64,000 bases of DNA from Pectobacterium punjabense (GTDB lineage Bacteria; Pseudomonadota; Gammaproteobacteria; Enterobacterales; Enterobacteriaceae). The stretch is from the NCBI RefSeq assembly GCF_012427845.1, contig NZ_CP038498.1:2666001-2730000 (forward strand). Direction: 5' to 3'. A program made the translations under genes and the position numbers. A model generated the notes under the pieces. It did no database searches. It was given only the letters and a program-made list of their open reading frames with translations, and was not told the DNA's origin. Shown piece after piece: positions 1 to 64,000 of the stretch; positions within the stretch are counted from its first letter, which is position 1, and every line of letters begins with the position of its first letter.

Positions 1-244
1 GCATCATCCTTATACGCAGGCGCTGATCCGCGCGATGCCCGATTTTGGCCGTTCGCTGCCGCACAAAAGCCGGTTAAATACCCTGAACGGCGCCATTCCT
101 TCACTGGAACACCTACCGATTGGCTGTCGGCTCGGCCCACGCTGCCCTTATTCACAAAAACAGTGCATGCAAACGCCGCCGCTGCTTTCCGTGAAGAACC
201 ACTTATATGCCTGCCACTTCCCGCTCAACATGGAGGAACCGTGA
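1..244 (+). CDS. sapD: SapD C-terminus (5' truncated by window edge)
   Basis: This is the last 80 codons of the ATPase subunit SapD of the Sap (putrescine/antimicrobial-peptide associated) ABC transporter, read in frame from base 2. The fragment carries the C-terminal region typical of Opp/Dpp-type ATPases, including [11 protein letters not shown] and the following cysteines (C-N-C pattern around codons 40-70), and ends in a tail closely resembling E. coli SapD ([12 protein letters not shown]). Its TGA stop at 242-244 overlaps the ATG of sapF at 244-246, so the two are translationally coupled. The ATP-binding motifs lie upstream, outside the window. Identity rests on the tail sequence plus the sapF neighbour. 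Confidence 0.93.
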
Positions 245-1059
245 TGGTTGAGATGCTGCTTGAAGCCCGCAACCTGACCAAGACGTTCCGCTACCGAACC
301 GGGCTGTTCCGTCGTCAGCATGTTGAAGCGGTGAAATCCGTCAGCTTTACGCTACGTGAACGCCAGACGCTCGCTATCATCGGCGAGAACGGTTCGGGGA
401 AATCGACGCTGGCGAAAATGCTGTCAGGGATGATCGCCCCGACGTCCGGCGAACTGGTTATCGATGATCATCCGCTGCATTACGGCGATTATGGCTATCG
501 CAGCCAGCGCATCCGCATGATCTTTCAGGATGCGAGCAATGCGCTCAACCCGCGTCAGCGTATCGGACAACTGTTGGATGTTCCCCTGCGGCTGAATACC
601 GACCTCAGCGCCGAAGCGCGCGAAAGAGCGATTAATCAGGCGCTACAGCAGGTCGGGTTACGACCCGATCACGCTTATTACTATCCGCATGCACTTGCGC
701 CGGGGCAAAAACAGCGCGTCGGTCTGGCACGCGCGCTCATTCTGCAACCGAAAGTGATTGTCGCCGATGAAGCGCTGGCGTCGCTGGATATGTCTATGCG
801 GTCACAGATTATTAATCTGATGCTGGAATTACAGGAAAAGCACGGTATCTCTTATATTTACGTGACGCAGCATCTGGGCATGATGAAGCACATCAGCGAT
901 CAGATTCTGGTGATGCAGGCAGGCGAAGTGGTCGAACGCGGCAGTACCGCCGATGTGTTGTCCGCCCCGCTCCATGACCTGACGAAACGTTTGATTGCCA
1001 GTCATTTCGGCGAAGCGCTCAGCGCGGATGCCTGGCGACGCGACGGCGCACAACGTTAA
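244..1059 (+). CDS. sapF: SapF, ATP-binding subunit of Sap ABC transporter
   Basis: A 271-residue ATPase, close to the 268 of E. coli SapF. Walker A is GENGSGKST near residue 48, and the Walker B-like VIVADEALASLD appears near residue 175. The signature loop reads ALAPGQKQRVGLARAL instead of the canonical LSGGQ, a known feature of SapF-like subunits. I chose ATG 244 because it overlaps the sapD stop (ATGA); longer in-frame readings upstream run through sapD. SapF works with SapD as the cytoplasmic motor for the SapBC membrane pore, linked to peptide resistance and putrescine export. It is the last gene of the sap operon; fabI follows after 192 bp with its own leader. Confidence 0.95.
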   Translation: MVEMLLEARNLTKTFRYRTGLFRRQHVEAVKSVSFTLRERQTLAIIGENGSGKSTLAKMLSGMIAPTSGELVIDDHPLHYGDYGYRSQRIRMIFQDASNALNPRQRIGQLLDVPLRLNTDLSAEARERAINQALQQVGLRPDHAYYYPHALAPGQKQRVGLARALILQPKVIVADEALASLDMSMRSQIINLMLELQEKHGISYIYVTQHLGMMKHISDQILVMQAGEVVERGSTADVLSAPLHDLTKRLIASHFGEALSADAWRRDGAQR

Positions 1060-1251
1060 CCTCCGTGTATTCCGGCGGGCAGTACCGCTAAACCACTGGA
1101 CGGTGGAAAATGGGGATACTGCTCGGAGTACCCCTACCGCCCCCAACATGGTAGAATTACGCGGTTTATTCATCTCGGTCGTCACCTGCCGCGTAGGTTT
1201 ACGGGCACAGACGTGGCGATCGCAGCAACAATGATCACAAGGATTACTGCT

Positions 1252-2040
1252 ATGGGTTTTCTTACCGGTAAGCGCATTCTGGTAACAGGCGTTGCCAGCA
1301 ACCGTTCTATTGCCTACGGTATTGCACAAGCAATGCAACGTGAAGGTGCCGAACTGGCGTTCACGTATCAGAACGAAAAATTGAAAGCACGCGTTGAAGG
1401 CTTTGCCAGCGAACTGGGTTCCAGCATCGTTCTGCCGTGTGATGTCGCTGAAGATGCGAGCATCGAGGCACTGTTTACCGAACTGGCTAACGTATGGCCT
1501 AACTTTGATGGCTTCGTGCACTCTATTGCTTACGCACCGGGTGACCAACTGGACGGTGACTACGTTGATGCCGTGACCCGTGAAGGTTTCAACATCGCTC
1601 ATGATATCAGCTCTTACAGCTTCGTCGCGATGGCGAAAGCCTGCCGTAAAATGCTGAACCCGAACTCTGCACTGGTTACCCTGTCCTACCTGGGTGCCGA
1701 GCGTGCCATCCCTAACTACAACGTGATGGGTCTGGCAAAAGCCTCTCTGGAAGCAAACGTACGTTACATGGCGAACGCTATGGGTGCTCAGGGCGTGCGC
1801 GTCAACGCCATCTCTGCGGGTCCGATTCGTACACTGGCCGCATCCGGCATCAAAGACTTCAAGAAAATGCTGTCGCATTGCGAAGCCGTTACGCCAATCC
1901 GCCGTGTCGTGACCATTGAAGACGTGGGCAACTCTGCTGCGTTCCTGTGTTCCGATCTGGCTGCCGGTATCTCCGGTGAAGTTCTGCACGTTGACGGCGG
2001 CTTCAGCATCGCTGCAATGAACGAGCTGGAACTGAAGTAA
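1252..2040 (+). CDS. fabI: Enoyl-ACP reductase (NADH) FabI
   Basis: A 262-residue short-chain dehydrogenase, the same length as E. coli FabI, that performs the last reduction of each fatty-acid elongation cycle using NADH. The start [13 protein letters not shown] matches the family; in-frame codons upstream (from 1213) are not conserved. The nucleotide-binding segment [13 protein letters not shown] is present. The active-site tyrosines and lysine appear in the stretch [20 protein letters not shown] (Tyr146, Tyr156 and Lys163 by E. coli numbering). The HSIAYAP segment around residue 90 is the usual triclosan-contact region and contains Ala rather than an unusual residue at the Gly93-equivalent neighbourhood. 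It is monocistronic, ending in a strong hairpin at 2048-2076. Confidence 0.97.
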
Positions 2041-2047
2041 GTCATCA

Positions 2048-2076
2048 AAAGTAGCCTATCTTGGATAGGCTACTTT
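2048..2076 (+). terminator. Rho-independent terminator of fabI
   Basis: A perfect 9-bp stem, GTAGCCTAT (2051-2059) and ATAGGCTAC (2065-2073), with a short loop, preceded by AAAA and followed by TTTCTCTC. It begins 8 bases after the fabI stop. Confidence 0.88.
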
Positions 2077-2227
2077 CTCTCATTCAAATATTCTCTACTT
2101 CTATTTATTATTCCTCTTAGCTTTTGGCTATGCATTTCTGCTTTCGCGTTAATAGCGAATACGGTATTACCGAATTATGGGCAGATAATGAGATAGCCGA
2201 AATTTACTATTTTACATGGAGTGTTAT

Positions 2228-2863
2228 ATGGTTATTCAAAAAGTCCGTGCAAACGACAGCTTTATTGAAGAATTGTTAAATGGATGGATTAGCGCAAATC
2301 AACGCTATGTTGAACTATTAAACAGAACAGATTGCTGCTGGTGGTACAACGAACGCACGAATGTCAGCGTTCTCGCTGGGGCGGCGTGGTCATTAGGCTG
2401 GACAGCGATTGAAGAATATCCGTCAGATAAGAAAATAAAGGGTTATACAGGAGAAAACCCTGATAGCAATACAAGCAAAGGTCGAGTTGATCTTTATATA
2501 AAAAATGAATTGGAAAGTATTGCCCTCGAGGCTAAGCATGTATGGCACAACCTAGATAAAAATATAAACAAAGATATCTGTTATATCGGTTCTGCACGCA
2601 GAGATACTGAGTGTCTGAGAAACCAAGCAGACCGCCATTTTGCAGCAACATTTATTGTTTTCTACACTAAAGAAAGCCTAAATGAATTTATTCTCGAAGA
2701 ACGTATCACCTCTACGATTAACAATGCCATAGAAAATTTAGACATTGATTCAATTGCATATGCCTATCTTATCGATAATAAATCCCCCTTTATGAATGAG
2801 GCAAAATATTACTATCAAAGCGTTGCCGTAATACTGGAACAAGTTGAGCTAAACCTTAAGTAA
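2228..2863 (+). CDS. Hypothetical protein, possible PD-(D/E)XK-like fold
   Basis: A 211-residue protein that I cannot assign to a named family. I chose ATG 2228 over ATG 2216 because GGAG at 2218-2221 sits six bases before it. It has no signal peptide or membrane segment. Residues 85-108 read like GRVDLYI...IALEAKHVW, which has the D-x(n)-E-x-K spacing of PD-(D/E)XK nucleases; this is only a pattern match. A Cys-Cys-Trp-Trp patch lies near residue 33. The gene is visibly AT-richer than fabI and faces a convergent cluster of four small unknown genes, which suggests horizontal gain. It could be a stand-alone accessory gene or part of a defence or toxin locus; neither is shown. Confidence 0.7.
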   Translation: MVIQKVRANDSFIEELLNGWISANQRYVELLNRTDCCWWYNERTNVSVLAGAAWSLGWTAIEEYPSDKKIKGYTGENPDSNTSKGRVDLYIKNELESIALEAKHVWHNLDKNINKDICYIGSARRDTECLRNQADRHFAATFIVFYTKESLNEFILEERITSTINNAIENLDIDSIAYAYLIDNKSPFMNEAKYYYQSVAVILEQVELNLK

Positions 2864-2874
2864 GTGGTTATCCA

Positions 2875-3240
2875 TCACATATCCTTCGGAATCAAACCAC
2901 AGTCCAGCAACAACACACCGGGCGACGGCCTGACGGGATGATTGTTCACATCCAGTTCGGTCCAATATTCACGTCGTTCGGTTTCATGATCCTCAATAAT
3001 ACGATATTCCGATGACGGCGTTGTGGTACGGGTAGCAGGTAACTGAATCACGCTGGCAGAAGCGGTTATTTGATGCCGCTGGCAAAATTGCAGGCACTGA
3101 ATAGCATCGTCGAGTTGCAGTTTGCTTTGTAAAGCAGACGTATCCCCCTGTGACAGGCGGCTAACGGCTTGCCCCCGCAAAGCCATTAGCGCATTGAGAA
3201 CATCCGTGAAGCGGTATTGTGTTTTATCTTCAGGCATCAT
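2875..3240 (-). CDS. Hypothetical protein (last gene of small cluster)
   Basis: A 121-residue soluble protein of unknown function. The first 60 residues are rich in Leu, Gln and Arg (LNALMALRGQAVSRLSQGD... LDDAIQCLQFCQRH), which looks helical. The second half (EYRIIEDHETERREYWTELDVNN) looks like beta strands. It starts five bases after the stop of the preceding gene (3246), so it is very probably co-transcribed with it. Two ATGs occur in tandem (3240 and 3237) and I cannot decide between them. Its stop lies 11 bases from the stop of the convergent gene at 2228-2863. No homology is recognised. Confidence 0.65.
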   Translation of the reverse strand: MMPEDKTQYRFTDVLNALMALRGQAVSRLSQGDTSALQSKLQLDDAIQCLQFCQRHQITASASVIQLPATRTTTPSSEYRIIEDHETERREYWTELDVNNHPVRPSPGVLLLDCGLIPKDM

Positions 3241-3245
3241 TATTC

Positions 3246-3620
3246 TTATCGAGTTGGGAAAGGGACATCCTGTTTTTTCAGCAGAGACACATCAATCAGA
3301 TAACGCAGCATATTCCGATCATATTCCAAATCGGTACTGGCGTATTGTTCCGGTTCGCGATTTACCCATGAATCAGTTACCCGAACGCCAGCCGGTGAGC
3401 CATCGAGCCTCAACGCATAGATAAAAAACCCCGTCCAACTCCGATGAAAACAGAGCCAGCCGTCCTCAAAATAGATAAACCATTTATCTTCCATTTGTTT
3501 TGGAACAATACCGTGCTTCATTTTTTCCGCTTCAGCGTCTGTAAACAGGGCCTGAAAGTTAAGCGGCGTCGTTTGCTGCGGTGCGGGGAGACGTTTCCAG
3601 TCTTTTGCCTGAGCGTGCAT
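3246..3620 (-). CDS. Hypothetical protein, WFIYFEDGWLCFHRSWTG motif
   Basis: A 124-residue protein. I place the start at ATG 3620 (MHAQAKDWKRLP), just downstream of the previous stop (3625), with AAGGA and GAG sequences upstream; the longer in-frame reading from 3701 overlaps the neighbouring gene extensively and is unlikely. The most striking segment, around residue 50, is rich in aromatic residues (W-F-I-Y-F-E-D-G-W-L-C-F-H-R-S-W-T-G). I recall similar segments in small uncharacterised proteins, some of them near toxin loci, but no function is established from this sequence. It sits third in a four-gene minus-strand operon. No signal peptide or transmembrane helix is seen. Confidence 0.65.
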   Translation of the reverse strand: MHAQAKDWKRLPAPQQTTPLNFQALFTDAEAEKMKHGIVPKQMEDKWFIYFEDGWLCFHRSWTGFFIYALRLDGSPAGVRVTDSWVNREPEQYASTDLEYDRNMLRYLIDVSLLKKQDVPFPTR

Positions 3621-3624
3621 AAAT

Positions 3625-4011
3625 TTACTCGTTTCCTTGTGGCAAGCTGGTAAGAATATGCTGCAACAAAGCAATAAAGGCTTGTTTATCTGCCAAACCA
3701 TTCAGCACGCGGCTGGATACCACCGTGGTGTCCAGTAATGTGATCTGCTCAATAGCATTGTGCAACATAGGGCCGAATGCTGCTGGTTCCTGTTTGCGTG
3801 CGGTGGCATAGAGCGTCTCAGCATAAAAATCAAAGGCATCAAAGCCGCAGCAGGCAGCCATACACTCGGTTTCAATACGTCGCAATAAAGGTAACAATCC
3901 TTCGAGCAGGTAATCAACATTAACAGCCTGCTGATACCGTCCCGTTAAATCAGGCAAGACAATGCAGTCGTCATCTCCTATCGAGATAAAATTTTCCTTA
4001 ATAAGCGCCAT
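3625..4011 (-). CDS. Hypothetical protein, CCGFDAFDF motif (DUF6331-like?)
   Basis: A 128-residue acidic protein. The start is ATG 4011 (MALIKENF), supported by AAGGAG seven bases upstream. The preceding gene's TAA (4013-4015) lies one base before it, so the two are translationally coupled. The central segment IETECMAACCGFDAFDF has a Cys-Cys-Gly-x-Asp-Ala-Phe core that I associate tentatively with an uncharacterised family (DUF6331); this needs a profile search. It is the second gene of the four-gene cluster. The size, acidity and arrangement would fit an immunity-type protein, but no toxin gene is present next to it. Confidence 0.65.
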   Translation of the reverse strand: MALIKENFISIGDDDCIVLPDLTGRYQQAVNVDYLLEGLLPLLRRIETECMAACCGFDAFDFYAETLYATARKQEPAAFGPMLHNAIEQITLLDTTVVSSRVLNGLADKQAFIALLQHILTSLPQGNE

Positions 4012-4012
4012 G

Positions 4013-4336
4013 TTAGTCTCCTTCCACTTCAGTTCCATACATCAGGTATTCCCATTCAATGAATTTCTGAAAAGAACCGGTAAATTCTACCCGAGGGAAG
4101 TTGGCAAACTCCCTTTGCATGGCCCAGGTCAGGTGCACAACGGATACGCGATCGAGCTCCTGAGTATGTTTCAGCAAGATGTCATCGCTACCATCACGAT
4201 AAGCGATGACTGCTATCTCAATGCCATAAAGTGGATGAACTGTGGGTTGTTCCTGTTGATATTCTGCCAGTAAAGCCTGCTGTTTCTTACCGTTGGCATA
4301 TTCCCAGCCGGCGGGGAGTTTTGGTGTAGAAGACAT
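4013..4336 (-). CDS. Hypothetical protein, VVHLTW motif (first of cluster)
   Basis: A 107-residue acidic protein. The N-terminus KLPAGWEYANGKKQQALLAEYQQE and the central V-S-V-V-H-L-T-W segment (about residue 66) resemble a group of small uncharacterised bacterial proteins that I recall but cannot name. A GxxY-(x)-IEIAVIAYRDGSDD segment looks like two beta strands. It is the first gene of the minus-strand operon 4336 to 2875. The 100 bases upstream to apbE (4337-4437) must hold its promoter; I see no clear consensus there. Possible roles include immunity or antitoxin function, which is inference from size and context only. Confidence 0.65.
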   Translation of the reverse strand: MSSTPKLPAGWEYANGKKQQALLAEYQQEQPTVHPLYGIEIAVIAYRDGSDDILLKHTQELDRVSVVHLTWAMQREFANFPRVEFTGSFQKFIEWEYLMYGTEVEGD

Positions 4337-4437
4337 TGTACGTCCTTGTGTAATAGGAAAAATTCATTCTGCCGACATGGAGAGGAAATCGTACACCAGT
4401 AATTGCTACACAGAAAACGCTGATGAAACGTTCATTT

Positions 4438-5409
4438 TCACAACACCATCACCGAATAATCCTTATCCAGCAATTCAAACCTATAATGTCGCTGAGAAGA
4501 AAAGATAATCTCTCGCGCTTTTGTCACAAATATCGCTTCAATATCCGGCTGGTGTTGTAAAAACTTGATACCTGCGTCCACGCCCATGCCGTAGAGCAAT
4601 GTCGTATAGATATCACCATCGAGGGAATCGTTCGAAATAACCGTCACGCTGTGCAGTTCATTATCAAGCGGATAACCCGTACGCGGGTCGAGAATATGAT
4701 GATAGATACGATCGTGCACGGTGAAAAAGCGCTCATAGACACCGGATGTCACCACGGATTTATTCTTCACCTTAATCACACCGAGCAGGCTATCGCGATC
4801 CGCAAAAGGTTTCTGCAATCCCACGCTCCATAGCCCTTGTTCATCCGTCAACGCACTGCCGATAGCCAGCACATTGCCTCCCAGATTAATCAGTGCATCC
4901 TGAATAGCGTGTTGATGCAGTACGTCCCTGACGATATCGGCAATATAACCTTTCGCAATCGCGCCCAGGTCGATCTCCATTCCTGCTTTTTCTAACAATA
5001 CGGCACAGTCTTGCTCTCTAAGGATAATGCGTTCGGGATCGGTTAATGCCAGCGCCCGATCTATCGATTCCCTGTCAGGCACCGTGCTGCCGCTAAAACC
5101 GATTTTCCAGAGTTTGACGACAGGGCCGATCGCCACGTTAAAGCGACTATTTTCAAGCAGACTTACCGTTTTAGCGCGCTTAATCAGCGCAAAGACAATC
5201 GAGCTTACCGAAACGAATGCTTTCCCCGCCGCGTGGTTGATGCTCATCACTTCCGACTGCGCTCGATTAACGGTGAGCAAATCTTCAAGCTGCTTGATGC
5301 GATGGAAAACTTGCCTGACGGCGGTTTCATCATGGACAAACAGTTTGAGCAAAATGGGGCTGCCCATTAGGTGAATGGAATAGACGTACGCGTTATCGAC
5401 AGAAGGCAT
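4438..5409 (-). CDS. ApbE-type FAD:protein FMN transferase
   Basis: A 323-residue ApbE-family flavin transferase, which moves FMN from FAD onto a Thr or Ser of a target protein. Family marks seen are MGSPILLKLF near the start, a central IDLGAIAKGYIADIV segment, INLGGNVLAIG, and the C-terminal HHILDPRTGYPLDN and TTLLYGMGVDAGIKFL. I chose ATG 5409 because GGGAG lies eight bases upstream; a start at 5499 would overlap the next gene's stop. No signal peptide or lipobox is seen, so this is a cytoplasmic type rather than the periplasmic lipoprotein ApbE. It lies 89 bases behind the reductase gene, whose FMN-binding domain carries the target motif. The two are inferred to be one operon. Confidence 0.9.
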   Translation of the reverse strand: MPSVDNAYVYSIHLMGSPILLKLFVHDETAVRQVFHRIKQLEDLLTVNRAQSEVMSINHAAGKAFVSVSSIVFALIKRAKTVSLLENSRFNVAIGPVVKLWKIGFSGSTVPDRESIDRALALTDPERIILREQDCAVLLEKAGMEIDLGAIAKGYIADIVRDVLHQHAIQDALINLGGNVLAIGSALTDEQGLWSVGLQKPFADRDSLLGVIKVKNKSVVTSGVYERFFTVHDRIYHHILDPRTGYPLDNELHSVTVISNDSLDGDIYTTLLYGMGVDAGIKFLQHQPDIEAIFVTKAREIIFSSQRHYRFELLDKDYSVMVL

Positions 5410-5498
5410 AGGGTAGCTCCCATGAACAGATTGCAGTGCAGAGAGTAAACGGTCGAAACAGGGCGAACGCCCTTTCAGGGCGCTCGCCAGCGGCTCCA

Positions 5499-8372
5499 CT
5501 ATTCCATCATAGCCGACTGTTTTTCAGCGATGTTATCCGTGGATTTCACAAATTTGGCTTTACGCGCCTTAGCAGGCAAAAAACCGGAATGGCGCGGTGC
5601 TCGAGCATACGCCGCGGCCTGAATCCCCGCCTGAATACCGAAGATAATGATATCCGCCACGGCGTTGCCGCCAATGCGGTTCGCGCCGTGAATCCCCCCC
5701 ACCACTTCCCCTGCCGCATAAGCGCCAGAAATCGTCTCTTTGTGACGGTTCAACACTTCCGCTTTCGCGTTAATCGTCACACCGCCCATTGTATGGTGCA
5801 CGCCTGGCGCAACTTTAATCGCGTAGTAAGGTGCCTGATTCAACGGGTCGCGCATGCCCGTTGAACGACCAAAGTCCTCATCGTGTTTGTCGGCAATAAA
5901 GGTATTGTAGCGTTCAAGCGTGGCTTGCAGAGCCGCCTGCGGTATGTCGAGTTTCTCGGCCAGTTCCGCCACGCTGCTGGCGCTGACGGTCAGCCCTTGA
6001 GCGACATATTCTTCAACTGCCCGGTTGCGATTTCTTACCTGTTCATCAAACAGGATATACGCGTATTCTTCCGGCAAATTGACGATGGCGGACGAGACGT
6101 TATCCCGCGTCTCCATTTCGTTAAAGAAACGTTCTCCACGCTGCGACACCAGAATAGCGCCACCGCCGCGAATGGATTCGGAGATCAGATAAGACGTCGT
6201 CTGTTCAACCGTCGGATGGGTTTGAATTTCCCCCATGTCCACCGTATCCGCGCCGATCTGCTCCAGCAGACGAATGCCGCCACCCGTTGCGCCTTTATGG
6301 TTGGTGGTGACGAAGCCTTTTAGGTCTGGGCGGTATGACTCCACCATCGCCTGATTGGCACTAAAACCGCCTGTCGCGACAATCACCGCTTTTGTCGCAA
6401 TCAGGCTCACTTCCTGTTCATCATTGACGACTCTGACGGCACTAACCTTGCCCTTCTCCTGCACAATTTCGGTTACCGACGTTTCCAGCAGCACCTCAAT
6501 ATTGTATTTATTGAGGTTCTTAATCAGCCCGCTGACCAGATAACCGCCCACCGCTGCGCCGTTGGCAGGCCGATGTGTTCTGTCCACGCTCATGCCGCCC
6601 GTCGTGGTGATGTCGCTCAGCTCAATATCGTGCTGCGCCAGCCAGTTAATCGCGTCAGAGGCGTGATCGACAAAATATTGCACCAGCGTTGGGTTATTTT
6701 TCTGCTTTCCGCTTTTCAGCGTTTCGTTATAAAACAGCGCATGGCTATCTTCAATACCTTTATTTTGCTGGAAGACAGTACCCGCCGCGTTCATACCAGC
6801 CGAAGCCTTGATGGTATTGCCGCCGATGACGGGCATCTTTTCAATGACGATAACGCGCGCGCCCTCTTCGCTGGCCTGAATCGCCGCCGCCAACCCCGAG
6901 CCACCGCTGCCAATCACCACGACGTCCGCTTCTCGGCGCGCATCTGGGTTACCGCCATCGGCAATAATGGCGTCTTTGCTCGATTTCACCATCGCCTTAG
7001 TGACGGCTTTTTTAATCGCTTCACTTTGCGCCGTTGCGCCCGTAACAGCATCAACGTGCGGACTGTTGGTATCCAGAATGCGTTCGCGAATAATTTCAAA
7101 ACTGATTTTCAGCGAATCATCAATCTCGCTATTACCCAGCGCAATATCGGCGACTCGATTTTGCTCGAAATGGACGGTAATTTGCAGTTCGCCACATTCG
7201 TCCTGAACATTTTCCTGATACACCCCAGATTTAAATTTCTTACCGGTTAAATTTACGTCCCGAATCATGGCTTCGACTAATGAAAAACGCCACAGCGGTT
7301 CGGGAATCATTAATGCTTCACGTTTATCGCTGGCAATATACAGATCGAGTTTTTTCTGTTGGGCAATACAATCCGTCCAGTCTGGATAAGCGATACAGGC
7401 TCTGCCAACGGCAATCAGGTCGTAACCCTTTTCTAACGCCGCCTCGGCATCGGCTTGATTGACAATATCTCCTACGCCAATAACCGGAATCGCCGCTAAT
7501 GTCGCAGAACGACGCGCAACATATTTTTTAATCAGCGGTGTCGGATCGTTTGTCTCGATAATCGATGAGCGCAAGATATTGCCCATCGAGAAGTGGACGT
7601 AATCCAGTCCGCGCGCCGCCAGTTTTTCCAGCAGGTAGAGCGAATCATCAAAATGAATGCCCGGTTCTTCGATTTCTTCTGGCGAGAAGCGATAGCCGAT
7701 GATAAAGGACGGATCGGCGTACTTACCGGCGACGTCATGGGCAATATCCAGAACGGCAAGCGGAAACGCCGCGCGTTTGTCACGGCTGCCGCCCCATTGA
7801 TCTGAGCGCTGATTAGAGTGAGGGGAATAAAATTGCTGGATCAGGTAGGTGTTGGCTCCGTGAATTTCTACACCATCGAAACCCGCCTGAATGGCGCGAT
7901 GGACGGCATCACCAAACTTCCCAATCATCGCTTCAACTTCATCACCTGACAACGCGACCGGAACGATGGCACCCGCGCGCGGTGCCGCGATGGCGCTAGG
8001 GGCAACTGGCGTCGCACCGCCAATGAAACGCGGCTCAACCATACGGCCGCCATGATAAATTTGCAGGATCGCCGTCGAGCCTTTTTCTTTAATCGCTGTC
8101 GCAATTTTGGCGAGTCCGGCAATTTTATCGTCGTTGTCGATCCCTATCGCACCGGGAAAGGCCAACCCTTTGTCATCAATAAAACAACACTCCACAATCA
8201 CGGTGCCGATGCTGCCAGCTCTGAGCTGATAATATTCCACCAGCTCTTTGGTTACGCTCCCATCGTAAAACCCACTACAGGTGGTCATGGGGGCCATCAG
8301 TACCCGATTTTTCAGCGTCGCACCGTTGGGGAGTGTAAAAGCGGCAAATAAATCATGGTGATTATTCTTCAT
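5499..8372 (-). CDS. Three-domain flavoprotein reductase (OYE + FMN_bind + FAD_binding_2), fumarate-reductase-like
   Basis: A 957-residue protein built of three parts. Residues 1-370 are an Old Yellow Enzyme-like NADH:flavin oxidoreductase barrel (MAPMTTCSG, HGANTYLIQQF, QRSDQWGGS). Residues 375-465 are an FMN_bind domain containing DAVTGAT at 441-447, where ApbE would attach FMN to Thr447. Residues 480-957 are an FAD-binding fumarate reductase-type domain (GSGGSG 488-493, HHTMGG, GGNAVADIIIFG). No signal peptide is present, so it is cytoplasmic. This layout is known from NADH-dependent fumarate and acrylate-type reductases such as the Klebsiella cytosolic enzyme. The start MKNNHHDLF is preferred over the longer reading from 8483. 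The physiological acceptor cannot be read from sequence; fumarate, urocanate and acrylate-type enoates are candidates. Confidence 0.9.
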   Translation of the reverse strand: MKNNHHDLFAAFTLPNGATLKNRVLMAPMTTCSGFYDGSVTKELVEYYQLRAGSIGTVIVECCFIDDKGLAFPGAIGIDNDDKIAGLAKIATAIKEKGSTAILQIYHGGRMVEPRFIGGATPVAPSAIAAPRAGAIVPVALSGDEVEAMIGKFGDAVHRAIQAGFDGVEIHGANTYLIQQFYSPHSNQRSDQWGGSRDKRAAFPLAVLDIAHDVAGKYADPSFIIGYRFSPEEIEEPGIHFDDSLYLLEKLAARGLDYVHFSMGNILRSSIIETNDPTPLIKKYVARRSATLAAIPVIGVGDIVNQADAEAALEKGYDLIAVGRACIAYPDWTDCIAQQKKLDLYIASDKREALMIPEPLWRFSLVEAMIRDVNLTGKKFKSGVYQENVQDECGELQITVHFEQNRVADIALGNSEIDDSLKISFEIIRERILDTNSPHVDAVTGATAQSEAIKKAVTKAMVKSSKDAIIADGGNPDARREADVVVIGSGGSGLAAAIQASEEGARVIVIEKMPVIGGNTIKASAGMNAAGTVFQQNKGIEDSHALFYNETLKSGKQKNNPTLVQYFVDHASDAINWLAQHDIELSDITTTGGMSVDRTHRPANGAAVGGYLVSGLIKNLNKYNIEVLLETSVTEIVQEKGKVSAVRVVNDEQEVSLIATKAVIVATGGFSANQAMVESYRPDLKGFVTTNHKGATGGGIRLLEQIGADTVDMGEIQTHPTVEQTTSYLISESIRGGGAILVSQRGERFFNEMETRDNVSSAIVNLPEEYAYILFDEQVRNRNRAVEEYVAQGLTVSASSVAELAEKLDIPQAALQATLERYNTFIADKHDEDFGRSTGMRDPLNQAPYYAIKVAPGVHHTMGGVTINAKAEVLNRHKETISGAYAAGEVVGGIHGANRIGGNAVADIIIFGIQAGIQAAAYARAPRHSGFLPAKARKAKFVKSTDNIAEKQSAMME

Positions 8373-8657
8373 AGCGAATACTCCACTTAAAATAAAAACT
8401 CTGTTCGCAAATGAATCGGAAGTTGCCGTATTTGTTTTTATTAATTTTTTTGGCTGATAATTTGCGAACTTATTACTTACCAAGTATCTATTTTTTTAAC
8501 GGTTATAAAATGTTTTTTTACTATTTAAACTATTTTGTAGTTCCGATTTTATTAAGGGTATTCGCACAACTCTTTTTTATATTTAATATTCCATTTACTT
8601 CATTAACATTTCATTATCCTGAAAATAACCAATCAGATATTATTGATATTCTGCATA
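8373..8657. other. AT-rich intergenic region upstream of reductase gene
   Basis: This stretch has very low GC and should contain the promoter of the minus-strand reductase-apbE operon. A plus-strand reading of 88 codons exists here, but it is composed of Phe, Leu and Tyr runs typical of AT-rich noncoding DNA and has no ribosome-binding site. A clear operator was not seen. TTATTACTTACC and several A/T runs could bind H-NS-type silencers. Confidence 0.5.
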
Positions 8658-8694
8658 ACAAAAAAACGCCCCGGTAAACAAATAAGACCGAGGC
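8658..8694 (-). terminator. Rho-independent terminator (minus strand), first of two similar hairpins
   Basis: Read on the minus strand, GCCTCGGT pairs with ACCGGGGC (one mismatch) around an 11-base loop and is followed by GTTTTTTTG. The stem occupies 8667-8694 and the T-tract lies at 8658-8666. It is the only strong terminator for transcripts entering from the GH31 gene. Confidence 0.7.
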
Positions 8695-8754
8695 ATCAGA
8701 CCGTTGACAAACCTATTTTCTGAACGAGAACGGGAGTAACGGAATAGAAGAGTA

Positions 8755-8863
8755 AAGCGTTTGCGCCATGGATGGCGCAATCCGAGCGTACATGGATGTA
8801 TTTACAGCGTCTTTACGATCTATCCGTTACCCCCGCCCTGCGGACTTCGTCAGCAACCTCACA
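8755..8863. repeat. Candidate intergenic repeat with TTGCGCCA/TGGCGCAA hairpin
   Basis: The segment holds a perfect hairpin, TTGCGCCATGGATGGCGCAA (8771-8790), and continues into a GC-richer tail (ACATGGATGTATTTACAGCG and onward) unlike the surrounding AT-rich DNA. I recall similar text in several intergenic regions of Pectobacterium and related genomes, which suggests a dispersed repeat. Copy number cannot be judged from this window, where I see one copy. Confidence 0.45.
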
Positions 8864-8887
8864 CCCCGGTAAACAATAATACCGGGG
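8864..8887 (-). terminator. Hairpin downstream of GH31 gene, second of two similar hairpins
   Basis: CCCCGGTA (8864-8871) and TACCGGGG (8880-8887) form a perfect 8-bp stem, 24 bases past the GH31 stop. It lacks a T-tract on the minus strand. Its sequence, including the loop AACAATAA, is nearly the same as the terminator at 8667-8694. Confidence 0.55.
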
Positions 8888-8910
8888 CGCAACAGGAAGA
8901 AATAAAATGA

Positions 8911-11277
8911 TTATTGGTATTGATAGGTATCCGTGAGAACGCCGTTGATATACAGCTGGCGCCGCTCTCCTGACGGCAAGCGCAGCGTCGCGTGTTTCCA
9001 TGCTGGCTGATATCGTCCCTCTGATGTGAACGTGATATCAATCCGCTGGCTATCCGTACGAATTTCCCAACGCAGCCACAGCGCGTTCCCTTCACGCCAC
9101 TGCCACGTTTCTCCGTCATCTTCAAACAGCAGTCCGCTATCTGTACCGCCTGCGACAGGCGGAAAGAGCAGGAATTCGCGCTGTTCGTCTTCATGTTGGC
9201 TGACATACGCCGTCCGCCCCGACAGCGGGATCATCGCGCCCGCTCTGACCATCAGCGGCAGGCGCTCCAGCGGTGCATCCAGCACGATCGTCTGTCCGCC
9301 GCTGAACCATTGGCCGGAATAAAAATCGTACCAGCCAGAGGTATTCGCAGGCAGGTACACCGCCCGCCGACGCTGCTCTGGCTCAACCACGCTGGCGACC
9401 AAAATGTCTCGCCCCAGCATGAAATCATCGGTTTCCTCCAGCGTCGCGCGATCCTGTTCGTGATCGAGGAATGTCGGTCGCAGCATCGGTTCATCGTCTG
9501 CACTGGCTTGCCAGAGCAACGTATAAAAATACGGCAGAAGGCGATAGCGAAGTTCAATAGCGCTACGTATCGCCGCCGTTACAGAGGGATACATCCACGG
9601 TTCGTTCACCGTATGATCGTCATTCCAGGAATGGATGGTGAAACGCGGATGCATCACGCCATTTTGCACCCAGCGCACAAAAAGCTCGGCGTCCGGTTTG
9701 TCACCGGAGAAGCCCCCAACGTCATGCCCGACATTAAACAGCCCGGACAGGCTCATGCCAACGCCCATTCGGGTGTTGTAGCGCAGCGTCTGCCAGTTGG
9801 TACGGTTATCGCCGCTCCAGGTCTGCACGTAGCGCTGCATTCCCGCACAGCCGGAACGAGAGATCAGATAAGGACGCAGCGTCGGGGCGAAACGCTGCTG
9901 TGCCTCCAGCGAGGCGCGCATCATCAACAGCGGCATCAACGGACGAATATGTTTGATCGCCATCGGTTGGCCGAACCCATGACAGCGGGCTTCACCATCC
10001 CAGACTTCATACTCGTTGTTGTCATTCCACGTCGAGTCGATGCCTTTCTCCAACAGTTGCCGGGTAACGTTTTCCTGCCACCACGCCACCGTTGCCGGGT
10101 TGGTGAAATCAAGATGAGAGCCTTCATCGTCCCAGAAGCTGGAGCGCTCCGGCATATCAGATTCGGAATCGCGGATAAACAGCCCTTGCGCCGTCACCTC
10201 ATCGTATTTCGGATGATCTTGCAGTAAACAGGGTTTGATATTGGCCGCCAGCTTGAGGCCCACATCGTGGAAAGCCTGCGACATCGCTTCCGGCTGGGGA
10301 ACTTTGTCGTAATTCCAGTTAAACACATAGCGCTTATTATTAATCGACGTGTAGCCCGACGAGAGTTGAAATGAATCACACGGAATATGGTGTTCACGGC
10401 AGAGCGCAATAAATTTCATCAGTTGCTGCTGCGCATCCGGCGCATCGGTGTAATGCATGGTCGAACCGCTGTAGCCTAAGCTCCATTTTGGCCCAAAGAG
10501 CGTCTTCCCCGTCAGCCGCACAAACGCTTTTGTCACATCGAGCACGCGCGGCCCGATGAACAGGTAATAGTCGAGATCGCCCGCCTCCGCCTGATAACGT
10601 CGATAAGCCAGATGGTAGTTATCGATTTCATTGCCGAGATCGAGCCAGGTCGTGCTCAGGTTATCGTAAAACAGGCCGAAGCTGACATCGTCGCGTCGGG
10701 TAATGGTAAACGGGACATGCTTATACAGCGGATCGGTACTCGCCGCGTTGTAGCCCATCGCATCCAGATTACGAAACTCAAACCGGCGTCCGGTGCGTTC
10801 AAGATCGCCCGCTTTTTCACCCAGACCATAATAGCGCTCGGTCGGGAAACGGCGCTGATAGTGCGCCACGCCATCACCGTGCGGGTTCAATAGGTAGGCG
10901 CTAGTCGGCCTATCGGCGGCAAACGGCTGCCATTCGCCTTGTTCATCCCGATATTCCCACACCAGCCACAGCGGCTGGTGAATCGTAATGCGCATCCGCT
11001 CGGTGCTGATACGCAGCGTGTCATCCACCTGTTCCAGTGAAAACCCCGGCAGGCTAAAACCTGCGCTACTTTCACGGTTGCGCCCCTCCCAGGGAACATC
11101 CTGCTGCGGCGCGATGCTCCAGGTACGGTTCAGCTTCAGTGCACCGTTCTGCTTAATCAGCACGCGCGCCAGCATTGGCTCCAGCACATAAAGGCGAAAA
11201 ACATGTCTATCGTCCACCAGCAGTTCAACATGGTCGTCGCTCTGATGACGAAACACCCAATTTTTCAACGTTTTCAT
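8911..11277 (-). CDS. GH31 family alpha-glycosidase
   Basis: A 788-residue glycoside hydrolase of family 31, which hydrolyses alpha-glucosides, alpha-xylosides or related bonds with retention. The nucleophile is Asp419 in WNDNNEYE and the acid/base is Asp490 in WSGDNRTNW. GLGEK (151-155) and KPCLLQDHP in the barrel are also typical. An N-terminal beta domain and a C-terminal beta domain (after about residue 610) flank the barrel. No signal peptide is seen, so it acts on imported oligosaccharide in the cytoplasm. It lies 150 bp behind an ExuT-like transporter on the same strand, which points to a glycoside with an acidic group, though this is inference. The exact specificity is unknown. Confidence 0.92.
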   Translation of the reverse strand: MKTLKNWVFRHQSDDHVELLVDDRHVFRLYVLEPMLARVLIKQNGALKLNRTWSIAPQQDVPWEGRNRESSAGFSLPGFSLEQVDDTLRISTERMRITIHQPLWLVWEYRDEQGEWQPFAADRPTSAYLLNPHGDGVAHYQRRFPTERYYGLGEKAGDLERTGRRFEFRNLDAMGYNAASTDPLYKHVPFTITRRDDVSFGLFYDNLSTTWLDLGNEIDNYHLAYRRYQAEAGDLDYYLFIGPRVLDVTKAFVRLTGKTLFGPKWSLGYSGSTMHYTDAPDAQQQLMKFIALCREHHIPCDSFQLSSGYTSINNKRYVFNWNYDKVPQPEAMSQAFHDVGLKLAANIKPCLLQDHPKYDEVTAQGLFIRDSESDMPERSSFWDDEGSHLDFTNPATVAWWQENVTRQLLEKGIDSTWNDNNEYEVWDGEARCHGFGQPMAIKHIRPLMPLLMMRASLEAQQRFAPTLRPYLISRSGCAGMQRYVQTWSGDNRTNWQTLRYNTRMGVGMSLSGLFNVGHDVGGFSGDKPDAELFVRWVQNGVMHPRFTIHSWNDDHTVNEPWMYPSVTAAIRSAIELRYRLLPYFYTLLWQASADDEPMLRPTFLDHEQDRATLEETDDFMLGRDILVASVVEPEQRRRAVYLPANTSGWYDFYSGQWFSGGQTIVLDAPLERLPLMVRAGAMIPLSGRTAYVSQHEDEQREFLLFPPVAGGTDSGLLFEDDGETWQWREGNALWLRWEIRTDSQRIDITFTSEGRYQPAWKHATLRLPSGERRQLYINGVLTDTYQYQ

Positions 11278-11350
11278 ACAGCATCCTTTTCAGGAAAAAA
11301 TAAACCAGCCGTTGCGCTTAATGCAGGTTAAGCTCATTTCTAGGAGAAAC

Positions 11351-11433
11351 ACGGGGATGAGGTTCTCGTAGGGAAGCCTCGCCCCGTGGTCGCTCCGTGT
11401 ATCTCGCTTCTTAAACGAACGGCATAAGCCGTT
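11351..11433 (-). promoter_or_regulatory. Two hairpins in the transporter-GH31 intergenic region
   Basis: ACGGGG...GAGG pairs with CCTC...CCCCGT across 11351-11387, and AACGGC pairs with GCCGTT around ATAA at 11418-11433. The second overlaps the transporter stop codon. Neither has a clean T-tract. They could attenuate transcription or set the transporter:enzyme mRNA ratio. Confidence 0.45.
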
Positions 11434-12742
11434 ATGCCTGTGAACGCGTTTTCCCGCGGCGTTCAGCAATAAAGGCGATAAGGAAGATGGCGCCGATCAA
11501 ATCGAAGAAGCCCATCGCCACAAATAGCGGGTTAAAACCGATTTTGTCGGCGGTGACGCCAATTAACAGTGAGAACAGAAAGCTGGCAATCCACGCAAAC
11601 GAACCGCGCATCCCGTTCACGGTTGCCATCTGCCCTTTATCGAACGATTCCACGACCAGTGCGCTCAACATGCAGGAAATCACCTGATGGCCGAACCCGC
11701 CGATGGAAATCAGCAGAATCGCTACCCATGGATCTTTACTGATGGCAACCAGCGCTAGCGACAGCATGAGAAACGCACCGGTGACCGAGCTAGCTACAAT
11801 CGAGTTAACACGCGAGCAGCCAAACCAGCGGGTGTAGAGTCGGGTAAGGTAACCGCTGGCGACGCTGCCCAGATCGGCGGCAAGAAACGGCAGCCATGCA
11901 AACATCGCAATTTGCTTCAGATCCATACCGCGTTCATTCGCCAGATAGAGCGGTACCCAAAAGCTGAGCACGGCCCACGCGGGTTCCGCCATAAAAGCGG
12001 GAATAGCGATACCGTAAAAGCGTTTGTTTTTTGAAACGGTCTTCAGTGCGGTAAAGAAAGGCAGTTTGACCGGCGGAGCTTCATTGTCCTGACGGATGAA
12101 ATCCAGCTCCTCGCGGCTTAAATTGGGGTGCTCTTCCGGGTTATGGTAGAACAGCCACCACAATACCACCCACATCAGCGCCAGCGCACCGGTGAACATA
12201 AATGCGCCCTGCCAGCCCAGATAGGCATGCGCGACGACGATAATGGGCGGTGCCAGCATCGCGCCGATGGAAAAACCGACACCAGCCCAGCCTGCCGCGA
12301 TCGGTCGCTCTTTCTTAGGGAACCATTCGCCCAGGGTTTTGGCGTTCGCCGGTGTTGCAGCGGCTTCGGACGCCCCCATAAAGAAGCGTAGAATCGCAAG
12401 GTGCAGCCAGCTTCCCGCCCCCGCGTGGAAGATGCACATCAACGCCCATATCACCGCACAAATCATAAAGCCCATTTTCAGACCGATGACATCGATCAGC
12501 CAGCCACAAATCGGCTGAAAAATGGTATACGCAAGCTGGAATGCACCCACAATCCAGGAGTATTGCTCGGTAGTGATGCCCATACTGGTTTTCAGTTCTG
12601 GCGCCAGAATACCGAGCGAGTTACGCGTGATGTAGTTAACAGTAACGCCGAGTAAAAACAGGCTCAGCACCCACCAGCGCAGATTTCTGAATGTCCGTTT
12701 ACCTTTGGTAGCGATGGAAGACGGATTAATGTCGAGACTCAT
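11432..12742 (-). CDS. MFS transporter, ExuT/anion:cation symporter family
   Basis: A 436-residue carrier with twelve predicted membrane segments. Its N-terminal half closely resembles E. coli ExuT and related hexuronate/glucarate carriers: NYITRNSLGILAPEL, QYSWIVGAFQLAYTIFQPICGWLID, the loop LGEWFPKKERPIAAGWAGVGFSIGAMLAPP, then FYHNPEEHPNLS. The start MSLDINPS (12742) has AAAGGAG seven bases upstream; the longer reading from 12796 lacks a site. It is the first gene of a two-gene unit with the GH31 enzyme and divergent from a LacI-type regulator. The family usually carries organic anions such as uronates, so the imported glycoside may contain a uronic acid, but the substrate is not proven. 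Confidence 0.88.
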   Translation of the reverse strand: MSLDINPSSIATKGKRTFRNLRWWVLSLFLLGVTVNYITRNSLGILAPELKTSMGITTEQYSWIVGAFQLAYTIFQPICGWLIDVIGLKMGFMICAVIWALMCIFHAGAGSWLHLAILRFFMGASEAAATPANAKTLGEWFPKKERPIAAGWAGVGFSIGAMLAPPIIVVAHAYLGWQGAFMFTGALALMWVVLWWLFYHNPEEHPNLSREELDFIRQDNEAPPVKLPFFTALKTVSKNKRFYGIAIPAFMAEPAWAVLSFWVPLYLANERGMDLKQIAMFAWLPFLAADLGSVASGYLTRLYTRWFGCSRVNSIVASSVTGAFLMLSLALVAISKDPWVAILLISIGGFGHQVISCMLSALVVESFDKGQMATVNGMRGSFAWIASFLFSLLIGVTADKIGFNPLFVAMGFFDLIGAIFLIAFIAERRGKTRSQA

Positions 12743-12796
12743 GGTGACTCCTTTACAGGAAAGTAGGGTTACATTGGTCTGATATCTCGGCGGCAT

Positions 12797-13062
12797 TTTT
12801 GTATTTATAGCCTATCGGACGATCGAACCATTTTTATCTCATTGTATTTATTAGCTTAAACCCCATTTCATTACATATAACCACTGAAATTGGTTTACCA
12901 AATTGAGAGTAGAACAATTGAAAATCGTGAAACACTCACTTTTTTGAAAACATTTTCATGCTATGGTTAAAATGCAAACAAAAACCTGTTTATATTGCCT
13001 GAAAACAGGAAATGTCTGGCTATGAAAACTTTGTCATTTTCAAAGGTGAACGGGATCACAAA
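12797..13062. promoter_or_regulatory. Divergent promoter region with LacI-type operator candidates
   Basis: This region separates the minus-strand transporter operon from its plus-strand regulator. It contains TGAAAA-CA-TTTTCA (12945-12958), which has the half-site layout of LacI/GalR-family operators except that the central CG is CA. It also contains TTGGT-TT-ACCAA (12890-12901). Both lie between the two start codons and are natural targets of the adjacent LacI-type protein. Confidence 0.6.
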
Positions 13063-14133
13063 ATGAAAGGAAACCTGAAAATCCGTGAAATCGCGCAGCG
13101 GACGGGCTACTCGATCAGTACCGTTTCACGCGTACTGTCTGGTCAGTCCAATACCAGTGAGAACGCCAAAGCGGATATTCTTAACTGTGCCAGACAGTGC
13201 GGGGTTCTGACCGATCTCGCCAACGGCCGCCTGCTGTTAAACGGGCTGACTATCTTCGCCCCGCCGCGTGCGTTTGATATTCGGTCCGACATCTTCTATC
13301 ACAAAGTGGTACAGAGCATTATTGATGCCCTGAAGCCACACGATGTGCGCGTGCGATACTGCGGGTTGGAGGAAAATGACAGCGATGCGGCGCTATTTTT
13401 AGACAAAATGCGCGATCCGGCCACGGAGGCGGCGCTGCTGATTGGTATCGACGATCCCTATATTCACGCGCTGGCGGCAGACAGCGGAAAACCCTGCATA
13501 TTGATTAACTGCATCGACCGCAAGATGAGGTTACCGGGTGTCGCCCCCGCGCATCGGCTCATTGGCGAGTTCTCCGCCCACTATCTCTTTGAACAGGGCC
13601 ACCATACCGTGTTGACGCTGTTATGCCTGCGCCGTTACACAATGGAACTGCGCCTTGATGGCATCAGAGATGCCTATCAGCACCATAATCTTCCTTTCTC
13701 AACCGAAGAGCATTTGCTGGCGTTGGATAATTTCAGCACGGCGGATGCAGAGCACGCGATGACCGATTTTTTAGCCCGCTGCCCACGGAATAAATGGCCC
13801 ACAGCGATTCTGGCTGGCGGTGATTTCATCGCGGTTGGCGCGGTGAACGCGCTGAACAAGGCTGGCTTGCGCGTCCCGCAAGACGTCTCGGTGATGAGCA
13901 TGGATGGCTTCAATCTCTCCGCGATTCACGACGTGCCGCTAACCTCGGTACATGTGCCGCGTGAGGCGCTGGGTGAGGAGGCCGTCAGACTGCTGCAATA
14001 TCGTCTGATTCGCCCCGACGCCCCCGTGGGCAACCTATTGCTCAACGGTACGCTAGTGATTCGCCAGTCCGTCAGACGGCTTCGCGCTAGCAAATCGGTT
14101 GCCCCAGTGCAGGACAAAAGCCTCTATGACTGA
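13063..14133 (+). CDS. LacI-family transcriptional regulator
   Basis: A 356-residue repressor-type protein. The N-terminal helix-turn-helix reads IREIAQRTGYSISTVSRVLSGQSNTSENAKADIL, followed by a hinge and a periplasmic-binding-protein-like sensor domain. The C-terminal features PTAILAGGDFIAVGAVNALNKAGLRVPQDVSVMSMDGF and TSVHVPREALGEEAVRLL are classic for the family. I chose MKGNLKIRE at 13063; the upstream ATG 13012 would add a non-conserved tail. The hinge is unusual in lacking the typical YxPNxxAR-L pattern (it reads CGVLTDLANGRLLLNG), so DNA-minor-groove contact may differ. It is divergent from the ExuT-like/GH31 unit, which it probably controls. Its last 10 bases overlap the end of the convergent LysR gene. 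Confidence 0.9.
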   Translation: MKGNLKIREIAQRTGYSISTVSRVLSGQSNTSENAKADILNCARQCGVLTDLANGRLLLNGLTIFAPPRAFDIRSDIFYHKVVQSIIDALKPHDVRVRYCGLEENDSDAALFLDKMRDPATEAALLIGIDDPYIHALAADSGKPCILINCIDRKMRLPGVAPAHRLIGEFSAHYLFEQGHHTVLTLLCLRRYTMELRLDGIRDAYQHHNLPFSTEEHLLALDNFSTADAEHAMTDFLARCPRNKWPTAILAGGDFIAVGAVNALNKAGLRVPQDVSVMSMDGFNLSAIHDVPLTSVHVPREALGEEAVRLLQYRLIRPDAPVGNLLLNGTLVIRQSVRRLRASKSVAPVQDKSLYD

Positions 14134-15026
14134 GCCTGCAACCACTGCTGCGCGACGTCAAAGAAATTCTGTGCCAGCGGCGTCGCTCTACCTGCCTGCG
14201 CGATGACAACCGCAGGCTGGCGGCGCATCGGGGGAAATTGCAGCGGCCGCAGCGTTAACGCAGGCGTCATCTCTGGGATCAGGCTACCGTGGGGCACAAT
14301 CCCACACCCAAGCCCAACGTAGACGCTTTGGATCAATTGCAGAACGGAAGCGCTTTCCACCTTGACCCACGGCGAGACGCCCATTTCACGAAAATGGCTA
14401 TCCAGATAGCGGCGAAAATAGCGGCTGGCTTCCGCCAGACAGAGTGGCACCTCAGAAAGCGCATCGAGAGTCAGCGGCACATCCCCTATCAACTGCGGAA
14501 AATGGTGCGGATGGAACAACAGATCAACGCCCCGCTCCGTCAGCGGCGATGCCTGAAAGTGCAGTTCCTGTAGCGTTGAAAATTCAAAAAAGCCGATGCC
14601 GACATCCACCGAATGCGCATTCAGCGCTTCCAGCAGTTGATCCGCACTGAACAGCGAGATTTGGAAATCCAACTGTGGGTATTCCTTATTCACCACCGCC
14701 AGCAGGCTCGACAGCGCGATACTGCTTTGCGGCACCGCCCCGATACGCAATACCCCGCTTACGCCACGTTTCAGCGACGCGACTTCCAGCTTTAATCCCT
14801 GATAGACCGAAACGATCTCACGCGCCCAGGCCAGCACGCGCTCACCTTCGGCCGTGAAGCCTTCAAAATTGTTACCCCGATTGATTAACGCCAGATCCAG
14901 CTCCTTCTCCAGATTTTTCAACCGCATGGAGAGCGTGGGCTGACTGACAAAACTGGCTTCCGCTGCCCGGCCAAAATGGCGTTCCTTCTCCAAATTGCAT
15001 AGGTATTGCAGCTGTTTAATATCCAT
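14124..15026 (-). CDS. LysR-family transcriptional regulator
   Basis: A 300-residue LysR-type regulator. The winged helix-turn-helix is MDIKQLQYLCNLEKERHFGRAAEASFVSQPTLSMRLKNLEKEL at the N-terminus, followed by a linker helix and the two-lobed effector domain (LRIGAVPQSSIALSSLL... DVGIGFFE... SVYVGLGCGIVPHG). The start at 15026 follows the conserved N-terminus; the longer reading to 15149 is not family-like. It is divergent from a YdeP-type molybdoenzyme gene starting 173 bp away, and LysR proteins usually control the divergent gene. The effector is unknown. It converges on the LacI gene with a 10-bp overlap (14124-14133). Confidence 0.9.
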   Translation of the reverse strand: MDIKQLQYLCNLEKERHFGRAAEASFVSQPTLSMRLKNLEKELDLALINRGNNFEGFTAEGERVLAWAREIVSVYQGLKLEVASLKRGVSGVLRIGAVPQSSIALSSLLAVVNKEYPQLDFQISLFSADQLLEALNAHSVDVGIGFFEFSTLQELHFQASPLTERGVDLLFHPHHFPQLIGDVPLTLDALSEVPLCLAEASRYFRRYLDSHFREMGVSPWVKVESASVLQLIQSVYVGLGCGIVPHGSLIPEMTPALTLRPLQFPPMRRQPAVVIAQAGRATPLAQNFFDVAQQWLQAQS

Positions 15027-15198
15027 CGCCAGGCTCTGTAGTGGGTAAGCGACAAGTATACCTTGATAAGCCACCTCTATCCCACCATAGCCGCATTTGA
15101 TTAGACGTGATCGCAGACGGCACCTAAACTTCAAACCAAGAGCAAACATTTAAAGTTTTGTTCACATAAAAAAAACATTATCACCTGCGGATTAGTAC

Positions 15199-17511
15199 AT
15201 GAAATTCAAACCATCTATCAAGCCATACCGCAATGCGGCTGGCGGCTGGGGCTCGTTGGAAGCCACCACGCGTTTTGTCCTCGACAGTAAGCAAGCGCTG
15301 AAAAATATCCGAAACTTGTTACGGGTCAATAAATCGAAAGGGTTTGACTGCCCCGGCTGTGCCTGGGGTGATGACAACAGCAGCACATTCAGCTTCTGCG
15401 AAAACGGGGCGAAAGCGGTGAGTTGGGAAGCGACGCGCAAGGCAGTCGATCTGGATTTCTTTGCCGCCCACAGCGTTACGACGCTACGCCAGCAAAGTGA
15501 CTATTTTCTCGAGTATCAGGGGCGTTTAACCCACCCGATGCGCTACGATCGCGCCAGCGATCGCTATGTTCCCATCGACTGGGACGCCGCTTTTGCGCTG
15601 ATCGCTCAGCATATCAACAAGATGGCACATCCTAATCAGGCCGAGCTTTATACGTCCGGCCGTGCCAGTAACGAAGCCTCTTATCTGTATCAGCTTTTTG
15701 GCCGTATGCTAGGCACTAACAATTTTCCTGACTGCTCGAATATGTGCCATGAAGCCAGCGGCACTGGCCTGAAACAGAGTATCGGCGTCGGCAAAGGCAC
15801 TATCCGGCTGGATGATTTCGAACACGCTGACGCGATTTTCGTCTTCGGTCAGAACCCTGGCACCAATCATCCACGTATGCTGCACAGCCTACGTCACGCC
15901 GCCGATCGCGGTGCGCACATCGTTTCCTTCAATACGCTCCGCGAGCGCGGTCTGGAACGTTTTGCCAATCCGCAAAATCCGCTGGAACTGCTCACGCCGC
16001 TGTCCGGCACCATTAGTGAAACCTACCTGCAACCCAATCTGGGCGGTGATATGGCTGCCGTGCGCGGCATGGTAAAAGCGCTGCTGGAAACGCATCGTCA
16101 GCGCCTGTCTGACGGAGAGCCGGGGTTATTCGATCAGGATTTTCTGTCCACGCATACCCAACAGGTGGATGAATACCTCGCCGTAGTGGACGTCACAAGT
16201 TGGCAGAAAATCGAGCAGCAGTCCGGCTTGAGCGAAGCACAGCTACGCTATGTGGCGGCAATTTATCAGCAGTCACCGCGCGTGATCTGCACCTGGGCGA
16301 TGGGCATTACCCAACACAAGCATTCCGTCGCCACCGTGCGCGAAATCGTAAACCTGCAACTGCTGTTTGGGCAATTGGGGAAACCGGGCGCGGGGCTGTG
16401 TCCGGTACGCGGTCATAGCAATGTGCAGGGTAACCGCACGATGGGGATCGATGAGAAACCGACCGCTGCGTTTCTCGATCGCCTGGCCGCACATTATGGC
16501 TTCACTCCACCTTATGCCGCAGGCCACAACACGGTAGAGGCGCTGGAAGCCATGTTGCGCGATGAGATAAAAGTGCTGATCGCATTAGGTGGTAACCTAG
16601 CCGCCGCCGCACCAGATTCAGCACGCACCGAAGACGCTCTCAGCCGTTGCGATCTGACCGTACATATCAGCACCAAGCTCAACCGCAGTCATCTGGTTAC
16701 CGGCAAGGTTGATGCGCTGATTCTGCCGACGCTTGGCCGTACCGATCTCGACATGCAGGCCAGCGGCGCACAGTTTATTACCGTCGAGGATTCCTTCAGT
16801 ATGGTGCATGCCTCGCAGGGTGTCGGGCAGCCGCTTTCGCCGTTGCAGCGCTCGGAAACCGCGATTGTTTGCGGTATTGCCAATGCGGTTCTCGGCAATG
16901 AAAAGCTCGACTGGCTGGCGCTGGCGGACGATTATTCACGCATCCGCGATCATATTGCCGCCACCATTCCTGGCTTTACCGATTTCAACGCCAACTGCGA
17001 CCTGCCGGGCGGATTTTATCTCGGCAATGCCGCCGCAGAACTGCGGTTTAACACCCTCAACGGAAAAGCCCAATTCGGCCATGCTGCGCTGCCCGATACG
17101 CTGTTCCCGCAGCTACAAGGCAGCGATGTACCCTTTACGCTGCAAACCCTGCGTTCGCACGATCAGTACAACACCACGATTTATGGTCTGGATGACCGCT
17201 ATCGCGGCGTTTATGGTCAGCGGGAAGTGCTGTTCATGCACCCCGATGACATTGCCGCGCTAGGGCTGGAAGATGGCGATCGGGTCGATATCGAAACGCT
17301 GTGGAACGATGGTATTACCCGCATCGTCAACGACTTCAAACTGGTGAGCTACAATATTCCACGCGGTAATCTGGCAGCCTATTACCCGGAAACCAACCCG
17401 CTGGTGCCGCTGTCCAGCTTTGGCGATGAAACGCACACGCCGACGTCGAAGTCGGTGCCCGTTAGCGTTCGGCGCAGTACGCAAGCAGAGTCTCTGCTGC
17501 GTATCGCTTAA
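15199..17511 (+). CDS. ydeP: YdeP-type molybdopterin oxidoreductase
   Basis: A 770-residue member of the formate dehydrogenase-like molybdoenzymes, colinear with E. coli YdeP (about 759 residues): AAGGWGS, GFDCPGCAWG, TSGRASNEASYLYQLFGR, NNFPDCSNMCHE, SIGVGKGT, NPGTNHPRMLHSLR, KPGAGLCPVRGHSNVQGNRT and RSHDQYNTTIYGLDDRYRGV. The cysteines for a possible Fe-S cluster are C51, C54 and C67, only three rather than the four of FdhF. Cys183 aligns with the selenocysteine of FdhF as likely metal ligand. No Tat signal is seen, so it is cytoplasmic. In E. coli YdeP is linked to acid resistance; its substrate is not established. No electron-transfer subunit is adjacent. The ribosome-binding site is weak. 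Confidence 0.92.
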   Translation: MKFKPSIKPYRNAAGGWGSLEATTRFVLDSKQALKNIRNLLRVNKSKGFDCPGCAWGDDNSSTFSFCENGAKAVSWEATRKAVDLDFFAAHSVTTLRQQSDYFLEYQGRLTHPMRYDRASDRYVPIDWDAAFALIAQHINKMAHPNQAELYTSGRASNEASYLYQLFGRMLGTNNFPDCSNMCHEASGTGLKQSIGVGKGTIRLDDFEHADAIFVFGQNPGTNHPRMLHSLRHAADRGAHIVSFNTLRERGLERFANPQNPLELLTPLSGTISETYLQPNLGGDMAAVRGMVKALLETHRQRLSDGEPGLFDQDFLSTHTQQVDEYLAVVDVTSWQKIEQQSGLSEAQLRYVAAIYQQSPRVICTWAMGITQHKHSVATVREIVNLQLLFGQLGKPGAGLCPVRGHSNVQGNRTMGIDEKPTAAFLDRLAAHYGFTPPYAAGHNTVEALEAMLRDEIKVLIALGGNLAAAAPDSARTEDALSRCDLTVHISTKLNRSHLVTGKVDALILPTLGRTDLDMQASGAQFITVEDSFSMVHASQGVGQPLSPLQRSETAIVCGIANAVLGNEKLDWLALADDYSRIRDHIAATIPGFTDFNANCDLPGGFYLGNAAAELRFNTLNGKAQFGHAALPDTLFPQLQGSDVPFTLQTLRSHDQYNTTIYGLDDRYRGVYGQREVLFMHPDDIAALGLEDGDRVDIETLWNDGITRIVNDFKLVSYNIPRGNLAAYYPETNPLVPLSSFGDETHTPTSKSVPVSVRRSTQAESLLRIA

Positions 17512-17552
17512 GCCTCTCTGCATTAGGGTCTATGTCATAGCGTAAACCTCCC

Positions 17553-17591
17553 CCCTGTCGTGTTGCAAAACCAATAGCGCACACGACAGGG
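17553..17591 (+). terminator. Long-stem hairpin after ydeP
   Basis: CCCTGTCGTGT (17553-17563) and ACACGACAGGG (17581-17591) pair perfectly over 11 bp around a 17-base loop, 42 bases past the ydeP stop. CTTCTCTC follows instead of a run of T, so termination is plausible but not certain. Confidence 0.6.
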
Positions 17592-17748
17592 CTTCTCTCA
17601 AATCAGCATTGACTTTATTCGAATTTATTCGCGCTTTCCCCGTCGTTATACGGCCACGGCTCCCCCGATTATTCTTGCCGCCAGCACCTGATTCGAGTAA
17701 AACTGTGAACTGCTAATTAAGCCACTCACAATCGTATTTCTGGACGCT

Positions 17749-19683
17749 ATGTTTCAAGATAATCCGCTGCTTGCACAGCTAAAACAGCAACTTCACTCTC
17801 AGACACCGCGTGTTGAAGGTGTCGTCAAAGGTACCGATAAGGCATTTGGCTTTCTTGAGGCTGACGGACAAAAAAGCTATTTCATTCCCCCTCCGCATAT
17901 GAAAAAAGTGATGCACGGCGACCGGATTACCGCCACCCTGCATACGGAAAAAGATCGGGAAATTGTCGAACCAGAAACGCTGATAGAACCTTTCCTCACC
18001 CGATTTGTTGGGCGCATTCATAAAAAAGACGATCGCTTATCCATTACGCCTGACCACCCGCTGCTGAAAGACGCGATTCCTTGCCGCGCCGCACGCGATG
18101 TGACACACGATTTTCAGGATGGCGATTGGGCGGTAGCCGAAATGCGCCGTCACCCGTTGAAAGGCGACCGTGGCTTCCATGCCGAACTGACGCAGTACAT
18201 CACCACGGGCGATGACCCACTGGTGCCGTGGTGGGTGACGTTGTCACGCCACAACCTGGAGCGTTCTGCTCCAGAAGTGGAAACTACTGAGCGCCATGAC
18301 GGCGAGCTCGTCCGTGAAGATCTGACCGCGCTGAACTTTGTCACTATCGATAGCGCCAGTACCGAAGATATGGACGATGCGCTGTATGTGCAGGACAACG
18401 ACGATGGTTCACTGCAATTAACTATCGCCATCGCCGATCCCACCGCGTATGTGGATGCAGGTAGCGAACTGGACAACATTGCACGCCAGCGCGCCTTCAC
18501 CAACTATTTGCCCGGCTTCAACATCCCGATGCTGCCGCGTGCACTGTCGGACGATATCTGTTCCCTGCTCCCGAACGAACGTCGCCCCGTCCTCGCCTGC
18601 CGCGTGACGATTGCCGCCGACGGTGCACTGGGTGGCGATATCCACTTCTTTGCTGCCTGGATCGAATCCAAAGCCAAATTAGCGTATGACAACGTCTCTG
18701 ATTGGTTAGAAAATCAAGGCGAGTGGCAGCCACAAAGCGAGGCCATTGCTGAACAAATCCGTTTGCTGCACCGCCTCTGTCTGGCACGCAGTGAATGGCG
18801 CACCGCGCATGCCTTAGTGTTTAAAGATCGCCCGGATTATCGCTTCCTGCTGGGTGAAAAGGGCGATGTCTTGGATATCGTGGTTGAACACCGCCGCATC
18901 GCCAACCGTATCGTTGAAGAATCCATGATTGCCGCCAACGTTTGTGCGGCCATTGTGCTGCGCGATAAACTGGGCTTTGGTATCTATAACGTGCACAACG
19001 GTTTCGATCCCGCCTCGGTTGAACAAGCGGTTGCGGTACTGGACACGCATGGCGTTCAGGCTGATGCACCGACGCTGCTGACACTGGAAGGCTTCTGTAC
19101 GCTGCGCCGCGAGTTGGATGCCCAGCCGACACAGTTCCTGGATAGCCGTATCCGCCGCTTCCAGTCTTTCGCGGAAGTGAGCACCACGCCGGGGCCACAC
19201 TTTGGTCTGGGGCTGGAAGCCTATGCCACCTGGACATCCCCGATTCGTAAATACGGCGATATGGTGAACCACCGTTTGCTGAAAGCGGTTATCACCGGAC
19301 AGGCCGCAGAAAAACCACAAGATGACATCACGGTACAACTGGCCGAACGCCGTCGCCTTAACCGTATGGCAGAGCGCGATGTCGGCGACTGGCTGTACGC
19401 CCGCTACCTCAAAGATAAAGCCGGCACGGACAGTCGCTTCAACGCTGAAATCATTGATGTCACACGCGGCGGTCTGCGCGTTCGCCTGTTGGATAATGGT
19501 GCAGTGGCGTTTATCCCGTCCTCCTTTATCCATGCGGTGCGTGATGAGTTGGTGTGTAACCAGGAAATGGGCACCCTCTCGGTGAAAGGTGACGTGGTTT
19601 ATCGTCAGGGGGATACGCTAGACGTCCTCATCGCTGAAGTGCGTCTGGAAACCCGCAGCATCGTGGCAAAACCCGCCGCATAA
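17749..19683 (+). CDS. rnb: Exoribonuclease II
   Basis: A 644-residue RNase II, exactly the length of E. coli Rnb, which degrades single-stranded RNA 3' to 5'. The order is cold-shock domains (residues 1-170), the RNB catalytic domain, and a C-terminal S1 domain. The catalytic acid cluster is in [16 protein letters not shown] (near residue 203-215). [15 protein letters not shown], the [34 protein letters not shown] block and the S1 segment ([24 protein letters not shown]) are all clear. In E. coli rnb follows fabI closely; here about 15 kb of accessory genes separate them. It appears to be monocistronic, with a hairpin at 19692-19711. Confidence 0.97.
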
Positions 19684-19691
19684 TAGTCACA

Positions 19692-19711
19692 CCGCCGAGT
19701 CATCTCGGCGG
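19692..19711 (+). terminator. Hairpin after rnb
   Basis: CCGCCGAG (19692-19699) pairs with CTCGGCGG (19704-19711) around TCAT, nine bases past the rnb stop. No T-tract follows, so it may act as a 3'-end stabiliser or a weak terminator. Confidence 0.55.
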
Positions 19712-19825
19712 ACAACCTCTCCGCACGGGCGTTCACAGCGAACCGCCCCGTGCATCATCAGCGTTTATTCCGCCACATGGTTTATCAACGGCAGGCGTGT
19801 AACCCTACTAAAAGGAGTGTTCCCG

Positions 19826-20743
19826 ATGAAAAAAATAACAATCGGCACATCCGCGATACAGGCTTCCAACATTGCGTTGGGCTGTATGCGAATGGCGAAG
19901 AAAAGCACGGATGAAGCGGCTGACATCCTCAATGCATCCATTGAAGCCGGCATTGATTTCTTCGATCATGCCGATATCTACGGCTCTGGCTTGTCGGAAG
20001 AGGTTTTTGCCGCAGGTTTACAGAAGACGTCCATCCGCCGGGAATCGATTTTTCTGCAATCCAAGTGCGGCATCCGCAAGGGGTTTTTCGATTTTTCCAA
20101 AGCGCACATCGTCGCGTCCGTTGAAGGCAGCCTTCAGCGCTTAAAAACAGACTACCTCGATGCGCTCCTGCTGCACCGCCCAGACACGCTGTTTGAACCC
20201 GATGAAGTCGCGGCAGCATTCGATGAACTGGAACGCAGTGGGAAGGTTCGTCATTTCGGCGTCAGCAATCAGAACCCGTTACAAATTGAGCTACTGAAGA
20301 AATCCGTACGTCAGCCGCTTATCGCCAACCAATTACAGTTCAGCATTATGCACACGGGCATGATTGATGCGGGTTTTAACGTCAATATGACGAACCCCGC
20401 ATCGGTGAATCACGACGGTTCAATTCTGGAGTACAGCCGCCTGAATTCGATGACGATTCAAGCCTGGTCACCTTTCCAATACGGTTTTTTTGAGGGCGTT
20501 TTTCTCGACAATGAGAAATTCCCCAAGCTAAACACGACAATTGACCACATCGCCAAGCACCATAACGTCACCAACACGGCGATCGCCACCGCATGGATTC
20601 TGCGTCACCCTGCCGACATGCAGGTGGTTATCGGCACCATGAGTCCAGAACGTATCCGTGATATCGCTGCGGCGTCTACGCTGACGCTCAGCCGCGAAGA
20701 GTGGTACGAGATTTACCGCGCCGCCGGCAACGTTTTGCCTTAA
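19826..20743 (+). CDS. Aldo/keto reductase
   Basis: A 305-residue NADPH-dependent aldo/keto reductase of the YdhF-like type. The catalytic tetrad is visible: Asp and Tyr in FFDHADIYGSG, Lys in LQSKCGIR, and His in LLLHRPD. RHFGVSN and the C-terminal QVVIGTMSPERI contribute the cofactor site. The start is ATG 19826, eight bases after AAGGAG; GTG 19817 falls inside that ribosome-binding site and is rejected. The gene stands alone between rnb and a CstA-like carrier and ends in a terminator at 20767-20801. The natural substrate is unknown. Confidence 0.9.
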   Translation: MKKITIGTSAIQASNIALGCMRMAKKSTDEAADILNASIEAGIDFFDHADIYGSGLSEEVFAAGLQKTSIRRESIFLQSKCGIRKGFFDFSKAHIVASVEGSLQRLKTDYLDALLLHRPDTLFEPDEVAAAFDELERSGKVRHFGVSNQNPLQIELLKKSVRQPLIANQLQFSIMHTGMIDAGFNVNMTNPASVNHDGSILEYSRLNSMTIQAWSPFQYGFFEGVFLDNEKFPKLNTTIDHIAKHHNVTNTAIATAWILRHPADMQVVIGTMSPERIRDIAAASTLTLSREEWYEIYRAAGNVLP

Positions 20744-20766
20744 GAAACGTTTTGTCTTCAGTACAC

Positions 20767-20801
20767 AAGCCCTGCTTATCCCTTGCAGGGCTTCACCTTT
20801 T
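20767..20801 (+). terminator. Rho-independent terminator of aldo/keto reductase gene
   Basis: AAGCCCTGC (20767-20775) and GCAGGGCTT (20785-20793) form a perfect 9-bp stem around a 9-base loop, followed by CACCTTTTT. Confidence 0.82.
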
Positions 20802-20970
20802 TACCGCTCCAGCACGTTAGCCCTTGTTTGGCCTTTAATTTTCTTTACAAAAATTCACCTTCGCTCACATTTTCTCATCCATCCGCTTCTCTTCGCCAAC
20901 AAACCCACTATTGTTAAATTGCATTAACACTCGCGCTATACCCTTTCTGAATAACGAAGGAGCCGTTGTT

Positions 20971-23034
20971 ATGAGTAACGTAAAGAGCATTGTGATCTGG
21001 CTGCTGGTCGGACTGGCGGGCGCTTTTTCGTTCGCCACGCTGGCGCTGAGCCGCGGTGAGCATGTCAATGCGGTGTGGTTGGTCATCGCCGCCGTCTCGT
21101 GCTATAGCATTGCCTATCGGTTTTACAGCCTGTTCATCGCCAAAAAAGTGTTTGAGCTAGACGATCGCCGACTGACACCGGCGGAACGTCATAACGACGG
21201 TCTGGATTATGTTCCCACCAATAAATGGGTCCTGTTCGGCCACCATTTCGCCGCCATCGCCGGGGCTGGCCCGCTGGTTGGGCCAATTCTCGCCGCACAG
21301 ATGGGGTTTCTCCCCGGCACGATTTGGATTCTGGTTGGCGTAATGCTCGCCGGTGCCGTGCAGGACTTTCTGGTGCTGTTTATCTCCACCCGCCGGGACG
21401 GTCGTTCTCTGGGCGAAATGGCAAAACAGGAACTGGGCACGTTCGCGGGTATCATCACCATGCTCGGCGCGCTGGGCGTCATGATCATCATTCTTTCAGC
21501 GCTGGCGCTGGTCGTTGTAAAAGCGCTGGCGGAAAGCCCATGGGGATTGTTCACCATTGCCGCCACCATCCCCATCGCGCTCTTTATGGGTGTTTACATG
21601 CGCTTTTTACGGCCAGGTAAAATTGCTGAAGTGTCGATTATCGGCTTCGTGCTGATGATGCTGGCGATTGTCTACGGCGGTAATATCGCCGCACACCCCT
21701 ATTGGGGGCCGTTCTTCACGCTGAAGGGGACATCGCTCACCTGGGTTCTGGTCATTTACGGCTTTGTCGCTTCTGTCCTGCCAGTCTGGCTGCTGCTGGC
21801 ACCGCGTGATTATCTCTCTACGTTCCTGAAAATCGGCGTTATTGTCGGGCTGGCCTTCGGTATCGTGTTCGCGATGCCGGAAATGAAAATGCCCGCGGTC
21901 TCTCGGTTTATTGACGGTACTGGCCCGGTTTTCTCCGGTTCCTTGTTCCCCTTCTTGTTTATTACTATCGCCTGCGGTGCGATTTCTGGTTTCCATGCGC
22001 TGGTTTCCAGCGGCACCACGCCAAAACTGGTTGAACGTGAAAGCCACATCCGCTTCATCGGCTATGGTGCAATGCTGATGGAATCCTTCGTCGCCATCAT
22101 GGCGCTGATTTGTGCTTCGGTTATCGAGCCGGGTATCTACTTTGCCATGAACTCACCCGCCGCTTTGATCGGGACCACGGTTGAGAGTGCCTCATTGGCT
22201 ATTAATAGTTGGGGATTTGTGATTACCCCACAGGAATTGAGTGCGATTGCCAATGACGTCGGCGAAGCCTCCATTCTTTCCCGTGCCGGTGGTGCGCCGA
22301 CCTTCGCGGTGGGCATGGCTTATATCATCACCGAAATTTTTAATAGCCGGGCGATGATGGCATTTTGGTATCACTTCGCCATTCTGTTTGAAGCCCTGTT
22401 CATCTTGACTGCCGTTGACGCCGGGACGCGCGCCTGCCGCTTTATGGTCCAGGATTTGGTCGGTATTGCGATTCCCAGACTGGCTAATAGCCACTCCTGG
22501 CTGGGGAATCTGGCCGGTACGACCGTTGCCGTTTCCGGTTGGGGATTCTTTGTGTATCAGGGCGTGATTGACCCGCTGGGCGGCATCAACACACTCTGGC
22601 CGCTGTTCGGGATCGGTAACCAGATGCTGGCATCAATGGCGCTGATTCTCGGCACCGTGGTGTTATTTAAGATGAAGAAACAACGCTACGCATGGGTGAC
22701 AATCGTCCCTACCGTCTGGCTGTTTATTACATCGATGACGGCAGGTTGGCAAAAAATCTTCCATGAAAAACCCAGTATCGGCTTCCTGGCTCAGGCGAAA
22801 CGCTTCGCAACGGGCATTGAACAGAACACGCTGATCGCACCAGCCAAATCGATTAAAGATATGGAAACTATCGTTTTCAGTAATCAGATCAACGCGGCGC
22901 TATGCGGGTTCTTCATGCTGGTAGCGGTGACGATGCTGGTTTCCGCATTCTTTGTCATTCGCCGTGCAATCAACAGCAATGTGCCAACGGCAAAAGAAAC
23001 GCCGATTGTCTTGCGAGACAGCGCTCAACCTTAA
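20971..23034 (+). CDS. CstA-family carbon starvation/pyruvate carrier
   Basis: A 687-residue polytopic inner-membrane protein of the CstA/BtsT family, which imports pyruvate or peptides in E. coli. Family blocks are plain: NDGLDYVPTNKWVLFGHHFAAIAGAGPLVGPILAAQMGFLPG, AGAVQDFLVLFISTRRDGRSLGEMAKQELG, LLAPRDYLSTFLKIGVIVGLAFGI, FPFLFITIACGAISGFHALVSSGTTPK, ILTAVDAGTRACRFMVQDLVG and DPLGGINTLWPLFGIGNQMLASMAL. The start at 20971 has AAGGAG eight bases upstream. It is slightly shorter than CstA (701) and BtsT (716), and I cannot say which of the two it is orthologous to. The small partner gene usually found after cstA or btsT (ybdD/yjiX) is absent; a strong terminator follows at once. Confidence 0.92.
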   Translation: MSNVKSIVIWLLVGLAGAFSFATLALSRGEHVNAVWLVIAAVSCYSIAYRFYSLFIAKKVFELDDRRLTPAERHNDGLDYVPTNKWVLFGHHFAAIAGAGPLVGPILAAQMGFLPGTIWILVGVMLAGAVQDFLVLFISTRRDGRSLGEMAKQELGTFAGIITMLGALGVMIIILSALALVVVKALAESPWGLFTIAATIPIALFMGVYMRFLRPGKIAEVSIIGFVLMMLAIVYGGNIAAHPYWGPFFTLKGTSLTWVLVIYGFVASVLPVWLLLAPRDYLSTFLKIGVIVGLAFGIVFAMPEMKMPAVSRFIDGTGPVFSGSLFPFLFITIACGAISGFHALVSSGTTPKLVERESHIRFIGYGAMLMESFVAIMALICASVIEPGIYFAMNSPAALIGTTVESASLAINSWGFVITPQELSAIANDVGEASILSRAGGAPTFAVGMAYIITEIFNSRAMMAFWYHFAILFEALFILTAVDAGTRACRFMVQDLVGIAIPRLANSHSWLGNLAGTTVAVSGWGFFVYQGVIDPLGGINTLWPLFGIGNQMLASMALILGTVVLFKMKKQRYAWVTIVPTVWLFITSMTAGWQKIFHEKPSIGFLAQAKRFATGIEQNTLIAPAKSIKDMETIVFSNQINAALCGFFMLVAVTMLVSAFFVIRRAINSNVPTAKETPIVLRDSAQP

Positions 23035-23056
23035 AGGGCATCGGCGCACATTCTTC

Positions 23057-23084
23057 AATCCCTCCTGCGTGGAGGGATTTTTTT
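23057..23084 (+). terminator. Rho-independent terminator of the CstA-family gene
   Basis: AATCCCTCC (23057-23065) and GGAGGGATT (23071-23079) form a perfect stem around TGCGT, followed directly by TTTTT. Confidence 0.93.
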
Positions 23085-23172
23085 ACCCGGAATAAGCGCT
23101 TCTGTCACAGTATGCAGTGGTTTTATCGCTTTTGATAAACCCCGCAGAGGTCATGAGAAACGCCCAACGACT

Positions 23173-24057
23173 TCAGGGTTCATGTAAACTGCCCATTCTT
23201 TCATAGCGTTTTTTATATTCCGCCGGTGGAATTCCATTATGTTTGCGAAATAAGCGTGTGAAATAGACCGGATCGCTGTACCCCACTGACTGTGCGACTT
23301 TAAATATGGGCAGTGGCGTCGACTGAATCAAGAGCTTGGCACAATTGATGCGCTGAACTTCGCGCCAGGCATAAATAGTTTGCCCCAATTCAATTTTGAA
23401 CAGATGCGCCAGCCGCGAAGGAGACAGAAACACCATCCCCGCCAGCGCTTCAATTCTCAGCTCTTCAGCAATATGTTCGTTTAAATAGGTGCACACCGTA
23501 TTTATCCTTGGATCGTGCGCATACCGGCTGCTAATAGGCTGTAGCTGAAAACAGGCGAGGATCAACCGCTCCAGCGCATTCATCGCCAACGCTTCTGACA
23601 GCGGCGTTGAATCGGCATTATGGCGGATCGCCTCATAGAACAGTGCTTGTATATGCTGGCTCATTGCAGGGGCATGGATGATGGTTTTCCCAATGCCCTG
23701 CGTTTTGTCATCCCATTTTAACCAGTCATGCCAGTAAGGTCGGGGAATAAAATAAATCCATACATGATCCCAGTGGTCGCTGTGTTTATCACGGCCATAA
23801 TGGTGTGGCACGCCCGGCGGAAAAAGTAATAATTCATTCTCCTTGGACAATAACGATCCTTCCCCTACTTTGGCACATCCCTGTCCGCGCAGCGTCAGGT
23901 TAATAATATACCCCTTCATTCCCTGTGGCCGGTTAATATAATAATCCAGTACCGAACCACGAGATATTGGAGTAAAACCAGCGACCATCCAGGCATTAAA
24001 GGTAAAGGTTTTCATCAACGGGGAAAAGTTCAATAATTCATTGATATTGAGTTCCAT
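23173..24057 (-). CDS. AraC-like arabinose-type regulator
   Basis: A 294-residue regulator closely resembling E. coli AraC across both domains. The N-terminal cupin keeps residues equivalent to the arabinose pocket of AraC: Pro13 (P8), Thr29 (T24), Arg43 (R38), Tyr87 (Y82), His98 (H93) and Trp100 (W95). Conserved text includes NRPQGMKGYIINLTLRGQG and LLLFPPGVPHHYGRD. The C-terminal part has two helix-turn-helix units (IEALAGMVFLSPSRLAHLFKIELG and KVAQSVGYSDPVYFTRLFRKHNGIPPAEY). It is the last gene of a minus-strand operon, 32 bp behind a GH42 beta-galactosidase. I infer a paralogue or reassigned AraC that senses arabinose or a similar sugar and activates the permease/GH42 operon. It may be the only AraC in this genome; this window cannot tell. 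Confidence 0.9.
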   Translation of the reverse strand: MELNINELLNFSPLMKTFTFNAWMVAGFTPISRGSVLDYYINRPQGMKGYIINLTLRGQGCAKVGEGSLLSKENELLLFPPGVPHHYGRDKHSDHWDHVWIYFIPRPYWHDWLKWDDKTQGIGKTIIHAPAMSQHIQALFYEAIRHNADSTPLSEALAMNALERLILACFQLQPISSRYAHDPRINTVCTYLNEHIAEELRIEALAGMVFLSPSRLAHLFKIELGQTIYAWREVQRINCAKLLIQSTPLPIFKVAQSVGYSDPVYFTRLFRKHNGIPPAEYKKRYERMGSLHEP

Positions 24058-24089
24058 ATTAACCTCTCGATATGGCCGCTGGCATAGGC

Positions 24090-26099
24090 TTAGCTTTCGA
24101 TAATAATAAAATCCCAGGCGTTGAGCAGTAACGATGAGCCTTCTACAACCTCAGTGTCAGTTAATAAAGCGTAACCACCCATTTCACAATGATAAGATTG
24201 GGGTTTCCCTGAGTAGTTAAATACAAAAGAAATTGACTTGCCGTGAGCATTTTTCATTCGTTTCACAATAAGCGGAAATGCATAGCGTGATGTGCGCGAA
24301 CGAAGCGATATGCCTCGCGTCAGATGATCAAATAACTGGCAAATAAGGAAAGGTTGCGGCAGAAACCCTACATACATTGCCCGTCCATCGCCATAATTCG
24401 CCTCGGTTGCGGCAACGTAATCACACCAGGCCGGATGCTGATAACGCAACAAGGTGCGGGTTTCTGGTAACGGTGTCAGTAACTCCATCCATAAATCAGC
24501 CCGATTATCACGGCTGCAATCAAGATCCGGCAGGCAGGCAGCAACGGTGACCGCATCCGGCAACGTAAACTGGCTATAGCTCACGCCACAAACACGGCTG
24601 AGCAAACCAGGTTGAGTACTGTGTCGAACTTTTACATTTTCGTCACTGAACCCTGATTTGAAGCCAATCAGCGCACGGCCACCTCGTTCAATATAACCAT
24701 TAATCCTTTCCAACAGCCCATTATCAGCAGCATAGAGCGCCGGAATAATCACAGCCTTATAGCGCGCCGTGCTTTCATCCACATCGTTAATAATGTCGAG
24801 AGAAATATTGTGATCGTACAGCGCATCATAAAACCGACGAATAATATCGTTATAAACGTTAGTTTTTGCGTCGCCAGGTTTGAATTGGTTCAGGGCATCC
24901 ATCGCTTCATTGCTGATCAATAACGCCACATCACAATCTGCCCGTAATGATTCAAGAGACGAAGACAGCCGGGAAAAATCAGCCCCAATCGTTGTGGCTT
25001 CTTGCCAGGTAGGATTGCGAGAGAAATCATGGCTCAGCAGCCCTTTCCAGTAGGTTTCAAACGAATTATGGATGGAATGCCAGTGCCAGTACGCCACCAT
25101 CGCCGCCCCCGAGGCGATGTGGCTAAAGGCTTGTAGCCGTAATTGCCCCGGATAAGGTGTCCACTGCGGAAACCCTTGTGCCTGCGTTTCGAGGACAAAA
25201 TAATTTCGCCCCTGTTTCAGATTTCGCGTAACGTCACCACCGAAGGCAATTTCTCTCCCGGTTAAATATGACTGGCTCGGGTGATAAATATCGACACCTG
25301 CCACACTCAGACATTTCGCTGCCGCAAAATGATCGACGTGAGGCTGTACGCCAAATGAATAACCGCGCCATTCAAAATCAAAATTGTGCGTAATGAAATG
25401 ATGCGGTTGTGCATATTCCCGCACCAGACTGGCCTGCCAGGCCAAATAATCCGTCACTTGCTGCCGCTGATAGCGGCTGAAAGCACAAGAGAGGCTGGCA
25501 TTAATGGTGTTCTCGACGGGGGGGAAATCTTCCCAGCGATCGATACGGTTACTCCAATAATCGAGGCCGAAATCATGATTAAGCTTATCGAGGCTCACAT
25601 ATTTTTCGCGCAAATGCTGAACAAAACCGTCCTGCATGTCGCGTCCAATATTATCGTAATGCTTAGTTTCATTATCTAATTGGTATCCGATGATCGCAGG
25701 ATGATGTTGTACATGCTCCAGCAACACACGGATGATATTCTCTGCATAACGGCGAAACACAGGGCTAACAATATCCATGATTTGCCGGGGTCCGTATTTT
25801 TGCTGTCCTTCTACCGTCGTCACCATGACTTCGGGGTGCTTGAGAGCAAGCCACGACGGAATCGCATAGGTTGGCGTGCCGATAATGACAGCGATCCCTG
25901 CACGATGCATCGCATCCAAAACGCGATCGATGTGATAAAAATTATACTCACCTTCTGTCGGCTCTAACGTGCTCCATGTCGATTCCGCAATGCGTACAAC
26001 ATTGATCCCCGTTTCCAGCATGAGTGAAATATCTTTTTCCAGACGATCTTCCGGCATATACTCATCGTAATAAGCAACACCATAATATAATTTTGACAT
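24090..26099 (-). CDS. GH42 beta-galactosidase
   Basis: A 669-residue family 42 glycoside hydrolase. The N-terminus YYGVAYYDEYMPEDRLEKDISLMLETGINVVRIAESTW is the family start. The acid/base is Glu144 in QLDNET and the nucleophile is Glu304 in FVLETQ. A trimerisation domain (about residues 380-590) and a small C-terminal beta domain follow. No signal peptide is present, so it cleaves imported short galacto-oligosaccharides, or related beta-galactosides or alpha-L-arabinopyranosides, in the cytoplasm. It lies 17 bp behind a LacY-like permease and 32 bp before an AraC-like regulator, so the three form one operon. In soft-rot bacteria such a unit would suit fragments of pectic galactan or arabinogalactan. 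Confidence 0.92.
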   Translation of the reverse strand: MSKLYYGVAYYDEYMPEDRLEKDISLMLETGINVVRIAESTWSTLEPTEGEYNFYHIDRVLDAMHRAGIAVIIGTPTYAIPSWLALKHPEVMVTTVEGQQKYGPRQIMDIVSPVFRRYAENIIRVLLEHVQHHPAIIGYQLDNETKHYDNIGRDMQDGFVQHLREKYVSLDKLNHDFGLDYWSNRIDRWEDFPPVENTINASLSCAFSRYQRQQVTDYLAWQASLVREYAQPHHFITHNFDFEWRGYSFGVQPHVDHFAAAKCLSVAGVDIYHPSQSYLTGREIAFGGDVTRNLKQGRNYFVLETQAQGFPQWTPYPGQLRLQAFSHIASGAAMVAYWHWHSIHNSFETYWKGLLSHDFSRNPTWQEATTIGADFSRLSSSLESLRADCDVALLISNEAMDALNQFKPGDAKTNVYNDIIRRFYDALYDHNISLDIINDVDESTARYKAVIIPALYAADNGLLERINGYIERGGRALIGFKSGFSDENVKVRHSTQPGLLSRVCGVSYSQFTLPDAVTVAACLPDLDCSRDNRADLWMELLTPLPETRTLLRYQHPAWCDYVAATEANYGDGRAMYVGFLPQPFLICQLFDHLTRGISLRSRTSRYAFPLIVKRMKNAHGKSISFVFNYSGKPQSYHCEMGGYALLTDTEVVEGSSLLLNAWDFIIIES

Positions 26100-26116
26100 A
26101 CTCCTTCCTCCTTAAA

Positions 26117-27349
26117 TTAATAAACTAACCCAGGCTTATGGGCAAACACTCTATTTTTATCCAGTGTGAAGAATGAAATAACGGTGAAGCACAAGGCGAC
26201 ACTTCCCAGTATCAGGTAGCTACTGGAAAATCCCATTTTCTGATACAAGTGGCCAATCCCGGTGGATAGAAAAATCGAGCTGAAACTTTTAGAGAATTGG
26301 AATCCAATAAGGTAGACCGTAGCGGAAAGCAGCGGATTGAAATTCGCAGTGATGTATTTTAATGCCGCAACCAGCAGCACTGAACTTTCGAACCCATGGA
26401 GTAATTTAATTAAACTAATGGATACTGGCCCAACGGCCCATGCGGAACCTATAATGCGAAAACTCATAATAAGCCCACAGTAGAGTAACGCATTTTTTGG
26501 CCCAATCTTATTCACAAACCACGGGGCGAAGAACATTACCACGGCATCCAGGAAAATCTGCCCGGTGGTTAAATAACCAAAAACTTCCGCACCACGCGCT
26601 TTGTTTTCAAAAAAGTGGGTGTAATAAATCGCAAACTGCTGGTCATAAGTTTCATAAACAGCGCCTACACCTATCATATAGATGGCAAAGAACCAGAATT
26701 GTTTTAGTTTTAGCAGTGCGGCTGCATCATTGAGTGTAACAGGCGGTTGAGTACGCATTTGCTGTGAATACTGATTCGAGGAACTGACCTGCGTTTTCCA
26801 TACAACAAACAATAAGCACACGCCCGCTGCGCTAGCCGTCCAAAAGATCAAGTTCTGATCGATGCCATAAAGTTTCCCTGCAATAAAGGTTCCTAATGCT
26901 GCACCAATACCGCCAAACATTCTCGCACGGCCGAATTCAAAACCCGATGCCCGGCTGACTTTATCAATATACGCCTCACAAATTCCGCAGCCTGCGCCGT
27001 AAGCCATACCGATATATATCCCGCCCGCAAACGCACCGAGAATAACGTTAAATTTCAATAGCGGGGCAAAGACGAATATCCAATAAGGTGCGAAAAATGT
27101 AATGATAAGCGCCAGCATCCACATAAGATGCTTACGATAAATAAGTTTGTCAGAAATAAAACCAAATAATGGCTGAACACATACCGCCACAACGGCAGTA
27201 AAGGAATACACCAGCCCAACATCTCCATAGCTAATGCCAATGGTCTCCGTTAGCCATAATGATAAATAAGGGAAACAGCACCCCCAACCGATGAAGAAAA
27301 AAAGGAAAAACAAACAGCTCATGTAATAATTTTTATTTGAATCTATCAT
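26117..27349 (-). CDS. LacY-like oligosaccharide:H+ symporter
   Basis: A 410-residue MFS carrier of the LacY family with twelve membrane segments. Key LacY residues have equivalents: Glu125 (E126), Arg143 (R144, in FEFGRARMFG), Glu233 (D237), Asp236 (D240), Arg298 (R302), His318 (H322) and Glu321 (E325). The equivalent of LacY Glu269, a sugar and coupling residue, aligns with Ile265 in GYLTTGQIFLDAV, with Gln next to it, so sugar recognition probably differs from lactose. It is the first gene of the operon that continues with the GH42 enzyme and the AraC-like regulator. The start is ATG 27349 (MIDSNKNYYM), with CGAGGG a few bases upstream. The likely cargo is a galactoside or arabinogalactan fragment. 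Confidence 0.9.
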   Translation of the reverse strand: MIDSNKNYYMSCLFFLFFFIGWGCCFPYLSLWLTETIGISYGDVGLVYSFTAVVAVCVQPLFGFISDKLIYRKHLMWMLALIITFFAPYWIFVFAPLLKFNVILGAFAGGIYIGMAYGAGCGICEAYIDKVSRASGFEFGRARMFGGIGAALGTFIAGKLYGIDQNLIFWTASAAGVCLLFVVWKTQVSSSNQYSQQMRTQPPVTLNDAAALLKLKQFWFFAIYMIGVGAVYETYDQQFAIYYTHFFENKARGAEVFGYLTTGQIFLDAVVMFFAPWFVNKIGPKNALLYCGLIMSFRIIGSAWAVGPVSISLIKLLHGFESSVLLVAALKYITANFNPLLSATVYLIGFQFSKSFSSIFLSTGIGHLYQKMGFSSSYLILGSVALCFTVISFFTLDKNRVFAHKPGLVY

Positions 27350-27425
27350 GATACCCTCGCGTTCTCATTACCGGAAATATGCCCGTATTGATGCGAGCAA
27401 CGTTACCCTGTAATAGAAAGCGCAG

Positions 27426-27463
27426 TCATGAATGTCTCGCTAGCGACCAGTAATAATCTGCTA
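27426..27463 (-). promoter_or_regulatory. Tandem AraC-type half-sites upstream of permease
   Basis: On the minus strand, TAGCAGATTATTACTGG (27463-27447) and TAGCGAGACATTCATGA (27442-27426) are direct repeats whose TAGC cores are exactly 21 bp apart. That is the spacing of I1 and I2 at E. coli araBAD. The downstream half-site ends with TTCATGA, similar to the AraC TCCATA end. They lie 77-114 bases before the permease start. Confidence 0.68.
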
Positions 27464-27475
27464 TGCCCTGCGCGG

Positions 27476-27491
27476 CGTGAGAGTGCTCACA
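27476..27491 (-). promoter_or_regulatory. CRP-binding site upstream of permease/GH42 operon
   Basis: CGTGA-GAGTGC-TCACA matches the TGTGA-N6-TCACA consensus at nine of ten positions. Its centre is about 28 bp upstream of the first AraC-type half-site, close to the CRP-I1 distance at E. coli pBAD. Confidence 0.72.
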
Positions 27492-27640
27492 TTTTATTAC
27501 TGTCTGCCGGAAGAATAAAAAAATGTTTATTTTAAAATAGGAGAACACCCCGCAAGCATTATGCTGGCAGGGTAAGAATATCCTTTCATTATTTAAAACG
27601 CCGGGATATTTCCAAACGATGATCCCGACAGCACGATGGT

Positions 27641-28336
27641 TTACTGTCCGTAATAGGCGTTCTTACCGTGCTTACGTAAGTAGTGCTTATCCAACAGCGT
27701 TTGCTGCATCTCACTCAACTGAGGCGTTAGCTGGCGTGAGAAAATCCCCATGTAGGCAAGCTCTTCCAGAACCACGGCATTGTGCACCGCGTTATCAGCA
27801 TCTTTCCCCCATGCAAAGGGGCCATGCGAATTTACCAATACCGCGGGGACATCCACCGGAGAAATGCCGCGCTGGCGGAAAGTTTCGACGATCACCGTTC
27901 CCGTATCCCACTCATAGCGACCATTGATTTCTTCATCCGTCATCAAACGAGTACAGGGAATGGGACCATAAAAGTAGTCAGCGTGCGTGGTTCCCCAGGC
28001 GGGGATGTCTTTACCGGCTTGCGCCCAGATCGTGGCATGCCGAGAATGGGTATGCACAATACCGCCGATATCGGCAAACTCCAGATACAGCACGCAGTGG
28101 GTATCGGTATCTGACGATGGCTTCTTCGTCCCCTCCACTACCTTGCCGCTTTCCAGTTCGACAACGACCATGTCCTCTTGCGTCATAGCCGAGTACTCAA
28201 CGCCGGAGGGTTTGATCACCATCAGACCGCGCTGCCGATCTACCGCACTGACATTTCCCCAGGTAAACGTCACCAAATTATGCTGCGGCAAGGCCAAATT
28301 GGCTTCCAACACCTGTCTTTTTAGCGTTTCTAACAT
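27641..28336 (-). CDS. araD: L-ribulose-5-phosphate 4-epimerase
   Basis: A 231-residue class II aldolase-fold epimerase, the same length as E. coli AraD, which converts L-ribulose-5-P to D-xylulose-5-P. Diagnostic text: [12 protein letters not shown] near residue 20, [22 protein letters not shown], the Zn-binding [15 protein letters not shown] and the C-terminal [14 protein letters not shown]. It has no araA or araB beside it, unlike E. coli. It has its own upstream region with AraC-type half-sites, and the permease operon upstream region follows 291 bp beyond its stop. It therefore looks like a separately transcribed part of an arabinose regulon, with the rest elsewhere. Confidence 0.95.
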
Positions 28337-28672
28337 AATCAGCCTCCCATCGACGCGATAACACCATTCTCCCGGCCTGACGAATTCGTCGCTATGGGCT
28401 AAATCGCTAAAGACCTAGCGGTGTTCTGCTATGGGAAAAAGAAAGAGACACGCCACAATATTGAGCAAAAAACAGCCAGCTTTATCAATTATTGCTATCG
28501 TTAAGGTAACGCAGGGGAATTAGGAGTTTTTACCTGTTGCCGTTTTTTCCGATGATTATACTTGTCATTAGGCGGTAAAAGGCTCCATTCCTTTATTTAA
28601 TACCGCAAAAAGAACTTTGTTCGATATTTTCCTCACAAGAAACGTGAGACTAAGAGCAGAAAGGGGAAGAAA
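28337..28672. other. Divergent araD/osmB intergenic region
   Basis: This 336-bp region holds the promoters of araD (minus) and osmB (plus). Apart from the AraC-type half-sites at 28393-28431 I see no clear operator. The osmB-proximal 170 bases should hold its stress-responsive promoter, but a consensus for RcsB or sigma S could not be fixed by eye. Confidence 0.5.
28393..28431 (-). promoter_or_regulatory. AraC-type half-sites upstream of araD
   Basis: On the minus strand, TAGCAGAACACCGCTAG (28431-28415) and TAGCGATTTAGCCCATA (28409-28393) repeat in the same direction with TAGC cores 22 bp apart. The second differs from the AraC consensus TAGC-N7-TCCATA at one position only (CCCATA). They lie 57-95 bases before the araD start. 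A poor CRP-like sequence (TGTGG-N6) lies upstream. Confidence 0.58.
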
Positions 28673-28888
28673 ATGAAATTAAATAAACGTTTTGCGACAG
28701 CCGCTCTGGCAATTACGCTTGCTGTTACGCTCGCGGGCTGTTCAAACATGTCCAAACGTGACCGTAATACCGCGATTGGTGCCGGTGCCGGTGCGGTAGG
28801 TGGAGCGATCTTAACGGATGGCGGAACATTAGGAACACTAGGCGGTGCCGCTATCGGCGGGCTGATTGGCCGTCAGGTCGATAAATAA
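28673..28888 (+). CDS. osmB: Osmotically inducible lipoprotein OsmB
   Basis: A 71-residue lipoprotein almost colinear with E. coli OsmB (72). The signal peptide has the lipobox LAGC, with lipidated Cys at residue 23. The mature part has SKRDRNTAIGAGAGAVGGAILTDGGTLGTLGGAAIGGLIGRQV, a glycine-zipper segment. AAAGGGGAAGAAA precedes the ATG. It is monocistronic, divergent from araD, and ends in a strong hairpin. In E. coli it is induced by osmotic stress and stationary phase. Confidence 0.96.
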   Translation: MKLNKRFATAALAITLAVTLAGCSNMSKRDRNTAIGAGAGAVGGAILTDGGTLGTLGGAAIGGLIGRQVDK

Positions 28889-28897
28889 CCTATTTAT

Positions 28898-28933
28898 AGC
28901 AGCAGGTTAACGGGAGTAAACCTGCTGCTTTTA
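28898..28933 (+). terminator. Rho-independent terminator between osmB and yciH
   Basis: AGCAGCAGGTT (28898-28908) and AACCTGCTGCT (28919-28929) pair perfectly over 11 bp, followed by TTTAT. The genes converge here, and the hairpin could serve both, with osmB the better match. Confidence 0.88.
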
Positions 28934-28945
28934 TACTCGTCATAC

Positions 28946-29275
28946 TTATCCGCCGGCCAGCTTGACCTTCATCCCTTTCGCTTCCAGAAGCTGTTTTAGC
29001 AGGTCGCGTTTATCTCCCTGAATTTCGATCACGCCCTCTTTCGCTGAGCCACCGCAGCCACATTTTTTCTTCAATTCAGCAGCCAGCTTATCCAGCTCAG
29101 CATCATCAAGATCGAGGCCGCTAATCAGGCATACACCTTTTCCTTTACGCCCACTGGTTTGGCGTTGGATACGCACGATACCATCACCTTTTGGCCGAAC
29201 TTCCTTTTCTTCTTCAGGCTTAATACGCCCCGTTTCCGTGGAATAAACCAGTTGGCTGTTCTTATCATGATTCAT
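28946..29275 (-). CDS. yciH: YciH, SUI1/eIF1-like translation factor
   Basis: A 109-residue SUI1-domain protein, similar in length to E. coli YciH (108). The motif [23 protein letters not shown]... [22 protein letters not shown] is the eIF1-like fold. The start ATG 29275 overlaps the pyrF stop (ATGA), so the two are coupled; a longer reading into pyrF is spurious. E. coli YciH affects initiation codon and tRNA discrimination and expression during stress. It keeps the pyrF-yciH order seen in E. coli. Confidence 0.95.
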
Positions 29276-30015
29276 GATGCAGCACCATTTAACAGTGAAG
29301 CACGGATATCGCGTAGCGTCTGTGCTGGATCGGCCGATTGTGTGATCGGTCGGCCAATCACCATATAGTCCACACCAACCTGCTGCGCCTGAACCGGCGT
29401 CATAATGCGGCGCTGATCGCCAACATCGCTGCCAGCAGGACGAATTCCCGGCGTGACCAGTTGAAATGCCTGACCACACACCTGCTTCAACCGCTGTGCT
29501 TCATGCGCGGAACACACCACGCCATCCAGCCCGCTGTTATGTGTTAGCACAGCCAGCCTTTCCGCCTGCTCAGCCGGGCTGACGGTAATACCAAGCCCGC
29601 GTAGATCCTCTTCGTCCATGCTAGTCAACACGGTCACGGCAATCAGTAACGGAGCATCTTTACCAAACGGCACCAGCGCGTCTTTCGCCGCCGTCATCAT
29701 GCGCGCACCACCACTGGCGTGCACATTGACCATCCACACGCCAAGATCGGCGGCTGCCGCCACGGCGTGGGCGACGGTGTTCGGAATATCGTGGAATTTT
29801 AGATCGAGAAACACATCAAAGCCGCGCTGCTGTAATGTCTGCACGAACTGTGGGCCAAATAAGGTAAACATCTCTTTGCCCACCTTCAAACGGCAATCCT
29901 GCGGATCGATACGGTCAACAAACGACAGCGCCGCATCCTGACTGGCGTAGTCCAACGCGACAACAATCGGGGAGGATACCGTTTGATTCTTTTGCTGTAG
30001 ATTCTCGTTTTTCAT
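29272..30015 (-). CDS. pyrF: Orotidine-5'-phosphate decarboxylase
   Basis: A 247-residue TIM-barrel enzyme (E. coli 245) that makes UMP. The catalytic Lys-Asp array is in [15 protein letters not shown], and the phosphate-binding end is [21 protein letters not shown] and YMVIGRPIT. The start [23 protein letters not shown] follows a weak ribosome-binding site. It overlaps yciH by four bases. LapB lies upstream on the same strand, 182 bp away and beyond a terminator-like hairpin, so pyrF likely has its own promoter. Confidence 0.97.
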
Positions 30016-30163
30016 TCGTCACCCAGTCTCTTGCGAAGCCAAAATTCCCGCCGCATTCTACATGCCCCGCCCCCGAAATCCCAGCCGCCTGAAGACGAAT
30101 GCCGTTAAAGGCGTTGGCTGAAACGGAAATCACGTACAATTATTAGTATGTTGTAACTAAATA

Positions 30164-30198
30164 ACATTAAAAAATAACGCCTCGATATAGCGAGAGGC
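30164..30198 (-). terminator. Terminator at the end of lapB
   Basis: On the minus strand GCCTCTCG pairs with CGAGGC (one bulge) at 30179-30198 and is followed by GTTATTTTTTAATG. The stem includes the last base of the lapB stop codon region (30198-30200). Confidence 0.7.
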
Positions 30199-31367
30199 TA
30201 TTGTCCGTCTAATCCACGGATAGGCTTTACGCTGGCCCAGGTGCGGCAGGAAGGGCATTGCCAATAGAGTGATTGTGACGTGAAGCCACACTTGCGGCAG
30301 CTATAGCGGGGTTTGGTGCGAATCTGTTCGCCCACCATGTCGCGCAATCCCTGAAGATTTTCTTTTGTTCGTCCATCTTCCGCTTCATGCAGGTGAAAAT
30401 CCATCAGTCGGTGGAACACACGCATCGTAGGGTGACGCTGAAGCTGACGATTAATATAAGCCTGTGCAACTTCTGCGCCCTCTTCTCTTTCGAGGATATC
30501 GGCCAGCATCAATTCCGCCGTCGCACCGGTATTTTCTTCTACGCAACGTTTGAGGAAATTCACCCAATCCAAGGGCTTATCTAAATGCTGATAGCACTCC
30601 TGGAGCATCGGCAGCGTTTCGCTGACCAGTTCTTTATCCTGATCGAGAACCTGTCTCAACGCCTCCACTGCACGCGAATAATTCTGCTGTGCCATGTAGA
30701 TGCGCCCCATCATGATAGACGCGCGGGCGCACTGATTATCCGCCGCTGCGCCTTTCTTCAGGAGCGTTAACGCTTTATCTAGATCGTCGCTCCCCATCGC
30801 CAGCAGCGCCAATTCGCAATAAAAATGGGCGATATCCACGCGGAGCTGATCTTTTCCCATCTTGACCAGTTTTTCCGCAACATCAATTGCCGTCTGCCAG
30901 TCACTGGTTGACTGATGGATTTGCAATAGCTGCTGCAAGGCGCTGCGTCGAAAATCCTCTTCATCCACTAACTGGTTAAAAATTTCTTCGGCACGGTCAT
31001 ACAACCCTGCGGCCATGTAGTCACGGCCCAGTTGTTGCACTGCCAGCAGGCGTTGTTCAAACGTTAATGATGCGCTTTCAGTCAGCGCCTGATGGATGCG
31101 GATCGCTCGGTCAACTTCTCCGCGCGAACGAAACAGATTGCCGAGTGTCAGGTGGGCTTCAAAGGTGTTGCTGTCGTCCTTTAGCATGTCGAGGAACAGC
31201 TCCACCGCCTTATCCTGCTGGTTGGACAACAGGAAGTTAACCCCGGTGACATACTCACGGGACAGGCGGTTTGATTCCTGCTCTTTGTCCTGCTGCGCAC
31301 TTCTGCGCCCCATGTACCAGCCGTATGCGGCGGCCACGGGCAGCAACAGAAACAGCAGTTCTAACAT
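30198..31367 (-). CDS. lapB: LapB (YciM), LPS assembly TPR protein
   Basis: A 389-residue protein, the same length as E. coli LapB. An N-terminal membrane anchor (MLELLFLLLPVAAAYGWYMGRR) is followed by multiple tetratricopeptide repeats (residues about 35-340) and a C-terminal rubredoxin-like metal knuckle with two CxxC pairs (CRKCGF and CPSCRTW). LapB controls LPS synthesis by guiding LpxC to FtsH proteolysis. It directly follows lapA (12 bp between stop and start), as in E. coli. Confidence 0.97.
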   Translation of the reverse strand: MLELLFLLLPVAAAYGWYMGRRSAQQDKEQESNRLSREYVTGVNFLLSNQQDKAVELFLDMLKDDSNTFEAHLTLGNLFRSRGEVDRAIRIHQALTESASLTFEQRLLAVQQLGRDYMAAGLYDRAEEIFNQLVDEEDFRRSALQQLLQIHQSTSDWQTAIDVAEKLVKMGKDQLRVDIAHFYCELALLAMGSDDLDKALTLLKKGAAADNQCARASIMMGRIYMAQQNYSRAVEALRQVLDQDKELVSETLPMLQECYQHLDKPLDWVNFLKRCVEENTGATAELMLADILEREEGAEVAQAYINRQLQRHPTMRVFHRLMDFHLHEAEDGRTKENLQGLRDMVGEQIRTKPRYSCRKCGFTSQSLYWQCPSCRTWASVKPIRGLDGQ

Positions 31368-31379
31368 AGAGAGAATTCC

Positions 31380-31685
31380 TTAATGGGTGACCGTCTGCAC
31401 TGGCGCCACATTCTCCTCGGTGGAGGGAGAAAGCTGTTGTTCCAGACGCTTGATTTTACGTTGTGCACGGCCAAGCGCAATGCGCTGACGCAGATAAAAC
31501 AGACCACAGATAACCCAGCCAAGACCAAAGCCCAAGGCAAATAGCGTGGCAAGCAGTGTGGAGATACGATATTCCCCCTGCGCCAGCAGATAGTTAAATG
31601 TCACAACCTGATCGTTGTGCGCACCCAGTGTGACAGAAATGATGAATATCGCCAGCACGAGTAAAAAAATCAGCAAATATTTCAC
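31380..31685 (-). CDS. lapA: LapA (YciS), LPS assembly membrane protein
   Basis: A 101-residue protein with two transmembrane helices (residues 1-20 and about 43-65) and a basic, coiled-coil cytoplasmic tail (RIALGRAQRKIKRLEQQL). It corresponds to E. coli YciS (102). It works with LapB in the LPS control system. In E. coli the gene upstream is pgpB; here the apiose locus (31938-41784) sits between, so this marks the left border of that insertion. Confidence 0.94.
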   Translation of the reverse strand: MKYLLIFLLVLAIFIISVTLGAHNDQVVTFNYLLAQGEYRISTLLATLFALGFGLGWVICGLFYLRQRIALGRAQRKIKRLEQQLSPSTEENVAPVQTVTH

Positions 31686-31937
31686 ATTGTCCTTCCTGTG
31701 ATATCCATTAACCGAATGAATTATGCCAAATTTTGGCGACTAACCCCATTAAATTACCATGTCCAGCGCGGACAGGGAAATCATGGTGTCAGTCCGATTT
31801 TTTGCCATTGTCTTTGCCATCACACGTCTCACGGTACAGAAGCTGAAAATAAGCACCGTACGCCACTGCCGTCTGCGCTTGTTATTTATTCTGTGCTGAA
31901 TAAAAATGACAGTAGCACGCCAGCAAGGGGAAAAGTC

Positions 31938-32882
31938 ATGTCAAAGCAGGACGAACAGCGATTATTGGTCAAGATCGCTACGCTCTATTATAGCGAAGGG
32001 ATGAAACAAGCAGAAATTGCCGCCTCACTCCATTTGTCACAGTCTTTTGTATCCCGCGCTATCACGCGCAGTGTTAAAGAAGGTGTGGTCAAAATCAGCG
32101 TAATTCAACCCCCGAATATGTTCATGGGGCTGGAGTCCGCAATTCAGAAGCATTACGGCATCGATCAGGCTATTGTGGTGGATATCGCCGACAATGCTAC
32201 GCTGACGCAAATCAAACAGGCGATTGGCTCCGCGGCGGCACACTATGTCCAAACCAGTATCCGTCCTGACGATTTGGTCGGTATTTCATCCTGGAGTAGC
32301 ACGCTGCGAGCGATGGTGGACAGCCTGCACCCGCAAAGCGTCAAAGCACAGGGCGTCATCCAACTACTGGGCGGAGTGGGGCCGAACGGCAATGTACAGG
32401 CAACCATCCTGACGCAAACGCTAGCCAACCAGCTAAGTTGTCCAGCCTATCTTTTACCCGCGCAGAGCATTGAACGTTCGGTGGAAGATCGCGCTCGTTT
32501 GGTGACCAGCGATGAAGTTTCCAACGTGGTCGATAAATTCAGCGAAGTGAGCCTGGCACTCGTAGGCATCGGCGTACTAGAGCCGTCGCAACTGCTGAAA
32601 AATTCCGGTAACTACTATCACGAAGCGATGCTGCAACAGCTGGCTGAACGCGGTGCCGTGGGTGATTTGTGCCTGCATTACTACAATGCGGAAGGCGAAC
32701 CGGTGTTGCAGGACGATGAAGATCCCGTGATTGGTATGGCGCTGCCCCAACTGCGTCAATGTCCGCGCGTGGTCGCGCTGGCAGGCGGAGTCGAGAAAAG
32801 TGCGGCGATTCGCGGCGCGTTGACCGGCCACTACATTGATGTGTTGATTACCGATCGACTAACCGCCGAGACGCTGATCTAA
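31938..32882 (+). CDS. SorC-family sugar-responsive regulator (apiose locus)
   Basis: A 314-residue SorC/DeoR-type regulator. The N-terminal helix-turn-helix is LYYSEGMKQAEIAASLHLSQSFVSRAITRSVKEGVV, and the large C-terminal sugar-phosphate-binding domain follows (VGISSWSSTLRAMVDSL, VIQLLGGVGPNGNVQATIL, VVALAGGVEKSAAIRGALTG, VLITDRLTAE). I chose ATG 31938 (MSKQDEQ) because AAGGGG precedes it; a longer upstream reading has no family match. It converges on the minus-strand apiose genes, with 87 bases to the isomerase stop. Being the only regulator in the locus, it is the likely ligand of the tandem palindromes at 41799-41832. The effector may be apulose-4-phosphate or a related sugar phosphate, which is inference. 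Confidence 0.9.
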   Translation: MSKQDEQRLLVKIATLYYSEGMKQAEIAASLHLSQSFVSRAITRSVKEGVVKISVIQPPNMFMGLESAIQKHYGIDQAIVVDIADNATLTQIKQAIGSAAAHYVQTSIRPDDLVGISSWSSTLRAMVDSLHPQSVKAQGVIQLLGGVGPNGNVQATILTQTLANQLSCPAYLLPAQSIERSVEDRARLVTSDEVSNVVDKFSEVSLALVGIGVLEPSQLLKNSGNYYHEAMLQQLAERGAVGDLCLHYYNAEGEPVLQDDEDPVIGMALPQLRQCPRVVALAGGVEKSAAIRGALTGHYIDVLITDRLTAETLI

Positions 32883-32969
32883 CACGCCAGGCACCTAATG
32901 GTGAGCAATAACGGTAACGTCAGGCGCAACATGATTCCCCTGCTCCGCACCTGACGAACCGTGGCAAAA

Positions 32970-33968
32970 TTACTCGTTAACGTTAATGGATGACAGCAGC
33001 GCATCCTGTACAATTCGCTGCGCCTGTAATGGATTTTGCGCCTCCTGTGCCGCCTGAAGCGCGGGGATATCCAGCTTGTCCAACGCACGATAGATGTGTT
33101 TCAGGAAACGGATGGACAGCTGCGCCGCCTCAACGTGGTTCTCCCGGAACGGGAACTGATCGAGCTGCCAGACACCCTGCCAGTTATTGATTTTCAGCAC
33201 GTAGAAAAACTCGAAAATCTCGGTCATGTGCACCGTGCCGACCACCAAATCGTCATCCCAGCCGCGCAGGTTATCGTTCACATCCATGCCGAACAGCCGA
33301 CCGCGATCGATAATCAACTGGGCAGAATCCGCTGGTGATTCTCCGCCATACAGCGCATGGCCGAAGTCCAGCAATACGCCGACGTTATCCAACCCGATAT
33401 CTTCAATCCCCAACAGCGTTCTCGCTGCGGAATCCCAGGTCATTTTTACGCGCGGTTCGCGCGGCTTGTACTCGATAGCAAATTTTACATCGGGGTTAGC
33501 CCCCGCCAGATCGCGCATGCCATCAACCGCCAGTTTCCACAGATTTTTATGGCTGACCTGGAACGGATAATCCCAACCATCCTGTCCCGGCCAGACTTTG
33601 ACGTAATTCGCCCCCAGTTCACGCACAATGCCAGCAGATTCGTGCATCAGTTCAAACGCCGCCGCCCGCGCGGCCGGGTCGGGGTTGGTGAAAGCGCCAC
33701 GCGACCACTTTTGCAGGTAAATTTCCGGCGTGATACCAATCGCTTTCAGCCCTGCATCTTTCAGCGCGTCTTTCACTTCGCTGAGTGTCACGCCCGGCGT
33801 GAAGGGATAAGGCAAGTCGACATAGGAAAGCTCACCGACCTCTTTTGCCGCTTTGATCTGGTCGATCGTGCTCAAGGCCGGGCCGTAGCCGTCCACCGCA
33901 TAGCGGTCGATATAATTCGCAAAATGCCACAAACCTGCACCAAATTCAGGGTAGTTATACGTTGCCAT
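32970..33968 (-). CDS. apiI: D-apiose isomerase (xylose isomerase-like TIM barrel)
   Basis: A 332-residue xylose isomerase-like barrel protein. In this genus a protein of this type beside a FGGY kinase and split transketolase has been shown to be D-apiose isomerase, making D-apulose. Metal-ligand-type segments include [11 protein letters not shown] (Glu), [12 protein letters not shown] (Asp/His), and [36 protein letters not shown] is at the N-terminus. GAGGTGACTTTATT precedes the ATG. It is the last gene of the minus-strand locus, 113 bases behind the kinase. The assignment depends on the whole locus rather than this gene alone; a related erythrulose or ribulose isomerase would be the alternative. 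Confidence 0.85.
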
Positions 33969-34081
33969 AATAAAGTCACCTCTTTGATTTGTAGAGTATT
34001 GAGCTGCTTATCTTTCGTATCGAATAGGTTTTTACGGTTAACCCTTTCTTGCTGCTAAAAAATGCTTACTGTTCAAAATGA

Positions 34082-35575
34082 TCATGATTCGGGTCGCAGA
34101 CGCGCCCGTGCCACCGCCGTGCGCCACTGTTGATAACTCTCCTGAATGGCGTGGTTTGCCAGCGACGGTTCGATGATTTCTACCTCTCTCGGCAGTGCGG
34201 CAATCTGTTCGTTGTGCTCCCACCACCCCAGCATTTTTCCGCCCAAATACGCCGCGCCCAGCGCCGACACTTCCGCGTTATGGTTGCGAATCAACGGGCG
34301 CTGCAAGAGGTCAGCCTGAAACTGCATCAGCCAGCGGTTTTGCGTCGCGCCACCGTCAACGCGCAGCGCGGGTAACGCAGCCTGCGACACCTGCTCCATC
34401 GCGAAAAAGACATCGGCAATCTGGTACGCGATGGATTCCAACCCAGCACGGGCGATGATGGCAGGTGTGGTGGCATCGCATAAGCCGCACAGCAGGCCAC
34501 GCGCTTGCACATCCCAATAGGGCGCACCCAGCCCGGATAAGGCAGGGACAAAGAAGACGCCCTGATTCGATTCGGCGCTTAACGCCAGTTCGGTCAGTCG
34601 CGTCACGGAAGGGATACCCAGCATCTGACCAATCCAGGCAAATCCCGAACCGGTATGCGTAATATTGCCTTCCAGCGCGTAGCGCAGTTCGCCATCGTGC
34701 CAGGCGATCGTGGTGCTGAGCCCCACAGCGTGAAGATGTGGCGTGTTGATGGTGGTCATCAGCGACGAACCCGTGCCATATGTCGCCTTGATTTCACCGC
34801 TTTGGGTTATGCCCTGACCGTACAGCGCAGCATGGGAATCCCCAATCAGCGCCACAATGGGTACGCCAACAGCCAGCCCGCGGATACCCGTCACGCCGGT
34901 GTGACCATGCAGCGCCGAGGAAGGCGTAACAGCAGGCAGGCAAATGCTGGGGATGCCGAAGAGTGCAAGTAGATCTTCATCCCAGCAGCCGCGGTGGATA
35001 TTGAACAGTTGGGTTCTTGCAGCATTGGAATAGTCGGTAGAGTACGCCCGCCCGCCGCTAAACTGCCAGTTAAGCCAGCAGTCCACCGTTCCGATGCACA
35101 GCTCCCCCGCCATTGCACGAGCAACACCGTTTGGCAGTTCAGCCAGCATGGCATGAAGTTTGGCGGCGGGAAAAAGCGGATCGACCTGTAATCCAGTGCG
35201 GGATGCGATCAAATGAGCTTCCGCACTTCCCTGTACCGCCTGACAGAATTTTTCGGCACGACGATCTTGCCAGCTAACCAGCGGCGTCAGCGGTTTTCCG
35301 GTTTGCCTGTCCCAGATGAGCACCGATTCGCGCTGATTACTGATGGCAACGCCCACCACCTGAGCACGATGTAATGACGACAGGCAGGCTTCTGCGGCCT
35401 GACAAACCGCACGCCAGATCGCCATCGCATCCTGCTCCGCTCTGCCTGGCTGCGGGTGTGTCACCTGCAAAGCAACCGACGCTTTAGCCAGAATGCGCCC
35501 CCGCTCATCGACGGCAATCGCCTTGGCGTTCGTCGTCCCTTCATCGATTGCCAAAATAACCGGCGTAAACATCAT
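34082..35575 (-). CDS. aplK: D-apulose kinase (FGGY family)
   Basis: A FGGY sugar kinase of about 497 residues. The N-terminal phosphate-binding loop is VILAIDEGTTNAKAIAVD. Other marks are QRESVLIWDRQTGKPLTPLVSWQDRR, VGVPIVALIGDSHAALYGQG, YGTGSSL and the C-terminal LRVDGGATQNRWLMQFQADLLQRPL. Two ATGs (35575 and 35572) follow GGGAGG; the first overlaps the transketolase stop as TGATG, and the second has the better spacing. A start at 35590 lies inside the upstream gene. It converts D-apulose to D-apulose-4-phosphate, as known for the AplK of this pathway. It is coupled to the upstream transketolase subunit. Confidence 0.85.
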   Translation of the reverse strand: MMFTPVILAIDEGTTNAKAIAVDERGRILAKASVALQVTHPQPGRAEQDAMAIWRAVCQAAEACLSSLHRAQVVGVAISNQRESVLIWDRQTGKPLTPLVSWQDRRAEKFCQAVQGSAEAHLIASRTGLQVDPLFPAAKLHAMLAELPNGVARAMAGELCIGTVDCWLNWQFSGGRAYSTDYSNAARTQLFNIHRGCWDEDLLALFGIPSICLPAVTPSSALHGHTGVTGIRGLAVGVPIVALIGDSHAALYGQGITQSGEIKATYGTGSSLMTTINTPHLHAVGLSTTIAWHDGELRYALEGNITHTGSGFAWIGQMLGIPSVTRLTELALSAESNQGVFFVPALSGLGAPYWDVQARGLLCGLCDATTPAIIARAGLESIAYQIADVFFAMEQVSQAALPALRVDGGATQNRWLMQFQADLLQRPLIRNHNAEVSALGAAYLGGKMLGWWEHNEQIAALPREVEIIEPSLANHAIQESYQQWRTAVARARLRPES

Positions 35576-36519
35576 CAGCCTCCCGGACAAAGACGCAGTG
35601 CTGCGTTGACAATGCCCGTCGCGTCCAGCCCGTGATGCGCTCGCATCGCGCTCCGATCGGCGGCAATCGCGTATTGACCATCGGGAATCCCCAACCGAAC
35701 TAGCGGGATTCCGCTACCTGCTTCCGCCAGCACTTCCGCAACCAGACTGCCTGCACCGCCGTTGACGTTATGTTCCTCGACAGTGATGATTCGAGGTGTT
35801 TCACTCAGAATTTCAAGTAATTGCTGAGTATTACACGGCCGAATAGAGGAAAGATTAACCACCGTAGCGGAGAGTCCTTTTTCTGCTAATAATTCAGCCG
35901 CCGTCACAATTTCATGCACGGTGGACCCCAGCCCGACCAGCGTGATATCACAGCCTTTGCGCAGTACATCGATCTGTCCCGGCACAAAGCGATAGTGCTC
36001 ATCATGCAAAGCAGGCAGCGGTTTACCATCAAGGCGAATATAGACCGGCCCCTGATGTGCAAAGGCGTAATCGATAATCTGGCGACACTCTTCCGGGCTG
36101 GACGGCGCGTAGATCTCAATATTGCCAAACCCTCTCAGCACCGCGATGTCATCAATACTGTGGTGGGTGCTGGCGAGTGGGCCGTAGCTACAGCCCGCAT
36201 TAAGCCCAAACAGCTTGACGTTGCTGTTGTTGTAACAGACGTCAACTTTGAGCTGTTCGTTGGCGCGGGAGATTAGAAACGGCGCCGCGTTGCAGGTCAC
36301 CGCAATTTTCCCGCCGATGGACAGCCCTACCGCCGTTCCCACCATCGTTTGTTCTGCAATCCCCACGTTGACGATGCGGTCGGGAAAACGCTGAATGAAC
36401 GGGGAAATCTTTGCCGTTGAGGTCGAATCCGCCAACACCGGAACAAGATCAATTCCCTGTTCGACGGCCTTGATGAACTGCTCGACCATAACCGTTGCCA
36501 AATGGTCTGCGTTACTCAT
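35575..36519 (-). CDS. aplTC: Apulose-4-P transketolase, C-terminal subunit
   Basis: A 314-residue protein corresponding to the pyrimidine-binding and C-terminal domains of transketolase. The central segment is DRIVNVGIAEQTMVGTAVGLSIGGKIAV, with the Glu that activates thiamine diphosphate in VGIAEQ. The C-terminus has TVEEHNVNGGAGSLVAEVLAEAGSG. It overlaps the N-terminal subunit gene by 8 bp (36512-36519), with GGAGGAAC before its own ATG. Together they form the split transketolase that moves a glycolaldehyde unit from apulose-4-P, leaving dihydroxyacetone phosphate. Split transketolases occur in other pathways too, so the substrate follows from the locus. Confidence 0.85.
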   Translation of the reverse strand: MSNADHLATVMVEQFIKAVEQGIDLVPVLADSTSTAKISPFIQRFPDRIVNVGIAEQTMVGTAVGLSIGGKIAVTCNAAPFLISRANEQLKVDVCYNNSNVKLFGLNAGCSYGPLASTHHSIDDIAVLRGFGNIEIYAPSSPEECRQIIDYAFAHQGPVYIRLDGKPLPALHDEHYRFVPGQIDVLRKGCDITLVGLGSTVHEIVTAAELLAEKGLSATVVNLSSIRPCNTQQLLEILSETPRIITVEEHNVNGGAGSLVAEVLAEAGSGIPLVRLGIPDGQYAIAADRSAMRAHHGLDATGIVNAALRLCPGG

Positions 36520-37342
36520 CTTTTAGTTCCTCCAACGCCAGTGCTATTTCCTCGCCTTTCGGCACCCGGTGATGCCATTCAGCTCGCCCCTGAATAAACG
36601 ACACGCCCGCACCTTTTTCCGTATTCGCAATCACTACATTCGGTTTACCGTTGCGCGGTAGCTTTTCCAACGTGTCCACCACCGATTGCATGTCATTACC
36701 TGCGCATTCCGTAACCTGTAAGCCAAAGGCTTGCCACTTTTCTGCCAGCGGATCGGTGTTCATGATGGAGCAGGTCGTCCCTGCCAATTGCAGTTTGTTC
36801 TTGTCGTTGATGATGATCAGGTTATCCAGTTGGTAATGCGCCGCCACCAGCGCCGCTTCCCAGTTACTGCCTTCTGCCAACTCGCCATCGCCCGTCAGGA
36901 CAAAAACCCGACGCGGGCTATTATCGCGCTTAGCCGCCAGCGCAATGCCAACGGCGACGGGCAGTCCGTGCCCCAGCGCCCCGGTGTTCAGCTCAATTCC
37001 CGGCGTCTTGTGCTTGACTGGATGCCCCGGCAAATGCGAGTCGGGGTGCTGATAGGTCTCCAGCCATGCTTCTGGGAAATAGCCCGCTTCCGCCAGACAG
37101 CAGTAATAACCGCCGACGGCATGGCCTTTTGACTGGATATAAATATCCCGCTGCGAATCCTGAAGACGATCCGGTGCACAGTTCAAAATACGAAAATACA
37201 GCGCCGTCAAAATCTCAACCTGTGACAGATCTGCACCCGTGTGCCCGCCAGCCGGACTATTGGCATTCAGATGAATAATACGGCGACGAATAGCGCGGGC
37301 TTTGTGCGTCAGCGCCTCCACCGACAATGCGTACGGATTCAT
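36512..37342 (-). CDS. aplTN: Apulose-4-P transketolase, N-terminal subunit
   Basis: A 276-residue protein corresponding to the thiamine-diphosphate-binding half of transketolase. The TPP motif is GDGELAEGSNWEAALVAAHYQLDNLIIINDKN. HLNANSPAGGHTGADLSQVEILTALYF at the N-terminus and SKGHAVGGYYCCLAEAG are also typical. The start ATG 37342 follows GAGGTGAGAT. The 171 bases upstream separate it from the permease gene and contain two imperfect copies of the palindrome found before the ABC operon, so it probably starts a second transcription unit (transketolase-kinase-isomerase). Confidence 0.85.
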   Translation of the reverse strand: MNPYALSVEALTHKARAIRRRIIHLNANSPAGGHTGADLSQVEILTALYFRILNCAPDRLQDSQRDIYIQSKGHAVGGYYCCLAEAGYFPEAWLETYQHPDSHLPGHPVKHKTPGIELNTGALGHGLPVAVGIALAAKRDNSPRRVFVLTGDGELAEGSNWEAALVAAHYQLDNLIIINDKNKLQLAGTTCSIMNTDPLAEKWQAFGLQVTECAGNDMQSVVDTLEKLPRNGKPNVVIANTEKGAGVSFIQGRAEWHHRVPKGEEIALALEELKDE

Positions 37343-37354
37343 ATCTCACCTCGC

Positions 37355-37387
37355 TTGAATTTTTACTCAAAACGAATATTTATTCAC
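37355..37387. promoter_or_regulatory. Imperfect operator copies before aplTN
   Basis: TTGAAT-TTTT-ACTCAA (37355-37370) and ACGAAT-ATTT-ATTCAC (37372-37387) resemble the TTGAAT-N4-ATTCAA palindromes upstream of the sugar-binding protein gene. The first differs at one position; the second differs at three outer positions. They lie 13-45 bases before the aplTN start. A single regulator could serve both transcription units. Confidence 0.62.
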
Positions 37388-37513
37388 GTTGAATCAAAAA
37401 ATTGCGCTCAAATCGGGCCTCGGTATGCCTACCGACATCGCTCCCGCCACAACCCAACGCCCCGTGCGATCTACACTAAAATGCTATCTATACATAAATG
37501 CCTCTACGCCTAA

Positions 37514-38611
37514 CTAAGCGCCTTCCGCCACGGCCTTCTGCGACACAATCGCGGCCTTGTGCTGCATACGGTTCTGCATCTGGTCGATAATCACCGCCAC
37601 AATAATGACGATGCCTTTAATCACCATTTGCCAGAATTCACTCACGCCCATCATGACCAGCCCGTCAGCAAGAATCCCGATGACAAACGCCCCTATCAGC
37701 GTACCCAGAATGGTGCCGCGTCCTCCCGCCAATGACGTTCCGCCGAGCACCACAGCAGCAATCGCGTTCATTTCAAAAGCGGTACCCGTCGCTGGGTGGC
37801 TGGCGACCAACTGAGAGGACACCACGATGCCCGCGATAGCAGCACAGAAACCGGAAATGGTGTAAACCCAGACTTTGACCTGACGCACTTTGACACCCGA
37901 AAGCTCTGCGGCACGCTCATTGTCGCCAATCGCGTAGACATGGCGGCCAAACGGCAGACGGCGCGCCACATAGGCAATCACCAATGCCAATACCAGCATC
38001 AGCCAGATAGCCAGCGGTAAGCCCAGGATCGTGCCGGAGCCAATCAACTCAAAGCCCGTATTCCCCAACTGCGGGTTACCACCTAAGCCGGGGAACGTTT
38101 CTCCACCGGAAATCAACATCGACGCCCCACGCACGATGTACATCGTTCCCAACGTGCAGATAAAGGGCGCAACGTTATACCGTGTAATAATCCAGCCGTT
38201 GATGGCACCGATGAGCGCGCCGATCAGCAGCACAACGGGCACGATGACCCACACGCTGGGGAAAATTGCGATACCAAACATAGGCAGCACAATGCCCTGA
38301 GTAATCATGTAGCCCGCCACCATGCCGCACAGCCCTAACGTGGCACCGATTGACAGGTCAATCCCGGCGGTGATGATGACAAACGTGATGCCCAGTGCCA
38401 GAAACGCATTGATGGCAATGTGCTTCACCATAATGATCAGGCTGCCTGTCGCCAAAAATCCGGGCACCGTGAAGGCAAAGAACCCCAGAATCAGGAACAG
38501 CGCGATGAACGTGCGCAGCCTGAGGATCAACAGCAGAATGCTCTCTCGTGAGCGTACAAACTTACCCGGGGATAGCGCACCTGACGCCGCCGGAAGGTGA
38601 GTCGTTTTCAT
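37514..38611 (-). CDS. Sugar ABC transporter permease (RbsC-like)
   Basis: A 365-residue inner-membrane permease of the ribose/autoinducer-2 (RbsC) type with about ten membrane segments. NAFLALGITFVIITAGIDLSIGATLGLCGMVAGYM, the EAA-like loop FGRHVYAIGDNERAAELSGVKVRQVKVWVYTISG, and AIAAVVLGGTSLAGGRGTILGTLIGAFVIGIL are all family marks. The start MKTTHLPAA (38611) lies just beyond the ATPase stop (38613, TGACATG arrangement), so the two are coupled. It forms the uptake channel of the apiose transporter with the ATPase (38613) and the binding protein (40843). The cargo, D-apiose, is inferred from the locus. Confidence 0.92.
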   Translation of the reverse strand: MKTTHLPAASGALSPGKFVRSRESILLLILRLRTFIALFLILGFFAFTVPGFLATGSLIIMVKHIAINAFLALGITFVIITAGIDLSIGATLGLCGMVAGYMITQGIVLPMFGIAIFPSVWVIVPVVLLIGALIGAINGWIITRYNVAPFICTLGTMYIVRGASMLISGGETFPGLGGNPQLGNTGFELIGSGTILGLPLAIWLMLVLALVIAYVARRLPFGRHVYAIGDNERAAELSGVKVRQVKVWVYTISGFCAAIAGIVVSSQLVASHPATGTAFEMNAIAAVVLGGTSLAGGRGTILGTLIGAFVIGILADGLVMMGVSEFWQMVIKGIVIIVAVIIDQMQNRMQHKAAIVSQKAVAEGA

Positions 38612-38612
38612 G

Positions 38613-40166
38613 TCAGAACCCTTGTGCACTTGCCGAAACCAATGCCGACTCGCTGGCCGACTGACGCACAATATTCGCCGTCAGTTTGCCATTCGACATC
38701 ACCAAAATACGGTCCGATACCGCCATAATCTCTTTCAGATCCGAGGTAGAAAACAGCACACCGATCCCCTGCTCAGAGAGCCCGACCATCATTTCAAACA
38801 CATCGGCTTTGGCACCCACATCGATGCCCCGCGTCGGTTCATCCAGCAACAGCACCTTAGGGCTAGTCAGCAGCGAGCGGCCAATGACCACTTTTTGCTG
38901 ATTGCCACCGCTGAGCGCCTGAATTTCCACCTCGGGTGAAGACACCTTGATGGCTAGCTGCCCAATCGTGCTGGCTACCACTTCTTGCTCCTGTCGCTGG
39001 AAGATCGCCATACCGTATTTCAGCCGTCGCCACAGGCTGGCGATAGTGAGATTAGAAGCCACCGACGAGAGCGGGAAGATCCCGGTTTTTTTGCGATCTT
39101 CCGGCACCAGACTCATCCCCATACGAATGCGTTGCGCAGTAGAAAGACGCGGATTAACCGGTTTGCTATCCAGATAAATCTTGCCCAGATAATCATTCTG
39201 AATACCCAGCAAACACTCAAAAAGCTCCGTGCGCCCCGCCCCCATCAGTCCGTAAACCCCAACGATTTCCCCTTCGCGCACCATCAGCGAGACATCATTC
39301 ACCACCTGATGCCCTGCATCATTGAGGCAGGTAAGGTGTTCCGCTTCCAATATCGGCGCACCGAACGTTCTGCCCGGATGCAGGAAACTGGTGACAGGGT
39401 CACCGCCGAGCATTTCCCGCACGATCCACGGTACATCGATGTCGCTGACCGCCGCTTCCGCCTGAAAACAACCGTCACGCAGGATGGTGATGTAATCGCC
39501 AATCGCCATCAGTTCTTCTAGCCGGTGCGAAATGTAGATGATGGATACATTCTGGCGGGTCAGTTCGCGGATCACGCGAAACAGAATCTCCACTTCGGTT
39601 TTACTCAGCGCGGAGGTCGGTTCGTCGAGAATCAGAATGTCGGCCTGATCCGCCAGCGCCTTGGCAATTTCTACTAGCTGCTGCTGGCCGACTTTCAGGC
39701 TAGCGACTTCGGTACGCGGCGAAATAGCCTGATCGAGACGCGCCATCAACTCCGCCGCAATCCGTTCCTGTTCCTGATAATCGATAGGCGCAACGCCCTT
39801 TTGCAGTTCCCGCCCCAGAAAAATATTCTCCGCCACGCTCAGGTTTTCAGACAGGTTAAGTTCCTGATGCACCATGCCGATGCCTTTCGCCGCCGCATCG
39901 CGGGTATCCGCTATGTGCACCACGTCGCCATTTAGCAGAATCTGGCCGGACGTAGGCTGCTGTACACCAGCCAGAATCTTCATCAGCGTCGATTTGCCTG
40001 CTCCGTTTTCGCCAATGATCACGTTGACCTTGCCGCGATACACGTTGTAATCGACGTTATCCAGCGCCTTGGTGCCGGGAAACAGCATGGTGATGCCTCG
40101 GGTTGCCATCACAATTTCGGGACGGTTAGCCGCATTGGGTTGTAGAGAGACATCCGGTTTTTCCAT
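38613..40166 (-). CDS. Sugar ABC transporter ATPase (RbsA-like)
   Basis: A 517-residue tandem ATPase of the RbsA/MglA type, two nucleotide-binding domains in one chain. The first domain has Walker A GENGAGKST and Walker B LILDEPTSAL. The second, as usual in this family, has a degenerate Walker A (GLMGAGRTEL) but a good signature and Walker B (LSGGNQQKVVIGRSLLTSPKVLLLDEPTRGIDVG). The start overlaps the DUF2291 gene stop by one base (TAATG-type), and the stop is coupled to the permease. It powers uptake for the apiose locus. Confidence 0.94.
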   Translation of the reverse strand: MEKPDVSLQPNAANRPEIVMATRGITMLFPGTKALDNVDYNVYRGKVNVIIGENGAGKSTLMKILAGVQQPTSGQILLNGDVVHIADTRDAAAKGIGMVHQELNLSENLSVAENIFLGRELQKGVAPIDYQEQERIAAELMARLDQAISPRTEVASLKVGQQQLVEIAKALADQADILILDEPTSALSKTEVEILFRVIRELTRQNVSIIYISHRLEELMAIGDYITILRDGCFQAEAAVSDIDVPWIVREMLGGDPVTSFLHPGRTFGAPILEAEHLTCLNDAGHQVVNDVSLMVREGEIVGVYGLMGAGRTELFECLLGIQNDYLGKIYLDSKPVNPRLSTAQRIRMGMSLVPEDRKKTGIFPLSSVASNLTIASLWRRLKYGMAIFQRQEQEVVASTIGQLAIKVSSPEVEIQALSGGNQQKVVIGRSLLTSPKVLLLDEPTRGIDVGAKADVFEMMVGLSEQGIGVLFSTSDLKEIMAVSDRILVMSNGKLTANIVRQSASESALVSASAQGF

Positions 40167-40798
40167 TATTGCGCCCCTCCATTGCTCGTACTGGTCAGGT
40201 TTAACGTCATCGGCACCGCATCGCTGATACCCTGTTTCGTCACCACCAGCGCCACCAACACGTTAGCGGTTTTACCTTGCACACTGGCATTCAGTTCTGG
40301 CAATGACGCGATGGCTTTGCTATTCAGCGCACGCGCCAATTGGGCAAATTGCACCTGATTCTTGAAATCATCAAAGCGGATAAACCCTGCTGCATCGCGA
40401 ATCGCATTGCCTTTGACTATCGGCCCCAACTGAAGCGTGACGGCGTCACCTTTTACATCAAGCGTCAATTTTCCTTCACGGCTTTCCCGATCAATCCCAC
40501 TGACCGTGCCCTGAAGCCGTGCATAGACGGCTTTACGTGCCGTTCCCTCCAGCGCTGCCTGCATTTTCTTCACGTCATCCCAGGACAGCGCCTGCTGCTG
40601 CGCCGCAGGGAGCAACGTTGGTTGCCACAGCGCCGTCGCGATATTCTCTGGCGTCATGGTGCTATAGCCCGGCGTAGATGTCGGATCGACCGGAATGATC
40701 GGCTTACCGTTTTCATCCAGATCGACCACCGTACAGGCAGACAGCAGCAAGGCACAAAGCCCAATCCAGCTGGCGCGATATCGTTCATCAAACAACAT
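40166..40798 (-). CDS. DUF2291 lipoprotein of sugar ABC operon
   Basis: A 210-residue predicted lipoprotein. The signal peptide ends in the lipobox LLLSAC (Cys at about residue 22), followed by the acidic segment TVVDLDENGKPIIPVD. The body fits DUF2291, a family typically encoded inside RbsA/RbsB-type pentose or polyol transporter operons. Its exact role is unknown; it may assist the binding protein or the membrane complex. It lies between the binding protein (44-bp gap with a hairpin) and the ATPase (1-bp overlap), so it is part of the same transport unit. Confidence 0.85.
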   Translation of the reverse strand: MLFDERYRASWIGLCALLLSACTVVDLDENGKPIIPVDPTSTPGYSTMTPENIATALWQPTLLPAAQQQALSWDDVKKMQAALEGTARKAVYARLQGTVSGIDRESREGKLTLDVKGDAVTLQLGPIVKGNAIRDAAGFIRFDDFKNQVQFAQLARALNSKAIASLPELNASVQGKTANVLVALVVTKQGISDAVPMTLNLTSTSNGGAQ

Positions 40799-40814
40799 AA
40801 CGACTCCTCTACCT

Positions 40815-40834
40815 GCGGGAGCTAACGCTCCCGC
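40815..40834 (-). promoter_or_regulatory. Hairpin between binding-protein gene and DUF2291 gene
   Basis: GCGGGAGC (40815-40822) and GCTCCCGC (40827-40834) form a perfect 8-bp stem around TAAC. Such hairpins after a binding-protein gene usually stabilise its mRNA or partially end transcription, which would give more binding protein than membrane subunits. Confidence 0.7.
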
Positions 40835-40842
40835 TGCCTCAA

Positions 40843-41904
<1,062 letters not shown>

Positions 41905-42036
41905 TTACATTTTGTGCGAAGCGGTAATGGTGAGAAACGGTAAAAAAACAGAAACGAGAGCGATAAAAAATTGCTGGAGAAATTTTTAACGTTGCGTCAG
42001 CAATGGCTCACAGGGTGACGGACAAGGAAGTCCGTC

Positions 42037-42066
42037 ATAAAAAAGCGGATGACGGATGCCATCCGC
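42037..42066 (-). terminator. Rho-independent terminator of pgpB
   Basis: On the minus strand GCGGAT (with extended pairing) and ATCCGC (42045-42066) form a stem followed by TTTTTTAT. A second hairpin, GACGGAC/GTCCGTC, is adjacent at 42017-42036. Both lie between the pgpB stop and the upstream apiose operon. Confidence 0.78.
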
Positions 42067-42130
42067 AGAGTACGCGCTACAGGAAATTATCTACGGGGTA
42101 CAACCTACTACAGGAACGACAACTCAAGGG

Positions 42131-42907
42131 CTACGAGGATTTATTCTCAGCGGCATCCTCTTCTGCCTGTTCTTTGATTTCTTCATACTGGAGCGACAAC
42201 GGGCCGCACCATCGCTGTGCCAGCCAACTTGCAACCACCACCAGCAGCCAGCTGATTAACGTCGCCACCACCAGATCCTGCGGCCAATGCATGCCGAGCA
42301 CCAGACGGCTGCCCATGACGCCACTGGCCCAGAGCATCAGGATCACCACGGTTTTATAATGTCGGCGCGCCCACAGTAACCCAACGGCCAACAAAGCCCA
42401 GGTTGCGGCAAACAGGGTGTGCCCAGAGGGGAAAGCAAAGCCAGTTTCAAACTGCCAGTGGCTACGCAGCCATTGTGGGATCTGCGTTTGATCCTGCAAC
42501 TGCGTTTTCACCAGTTCTGAACGTTCCTTACGCGGTAACGAGTAGAAATAGCTGTCGTCTACCTGATGATTTCTCTCCAGCCAGACAACATAAGGCCGGG
42601 ATTCCTGCACCCACTCTTTAATCACCGATTTGATGCCCTGCCCAACCAACACCGTAATCGCCATAATAACCAACAGGCCGAGTGCAGGTTTCAGACGAAA
42701 ACGCAGGCACCAGAGAAACCAGATGCTTAAGATAATGCTGGTCAGAATTCCCCACGGTGACGTCACTGTCTCGGTGACCCAAAAGAGTACGCGCAACCAA
42801 GCCCCACCATATTCCGGTTGCCACTGCCAACCGCTCATCCAGATAATCAGTGGCATAATCAGTAATAGCGCTGCGCCAATGGTGGTTCGTTTGGCAATGT
42901 CGTACAT
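42131..42907 (-). CDS. pgpB: Phosphatidylglycerophosphatase B / UPP phosphatase
   Basis: A 258-residue PAP2-type membrane phosphatase (E. coli 254). The three phosphatase motifs are KEWVQESRPYVVWLER (KxxxxxxRP), FPSGHTLFA (PSGH) and SRLVLGMHWPQD (SRxxxxxHxxxD). Several membrane segments occur in the N- and C-terminal thirds. It removes phosphate from phosphatidylglycerol phosphate and undecaprenyl pyrophosphate. Divergent from ribA, as in E. coli; downstream it meets the accessory apiose locus rather than lapA. Confidence 0.95.
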   Translation of the reverse strand: MYDIAKRTTIGAALLLIMPLIIWMSGWQWQPEYGGAWLRVLFWVTETVTSPWGILTSIILSIWFLWCLRFRLKPALGLLVIMAITVLVGQGIKSVIKEWVQESRPYVVWLERNHQVDDSYFYSLPRKERSELVKTQLQDQTQIPQWLRSHWQFETGFAFPSGHTLFAATWALLAVGLLWARRHYKTVVILMLWASGVMGSRLVLGMHWPQDLVVATLISWLLVVVASWLAQRWCGPLSLQYEEIKEQAEEDAAENKSS

Positions 42908-43186
42908 AATTTCTTCCCATAATTCAGCATGATGCTTTGCAACAAAACTTTCACAATTCTATCAGAAAATCCGACATGAACTGTCAGTATGGCGTAAAAT
43001 AGCGCTCAGTTCTGTCAACGAAGTTGAAACCAAACTGAGGTCAGGTCACGCTATAGTTCAATTTTTGTGACGTTCTTAGACAGGCTTTTTTGCTGGTCAA
43101 GCGCGATAGGCAGCAGTAGGATTCGCCTCAGCACTTTTGTTTTTTGGACACAGCGTTTTTTGGATACCGCGTTTTTGGAGAAAAGT

Positions 43187-43780
43187 ATGCAGCTAAAACG
43201 GGTGGCGGAAGCCAAATTACCCACTCCGTGGGGCGATTTTCTGATGGTGGGTTTTGAAGAAATCGCCACGGGCCATGACCACCTTGCGCTGGTTTATGGT
43301 GATATTTCCGGTTCAGTTCCCGTACTTGCCCGCGTACATTCCGAGTGCCTGACGGGAGATGCCTTGTTTAGCCTGCGCTGTGACTGTGGTTTCCAGTTGG
43401 AGGCCGCTTTGGGACACATCGCCGAAGAAGGTCGTGGCGTGCTGCTTTACCACCGTCAGGAAGGCCGTAACATTGGGCTGCTCAATAAAATCCGCGCTTA
43501 TGCGTTGCAGGATCTGGGAGCCGATACGGTGGAAGCCAACCATCAACTCGGGTTTGCCGCCGATGAGCGCGACTTCACGCTGTGCGCTGACATGTTCAAG
43601 CTGCTGGGCGTTGATGAAGTTCGCCTGCTGACGAATAATCCGCAGAAAGTAAAAATTCTCAACGAAGCAGGCATCAACATCGTCGAGCGTGTGCCATTAA
43701 TCGTCGGGCGCAACCCGAAGAATGAAAACTATTTGGCCACCAAAGCGGCAAAAATGGGACACATGCTGGACATGAAGTAA
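43187..43780 (+). CDS. ribA: GTP cyclohydrolase II
   Basis: A 197-residue enzyme (E. coli RibA 196) that starts riboflavin synthesis from GTP. The zinc cysteines are in [21 protein letters not shown], and the GTP contact loop is [47 protein letters not shown] and the MGHMLDMK end are conserved. ATG 43187 has GGAGAAAAGT upstream; the earlier in-frame start at 43067 lacks conservation and sits in a leader with short repeats. The gene ends at a bidirectional hairpin (43852-43878). Confidence 0.97.
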
Positions 43781-43847
43781 CGTGTTCTACTGCATCGTAT
43801 GAGAAAACGCTCTACACCAGAAAGCGTTACGTTAGAAAAGCCTTCAT

Positions 43848-43882
43848 CCAAAAATAGCCGACTTTAGTCGGCTATTTCATTT
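43848..43882. terminator. Bidirectional terminator between ribA and OppA-like gene
   Basis: AAATAGCCGACT (43852-43863) and AGTCGGCTATTT (43866-43877) form a near-perfect stem, with A runs before and T runs after, so it can work for both convergent genes. Confidence 0.88.
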
Positions 43883-43885
43883 CGG

Positions 43886-45520
43886 CTAGTGCTTGATGAC
43901 GTACATATCTTTCGTGTAGTAATCGCCACGATAATCCGGAGCGAAACCACCAATATACGTCTTCGCCATTTGTGGCTGAACATAGTAATAGATAGGGATT
44001 AATGCCATATCTTTGTCTAAGATATCCGAGGCTTGTTGATAAATAGCCTCTTTTTCCTGCTTATCCTTCACTGTCAGCGCCTTTTTCAGTAACCCGTCAT
44101 ACTCGGCATTACTGTATTTGCCGTTGTTGCTGCTGTCATTGGTTTCCATCGTATTCAGGAAGGTACTTGCTTCATTGTAATCTCCCGTCCACGAGTGTCT
44201 GACCACTTCAAAGTCGCCAGTACGCACGGTATCCAGCATGGTTTTCCATTCCTGATTTTGCAGCGTCACTTCAAGACCAAGATTCTTCTTCCACATTGAC
44301 GTTGCAGCAATCGCTATGCGCAAATGTGACTCTGATGTGTTGTAAAGCAGGGTGAATTTCAGCGGTTTCTTTTCATCAAAGCCAGCTTCTTTCAACAGTT
44401 TTTTCGCCTCAGCATTGCGCTGCTGCTGTGTCCAGCCTGCCCACTCTGGCTCTTTACGTTGAAAGCCCCCGACATTTTTAGGAATCAAACTGTACGCAGG
44501 CGTTTGCCCCATACCCAGCACGTTGTTCGCAATAATATTTTTATCCAAACTCAGATCCAACGCACGCCGGACACGTGGATCGTTGAACGGTGCTTTTTGC
44601 ATATTGAAACGGTAAAAATAGGTGCTCATCAGTGGCGAAACTTTCACTTCTTGCGGGTAGTCTTTTTTCAACGAAGCGAACTGAATTGGCGACAAAATAT
44701 TCGTAACATCAATTTCACCGGATTTATAGCGATTTAACTCCGCCGCTTGCGAGCTGATCGGCAGGTACGTGACTTTGTTAATGACGGTATGCGCATCATC
44801 CCAATACTGGCTATTACGTTTGCCAACAATACGTTCGTTCACCACCCACTCGTTTAGCGTATACGGGCCACTGCTGACGAAATTCGCGACCTGCGTCCAG
44901 TTCTCAGGGTGCTTTTCAATCACCGCTTTCGGTAACGGAACCATCACATAGAAGGACGACATCTCCAGGAAATACGAAATCGGGTGTTCGAGCGTTATTT
45001 CAACCGTGTGGCTATCCAGCGCTTTTATACCCAGTGATTCTGGCGCTTTCTTGCCCGCCATAATGTCTGCTGCATTCTTCACATACATACTGGAAACATA
45101 GCTGCCATAAGGCGACAGCGTTTTAGGGTCGCTAAGGCGTCGCCAGCTAAACACCACATCGTCCGCAGTAATCGGTGAGCCATCAGACCATTTGGCATCA
45201 GGTCGCAGGTGAAAGGTCCATACCGTATTGTCTTTATTCTCCCACCGCTCAGCTAGTCGTGGCTGTATCGTGCCGCTGTCTCCCACATGCACCAAATTGT
45301 CGAAGAAGTCACCGATGATATACCCTTCAACATTGCTTTCTACCTTATGCGGGTCCAGCGAGGCAGGCTCTGAACCATTGCCTCGTACCAGCTCTTGTTT
45401 GTCCGCCAATACCACACCAGCGGGAACCTGAGCAGCAAAAACCGAGGTTATCGCCCCCGTTGCACACAAAGTAAGAAGTAACACCGAGTGTTTAAAACGT
45501 TTTTTGATTACACCATTCAT
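43886..45520 (-). CDS. OppA/MppA-family peptide-binding protein
   Basis: A 544-residue periplasmic binding protein of the oligopeptide (family 5) type. The signal peptide is MNGVIKKRFKHSVLLLTLCATGAITSVFA, then a mature start around AQVPAGVVLADKQELVRGNGSEPASLDPHKVESN. The family signature is near DLSLDKNIIANNVLGMGQTPAYSLIP. ATG 45520 follows AGGAGG at four bases' distance; a longer reading from 45547 is not needed. E. coli has OppA (543) and MppA (537) of this type, and I cannot decide which is orthologous. There is no opp permease cluster adjacent, so it is a stand-alone binding protein that may share a membrane complex encoded elsewhere. In this window it separates ribA from acnA. Confidence 0.9.
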   Translation of the reverse strand: MNGVIKKRFKHSVLLLTLCATGAITSVFAAQVPAGVVLADKQELVRGNGSEPASLDPHKVESNVEGYIIGDFFDNLVHVGDSGTIQPRLAERWENKDNTVWTFHLRPDAKWSDGSPITADDVVFSWRRLSDPKTLSPYGSYVSSMYVKNAADIMAGKKAPESLGIKALDSHTVEITLEHPISYFLEMSSFYVMVPLPKAVIEKHPENWTQVANFVSSGPYTLNEWVVNERIVGKRNSQYWDDAHTVINKVTYLPISSQAAELNRYKSGEIDVTNILSPIQFASLKKDYPQEVKVSPLMSTYFYRFNMQKAPFNDPRVRRALDLSLDKNIIANNVLGMGQTPAYSLIPKNVGGFQRKEPEWAGWTQQQRNAEAKKLLKEAGFDEKKPLKFTLLYNTSESHLRIAIAATSMWKKNLGLEVTLQNQEWKTMLDTVRTGDFEVVRHSWTGDYNEASTFLNTMETNDSSNNGKYSNAEYDGLLKKALTVKDKQEKEAIYQQASDILDKDMALIPIYYYVQPQMAKTYIGGFAPDYRGDYYTKDMYVIKH

Positions 45521-45677
45521 ATAACCTCCTGTTATATCCGTCATCATTTAAGCAGTATCCGCGTTGCCATAAGGGCAGGTATGAGAAATAGTTTTTACTT
45601 ATTCCACATAGAGTTAGCGTCACTATAACCTAACCACAATTCGCCTAAGGATACGAGGATTTAATGCGGAGAAACAT

Positions 45678-45707
45678 GCGCGGGTACACCCAAAAATGTA
45701 CCCGCGC
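45678..45707 (-). terminator. Hairpin downstream of acnA
   Basis: GCGCGGGTACA (45678-45688) and TGTACCCGCGC (45697-45707) form a perfect 11-bp stem around an 8-base loop. On the minus strand no T-tract follows, but it is placed 24 bases past the acnA stop. Confidence 0.65.
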
Positions 45708-45730
45708 GGCAAGACTAAGCGGAGGTTGCG

Positions 45731-48403
45731 TTACAACATATTGCGGATAACGTAATGCAGGATGCCGTCATGCTGGTAATAGGTCAGCTCATTACGAGTG
45801 TCAATGCGGCAGCGGGTCTTGATCGTCCGCGTATTGCCATCCGCCCCCGTGATGTTTACCTCAACGGTGGCACCCGGTGTCAGTTGATTTAATCCCGTGA
45901 TCGAGATTTTTTCATCCCCGGTTAATTGCAGCGTTTTACGCGTCACGCCATCAGGAAACTCCAGCGGCAGAATCCCCATTCCAATCAGATTAGAGCGGTG
46001 GATACGCTCGAACGATTCGGCGATCACCACGCGGACGCCCAACAAACGAGGGCCTTTTGCTGCCCAGTCGCGGCTAGAACCGGAGCCGTACTCTTTACCG
46101 GCAAACAGCGCCAGCGGGATAGTGTCGTCCTTGTAGCGCATCGCCGCGTCATAGATCGTCATCTCATTCTGCGACGGAATATGGCGGGTATAGCCGCCCT
46201 CTTTACCCGGCACCATCTCATTACGGATACGAATGTTGGCAAAGGTGCCGCGCATCATCACTTCATGGTTACCGCGCCTTGAACCATAAGAGTTAAACGC
46301 TGTGGTTTCGACGCCGCGCTCCAGCAAGTATTTCCCTGCCGGACTATCGCGTTTGATATTACCCGCCGGAGAGATATGGTCGGTTGTGACCGAGTCTCCC
46401 AGCATCGCCAGAATGCGCGCGTTGTGGATATCCTGAACCGGTTCTGGTTCTTTCTCCATATCAAGAAAGAAAGGCGTTTGACGAATATAGGTCGACTCTT
46501 GCGGCCATTGATAGGTGGGGTTGTTGTCGACCTCAATGTCCTGCCACTCCTGCGTTCCTTCAAACACCGCCGCATATTGTTGGTGAAACATACCAGCACT
46601 GACGTTCAGTACCGCATCTGCCACCGCTTTCGTCGAAGGCCAAATATCTTTCAGATAGACCGCTTTGCCATCACGATCTTCCCCCAATGGTTCTTGCGTC
46701 AGATCGACATTCATATTTCCCGCCAGCGCATACGCAACCACCAGCGGCGGTGAAGCCAGCCAGTTTGTCTTCACCAGCGGATGAATACGGCCTTCAAAGT
46801 TACGGTTACCAGACAACACCGCGCCGACCGTCAGGTCACCTGCTTTTATCGCGGCTTCAATCGCATCCGGCAGCGGGCCAGAGTTACCAATACAGGTGGT
46901 ACAGCCGTAGCCCACTAGATTAAACCCCAATTCATCGAGATACGGCGTCAGTCCCGCTTTCGCATAGTAATCCGTGACAACCCGTGAGCCCGGTGCCAGC
47001 GAGGTTTTGACCCACGGCTTGGTTTTCAGACCGCGCTCTACCGCATTTTTTGCCAGTAACCCGGCCGTCATCAGCACGCTCGGGTTAGAGGTATTGGTGC
47101 AGGAGGTGATCGCTGCAATCACGACCGCACCCTGCTGTAAGCGGTGCGTTTCGCCTTCCAACGTGAATTCTTCATAGTCAGAGCGATTCTTCACCGTGCT
47201 GACATCCAGTTCCCGACTGGCGTTGAACGCTTCCGGCACACCCGCTAAAGGGACACGATCCTGCGGACGCTTCGGCCCCGCCAGACTGGTTTCTACCGTT
47301 GCTAAATCCAGCGCGAGCTGGCTGGTAAATACCGGTTCATCCCCGGTATGACGCCACAGCCCTTGCAGCTTACTGTAGGCTTCCACCAGCGCAATCTGTT
47401 CTTCCGCACGGTTGGTCAACCGCATGTAGTCCAACGTGATGTTATCGATAGGAAAGAAGCCACAGGTCGCACCATATTCCGGTGCCATGTTGGCGATGGT
47501 TGCGCGATCCGCCAGCGGCAGCGAATCCAGTCCATCACCGTAAAATTCCACAAACTTGCCGACCACACCGTGTTTACGCAACATCTGCGTGACCGTCAGA
47601 ACCAGATCGGTGGCGGTAATCCCTTCACGCATTTTTCCGCTTAATTTCACACCAACGACATCGGGGATCAGCATCGAAACAGGCTGCCCCAGCATCGCTG
47701 CCTCGGCTTCTATCCCGCCGACACCCCAACCGAGTACGCCTAAGCCGTTAATCATGGTGGTGTGCGAATCGGTCCCTACCAATGTATCAGGGTAGGCGAA
47801 CTGCTTGTCGCCCTGCTTTTCGTACCAGATGGCCTTGGCGAGATACTCCAGATTCACCTGATGGCAAATCCCAGTTCCCGGTGGTACGACGCTGAAATGG
47901 CTAAAAGCATTCTGCCCCCAGCGCAAAAACTCATAACGTTCACGGTTACGCGCCATTTCCAATTGTGTGTTATCCGTTAGCGCCTGACGATCGCCAAAGT
48001 GGTCAACCGTAACCGAGTGATCGATAACCAAATCGACTGGCGACAACGGGTTAACCTTATTCACATCGCCGCCCAGCCTTTTCACCGCAGCGCGCATCGC
48101 GGCTAGGTCGACCACGGCAGGCACGCCGGTAAAGTCCTGCATCAATACACGCGCAGGACGATAGGCAATTTCCCGATCGACGTGACCGGTTTTCAGCCAG
48201 TCCACCACTGCCTGAAGATCGTCCTGCTCTACGGTGTCGCCGTCCTGGTGACGTAATAAATTTTCCAGCAAGACCTTGAGTGACTTCGGTAATTTATCGA
48301 TATTACCCAGCGTTTTCGCCGCCTTCGGCAGGCTGTAGTAATGGTAAATCTGCTGTTGTACCGTCAGTGTGTCCAGACAAGTGTCGCGAAGGTGTGATGA
48401 CAT
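45731..48403 (-). CDS. acnA: Aconitate hydratase A
   Basis: An 890-residue aconitase (E. coli AcnA 891) of the IRP1-like type. The [4Fe-4S] cysteines are in TSCTNTSNP and the GCTTCIGNSGP motif. LVGTDSHTTMINGLGVLGWGVGGIEAEAAMLGQP and the swivelling-domain SRDWAAKGPRLLGVRVVIAESFERIHRSNLIGMGILPLEF are characteristic. I chose ATG 48403 (MSSHLRDTCLDTL), with GGGAGGAAGC upstream, over the ATG four codons earlier. It keeps the ribA-acnA neighbourhood of E. coli. It serves the TCA cycle in stationary phase and under oxidative stress in E. coli. Confidence 0.97.
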   Translation of the reverse strand: MSSHLRDTCLDTLTVQQQIYHYYSLPKAAKTLGNIDKLPKSLKVLLENLLRHQDGDTVEQDDLQAVVDWLKTGHVDREIAYRPARVLMQDFTGVPAVVDLAAMRAAVKRLGGDVNKVNPLSPVDLVIDHSVTVDHFGDRQALTDNTQLEMARNRERYEFLRWGQNAFSHFSVVPPGTGICHQVNLEYLAKAIWYEKQGDKQFAYPDTLVGTDSHTTMINGLGVLGWGVGGIEAEAAMLGQPVSMLIPDVVGVKLSGKMREGITATDLVLTVTQMLRKHGVVGKFVEFYGDGLDSLPLADRATIANMAPEYGATCGFFPIDNITLDYMRLTNRAEEQIALVEAYSKLQGLWRHTGDEPVFTSQLALDLATVETSLAGPKRPQDRVPLAGVPEAFNASRELDVSTVKNRSDYEEFTLEGETHRLQQGAVVIAAITSCTNTSNPSVLMTAGLLAKNAVERGLKTKPWVKTSLAPGSRVVTDYYAKAGLTPYLDELGFNLVGYGCTTCIGNSGPLPDAIEAAIKAGDLTVGAVLSGNRNFEGRIHPLVKTNWLASPPLVVAYALAGNMNVDLTQEPLGEDRDGKAVYLKDIWPSTKAVADAVLNVSAGMFHQQYAAVFEGTQEWQDIEVDNNPTYQWPQESTYIRQTPFFLDMEKEPEPVQDIHNARILAMLGDSVTTDHISPAGNIKRDSPAGKYLLERGVETTAFNSYGSRRGNHEVMMRGTFANIRIRNEMVPGKEGGYTRHIPSQNEMTIYDAAMRYKDDTIPLALFAGKEYGSGSSRDWAAKGPRLLGVRVVIAESFERIHRSNLIGMGILPLEFPDGVTRKTLQLTGDEKISITGLNQLTPGATVEVNITGADGNTRTIKTRCRIDTRNELTYYQHDGILHYVIRNML

Positions 48404-48822
48404 GCTTCCTCCCAAATTAACTTGCTATACCCGTCATACTTCAAGTGGTATGTGCATTGGCTGCGTTCACATACTCAGCCCGTCGTGGGCCTCGCCCTAA
48501 GGGCCGCTGCGAGCAGCGTTCAAATCTGCTCCAGGCAGATTTGCCACCCGAATCACTTACTTGTCGGGCGATTAATGAATAACCAGCCTGAGCTTGCGGT
48601 CTTATTTAAAGATAACACAAACAAAAAATAACGTTTTTGCAACAAGACGATATAAACGCAACGATAGCCGTTAGCTATTGAAAAGAAGCGCATCGGAATA
48701 AATACACATGGAAACGAGAATGGATGGAAAACAACAGCGGCAACGGGTGAAGGCTACGAAAGGCAATATAAAGAAGAACGGCCCGAAGGCCGCCTATCTC
48801 AGCACATTAATCTGACGCGAAT
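48404..48822. other. Intergenic region upstream of acnA
   Basis: This 419-bp region should hold the acnA promoter (minus strand). Roughly 48425-48575 is occupied by a repeat-like element (next entry). The rest (48600-48822) is a plain AT-rich stretch in which I see no gene; a short plus-strand reading there lacks a ribosome-binding site. Confidence 0.5.
48425..48575. repeat. Enterobacterial dispersed repeat, probably truncated
   Basis: The segment begins TATACCCGTCATACTTCAAG and continues with GGCTGCGTTCAC, which is the left end of a dispersed palindromic element common in Pectobacterium, Serratia and Yersinia relatives. It then has hairpins CAAATCTGC/GCAGATTTG (48521-48543) and GCTGC/GCAGC (48506-48517), and ACCCGAATCACTTACTTG. 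The usual right end (AACTCGAATTATT...) is not seen, so the copy is likely truncated or a variant. The match is from memory. Confidence 0.6.
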
Positions 48823-50106
48823 TTAAACATTTCCGGTTGCCATCACAGAGGCCTCTTCGTCGGAATGGTCATGGTTTTGTTCTAGTTTGGCAACAACCGC
48901 TGTCGCCATGCCGTTGCCAATCACATTGGTCGCCGTGCGGCCCATATCCAGGAACTGATCGATACCAATAATCAGCAAGATACCCGCTTCGGGTAAGCCG
49001 AACATCGGCAGCGTGGCTGCCACTACCACCACCGCTGCGCGAGCGACGCCTGCCATGCCTTTACTCGTGATCATCAGCGTCAGCAGAATCAGCATCTGTT
49101 GCGTCAAACTTAGGTGGATGTTGTAGGCCTGTGCGATAAACAGAATCGCAAAAGCCTGATAGATCATCGAGCCGACAAGGTTAAAGGAATACCCCAACGG
49201 GAGTACGAAACTGGTGATTTTTTTAGGAACGCCGAACTCGCTCAGCGCCTCCATTGTTTTCGGATAGGCCGCTTCGCTACTTGCGGTAGCAAACGCCAGC
49301 ATACTGGGCTCACGTAGCAATTTGATCAGCCCCCAGGTTGCTTTCTTCCCGAGGAACAGTGCACCAGCACCGAACATTAACCCCCACAGCAGCGCCAACC
49401 CAATATAGAACTCACCAATAACTTTGCCAAAGTCAAAGAGCAGCCCCAGACCTTCGGTCGTAATAGAAGATGCTAATGAGGAAAATACCGCCAAAGGCGC
49501 TAAACGCATGACATAATCCGTCACCCGAAACATCACTTTCGCCAGTTCTTCTATCATCGACTCCATCGTGACGGCATGCTTATTTTGGCCTTTCACAAAG
49601 GCCAGTGCCGAACCGAAAAACATGGAGAACACCAGGATCTGTAATATTTCGTTATTCGCCATTGCTTCGACGATGCTGCGTGGAAATATATGGGCAATAA
49701 AGCTTTTCAGTGTAAACCCGCCCGTGCTCACGCCCGCATCTACCTGTACCGATGCACTGGGTATTTCAAGATTCATTCCTACGCCTGGCTCAAAAATATT
49801 TGCCAACAACATGCCAATAAAAAGAGAAACCAGTGAAGAGCAAATAAACCACACCATGGCTTTCAGCCCTATTCGGCCGACGGAAGAAGAGTTCCCCATG
49901 CTAGCCAGACCAGAGACCAGCGTTGCAAATACCAATGGCGCAATGATCATTTTTATCAGACGAAGAAAAACATCGGTCACTAAATTAAAATAGGACACCA
50001 CCTCTTTGGCTTCCTGCGCAGTCAATAAAGCGTGGCAAGCTCCGCCAACAATAATTCCTAAAACAATAGCCAAGGCTATAAAAAATAATAACCGGTTTTT
50101 TTTCAT
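48823..50106 (-). CDS. Dicarboxylate/amino acid:cation symporter (DAACS)
   Basis: A 427-residue carrier of the glutamate/dicarboxylate (DctA/GltP) family with about eight membrane helices and hairpins. Key segments are LRLIKMIIAPLVFATLVSGLASMG, FATASSEAAYPKTMEALSEFGVPKKITSFVLPLGYSFNLVGSMIYQ, ITSKGMAGVARAAVVVVAATL and IDQFLDMGRTATNVIGNGMATAVVAK. These differ from E. coli DctA at several places (for instance AYPK instead of ALPR and NLVGSMIY instead of NLDGTSIY), so it may be a different subfamily; the substrate is open. The start is ATG 50106, with GAGG five bases upstream. The gene stands alone with a long upstream region. Confidence 0.88.
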   Translation of the reverse strand: MKKNRLLFFIALAIVLGIIVGGACHALLTAQEAKEVVSYFNLVTDVFLRLIKMIIAPLVFATLVSGLASMGNSSSVGRIGLKAMVWFICSSLVSLFIGMLLANIFEPGVGMNLEIPSASVQVDAGVSTGGFTLKSFIAHIFPRSIVEAMANNEILQILVFSMFFGSALAFVKGQNKHAVTMESMIEELAKVMFRVTDYVMRLAPLAVFSSLASSITTEGLGLLFDFGKVIGEFYIGLALLWGLMFGAGALFLGKKATWGLIKLLREPSMLAFATASSEAAYPKTMEALSEFGVPKKITSFVLPLGYSFNLVGSMIYQAFAILFIAQAYNIHLSLTQQMLILLTLMITSKGMAGVARAAVVVVAATLPMFGLPEAGILLIIGIDQFLDMGRTATNVIGNGMATAVVAKLEQNHDHSDEEASVMATGNV

Positions 50107-50996
50107 AGTAACCTCATGGTAATGAGTAAATTCAGGCAATACACATTATTAGCAACAGTGAGCCGCCTGACACACAATTGCACGCAACGTACGGTTTATC
50201 CGATTTTCGTCGTATTATCTGTGTGTTGGTATAATGCTCATCTCTACTCGATGAGAGCGTTTATTTTTCCAGCACTGCCGGGGAATGTTTTAACGACACG
50301 TGACGTATAATTGGAAATGTCGTAAGTAATTAATATTATGTGTTCGCTAAGAGAATCGTTGTGCATAGCTACCCCTCATTTGTTACACATGAAAAAATAA
50401 AGGGGTAATTCAGTCGAAATAAAACAAAAAAGACAACCATCCATACCCTTTCCTATTTCCAAAAATATTAATTAGACGCTAACGATGGAGAAATAACTTA
50501 AATTGACGCTATCATGAAAAATACGAAACCTGTCACTAATGAAATTTTTCTTATCAATAAATTTAGTAATAATTAATTAACTTCGATTACTCTCTCGGTG
50601 AAAAACATCATTCACATAGTTGATTTAACAAAATTTGCTCCCAAAAACAGACGGAATGCTTTATTTAGTCGTTTTACCCGCACTATCGTCTCTTCCACCT
50701 GCATCGTCTCTGGTGGCCAGTGAGCGATCCGTACCACCATCTGTTGTATGTATTACATGTGACATTGTTCTCTGCATGGGGTGCTCAAACCCACAACGTC
50801 GCCCGAGGATGGCATGATAATTTGCCTTTACTCCGTCAAAATCGCCCAAGTCTCATACGGCAGTCATACATAAGGAGTATTTTGGAAGAAGCCTCACACT
50901 CTATCGTTACGTTTTGTTGTAAAAAAACGACATGTCGTCATTCAACAATCATCAGCGCATGTGTTGGTGGAAAAATAATAATAGAAAGGGGTCTTC
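50107..50996. other. Long intergenic region between dicarboxylate carrier and gstA
   Basis: About 890 bp with no gene I can support. 50340-50640 is strongly AT-rich. 50650-50870 is GC-richer and has short open readings on both strands, none with a family match, a good ribosome-binding site or a typical start context; it could be the remnant of a lost gene. The final 60 bases hold the gstA leader (AGAAAGGGGTCTTC before ATG 50997). Confidence 0.5.
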
Positions 50997-51605
50997 ATGA
51001 AACTGTTTTACAAGGCTGAAAGCAGTTCTCTTTTTACGCACATCGTTTTGCTCGAATCCAAATTGGAGTTCAAACTGGAGAAGGTCAATCTACGCACGAA
51101 AAAAACAGAGCGTGGTATCGACTATATGTCCATCAATCCAAAGGGAATGGTGCCAGCGTTAGAACTCGATGACGGCTCGATCCTAACTGAAGGCGTCGCT
51201 ATTGCTGAATACATCGCCGATCTGGTTCCACACTGTAACCTTATCGCCCCCACCGGGAGTATGGCACGCTACCATACGATTGAATGGCTGAATTACATTT
51301 CTGCTGAATTGCATAAAACGTTTACGCCGATTTTCCGCCCCGGCACGCCGGAAACGTATAAAGAACTATTGACTGAGTATTTGCAGGTCAAATTCCGTTA
51401 TATCAATCTGGTGCTGAGTGAACAAAATTATCTGGTCGCCAACCGCTTCAGTATCGCCGATGCCTATCTGTTTACCGTAATGCGCTGGGCGCAGTCGTTA
51501 AAGCTGGATATGTTCCGCTACCCTGCGCTGGCCGCCTATCTCGACCATATTGCCGAGCGACCTTCCGTCGCTACCGCGCTAAAGGTTGAAAGGTTGAAAG
51601 GTTGA
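50997..51605 (+). CDS. gstA: Beta-class glutathione S-transferase, Cys10-to-Ser variant
   Basis: A 202-residue glutathione transferase colinear with E. coli GstA (201). The thioredoxin-like N-terminal domain has INPKGMVPALELDDGSILTEGVAIAEYIADLVP. The all-helical C-terminal domain has EWLNYISAELHKTFTPIFRP and FSIADAYLFTVMRWA. The residue aligned with the catalytic Cys10 of bacterial beta-class enzymes is Ser10 (KAESSSL against KPGACSL), a notable substitution. GGGG upstream serves as ribosome-binding site. The 3' end lies in a triple 8-bp repeat (51584-51607), and the stop is in the third copy. A strong terminator follows at 51622. Neighbour order gstA-pdxY-tyrS-pdxH is as in E. coli. Confidence 0.95.
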   Translation: MKLFYKAESSSLFTHIVLLESKLEFKLEKVNLRTKKTERGIDYMSINPKGMVPALELDDGSILTEGVAIAEYIADLVPHCNLIAPTGSMARYHTIEWLNYISAELHKTFTPIFRPGTPETYKELLTEYLQVKFRYINLVLSEQNYLVANRFSIADAYLFTVMRWAQSLKLDMFRYPALAAYLDHIAERPSVATALKVERLKG

Positions 51606-51607
51606 AA
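51584..51607 (+). repeat. Triple GGTTGAAA tandem repeat at gstA stop
   Basis: GGTTGAAA occurs three times head to tail at 51584-51591, 51592-51599 and 51600-51607. The gstA stop codon TGA (51603-51605) is inside the last copy. The unit length is not a multiple of three, so a change in copy number would shift the frame of the last few codons. Confidence 0.9.
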
Positions 51608-51621
51608 GAATAACATGCAAT

Positions 51622-51650
51622 CACGCCCCGAGTTTCGGGGCGTGGTTCGT
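51622..51650. terminator. Terminator between gstA and pdxY
   Basis: CACGCCCCGA (51622-51631) and TCGGGGCGTG (51635-51644) form a perfect 10-bp stem around GTT. GTTCGTTTC follows; it can serve the converging genes gstA and pdxY. Confidence 0.82.
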
Positions 51651-51651
51651 T

Positions 51652-52512
51652 TCACGACAGACGAACGGCCTGGAAATGATGGCGCGGATTGGCGATACCA
51701 TCCTGAGCAGCAACCAATTGCAGTTCGTACTCATTCATCTCTTTCGTCACCAGCATAACTTCGTACACTGCCGCCGTTGTGTGCTCCAACGCTTTATCCA
51801 ACGCGACGCCCTTCAGCAAATTCACCAGCAGCAATCCACTGGTCAAGTCGCCCACGCCAACAGGCTGGCGTTCAAACTCCACCAGCGGGCGGCTAATGTG
51901 CCAGGCATCCGTCGGCGTGACCAGCAGCATTTCGAAACTGTCTTCACGGCTTGCCGCTCGGCTAAGGTGCTTCACCAGAACGATTTTTGGCCCTTTTTCA
52001 CACAGTGCACGGGCGGTCTCCACGGCTTCCGTCACGTTATGCACGGTACGGCCACCAAGCAGCTCCAGCTCAGGCAGATTCGGCGCGATAATGTCAGCCG
52101 CGAGTAGCGACTGCTGACAGTGAAAACCAGATACGCCGGGAGCAACAATACAGCCTTTCTCCGGCGTGCCCATCACGGGGTCACAGAAGTACAACGCCTC
52201 AGGATTAGCGGCTTTTACCTGCCGAACAATATCCAGAATATGTTCACCTTGCTCAGCAGAGCCGATATAACCACTCAACACCGCATTACACGTTTTCAGT
52301 TTGTCGATATTCGCAATACCCTGTACCACTTCAGTCAAGTGGCTGGCAGGCATCACACACCCCGTCCAGTGGCCATATTGGGTATGGTTCGAAAATTGTA
52401 CCGTATTCAATGGCCAAACGTTTGCGCCCATCCGACGCATTGGAAACTCTGCCGCGCTATTGCCCGCATGACCAAAAACGACGTGTGATTGGATGGAAAG
52501 TATATTTTTCAT
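51652..52512 (-). CDS. pdxY: Pyridoxal kinase PdxY
   Basis: A 286-residue ribokinase-fold enzyme (E. coli 287) that phosphorylates pyridoxal in vitamin B6 salvage. The N-terminus [44 protein letters not shown] is the PdxY pattern. YFCDPVMG and the C-terminal [15 protein letters not shown] motif (catalytic Asp region) are clear. Order gstA-pdxY-tyrS matches E. coli, and PdxH, the other B6 salvage enzyme, lies two genes away. An 84-bp gap with a hairpin separates it from tyrS. Confidence 0.96.
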
Positions 52513-52563
52513 TAGATATGACTCAAACCCTTGCCAGCGCCTATGCGCCTCAACTTACCAGAA

Positions 52564-52583
52564 GAAAGGGAGCTAACGCTCCC
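52564..52583 (-). terminator. Terminator of tyrS
   Basis: AAGGGAGC (52564-52571) and GCTCCCTT (52576-52583) form a perfect 8-bp stem around TAAC. On the minus strand the stem ends in TTTCTTCTGG. It lies 14 bases past the tyrS stop. Confidence 0.82.
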
Positions 52584-52596
52584 TTATCGGTGATGC

Positions 52597-53874
52597 TTAT
52601 GCTTGCCAGCAGATCAGGCAATAGTGCTTTTTACCGCGACGCAATAAGGTGTAGCGATCAAACAGACGGTCAGCAGCACTGAAGATATATTCAGGATTCG
52701 CCTGTTTTTCACCGTTAATCGTTACCGCATTCGACGCGATCATCGTGCGCGCTTGACCGCGTGACGGCACCAACTCGGCACTGACCAGCGCCTGTTGTAA
52801 ATCCGCGCTGTTTTCCAGTTCGATAATCGGCATGCCATCCTGAGCAAGCTGAGCAAAGTCGTCCTGCGTCATATCCTGCAACGCGCCAGAGAACAGGCTT
52901 TGCGTGATGCGGCGCGCGGCTTCCAGACCCGATTCCCCGTGTACCATACGCGTGACTTCTTCCGCCAGCACATACTGAGCGCGTGGCGCTGTGCCGCTAT
53001 TCTTGTCTTCTTCTTCCAACGCATCGATGTCTTCGAGGCTCATGAACGTGAAGAATTTCAGGAAGCGGTACACATCGGCATCTGCCGTGTTGATCCAGAA
53101 CTGGTAGAATTTGTAAGGGCTAGTTTTGCTAGCATCCAACCAGATTGCGCCGCCTTCCGTTTTACCGAATTTCGTGCCATCAGATTTGGTGATCAGTGGC
53201 ACGGTCAAGCCGTAAACCTGCTTCTGGTTCATACGGCGCGTCAAATCGATACCGGATGTAATATTACCCCACTGGTCAGAACCACCGATTTGCAGTTCGA
53301 CGCCATGCTGCTTGTTCAGCGAGGCAAAATCATATCCCTGCAACAGGTTGTAAGAGAACTCAGTGAATGAAATACCCACATCATCACGATTTAAACGCTG
53401 CTTGACGGCTTCTTTGCTAATCATCTGATTAACCGAGAAATGTTTACCGATGTCACGCAAAAAATCCAGCACGTTCATACTACCGAACCAATCGTAGTTA
53501 TTCGCCGCAATCGCGCTGTTTTTACCGCAGTCAAAATCCAGGAAGGGAGAAACCTGACGACGAATTTTTTCTACCCATTCGCCCACGGTTTCAGCCGTGT
53601 TCAGTTTACGCTCTGTGGCTTTAAAGCTTGGGTCCCCAATCAGTCCTGTCGCCCCACCGACCAGCGCAACAGGCTGGTGCCCAGACAGTTGGAAGCGTTT
53701 CAGGCAGAGCAGTGGCACCAGATGCCCCAAATGCAAGCTGTCAGCGGTAGGATCAAAACCGCAATACAGTGCAATTGGCCCTTGCGCCAGCCGCTCTGCT
53801 AACGCTTCCTCATCCGTCACCTGGGCAATCAAGCCCCGCTCTTGCAATTGTTTAATCAGGTTACTACTCGCCAT
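52597..53874 (-). CDS. tyrS: Tyrosyl-tRNA synthetase
   Basis: A 425-residue class I synthetase (E. coli 424). The HIGH-type motif is HLGH in [14 protein letters not shown], and the KMSKS-type motif is [22 protein letters not shown] and the C-terminal S4-like domain ([22 protein letters not shown]) are conserved. I chose [14 protein letters not shown] (53874), the same start as E. coli, over the codon at 53886. It is in the pdxH-tyrS-pdxY order of E. coli. Confidence 0.97.
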
Positions 53875-54108
53875 CGATAACTCCATTTTTATAAAAACAG
53901 GCCGTTACGTTCCCTTTGGGTTTACGCACAGAGCCGTGAGGGATGCGCAGCATACCTGTCTGCTGTCGCATAATGATTTCGCTGCTGCATTACCTTACGC
54001 AACAGACTACGAACGCCATATCGCTGGGCAATGTCCAGCCAACGCGAAACTTCATAGGATAAAGTGCCGATGGTAGGAGCGCCAGCGTTTAACACGGATA
54101 TTTCGTGA

Positions 54109-54792
54109 TTAAGGCGCTAAACGATCAATCTGCCAGCCCTCTTCCTGTCGCTGGTAGAAAAATCGGTCATGCAAGCGGTGTTCACCGCCTTGCCAGAACT
54201 CCACAGAATCGATAACGACGCGGAAGCCGCCCCAGAAACTCGGCAAAGGGACTTCGCCACTTTGGAATTTTTGCTTCAATTCTAAAAATTTGCTTTCCAG
54301 CACACCGCGCGCTGAAATCCGGCTGGACTGTTTTGATACCCACGCACCAATCTGGCTATCTTTCGGACGACTATGGAAGTATTTCAGCACCTCAAGCGTC
54401 GGCAGTTTCTCTACTCGTCCCAACACCATCACCTGCCGTTCCAGCATATGCCAGGGGAACAGCAGGCTGATACGTGGATTGTTTTCCAGATGATGCGCTT
54501 TGCGGCTGCCCATATTGGTATAAAACACCATGCCTTTTTCATCATAGTGTTTGAGCAGAACGATGCGCTGATAGGGCTGCCCGTGTTCATCAACGGTCGC
54601 GACAGACATCGCAGTAGGATCGGCCAGTTTCGCTTCACAAGCCTGTTTCAGCCAGCGTTCAAATAAATCCAGCGGGTTAGCGGGGAGATCGCGACGACGA
54701 AGCCCGCCTCGCGTGTATTCGCGGCGGATGTCGGCAATATCGGCGGGTTGAATAAGAGGCGTACCGTCAGAGAGGGAGCGTTCCTGAGTCAT
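54109..54792 (-). CDS. pdxH: Pyridoxamine 5'-phosphate oxidase
   Basis: A 227-residue FMN enzyme (E. coli 218) that makes pyridoxal 5'-phosphate. Recognisable parts are [86 protein letters not shown], and the end [23 protein letters not shown]...W.IDRLAP. The start is ATG 54792 ([10 protein letters not shown]); a longer reading extends from 54867 but is not family-like. It is separated from tyrS by 234 bp, so it has its own promoter or shares the mliC transcript. Confidence 0.96.
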
Positions 54793-54899
54793 AATATCCT
54801 GCTGTCGCAATGTCGGGCCAGAAGCGGGCGAAAATCCCATTCTGCTCCCGTACCCGAAAAATCGCAATCAGCAGTGACACTGCTCACATTCAGCGTCAG

Positions 54900-55217
54900 T
54901 TACATCGGTGCCAACACGCAATCGTCAACAATAACGCGTTCACCCCGTTGGATAAATGCACGATCGCCTTTGCTCCAGAACGTATAGGTATCATTGCTGT
55001 ACCTGACCCCAGAAGCAGACACCACTTGAGGAAGCACCAGGCGTTCGCCGTCGAGCAGGAAACTCACCTGTGCAGGCGTTTCTCCACCCTGCTGTAGCGT
55101 GACAGTTAGCGGCATCGTGCCACATTGATAATGCAGCGTTTCCACCGTCTGTTTATGACCAAAATAGCTGCATCCGCTCAGCAGAATCAGCGCTGTCCCC
55201 GCCAGAAATTGTTTCAT
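54900..55217 (-). CDS. mliC: MliC, lysozyme-inhibitor lipoprotein
   Basis: A 105-residue lipoprotein (YdhA/MliC family) that inhibits c-type lysozyme at the outer membrane. The lipobox is ILLSGC, with lipidated Cys near residue 16. The mature part has the family beta-barrel with LHYQCGTMPLTVTL, YSNDTYTFWSKGDRAFIQRGERVIVDDC; cysteines are in place to form the disulphide. ATG 55217 follows GGAGAGAAA. It is positioned between anmK and pdxH as in E. coli. Confidence 0.93.
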   Translation of the reverse strand: MKQFLAGTALILLSGCSYFGHKQTVETLHYQCGTMPLTVTLQQGGETPAQVSFLLDGERLVLPQVVSASGVRYSNDTYTFWSKGDRAFIQRGERVIVDDCVLAPM

Positions 55218-55313
55218 TTTCTCTCCTGTTATTCTTGTCGATGGCGGCAACTGGCGCTGCCGCTCACTTAAGTTTAACAAGAGGATAACGATGAACCTCT
55301 CGGCAAAATCCGA

Positions 55314-56426
55314 TTAATCCGCGCTGACCGGATAAATCGCGCCTAACACCGTTTCCTGACTCGCTCCCGTGACGGACGGCAGATTGCCCGGCAGCCCTGA
55401 TAGCGTGCGTGACGCCAGCCAGGCAAATGCCAGCGCTTCCATATCATCGCCGCTCACACCACATTCATCCGTGGTGCTGACTTCGATGCCCGGCAGCAGA
55501 GCCGAGAGACGCATCATGATGAGCGGGTTACGCGCACCGCCGCCACAAACCAACAAACGCTCACATCCACCAACCAATAGCACCTGTTCAGCAATGCTCA
55601 TGGCTGTCAATTCGACCAGCGTCGCCTGAACATCCTGCGGCGCAATCGGCGGCAAACCAGCCAGCATTCTTTCCAGCCAGCCCAGATTGAAATACTCACG
55701 TCCGGTGCTTTTCGGTGCCCGTAACGCAAAATAAGGATCGGTCAACATCCGACGTAGCAATAGCGGATTCACCTGCCCGCTTACCGCCCACACTGCGTCT
55801 TTATCATACGGTTGTGCGCAATGCCGCCAGATCCAGGCATCCAGCAGCATATTCCCCGGCCCGGTATCGTAACCGCGCACGGGCGCACCTGGCACCAGCA
55901 GTGACAGATTGGCGATCCCGCCGATATTGAGCACAATACGACGTTCGACAGGATGCAGTAACAACGCATGATGGAATGACGGCACCAGCGGGGCACCTTG
56001 TCCGCCATAAGCTAAATCACGGCGACGAAAATCACCCACAGTGGTAATGCCAGTTAATGCGGCAACGCGGTTATTATCGCCGATCTGTAACGTACACGGT
56101 GCATCTCCCGTAGGCTCGTGCCAGACCGTCTGCCCATGGCAGCCAATTGCGGTAATATCCTGTGCCCCCAACGCGGTCTCTTTAAGCAGTGTCAGTACAG
56201 CTTCGGCAAACAAAATACCTAAACGTGTATCCAACTGCCCCAGCGCTGACAGCGTCACAGCCTGCCCCTGACACATCCCAAGGATGGCCATTTTAATATC
56301 CTGCGGTATCGGATGACAGTAGCTCGCCTGCTGTGCAACCGTATGCTCATCAATCGCGGCTAGCACAACATCGACGCCATCAAGACTGGTGCCGGACATC
56401 ACGCCAATATATCTGCCTGACCTCAT
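55314..56426 (-). CDS. anmK: Anhydro-N-acetylmuramic acid kinase
   Basis: A 370-residue sugar kinase (E. coli 369) that recycles anhydro-MurNAc from cell wall turnover. The N-terminus [22 protein letters not shown], the [14 protein letters not shown] segment, [13 protein letters not shown] and [16 protein letters not shown], and [17 protein letters not shown] are diagnostic. Its stop is 97 bases ahead of the mliC start (same strand), and its promoter lies in the slyB-anmK intergenic region. Confidence 0.96.
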
Positions 56427-56774
56427 TATATAGCCTTTTCCCTATGGGATAAAAAGAGAACACCGATAACAACCGTTACGCTGAGAATAAAAATAGCACG
56501 TTAACACGCTGAATTATTAAAATTTTTACATTTTTGCCACACGGGTTAGGTTTTAACCAAAAAGGCGTTTTTGATAATATTTGCTACAAAAAAAGTCATG
56601 TATTGTGCTATTTACTTCTCTGTTTAGCCGCAATTTAAGCGCACTATTATAATCTGAAAAAAAGAGTAAAAAGAGTGGCATGCTACACTGAGCCAGACCA
56701 TAATTTATTGGTATAACACTGCGTTGGCCGAGGCTGAGCCAGCCCGACATATTCGCTATTAAGGAGTTTTTATT
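56427..56774. other. Divergent anmK/slyB intergenic region
   Basis: A 348-bp region with the promoters of anmK (minus) and slyB (plus). 56530-56690 is AT-rich. I looked for a PhoP box (GGTTTA-N5-GGTTTA), because slyB is PhoP-controlled in several enterobacteria, and found no convincing copy. AAGGAG precedes the slyB ATG. Confidence 0.5.
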
Positions 56775-57242
56775 ATGATGAAGCGTTTGCTTGTGGTTAC
56801 CCTTGCTGGTATCACGCTCGCTGGTTGTGCTAATACCAGTACGCTTTCCGGTGATGTATACAGCGCATCCGAAGCTAAACAGGTGCAGACCGTTACCTAT
56901 GGCACCATCGTTTCTATGCGTCCGGTTCAGATTCAGGCTGGGGAAGATTCTAACGTTATCGGCGCACTGGGCGGTGCGGTTCTGGGTGGTTTCCTGGGCA
57001 ACACTATCGGTGGCGGTTCCGGCCGTAGTCTGGCAACGGCCGCTGGCGCAGTAGCAGGTGGTGTAGCAGGTCAAAGCGCGACAGGTGCACTGAACCGTAC
57101 ACAGGGCGTAGAGCTGGAAATCCGTCGTGATGACGGCAGTACCATTATGGTGGTACAGAAACAGGGTGATACGAAATTCAGCAAGGGTCAACGTGTTGCC
57201 ATGGCGAGCAATGGCCGTAACATCACCGTTTCTCCACGCTAA
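56775..57242 (+). CDS. slyB: SlyB outer-membrane lipoprotein
   Basis: A 155-residue lipoprotein, the same length as E. coli SlyB. The lipobox is TLAGC (Cys18 region), and a glycine-zipper segment follows (VIGALGGAVLGGFLGNTIGGGSGRSLATAAGAVAGGVAGQSATG). ATG 56775 follows AAGGAG at nine bases. SlyB is part of the PhoPQ-linked envelope stress response in E. coli and Salmonella. It is convergent with slyA, as in E. coli. The next 35 bases form a long hairpin. Confidence 0.96.
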   Translation: MMKRLLVVTLAGITLAGCANTSTLSGDVYSASEAKQVQTVTYGTIVSMRPVQIQAGEDSNVIGALGGAVLGGFLGNTIGGGSGRSLATAAGAVAGGVAGQSATGALNRTQGVELEIRRDDGSTIMVVQKQGDTKFSKGQRVAMASNGRNITVSPR

Positions 57243-57248
57243 CGTTGT

Positions 57249-57281
57249 GTGACGATCGCTGCTCTGCGCGGCGATCGTCAC
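57249..57281 (+). terminator. Hairpin after slyB
   Basis: GTGACGATCGC (57249-57259) and GCGATCGTCAC (57271-57281) form a perfect 11-bp stem. No T-tract follows, so it may mainly protect the mRNA end. Confidence 0.62.
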
Positions 57282-57373
57282 AACGAATAATCAACTCCCG
57301 GAATAAATAACCAATAACGAGTATCGGTAATATCGCCGGGATTTCATTCTCCCTCTGCGTAACCCGAATTTAG

Positions 57374-57811
57374 CTACACTTGATGTTCATGCAATGCCAA
57401 TATATTTTTTTCAAGACGCGAAACCAACAGCGCTAATTCATCAACCTGCTCTGGCGTAATTCCAAATAACACCTCACTTCGTGTATGACTAATTACACCA
57501 TTGACTGCCTGTATTATTGGTTCCGCTGATTCAGTCAGCATAATACGTTTTGCCCGGCGATCGTGAGCACAAACGTGACGAGTGATTAACCCCTTCTCCT
57601 CAAGCTGATCCAGTGTTCGAACTAATGAGGGTTGCTCAATACCAATTGCTTTGGCCAATTGAATCTGCGACTGGCCGGGGGGTAAGTGGTATATGTTATG
57701 CAACGTGACCCAATGCGTTTGAGTCAGCTCAAGTGGTTTTAATCGGTGATCGACCAGCGCACGCCACACGCGCACCAGACGAGCTAAATCAGATCCTAAT
57801 GGCAATTCCAT
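57374..57811 (-). CDS. slyA: SlyA/Hor-type MarR-family regulator
   Basis: A 145-residue MarR-fold regulator (E. coli SlyA 144). The winged helix-turn-helix is [45 protein letters not shown]. It starts at ATG 57811 ([21 protein letters not shown]) after GGAGAGGTG; the GTG just upstream is less likely. In Pectobacterium the same family (Hor) controls exoenzymes and carbapenem antibiotic production, so this is a plausible virulence regulator, but this is from family knowledge. It is convergent with slyB. Confidence 0.94.
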
Positions 57812-58042
57812 CACCTCTCCTTATTGTTAGCACGCTAAGTTATATCCCTGGATTGCAATCAATTCTGATTTATAAGAATAAAAAACGATATTACTATCGT
57901 AAAAAAATAGAACCTTTCCTGAACATGATTCTATCAAATAAAAGTCTTTTAAAAATGATCTTTGGCTTATTTTATTCAATCGAACGCTCCTGCGTTGCTT
58001 AAACAAAATTTCACGTAAATAGATCGTCTAAGACAAAATGAC

Positions 58043-58282
58043 TTAAAACAACGATGGCTGATGGGATTCTGCTGGTGTATCGGTTTTCTCTGAACGCTGT
58101 GACCGTTTCATTCTTTGCCGACACAAACGCAGTACATCCTGTTTCTGAGCATCACTCATTTGGCCCCAGCTAAAGCGTTCGTTACGACTGCGAAAGCAAC
58201 CGCGACAATATCCGCCATCACCCGCCTGACAAATACCACGGCATGGATTAGGGACAACAAAGAGTTCAAGTTGCTCTGGCAC
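58043..58282 (-). CDS. ydhL: YdhL, DUF1289 small cysteine-rich protein
   Basis: A 79-residue protein, the same length as E. coli YdhL. It has NPCRGICQAGDGGYCRGCFRSRNERFSWGQMSDAQKQDVLRLCRQR, the DUF1289 four-Cys pattern that may bind a metal, and ends in QPSLF as in E. coli. The start is inferred to be GTG 58282 (VPEQLELF against MAEQLEFF). GGGAGG lies only one base before it, unusually close. A longer reading upstream to 58354 lacks conservation. Function is unknown. In E. coli nemR and nemA lie between this gene and gloA; they are missing here. Confidence 0.88.
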   Translation of the reverse strand: MPEQLELFVVPNPCRGICQAGDGGYCRGCFRSRNERFSWGQMSDAQKQDVLRLCRQRMKRSQRSEKTDTPAESHQPSLF

Positions 58283-58583
58283 ACCACCTCCCGCTACAAC
58301 TCTATTTATTGAAGCCCTGTTCTTTACTGCTGGCAAGCCCAAACAGACCGTCACAATGAAAATAATTAGATAACCATTGTAATCACTGACGATTTTTTTA
58401 TGCGTCAGGCGGCCTAAAATCCCCTGACTACGCCATTACCCCCCTCCTGTTGGTACGTTTTAACACAAACCTCACCATAGTGTCGCATTTAGTGTCGCAT
58501 TTTTAGCACCATCCCAACAGCTTGGACTCACCAGAGCCACAACGCTATACTTCCCTTTTGTTGCACTTTTTAACGAGGGCATT
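58283..58583. other. Divergent ydhL/gloA intergenic region with 12-bp duplication
   Basis: A 301-bp region holding both promoters. It contains a perfect tandem duplication of TAGTGTCGCATT at 58478-58489 and 58490-58501, about 83-106 bases before the gloA start. This may mark a regulator-binding site or a slippage event. Confidence 0.5.
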
Positions 58584-58991
58584 ATGCGTTTACTTCATAC
58601 CATGCTACGTGTTGGCGATTTACAACGTTCTATCGATTTCTATACCCAGATTCTGGGAATGCGCGTACTCCGCACCAGCGAGAATACCGAATACAAATAC
58701 ACACTGGCTTTCGTCGGTTATACCGAAGAGAGCGAGGGTGCAGTTATCGAGCTGACCTACAACTGGGGCGTCGACAGCTACGATCTGGGCAACGCCTATG
58801 GCCATATCGCGTTGGGCGTTGACGATGTTGCCGCAACCTGTGAGCGTATCCGTAAAGCTGGCGGTAATGTGACGCGTGAAGCGGGTCCGGTCAAAGGCGG
58901 TACGACCGTTATCGCATTCATCGAAGATCCAGACGGTTATAAAATCGAATTGATCGAAAACGCCCATGCTGGCAACGGCATCGGTCACTAA
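58584..58991 (+). CDS. gloA: Glyoxalase I
   Basis: A 135-residue enzyme, the same length as E. coli GloA, that makes S-lactoylglutathione from methylglyoxal and glutathione. Metal ligands by E. coli numbering are visible: His5 (RLLHTMLRV), Glu56 (VIELTYNWG), His74 ([10 protein letters not shown]) and Glu122 (KIELIE). The start [20 protein letters not shown] matches the family. A terminator-like hairpin follows (59005-59035), and rnt starts 146 bases downstream on the same strand. Confidence 0.97.
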
Positions 58992-59004
58992 TACTCCGCA
59001 TTCT

Positions 59005-59035
59005 ACAGGTGCTGCATCGGCACCTGTTCTCCCCC
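59005..59035 (+). terminator. Terminator after gloA
   Basis: ACAGGTGC (59005-59012) and GCACCTGT (59020-59027) form a perfect 8-bp stem around TGCATCG, followed by TCTCCCCCTTCTTC. Confidence 0.7.
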
Positions 59036-59137
59036 TTCTTCTGCTACCGCCACCGGTTGAAAGGTAACGGGCATGCTGCATCTCCGGCCAAAATTTGCCA
59101 TAATGCGCGCTGCGTTTTGCTGACAATTAAGAGACAA

Positions 59138-59809
59138 ATGGCTGATAAAAGTGATCTGAACGCCCTGAGCGGCCGTTTTCGTGGGTTTTATCCAGTAGTG
59201 ATTGATGTTGAGACTGCCGGATTTAATGCGAAAACTGATGCCTTGCTGGAAGTCGCAGCAGTAACATTAAAAATGGATCAAGACGGTTGGTTACAGCCAG
59301 ATGAAACGCTACATTTTCACATTGAGCCATTCGAAGGCGCGATTCTGGAACCTGCGGCACTGGCGTTCAACGGCATTGACCCCACCAACCCGCTACGTGG
59401 TGCGGTGAGCGAATACGATGCGCTGCACGAAATTTTCAAAGTCGTGCGTAAAGGGATTAAAGATCAGGGCTGTAACCGTGCGATTATCGTGGCACATAAT
59501 GCCACCTTCGATCACAGCTTTATGGCAGCGGCAGCGGATCGTTGTAGCCTGAAACGTAACCCGTTCCATCCTTTCGCCACATTCGATACCGCCGCCCTTA
59601 GCGGACTGGTTTTAGGCCAAACGGTTCTGGCTAAAGCCTGTATTACCGCTGGCATTGCGTTTGATTCCAGCCAGGCGCACTCCGCGCTGTATGACACCAA
59701 TCAGACCGCGTTATTGTTCTGTGAGTTGGTTAACCGCTGGAAACGTCTGGGAGGATGGCCGCTTGCGCTGGAAGAAAGCTCTCTCGAAGATACATCAGCC
59801 GAAGACTAA
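59138..59809 (+). CDS. rnt: Ribonuclease T
   Basis: A 223-residue DEDDh exoribonuclease that trims tRNA 3' ends and stable RNAs. The acidic residues are in [23 protein letters not shown] (D, E), [10 protein letters not shown] (D) and [14 protein letters not shown] (H, D). I chose [19 protein letters not shown] (59138), the conserved start, over a longer reading from 59009. In E. coli lhr lies between rnt and grxD; here there is only a short convergent gap with a hairpin. Confidence 0.96.
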
Positions 59810-59827
59810 GAAAACGCGAAAGCTAAT

Positions 59828-59856
59828 CGTAAAAAAACGGGTGCCATAGCACCCGC
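59828..59856 (-). terminator. Terminator of grxD
   Basis: On the minus strand CGGGTGC (59855-59849) and GCACCCG (59844-59838) form a 7-bp stem around TATG, followed by TTTTTTTACG. It lies 61 bases past the grxD stop and may also stop rnt transcripts in the other direction. Confidence 0.82.
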
Positions 59857-59916
59857 TGGGAATATTCACGCTCGCATCATAACCGTACTGAGATTGTTAT
59901 TGCGTGTGGTGCAACA

Positions 59917-60267
59917 TTACTCCTGATCGGCCTGCTGCGCTTTGTATTTATCAGCCGTTTCTTTGATCAGCTGTTGCAGTTCGCCACGCTGAAACATTTC
60001 AACCACGATATCACAACCGCCAACCAGTTCCCCATCCACCCACAGCTGTGGGAATGTCGGCCAGTTCGCGTATTTCGGCAGTTCAGCTCGAATATCCGGG
60101 TTCTGTAAAATATCAACATAAGCAAAACGTTCGCCACATGAAGACAATGCCTGGACGGTCTGTGCAGAAAAACCGCAGCTTGGCAATTTTGGGGAACCTT
60201 TCATGTACAGCAGAATCGGGTTTTCAGCAATTTGGCGCTGAATTTTTTCAATTGTCGGTGTCGTCAT
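59917..60267 (-). CDS. grxD: Monothiol glutaredoxin 4 (GrxD)
   Basis: A 116-residue glutaredoxin (E. coli 115) with the monothiol CGFS motif (LPSCGFSAQTVQAL), which binds a bridging [2Fe-2S] cluster with glutathione. YANWPTFPQLWVDGELVGGCDIVVEMFQRGELQQLI follows. It works in Fe-S cluster carriage. Divergent from mepH across 339 bp. The gene upstream in E. coli (lhr side) is missing here. Confidence 0.96.
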   Translation of the reverse strand: MTTPTIEKIQRQIAENPILLYMKGSPKLPSCGFSAQTVQALSSCGERFAYVDILQNPDIRAELPKYANWPTFPQLWVDGELVGGCDIVVEMFQRGELQQLIKETADKYKAQQADQE

Positions 60268-60606
60268 CTTCTTGCTTCCTTAAACCTATAGGATGGCTAA
60301 CGTCCAAAACGCTAGCCATGAGTCGCCGTCAAAGTGTTACGACAGCGACATTGACTCAATGATATTGTACCGATGCCAATAGCCACAAAAAAACGCCATT
60401 TTTTGTAGGGTTATTTTTCTACTGATTATTCATCATTGATGAAATCAACGCCAGAAAACGCTGATAAATCAGACGAAAAAACAACTATTAACGTTTTTTC
60501 ACTATTCTGTATGAATAAAGCGGCCATGCCCACTTTTTTATGACGCCGTTTTCAGGAATACTGTGCGGATTGAGCGAGTTAAGGATTATGTTCGGTCACT
60601 TTTATT
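60268..60606. other. Divergent grxD/mepH intergenic region
   Basis: A 339-bp region holding both promoters. The middle (60380-60560) is AT-rich with several A/T runs. I see no gene and no clear operator; no ribosome-binding site of note is visible within 12 bases before the mepH ATG (60607). Confidence 0.45.
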
Positions 60607-61458
60607 ATGCGCTTATTTATTACTCTTTTTATATTATTTTTCAGTAACCTATCCCTGAACGTCGTTCAGGCTGCGCCGCATACCCCGCATTCTACGCCGA
60701 AGAAAAGCGCCGTTGAAGAAACGAATAAGAAAAGCCGTCAAACAAAGGGTAATGCTAAGTCACCAGCGCCAATCAAAAGCAAAAAGCCAGAACCTGCCAC
60801 CGTCAGCAATAAATCCAAACCCCGTACGGCTAACAAACCGGTAGAAAAGAAGCCATCCCGGACGCAAAGCAGCACACCTGCGCTAGTGAAAAAAAACCTT
60901 AAAAAGCTGAAGCCTGAAGACGACAGGCAGACCATTGCACAGGCCAGAGTCAAAACCGGGCTGAAGAAGACAGCACTCAAAGGAAAAGTGGATAAAAATC
61001 CAGCGCCCACAGAAAAGGGCATGACACTGAGCGCAGCGCATAAAAAACGCTATCAACACGCCAAAACGACCGCAATGAATAAACTGATGAGCCAGATCGG
61101 TAAACCTTACCACTGGGGCGGATCGTCTCCTTTTACTGGTTTCGACTGTAGCGGGCTGGTCTATTACGCCTATAAAGACGTCGTTAAGATCCAAATCCCT
61201 CGTACCGCGAACGAAATGTACCATCTGCGTGATGCCGCGCCGATTAAAAAGAGTGAGCTGGAAAGTGGCGACCTGGTCTTTTTCCGCATCAACAATCGTG
61301 GGGCTGCCGATCACGTCGGGGTGTATCTGGGGGAAGGCAAATTTATCCAGTCACCGCGTACAGGTTCAGATATTCGTATCAGCAAGCTAAGTGAAGATTA
61401 TTGGCAGGAGCACTATGTTGGGGCGCGTCGCGTGGTGACGCCACAGACCATTCGTTAA
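60607..61458 (+). CDS. mepH: MepH (YdhO), NlpC/P60 murein endopeptidase
   Basis: A 283-residue secreted cell-wall hydrolase (E. coli MepH 271). A signal peptide (MRLFITLFILFFSNLSLNVVQAA) precedes a long Lys/Pro/Ser-rich linker (about residues 25-150) and a C-terminal NlpC/P60 domain. The catalytic Cys is in GFDCSGLVYYAY, and the His is in GAADHVGVYLGEGKF. It cuts D-Ala-mDAP crosslinks to allow wall growth. The linker is longer and more basic than usual. In E. coli sodB follows; it is absent here, and a hairpin then ynhF follow instead. Confidence 0.94.
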   Translation: MRLFITLFILFFSNLSLNVVQAAPHTPHSTPKKSAVEETNKKSRQTKGNAKSPAPIKSKKPEPATVSNKSKPRTANKPVEKKPSRTQSSTPALVKKNLKKLKPEDDRQTIAQARVKTGLKKTALKGKVDKNPAPTEKGMTLSAAHKKRYQHAKTTAMNKLMSQIGKPYHWGGSSPFTGFDCSGLVYYAYKDVVKIQIPRTANEMYHLRDAAPIKKSELESGDLVFFRINNRGAADHVGVYLGEGKFIQSPRTGSDIRISKLSEDYWQEHYVGARRVVTPQTIR

Positions 61459-61481
61459 GCGATAGCACGCCGAACAGAAGC

Positions 61482-61521
61482 GTATTCAGACACGTTTTGT
61501 GCAATAAACCTGTCTGAATAC
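61482..61521. terminator. Long-stem hairpin between mepH and ynhF
   Basis: GTATTCAGACA (61482-61492) and TGTCTGAATAC (61511-61521) pair perfectly over 11 bp around an 18-base loop. It sits between two convergent genes and can end or protect both transcripts. Confidence 0.62.
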
Positions 61522-61547
61522 CTAACCTGCGCAAAAAGCACTGAAGG

Positions 61548-61637
61548 TTAGTTCAACACCGCAATGAAACTAAACGCGATGATCACAGCCAACGAGCCAA
61601 CCGTTGTCAGCAAAGACATCTTCAGATCTGTATCCAT
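61548..61637 (-). CDS. ynhF: YnhF, 29-residue membrane peptide
   Basis: A 29-residue gene on the minus strand, easily missed for its size. The product is one hydrophobic membrane helix that begins MDTDLKMSLLTTVG and ends in AFSFIAVLN, very like E. coli YnhF (MSTDLKFSLVTT...), also 29 residues. TAAGGAG lies six bases before the ATG. It lies beside purR, as in E. coli, where the position is between ydhP and purR. YnhF is a small inner-membrane protein of unknown function in E. coli. Confidence 0.9.
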   Translation of the reverse strand: MDTDLKMSLLTTVGSLAVIIAFSFIAVLN

Positions 61638-62029
61638 AAACCACTCCTTATTAGCAAACAAATTTCATCTGAAACTTCATCTGAAAAAAAAGACACCATC
61701 ATTCACAGCCGAACCCACGTAGACAGTTAAAGCTACAAATAATAGGGTTATTACGATTCTTTCATAATTCTAGCGAAAAATCTCCGACGGATGCATCACT
61801 AATAGTATAAATTAGCCCTTTCACTTTCATGATAAATCGGACACAATCCGCTGTTTATGAAAGCGCTGCGTGCCAGTCGAAAAACGTCAAGCCAGATCCC
61901 TTCGGTATAACATTCGGCATTCTCCTTCTGAAATCCTGTTTTTTAGCTTAGAAGAAGAACTTTAAACGTAGGCAAACGATTAACAATATACTTACGTCTG
62001 TAACAGGTAAGTTCAGGAGTCATTTTTAG
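61638..62029. other. ynhF-purR intergenic region
   Basis: A 392-bp region. It has the ynhF promoter (minus strand) and the purR promoter, with a PurR-box-like site at 61970-61984 (next entry). No other gene is seen, and the sequence 61660-61860 is AT-rich. Confidence 0.5.
61970..61984 (+). promoter_or_regulatory. PurR operator upstream of purR
   Basis: AGGCAAACGATTAAC fits the PUR box pattern (ACGCAAACG-TTTGCGT type). It lies 46-60 bases before the purR ATG, so it would place purR under its own control as in E. coli. Confidence 0.75.
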
Positions 62030-63055
62030 ATGGCAACGATTAAAGATGTGGCAAAACGTGCTGGCGTTTCCACCACAACCGTATCGCACGTGATCAATAA
62101 AACACGTTTCGTCGCCGAAGAGACTAAGGCAGCCGTCAGGGCAGCAATCAAGGAATTGCACTATTCGCCTAGCGCCGTCGCCCGCAGCCTCAAAGTTAAT
62201 CACACCAAATCTATCGGCTTGCTGGCTACATCCAGCGAAGCGCCCTATTTCGCCGAGATCATTGAAGCGGTCGAAAACAGCTGTTATGCCAAAGGCTACA
62301 CGCTGGTACTGTGTAATTCTCATAACGATATCGGCAAACAACGCGCTTATCTCTCGATGCTGGCGCAAAAACGCGTCGACGGTCTGCTTGTGATGTGTGC
62401 CGAGTACCCGCCAGAGTTATTGGGCATGCTGGAAGATTATCGCAGCATTCCCATGGTCGTCATGGACTGGGGCCAAATGCACAGCGATTTCACCGATACC
62501 ATCATCGATAACGCCTTTGAGGGCGGCTATATGGCAGGCCGCTATCTGATTGAACGCGGCCATCGGGATATTGGTGCCATCCCCGGAATACAAGAGCGCA
62601 ACACGGGTAACGGGCGCTACCTTGGCTTTTTAAAAGCCTTAAAAGAAGCCGACATTACCGTACGCGACGAATGGGTCGTGCGGGGCGATTTCGAACCGGA
62701 ATCCGGCTACAAAGCCATGCATCAGATCCTCGCACAGAAACAGCGGCCAACGGCCGTATTCTGCGGCGGCGATATCATGGCAATGGGTGCTATTTGTGCG
62801 GCTGACGAACTGGGTTTGCGCGTGCCACAGGATATTTCGGTGATCGGTTATGACAACGTGCGCCACGCGCGTTTCTTTACGCCTGCGCTGACCACCATCC
62901 ACCAGCCAAAGGAGCGTCTGGGACAGTCCGCTTTCGCGATGCTGCTGGATCGCATTACCAGTAAGCGGGAAGATGCACACGTCATTGAAGTGCACCCAAC
63001 GCTGATTGAACGTCGCTCAGTTGCCGACGGCCCGTTCCTCGATTACCGCCGCTAA
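62030..63055 (+). CDS. purR: Purine repressor PurR
   Basis: A 341-residue LacI-family repressor, the same length as E. coli Pur[65 protein letters not shown] is the DNA-binding and hinge region, including the hinge Leu (ARSLKV). The corepressor domain has [40 protein letters not shown], and [33 protein letters not shown]. It binds hypoxanthine or guanine and shuts down purine synthesis genes. AGGAG lies upstream. Confidence 0.97.
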
Positions 63056-63371
63056 CCTCGGCGACTCAACATAGACCGATTTTTCTTATTCCCACCCGCT
63101 TTCCTTGTCTGCTTCAGCCAATTTCCTTGTGTGCTGGCTGAAGCAGATTTAAACTGAAAACTGCGTTTCACTTTCACTGATAAAACCCAGAATAGCGATA
63201 GCCGCACGTAAGCGGATACGCGTTCTTCTTGCCTATAAGCGCATTAACTACCTGCTTATTAGCGCATTTCTTCTTCCTTTTTCTCTGGTGACAGCTGGTA
63301 CATCATCTGCGGTAAGTGCTGTCCAGGTATGTTTTTCCATACTTTCACACGTGAAAAATTTAGGAGACATG
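63056..63371 (+). other. Long leader region of cfa
   Basis: A 316-bp region before cfa. In E. coli cfa has a long 5' leader with a sigma S-type promoter near the gene and a sRNA-binding site. Here I see repeated AGCGCATTA text (63238-63270) and a TAGGAG ribosome-binding site at 63361-63366. A promoter could not be fixed by eye. The intermediate genes ydhB and ydhC found between purR and cfa in E. coli are absent. Confidence 0.45.
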
Positions 63372-64000
63372 ATGGGTACACCTTATGCGAAAGAGCAGCA
63401 TAGCCATACCACGCCCTGGTTGAAAATCATGCAAGACAGGTTGAATACGGCGGGTATCACTATTAACGGCACTCGCCCTTTTGATATCTGCGTTAACCAC
63501 CCTGGTTTTTTTAAACGCGTCTTGCGGGAAGGTTCGCTGGGATTAGGGGAGAGCTATATGGACGGATGGTGGGAGTGTGAACGGCTGGATATGTTTTTCC
63601 ATCTTGTCCTACGTGCAGGGCTAAAGGACACACTCCCTCGCCGTTTGCACGATCTTATGCGAATCGCCACTGCCCGCATCACGAATTTGCAATCCCGCCG
63701 ACGCTCTCGAGTCGTCGGCGAATTGCATTACGATCTGGGTAATGACCTTTTTTCCCTCATGTTGGACCCTTACATGCAATATTCCTGTGCCTACTGGAAA
63801 CAGGCACAAACGCTGGAACACGCGCAGGAAGATAAACTCACGATGATTTGTGAAAAACTCCAGCTTAAACCCGGCATGACACTGCTGGATATCGGCTGTG
63901 GCTGGGGCGGGCTTGCTGAGTTCGCGGCGCGTCGCTACGGGGTTTCCGTTTACGGTATCACCATTTCCCGAAAACAGCAGACGCTGGCACAACAGCGCTG
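63372..64000 (+). CDS. cfa: Cyclopropane-fatty-acyl-phospholipid synthase, N-terminal part (cut by window end)
   Basis: The first 209 codons of Cfa, open to the window edge. The start is ATG 63372, five bases after TAGGAG; the ATG three bases earlier is too close. Compare the E. coli text: FFKRVLREGSLGLGESYMDGWWECERLDMFFHLVLRAGL, ELHYDLGNDLFSLMLDPYMQYSCAYWK, and the SAM-binding LLDIGCGWGGLAEFAARRYGVSVYGITIS. It adds a methylene bridge to unsaturated membrane phospholipids using SAM, mostly in stationary phase and acid stress. Confidence 0.96.
   Translation, partial: MGTPYAKEQHSHTTPWLKIMQDRLNTAGITINGTRPFDICVNHPGFFKRVLREGSLGLGESYMDGWWECERLDMFFHLVLRAGLKDTLPRRLHDLMRIATARITNLQSRRRSRVVGELHYDLGNDLFSLMLDPYMQYSCAYWKQAQTLEHAQEDKLTMICEKLQLKPGMTLLDIGCGWGGLAEFAARRYGVSVYGITISRKQQTLAQQR

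Follow-up and report, generated by a model that had tools for sequence, protein, structure and literature searches.

A candidate self-regulated alpha-L-arabinopyranoside cassette with an AraC paralogue and a pBAD-like promoter in Pectobacterium punjabense

Which sugar is served, and which sugar is sensed, when genes for a LacY-family permease and a GH42 enzyme are followed by one for an AraC-type regulator? The question is raised by an operon at 27349-23173, on the minus strand, of the 64,000-nucleotide stretch of Pectobacterium punjabense DNA analysed in this work (the window). It encodes a LacY-family (oligosaccharide:H+ symporter) permease (26117..27349), a GH42 enzyme (24090..26099) and an AraC paralogue, here AraC2 (23173..24057), in this order and with intergenic gaps of 17 and 32 bp, respectively. 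The ORF list, Pfam and NCBIfam agree with the sequence-only reading on all three genes, and its proposal of an AraC-type rather than a LacI-type regulator is supported. That reading also took the operon for one of galactoside uptake and cleavage, which finds no support in the enzyme or the permease. We consider it likely that the three genes form a cassette which regulates itself and serves small alpha-L-arabinopyranosides, with an L-arabinose-induced AraC paralogue; the inducer, the substrate, the activation and the binding of AraC2 are inferred here.

The GH42 enzyme is predicted to be a cytoplasmic alpha-L-arabinopyranosidase with E144 and E304 as catalytic Glu residues. Its best solved match is 5xb7 with 677 bits, while the 15 other solved sequences listed reach at most 191 bits. 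According to PMC8106489, 5xb7 is BlArap42B, a GH42 alpha-L-arabinopyranosidase, and in such enzymes a Trp replaces the C6-OH-binding His of galactosidases. The diagnostic W351 of our sequence is aligned to Trp358 of 5xb7, as expected for the arabinopyranosidase clade. A Trp was observed in this column in 79 of 80 aligned sequences, the exception being the gan-cluster GH42 enzyme of the same genome, which has His; four beta-galactosidases also have His there in the alignment as read by eye. The structure model has a mean pLDDT of 74, which falls below 50 at residues 335-358, and is hence uninformative on W351. BlArap42B is a bifidobacterial enzyme of known structure, whereas the activity here is predicted from the closeness in sequence and the common Trp. 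On this comparison, beta-galactosidase activity is probably not the main function of the GH42 enzyme, whose nearest solved relative is BlArap42B.

The permease belongs to the galactoside permease subfamily by its NCBIfam PRK09528 score (490.5 bits, cut-off 429), has a Pfam LacY_symp score of 450 bits, and shares E126, R144, R302, K319, H322 and E325 with LacY-type symporters. The galactoside-binding residues of LacY are W151, E269 and N272 (PMC7205474; PMC6156506). These W, E and N are retained in LacY and in the raf-operon permease, whereas positions 151, 269, 272 and 119 are occupied by Ala, Ile, Asp and Gly in all 22 aligned orthologues of the present permease. With Q268, a hydrophobic residue at 269 and an acidic one at 272, its sugar site is nearer to the csc-type than to LacY or the raf-type, where L175 is annotated as lacY and the names raf (L174) and csc (L177) are taken from neighbour genes.

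Alternatively, as in the sequence-only reading, the operon could genuinely serve beta-galactosides and respond to arabinose as a cross-signal for the presence of arabinogalactan or branched pectin, and the GH42 and LacY families are indeed mostly known for galactosides. Moreover, a 2026 report (PMC12842569) describes a rafB-bgaA locus of Ewingella americana, apparently of the same kind, with a transporter, a 2007-bp GH42 gene with Trp351 and an AraC-type regulator nearby, and reads it as encoding a lactose-hydrolysing beta-galactosidase. BgaA, in washed inclusion bodies, hydrolysed o-NPG weakly with an apparent Km of ~17 mM, and its specific activity is given as 0.0005 and as 4.0 U/mg in different places of the text. 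GH42 enzymes having both activities exist (PMC10673005), and some beta-galactosidase activity may be present, which speaks against strict arabinopyranoside specificity. In the accessible part of PMC12842569, no operator analysis, arabinopyranosidase comparison or arabinopyranoside test was seen, and apart from this locus no work on the operon appeared among the papers listed by our literature search. The replacement of the C6-OH-binding His by W351, an arabinopyranosidase as the closest solved enzyme, a permease lacking W151, E269 and N272, and a gan-type GH42 enzyme with His already in the genome all argue against a beta-galactoside operon, which we regard as rather unlikely. With arabinopyranosides as the substrate, arabinose would simply induce as the product of the enzyme, and no cross-signal would be involved.

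The promoter region resembles that of E. coli araBAD. On the minus strand, a CRP-like site TGTGAGCACTCTCACG (27476..27491) matches nine of the ten consensus letters and is followed by an I1-like AraC half-site TAGCAGATTATTACTGG (27447..27463), with TAGC as A-box and TACTGG as B-box, and by an I2-like half-site TAGCGAGACATTCATGA (27426..27442). The two TAGC motifs, at 27463 and 27442, are spaced by exactly 21 bp, and the CRP-to-I1 distance is 28 bp. The sequence-only reading had found the same relative distances as at araBAD. This holds for I1-I2, which is also 21 bp in the E. coli sequence used for comparison (L110), but the CRP-I1 distance is one base off (29 bp in E. coli). The I2-like site overlaps the presumed -35 element ATGACT (27424..27429, minus strand), a weak hexamer that was placed by analogy with pBAD and is absent from the sigma-70 scan output. 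The presumed -10 element TAACGT (27400..27405, minus strand) would have the same spacing from I2 as TACTGT of E. coli pBAD. The promoter thus has the CRP site, the direct-repeat half-sites and I2 at the presumed -35 of a pBAD-type promoter, and it lacks the divergent araC of E. coli, as AraC2 is co-directional and the last gene of the operon.

The repeats might be coincidental and the promoter not of the AraC type. In 20,000 dinucleotide shuffles of the own 320 bp upstream region, the TAGC pair at 21 bp appeared in 109, none of them with a CRP match of at least 8/10 at 28 or 29 bp, and a looser YAGC pair appeared in 304, accompanied by a CRP match in one. The bare pair is therefore not very rare, whereas the pair together with the CRP site is. 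The pair with the CRP site was conserved in all 25 LacY-type operon promoters (CRP 8-10/10; 28 bp in 15 and 29 bp in 10), where I1 always begins with YAGCARRTT. It was also found in 7/7 further promoters, two of which are identical in DNA to L039 and L050, so that 30 distinct promoters carry it, several of them close relatives and two (L171 and L025) from decayed copies, and hence not independent. By contrast, the layout occurred in none of 4732 control windows, and in seven aligned regions nothing similar to this block precedes the CRP site. The half-sites are consequently conserved upstream of the orthologous operons, as the sequence-only reading requires, and a chance origin, rejected on the shuffles and control windows, is extremely improbable.

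AraC2 belongs to the AraC subfamily, scoring 411.6 bits against the NCBIfam AraC model PRK10572 (cut-off 208). The arabinose pocket, which we take to be formed by P8, T24, R38, Y82, H93, W95 and six neighbours, is the same as in E. coli AraC at all 12 positions, although just 70 of 165 residues of the N-terminal domain are identical. Of the other LacY-type AraC2 rows, 21 in number, 20 also keep all of these positions, and L033 alone departs (H80Q). An arabinopyranosidase next to a regulator with an unchanged pocket suggests that the product of the enzyme and the inducer plausibly coincide in L-arabinose. A different AraC2 ligand, such as a sugar resembling galactose or the arabinopyranosyl disaccharide taken up by the cell, would be in keeping with the altered N-terminal arm (PLMKTF for PLLPGY of E. 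coli) and with the notion that a paralogue alongside a canonical AraC would profit most from a new ligand. Against the intact pocket we consider this option improbable.

A separate canonical araC is indeed present in the genome, at G000:C1:2382325-2383149 with araFGH and araBA, so AraC2 is not its sole AraC. In a tree, AraC2 (27 rows) was split from canonical AraC (9 rows) with a support of 100/100, with a program warning of long branches. It is conceivable that this host AraC is the main controller of the operon and AraC2 redundant. A canonical-type AraC match was found in 8/8 genomes searched (in two with stops inside the match), the TAGC A-box is common to both, and an AraC operator is predicted before araD in Pectobacterium versatile (PMC7843439). 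The B-box at the own araBA is ACCAAT, so canonical sites vary too, and the cassette's own I2 sites have I1-matrix scores as low as those of canonical sites; cross-binding is thus possible. On the other hand, an AraC2 match of at least 279 aa is kept in 21/21 named LacY-type loci, and 17 of 21 promoters have an I1 B-box other than the CAT type, a difference that runs parallel to the loss of Gln258 in AraC2. Control mainly by the canonical AraC is accordingly quite unlikely. Judged from these sequences, the differences of the AraC2 paralogues in HTH2, the second of the helices that read DNA, go together with differences in the I1 half-site. Because the I1 B-box (TACTGG here, TCCATA in E. coli) and HTH2 differ from those of E. 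coli, AraC binding rules are not simply transferable.

We hypothesize that the LacY-family proton symporter, with its non-galactoside sugar site, would import small alpha-L-arabinopyranosides, from which the cytoplasmic GH42 enzyme would free L-arabinose. The sugar would bind AraC2 seated on I1/I2 beside RNA polymerase, with CRP upstream, and AraC2 would boost transcription of all three genes including its own, giving positive feedback. The freed arabinose would enter the host AraA-AraB-AraD pathway.

The three genes behave as a cassette (23086..27637), a patchily inherited set. In two genomes of the same genus (G151 and G219), cstA and araD are adjacent with no matching DNA between them, and a GH42 match at 1e-100 is absent. 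The adjoining host gene araD (27641..28336, minus strand; L-ribulose-5-phosphate 4-epimerase) was rejected as a part of the cassette, since it was found in 25/25 same-genus genomes, with the cassette or without, and is kept at both empty sites; it was present in 0/23 fetched flanks of the named AraC2 loci (L030-L052). The genome has araBA, araFGH, araC and araD, and its araBA/araFGHC locus is without araD. More tentatively, the cassette could be a mobile, self-contained arabinopyranoside module whose regulator is a second natural AraC that kept the inducer but acquired a new half-site specificity, with Gln258 lost and the I1 B-box shifted from TTCATA/TCCATA to the TACTGG type. Two pBAD systems in the same cell would then share operators little, and this one would perhaps work by activation alone, without an O2 loop.

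If the arabinopyranoside reading is true, it would correct what is likely a misannotation, in various enterobacteria, of the two proteins as beta-galactosidase and galactoside permease, and would assign a pathway to alpha-L-arabinopyranosyl plant glycosides. It would also provide natural AraC/operator pairs in which the DNA target has shifted but the ligand pocket has not, a direct test of half-site reading by HTH2. A second promoter for arabinose control, showing little cross-talk to pBAD, may be gained as well.

An I1-matrix scan of the own 23086-29000 gave one strong site of 25.8 bits; the next, 7.1 bits, lies inside the maxima of 20 shuffles (3.3-8.8). No strong second I1-type site for an O2-like repression loop was seen in this range, and the scan would miss a weak one, since on this matrix even I1 and I2 of E. 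coli reach no more than 6.9 and 2.4 bits. A genome-wide search with the 27-base site, allowing at most three mismatches, gave one match and no other AraC2 sites. Weak sites, absent from our own sequence, were observed near lacY +212 in six of the 13 loci scanned (L030, L032, L033, L041, L043 and L047).

The LacY-family permease gene (27349-26117), the GH42 gene (26099-24090) and the gene of the AraC-type regulator AraC2 (24057-23173) are open reading frames on the minus strand, with gaps of 17 bp (permease/GH42) and 32 bp (GH42/AraC2), within the window G000:C1:2666001-2730000 of a genome with a single contig of 4.79 Mb. The araD gene (28336-27641) lies upstream of this operon, and a cstA-like gene lies downstream and is convergent to it. 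From sequence comparison, we consider it reasonably probable that the operon is a self-regulated cassette for alpha-L-arabinopyranosides, in which the permease would import the glycoside, the GH42 enzyme would free L-arabinose and AraC2 would sense this sugar.

The enzyme belongs to GH42 by Pfam, and NCBIfam assigned it to no family. By comparison with solved structures, it scored 677 bits against 5xb7 and at most 191 bits against the other 15 sequences listed. 5XB7 is BlArap42B, an alpha-L-arabinopyranosidase in which, according to the available part of the source, Trp358 fills the space held in beta-galactosidase by the C6-OH-binding His (PMC8106489). The aligned residue of our enzyme is W351, and four aligned beta-galactosidases have His there. 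Trp occupies this position in 79 of 80 aligned sequences (our enzyme, 78 of 80 genome-scan loci and the other GH42 of the genome), while E144 and E304 are Glu in all 80. The single His belongs to the other GH42 of the genome, which is 26% identical to that of the window and lies in a gan-type cluster, named so by eye, with ABC transporter parts (L026 19-6562, that is G000:C1:3328018-3334561). The predicted structure of our enzyme (mean pLDDT 74, below 50 at 335-358) is neutral on the W351 argument. Since the best-matching solved enzyme is an arabinopyranosidase and Trp replaces His, the galactoside cleavage proposed in the sequence-only reading is disfavoured, and the enzyme is quite probably an arabinopyranosidase more than a galactosidase. 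In the genome G114, another GH42 gene of this type (L024 7384-9462; 53%) adjoins an apparent beta-glucoside PTS cluster (by eye), with neither LacY nor AraC2.

The strain BL21(DE3) carries its own lacZ. It was the expression host for BgaA of Ewingella americana, which has Trp351 and an AraC-type neighbor and is named the lactose-hydrolysing enzyme in that paper (PMC12842569). Hydrolysis of o-NPG was measured on washed inclusion bodies of BgaA (apparent Km about 17 mM), and activities of 0.0005 and 4.0 U/mg are given at different places; the available part of the text has no arabinopyranoside substrate for BgaA (PMC12842569). The high Km fits o-NPG as a poor substrate, but the result still speaks positively for a degree of galactosidase activity and against the arabinopyranosidase reading. 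GH42 enzymes having both activities exist, according to a further source available in part (PMC10673005).

The permease, which shares 43% identity with E. coli LacY, scored 490.5 bits for the NCBIfam subfamily of galactoside permeases and was placed there, the cut-off being 429. It retains R302, K319, H322 and E325, which have a proton role in LacY, as well as E126 and R144. On the other hand, W151, E269, N272 and N119 of LacY are replaced by Ala, Ile, Asp and Gly, respectively, in 22 of 22 aligned orthologues. Unlike it, LacY and a raf-type permease (L174) keep W, E and N at 151, 269 and 272, and a csc-type permease (L177) has W151 together with Q268/V269/E272, both types being named here from neighbor genes. 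Glu269, Trp151, Glu126, Arg144, Asn272 and His322 are the galactoside contacts of LacY in the available parts of two papers taken jointly (PMC7205474; PMC6156506). By these comparisons, the protein is a LacY-family member with a sugar site other than that of LacY, which argues against the galactoside uptake supposed earlier.

The promoter, on the minus strand, carries a CRP-like site TGTGAGCACTCTCACG starting at 27491, an I1-like half-site TAGCAGATTATTACTGG at 27463 and an I2-like half-site TAGCGAGACATTCATGA at 27442. The start-to-start spacings of the 16-base CRP box, I1 and I2 are 28 + 21 bp, versus 29 + 21 bp in E. coli araBAD (L110), so the claim of the same relative distances holds for I1-I2 and is one base off for CRP-I1. 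At the pBAD distances, ATGACT and TAACGT would form a candidate weak -35/-10 pair, which a sigma-70 scan did not report. All 25 upstream regions compared (our own, 21 named genome-scan loci L030-L050, and L168, L169 and L171 from the same genus) carry a YAGC-21-YAGC pair preceded by a CRP match of 8/10 or better, which starts 28 bp upstream of the pair in 15 of them and 29 bp in 10. Among 4732 control windows (320 bp each, drawn from 57 other loci), none showed the layout. It also occurs in seven further regions (L019-L023, L025, L178), two of which are the same DNA as L039 and L050. The half-sites are therefore conserved in 30 of 30 distinct promoters of orthologous operons, contrary to the outcome that would have refuted the earlier reading, and the original observation of a pBAD-like promoter was right and stronger than could be known from one sequence. 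No comparable block was found by eye upstream of the CRP site in seven aligned regions. AraC-type control of the operon is very probable. In what is available of the published text, such control of a GH42 module has already been suggested for Ewingella; the arabinopyranoside reading, the conserved pBAD layout and shifted half-site, and the altered permease site and cassette behavior of this operon were not found in the open literature searched.

The NCBIfam AraC model gives AraC2 411.6 bits, above the cut-off of 208, and AraC2 shares 44% identity with the canonical AraC of the genome. That separate araC, whose existence had been posed as a check, is at G000:C1:2382325-2383149 and adjoins araFGH and araBA. 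AraC2 is identical to E. coli AraC at all twelve arabinose-pocket positions taken from the AraC structures, and the only pocket change among 22 LacY-type AraC2 sequences is H80Q in L033. A canonical-type AraC match was present in 8 of 8 genomes searched, with internal stops reported in those of G153 and G028. In a tree of 36 sequences, AraC2 (27) and canonical AraC (9) split at 100/100 support, with a program warning of long branches. It is likely that the ligand of AraC2 is arabinose. In Klebsiella sp. BIGb0407, a second AraC-like gene (L033 8821-9780; 54% to our canonical AraC) directly follows AraC2, and its HTH1 helix reads SASHLSH versus SPSRLSH.

I1 begins with YAGCARRTT in 25 of 25 promoters. 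Among the 21 promoters compared for the B-box, which is TCCATA in E. coli I1, it is TTCATA/TTCATG in four (L047-L050), TCTATG in three (L044-L046), TACAGG/TACAGT in three (L041-L043) and TACTGG/TACTGC/TACTGT/TACTAC in the remaining 11, including our own. At the position of E. coli Gln258, within the second helix-turn-helix, Gln occurs in just those four AraC2 whose B-box is TTCAT(A/G), and the remaining 17 have Pro or Ala; because this is essentially one change on the tree, the correlation comes from one event. On a matrix built from the cassette I1s, these scored 16.1-26.9, E. coli I1 6.9, our araBA site 1.0 and our araD site -4.0, and cassette I2s scored low as well (-10.3 to 8.0). B-box variation is also seen at canonical sites (TCCATA in E. 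coli, L131, L133 and L134; ACCAAT in our genome); the score used to choose these sites favoured TAGC/TCCATA. Since canonical sites vary, I2s score low and I1s built the matrix, operator orthogonality of AraC2 and AraC is a proposal. The 27-base site has one match in the genome at up to 3 mismatches. The scan of 23086-29000 showed no strong O2-like site, but it would overlook one of the low strength of E. coli I2. A mobile arabinopyranoside module with a second AraC, the same inducer, a re-specified half-site and possibly no O2 loop is a rather doubtful extension.

The araBA/araFGHC locus is without araD, and the window's araD is present in 25 of 25 genus genomes, so released arabinose has a route. 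A further cluster (L126 1122-7746) combines a 3-dehydro-L-gulonate dehydrogenase gene with a second araD-like gene, whose epimerase is 80% to the window's AraD. Upstream of araD, 28393-28431 contains TAGC words including TAGCGATTTAGCCCATA. These agree with the prediction of an AraC operator at this place in P. versatile, and the 19-base PhoP operator listed for its araBA/araFGH recurs letter for letter in our araBA-araFGH gap (PMC7843439, available part), which makes Pectobacterium the probable genus.

The same-type GH42 (E at most 1e-100) was found in 8 of 198 family genomes, being broken in G028 and without LacY and AraC2 in G114, and in 5 of 25 genus genomes, being broken in G216 and of the MFS type in G200. 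It is between araD and cstA in G000, G211 and G216 and elsewhere in G198 and G200. In G151 and G219, cstA adjoins araD and the fetched stretch has no match to our 23086-27637; relatives may have lost the cassette at this site. The patchy presence, the differing positions, these two sites without it, the absence of araD from the flanks of all 23 named AraC2 loci and the low GC (0.46 vs 0.513 for the window) point to horizontal gain of the cassette with its own promoter and regulator. The G216 copy (L171 5313-9480) adjoins araD and matches all three genes in several pieces.

In a sister type (L051, L052, L170), the order is GH42, AraC and MFS transporter, with no LacY; none of the three upstream regions has the 21-bp pair, and a repeat at about 22 bp was seen by eye. 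Its AraC (L051 2592-3455, L052 8058-8915, L170 9018-9872) starts at MCFTFDAYLVAG without the N-terminal arm, and in L170 a stop codon immediately precedes the ATG. With loss of the arm, the arabinose switch would be expected to change.
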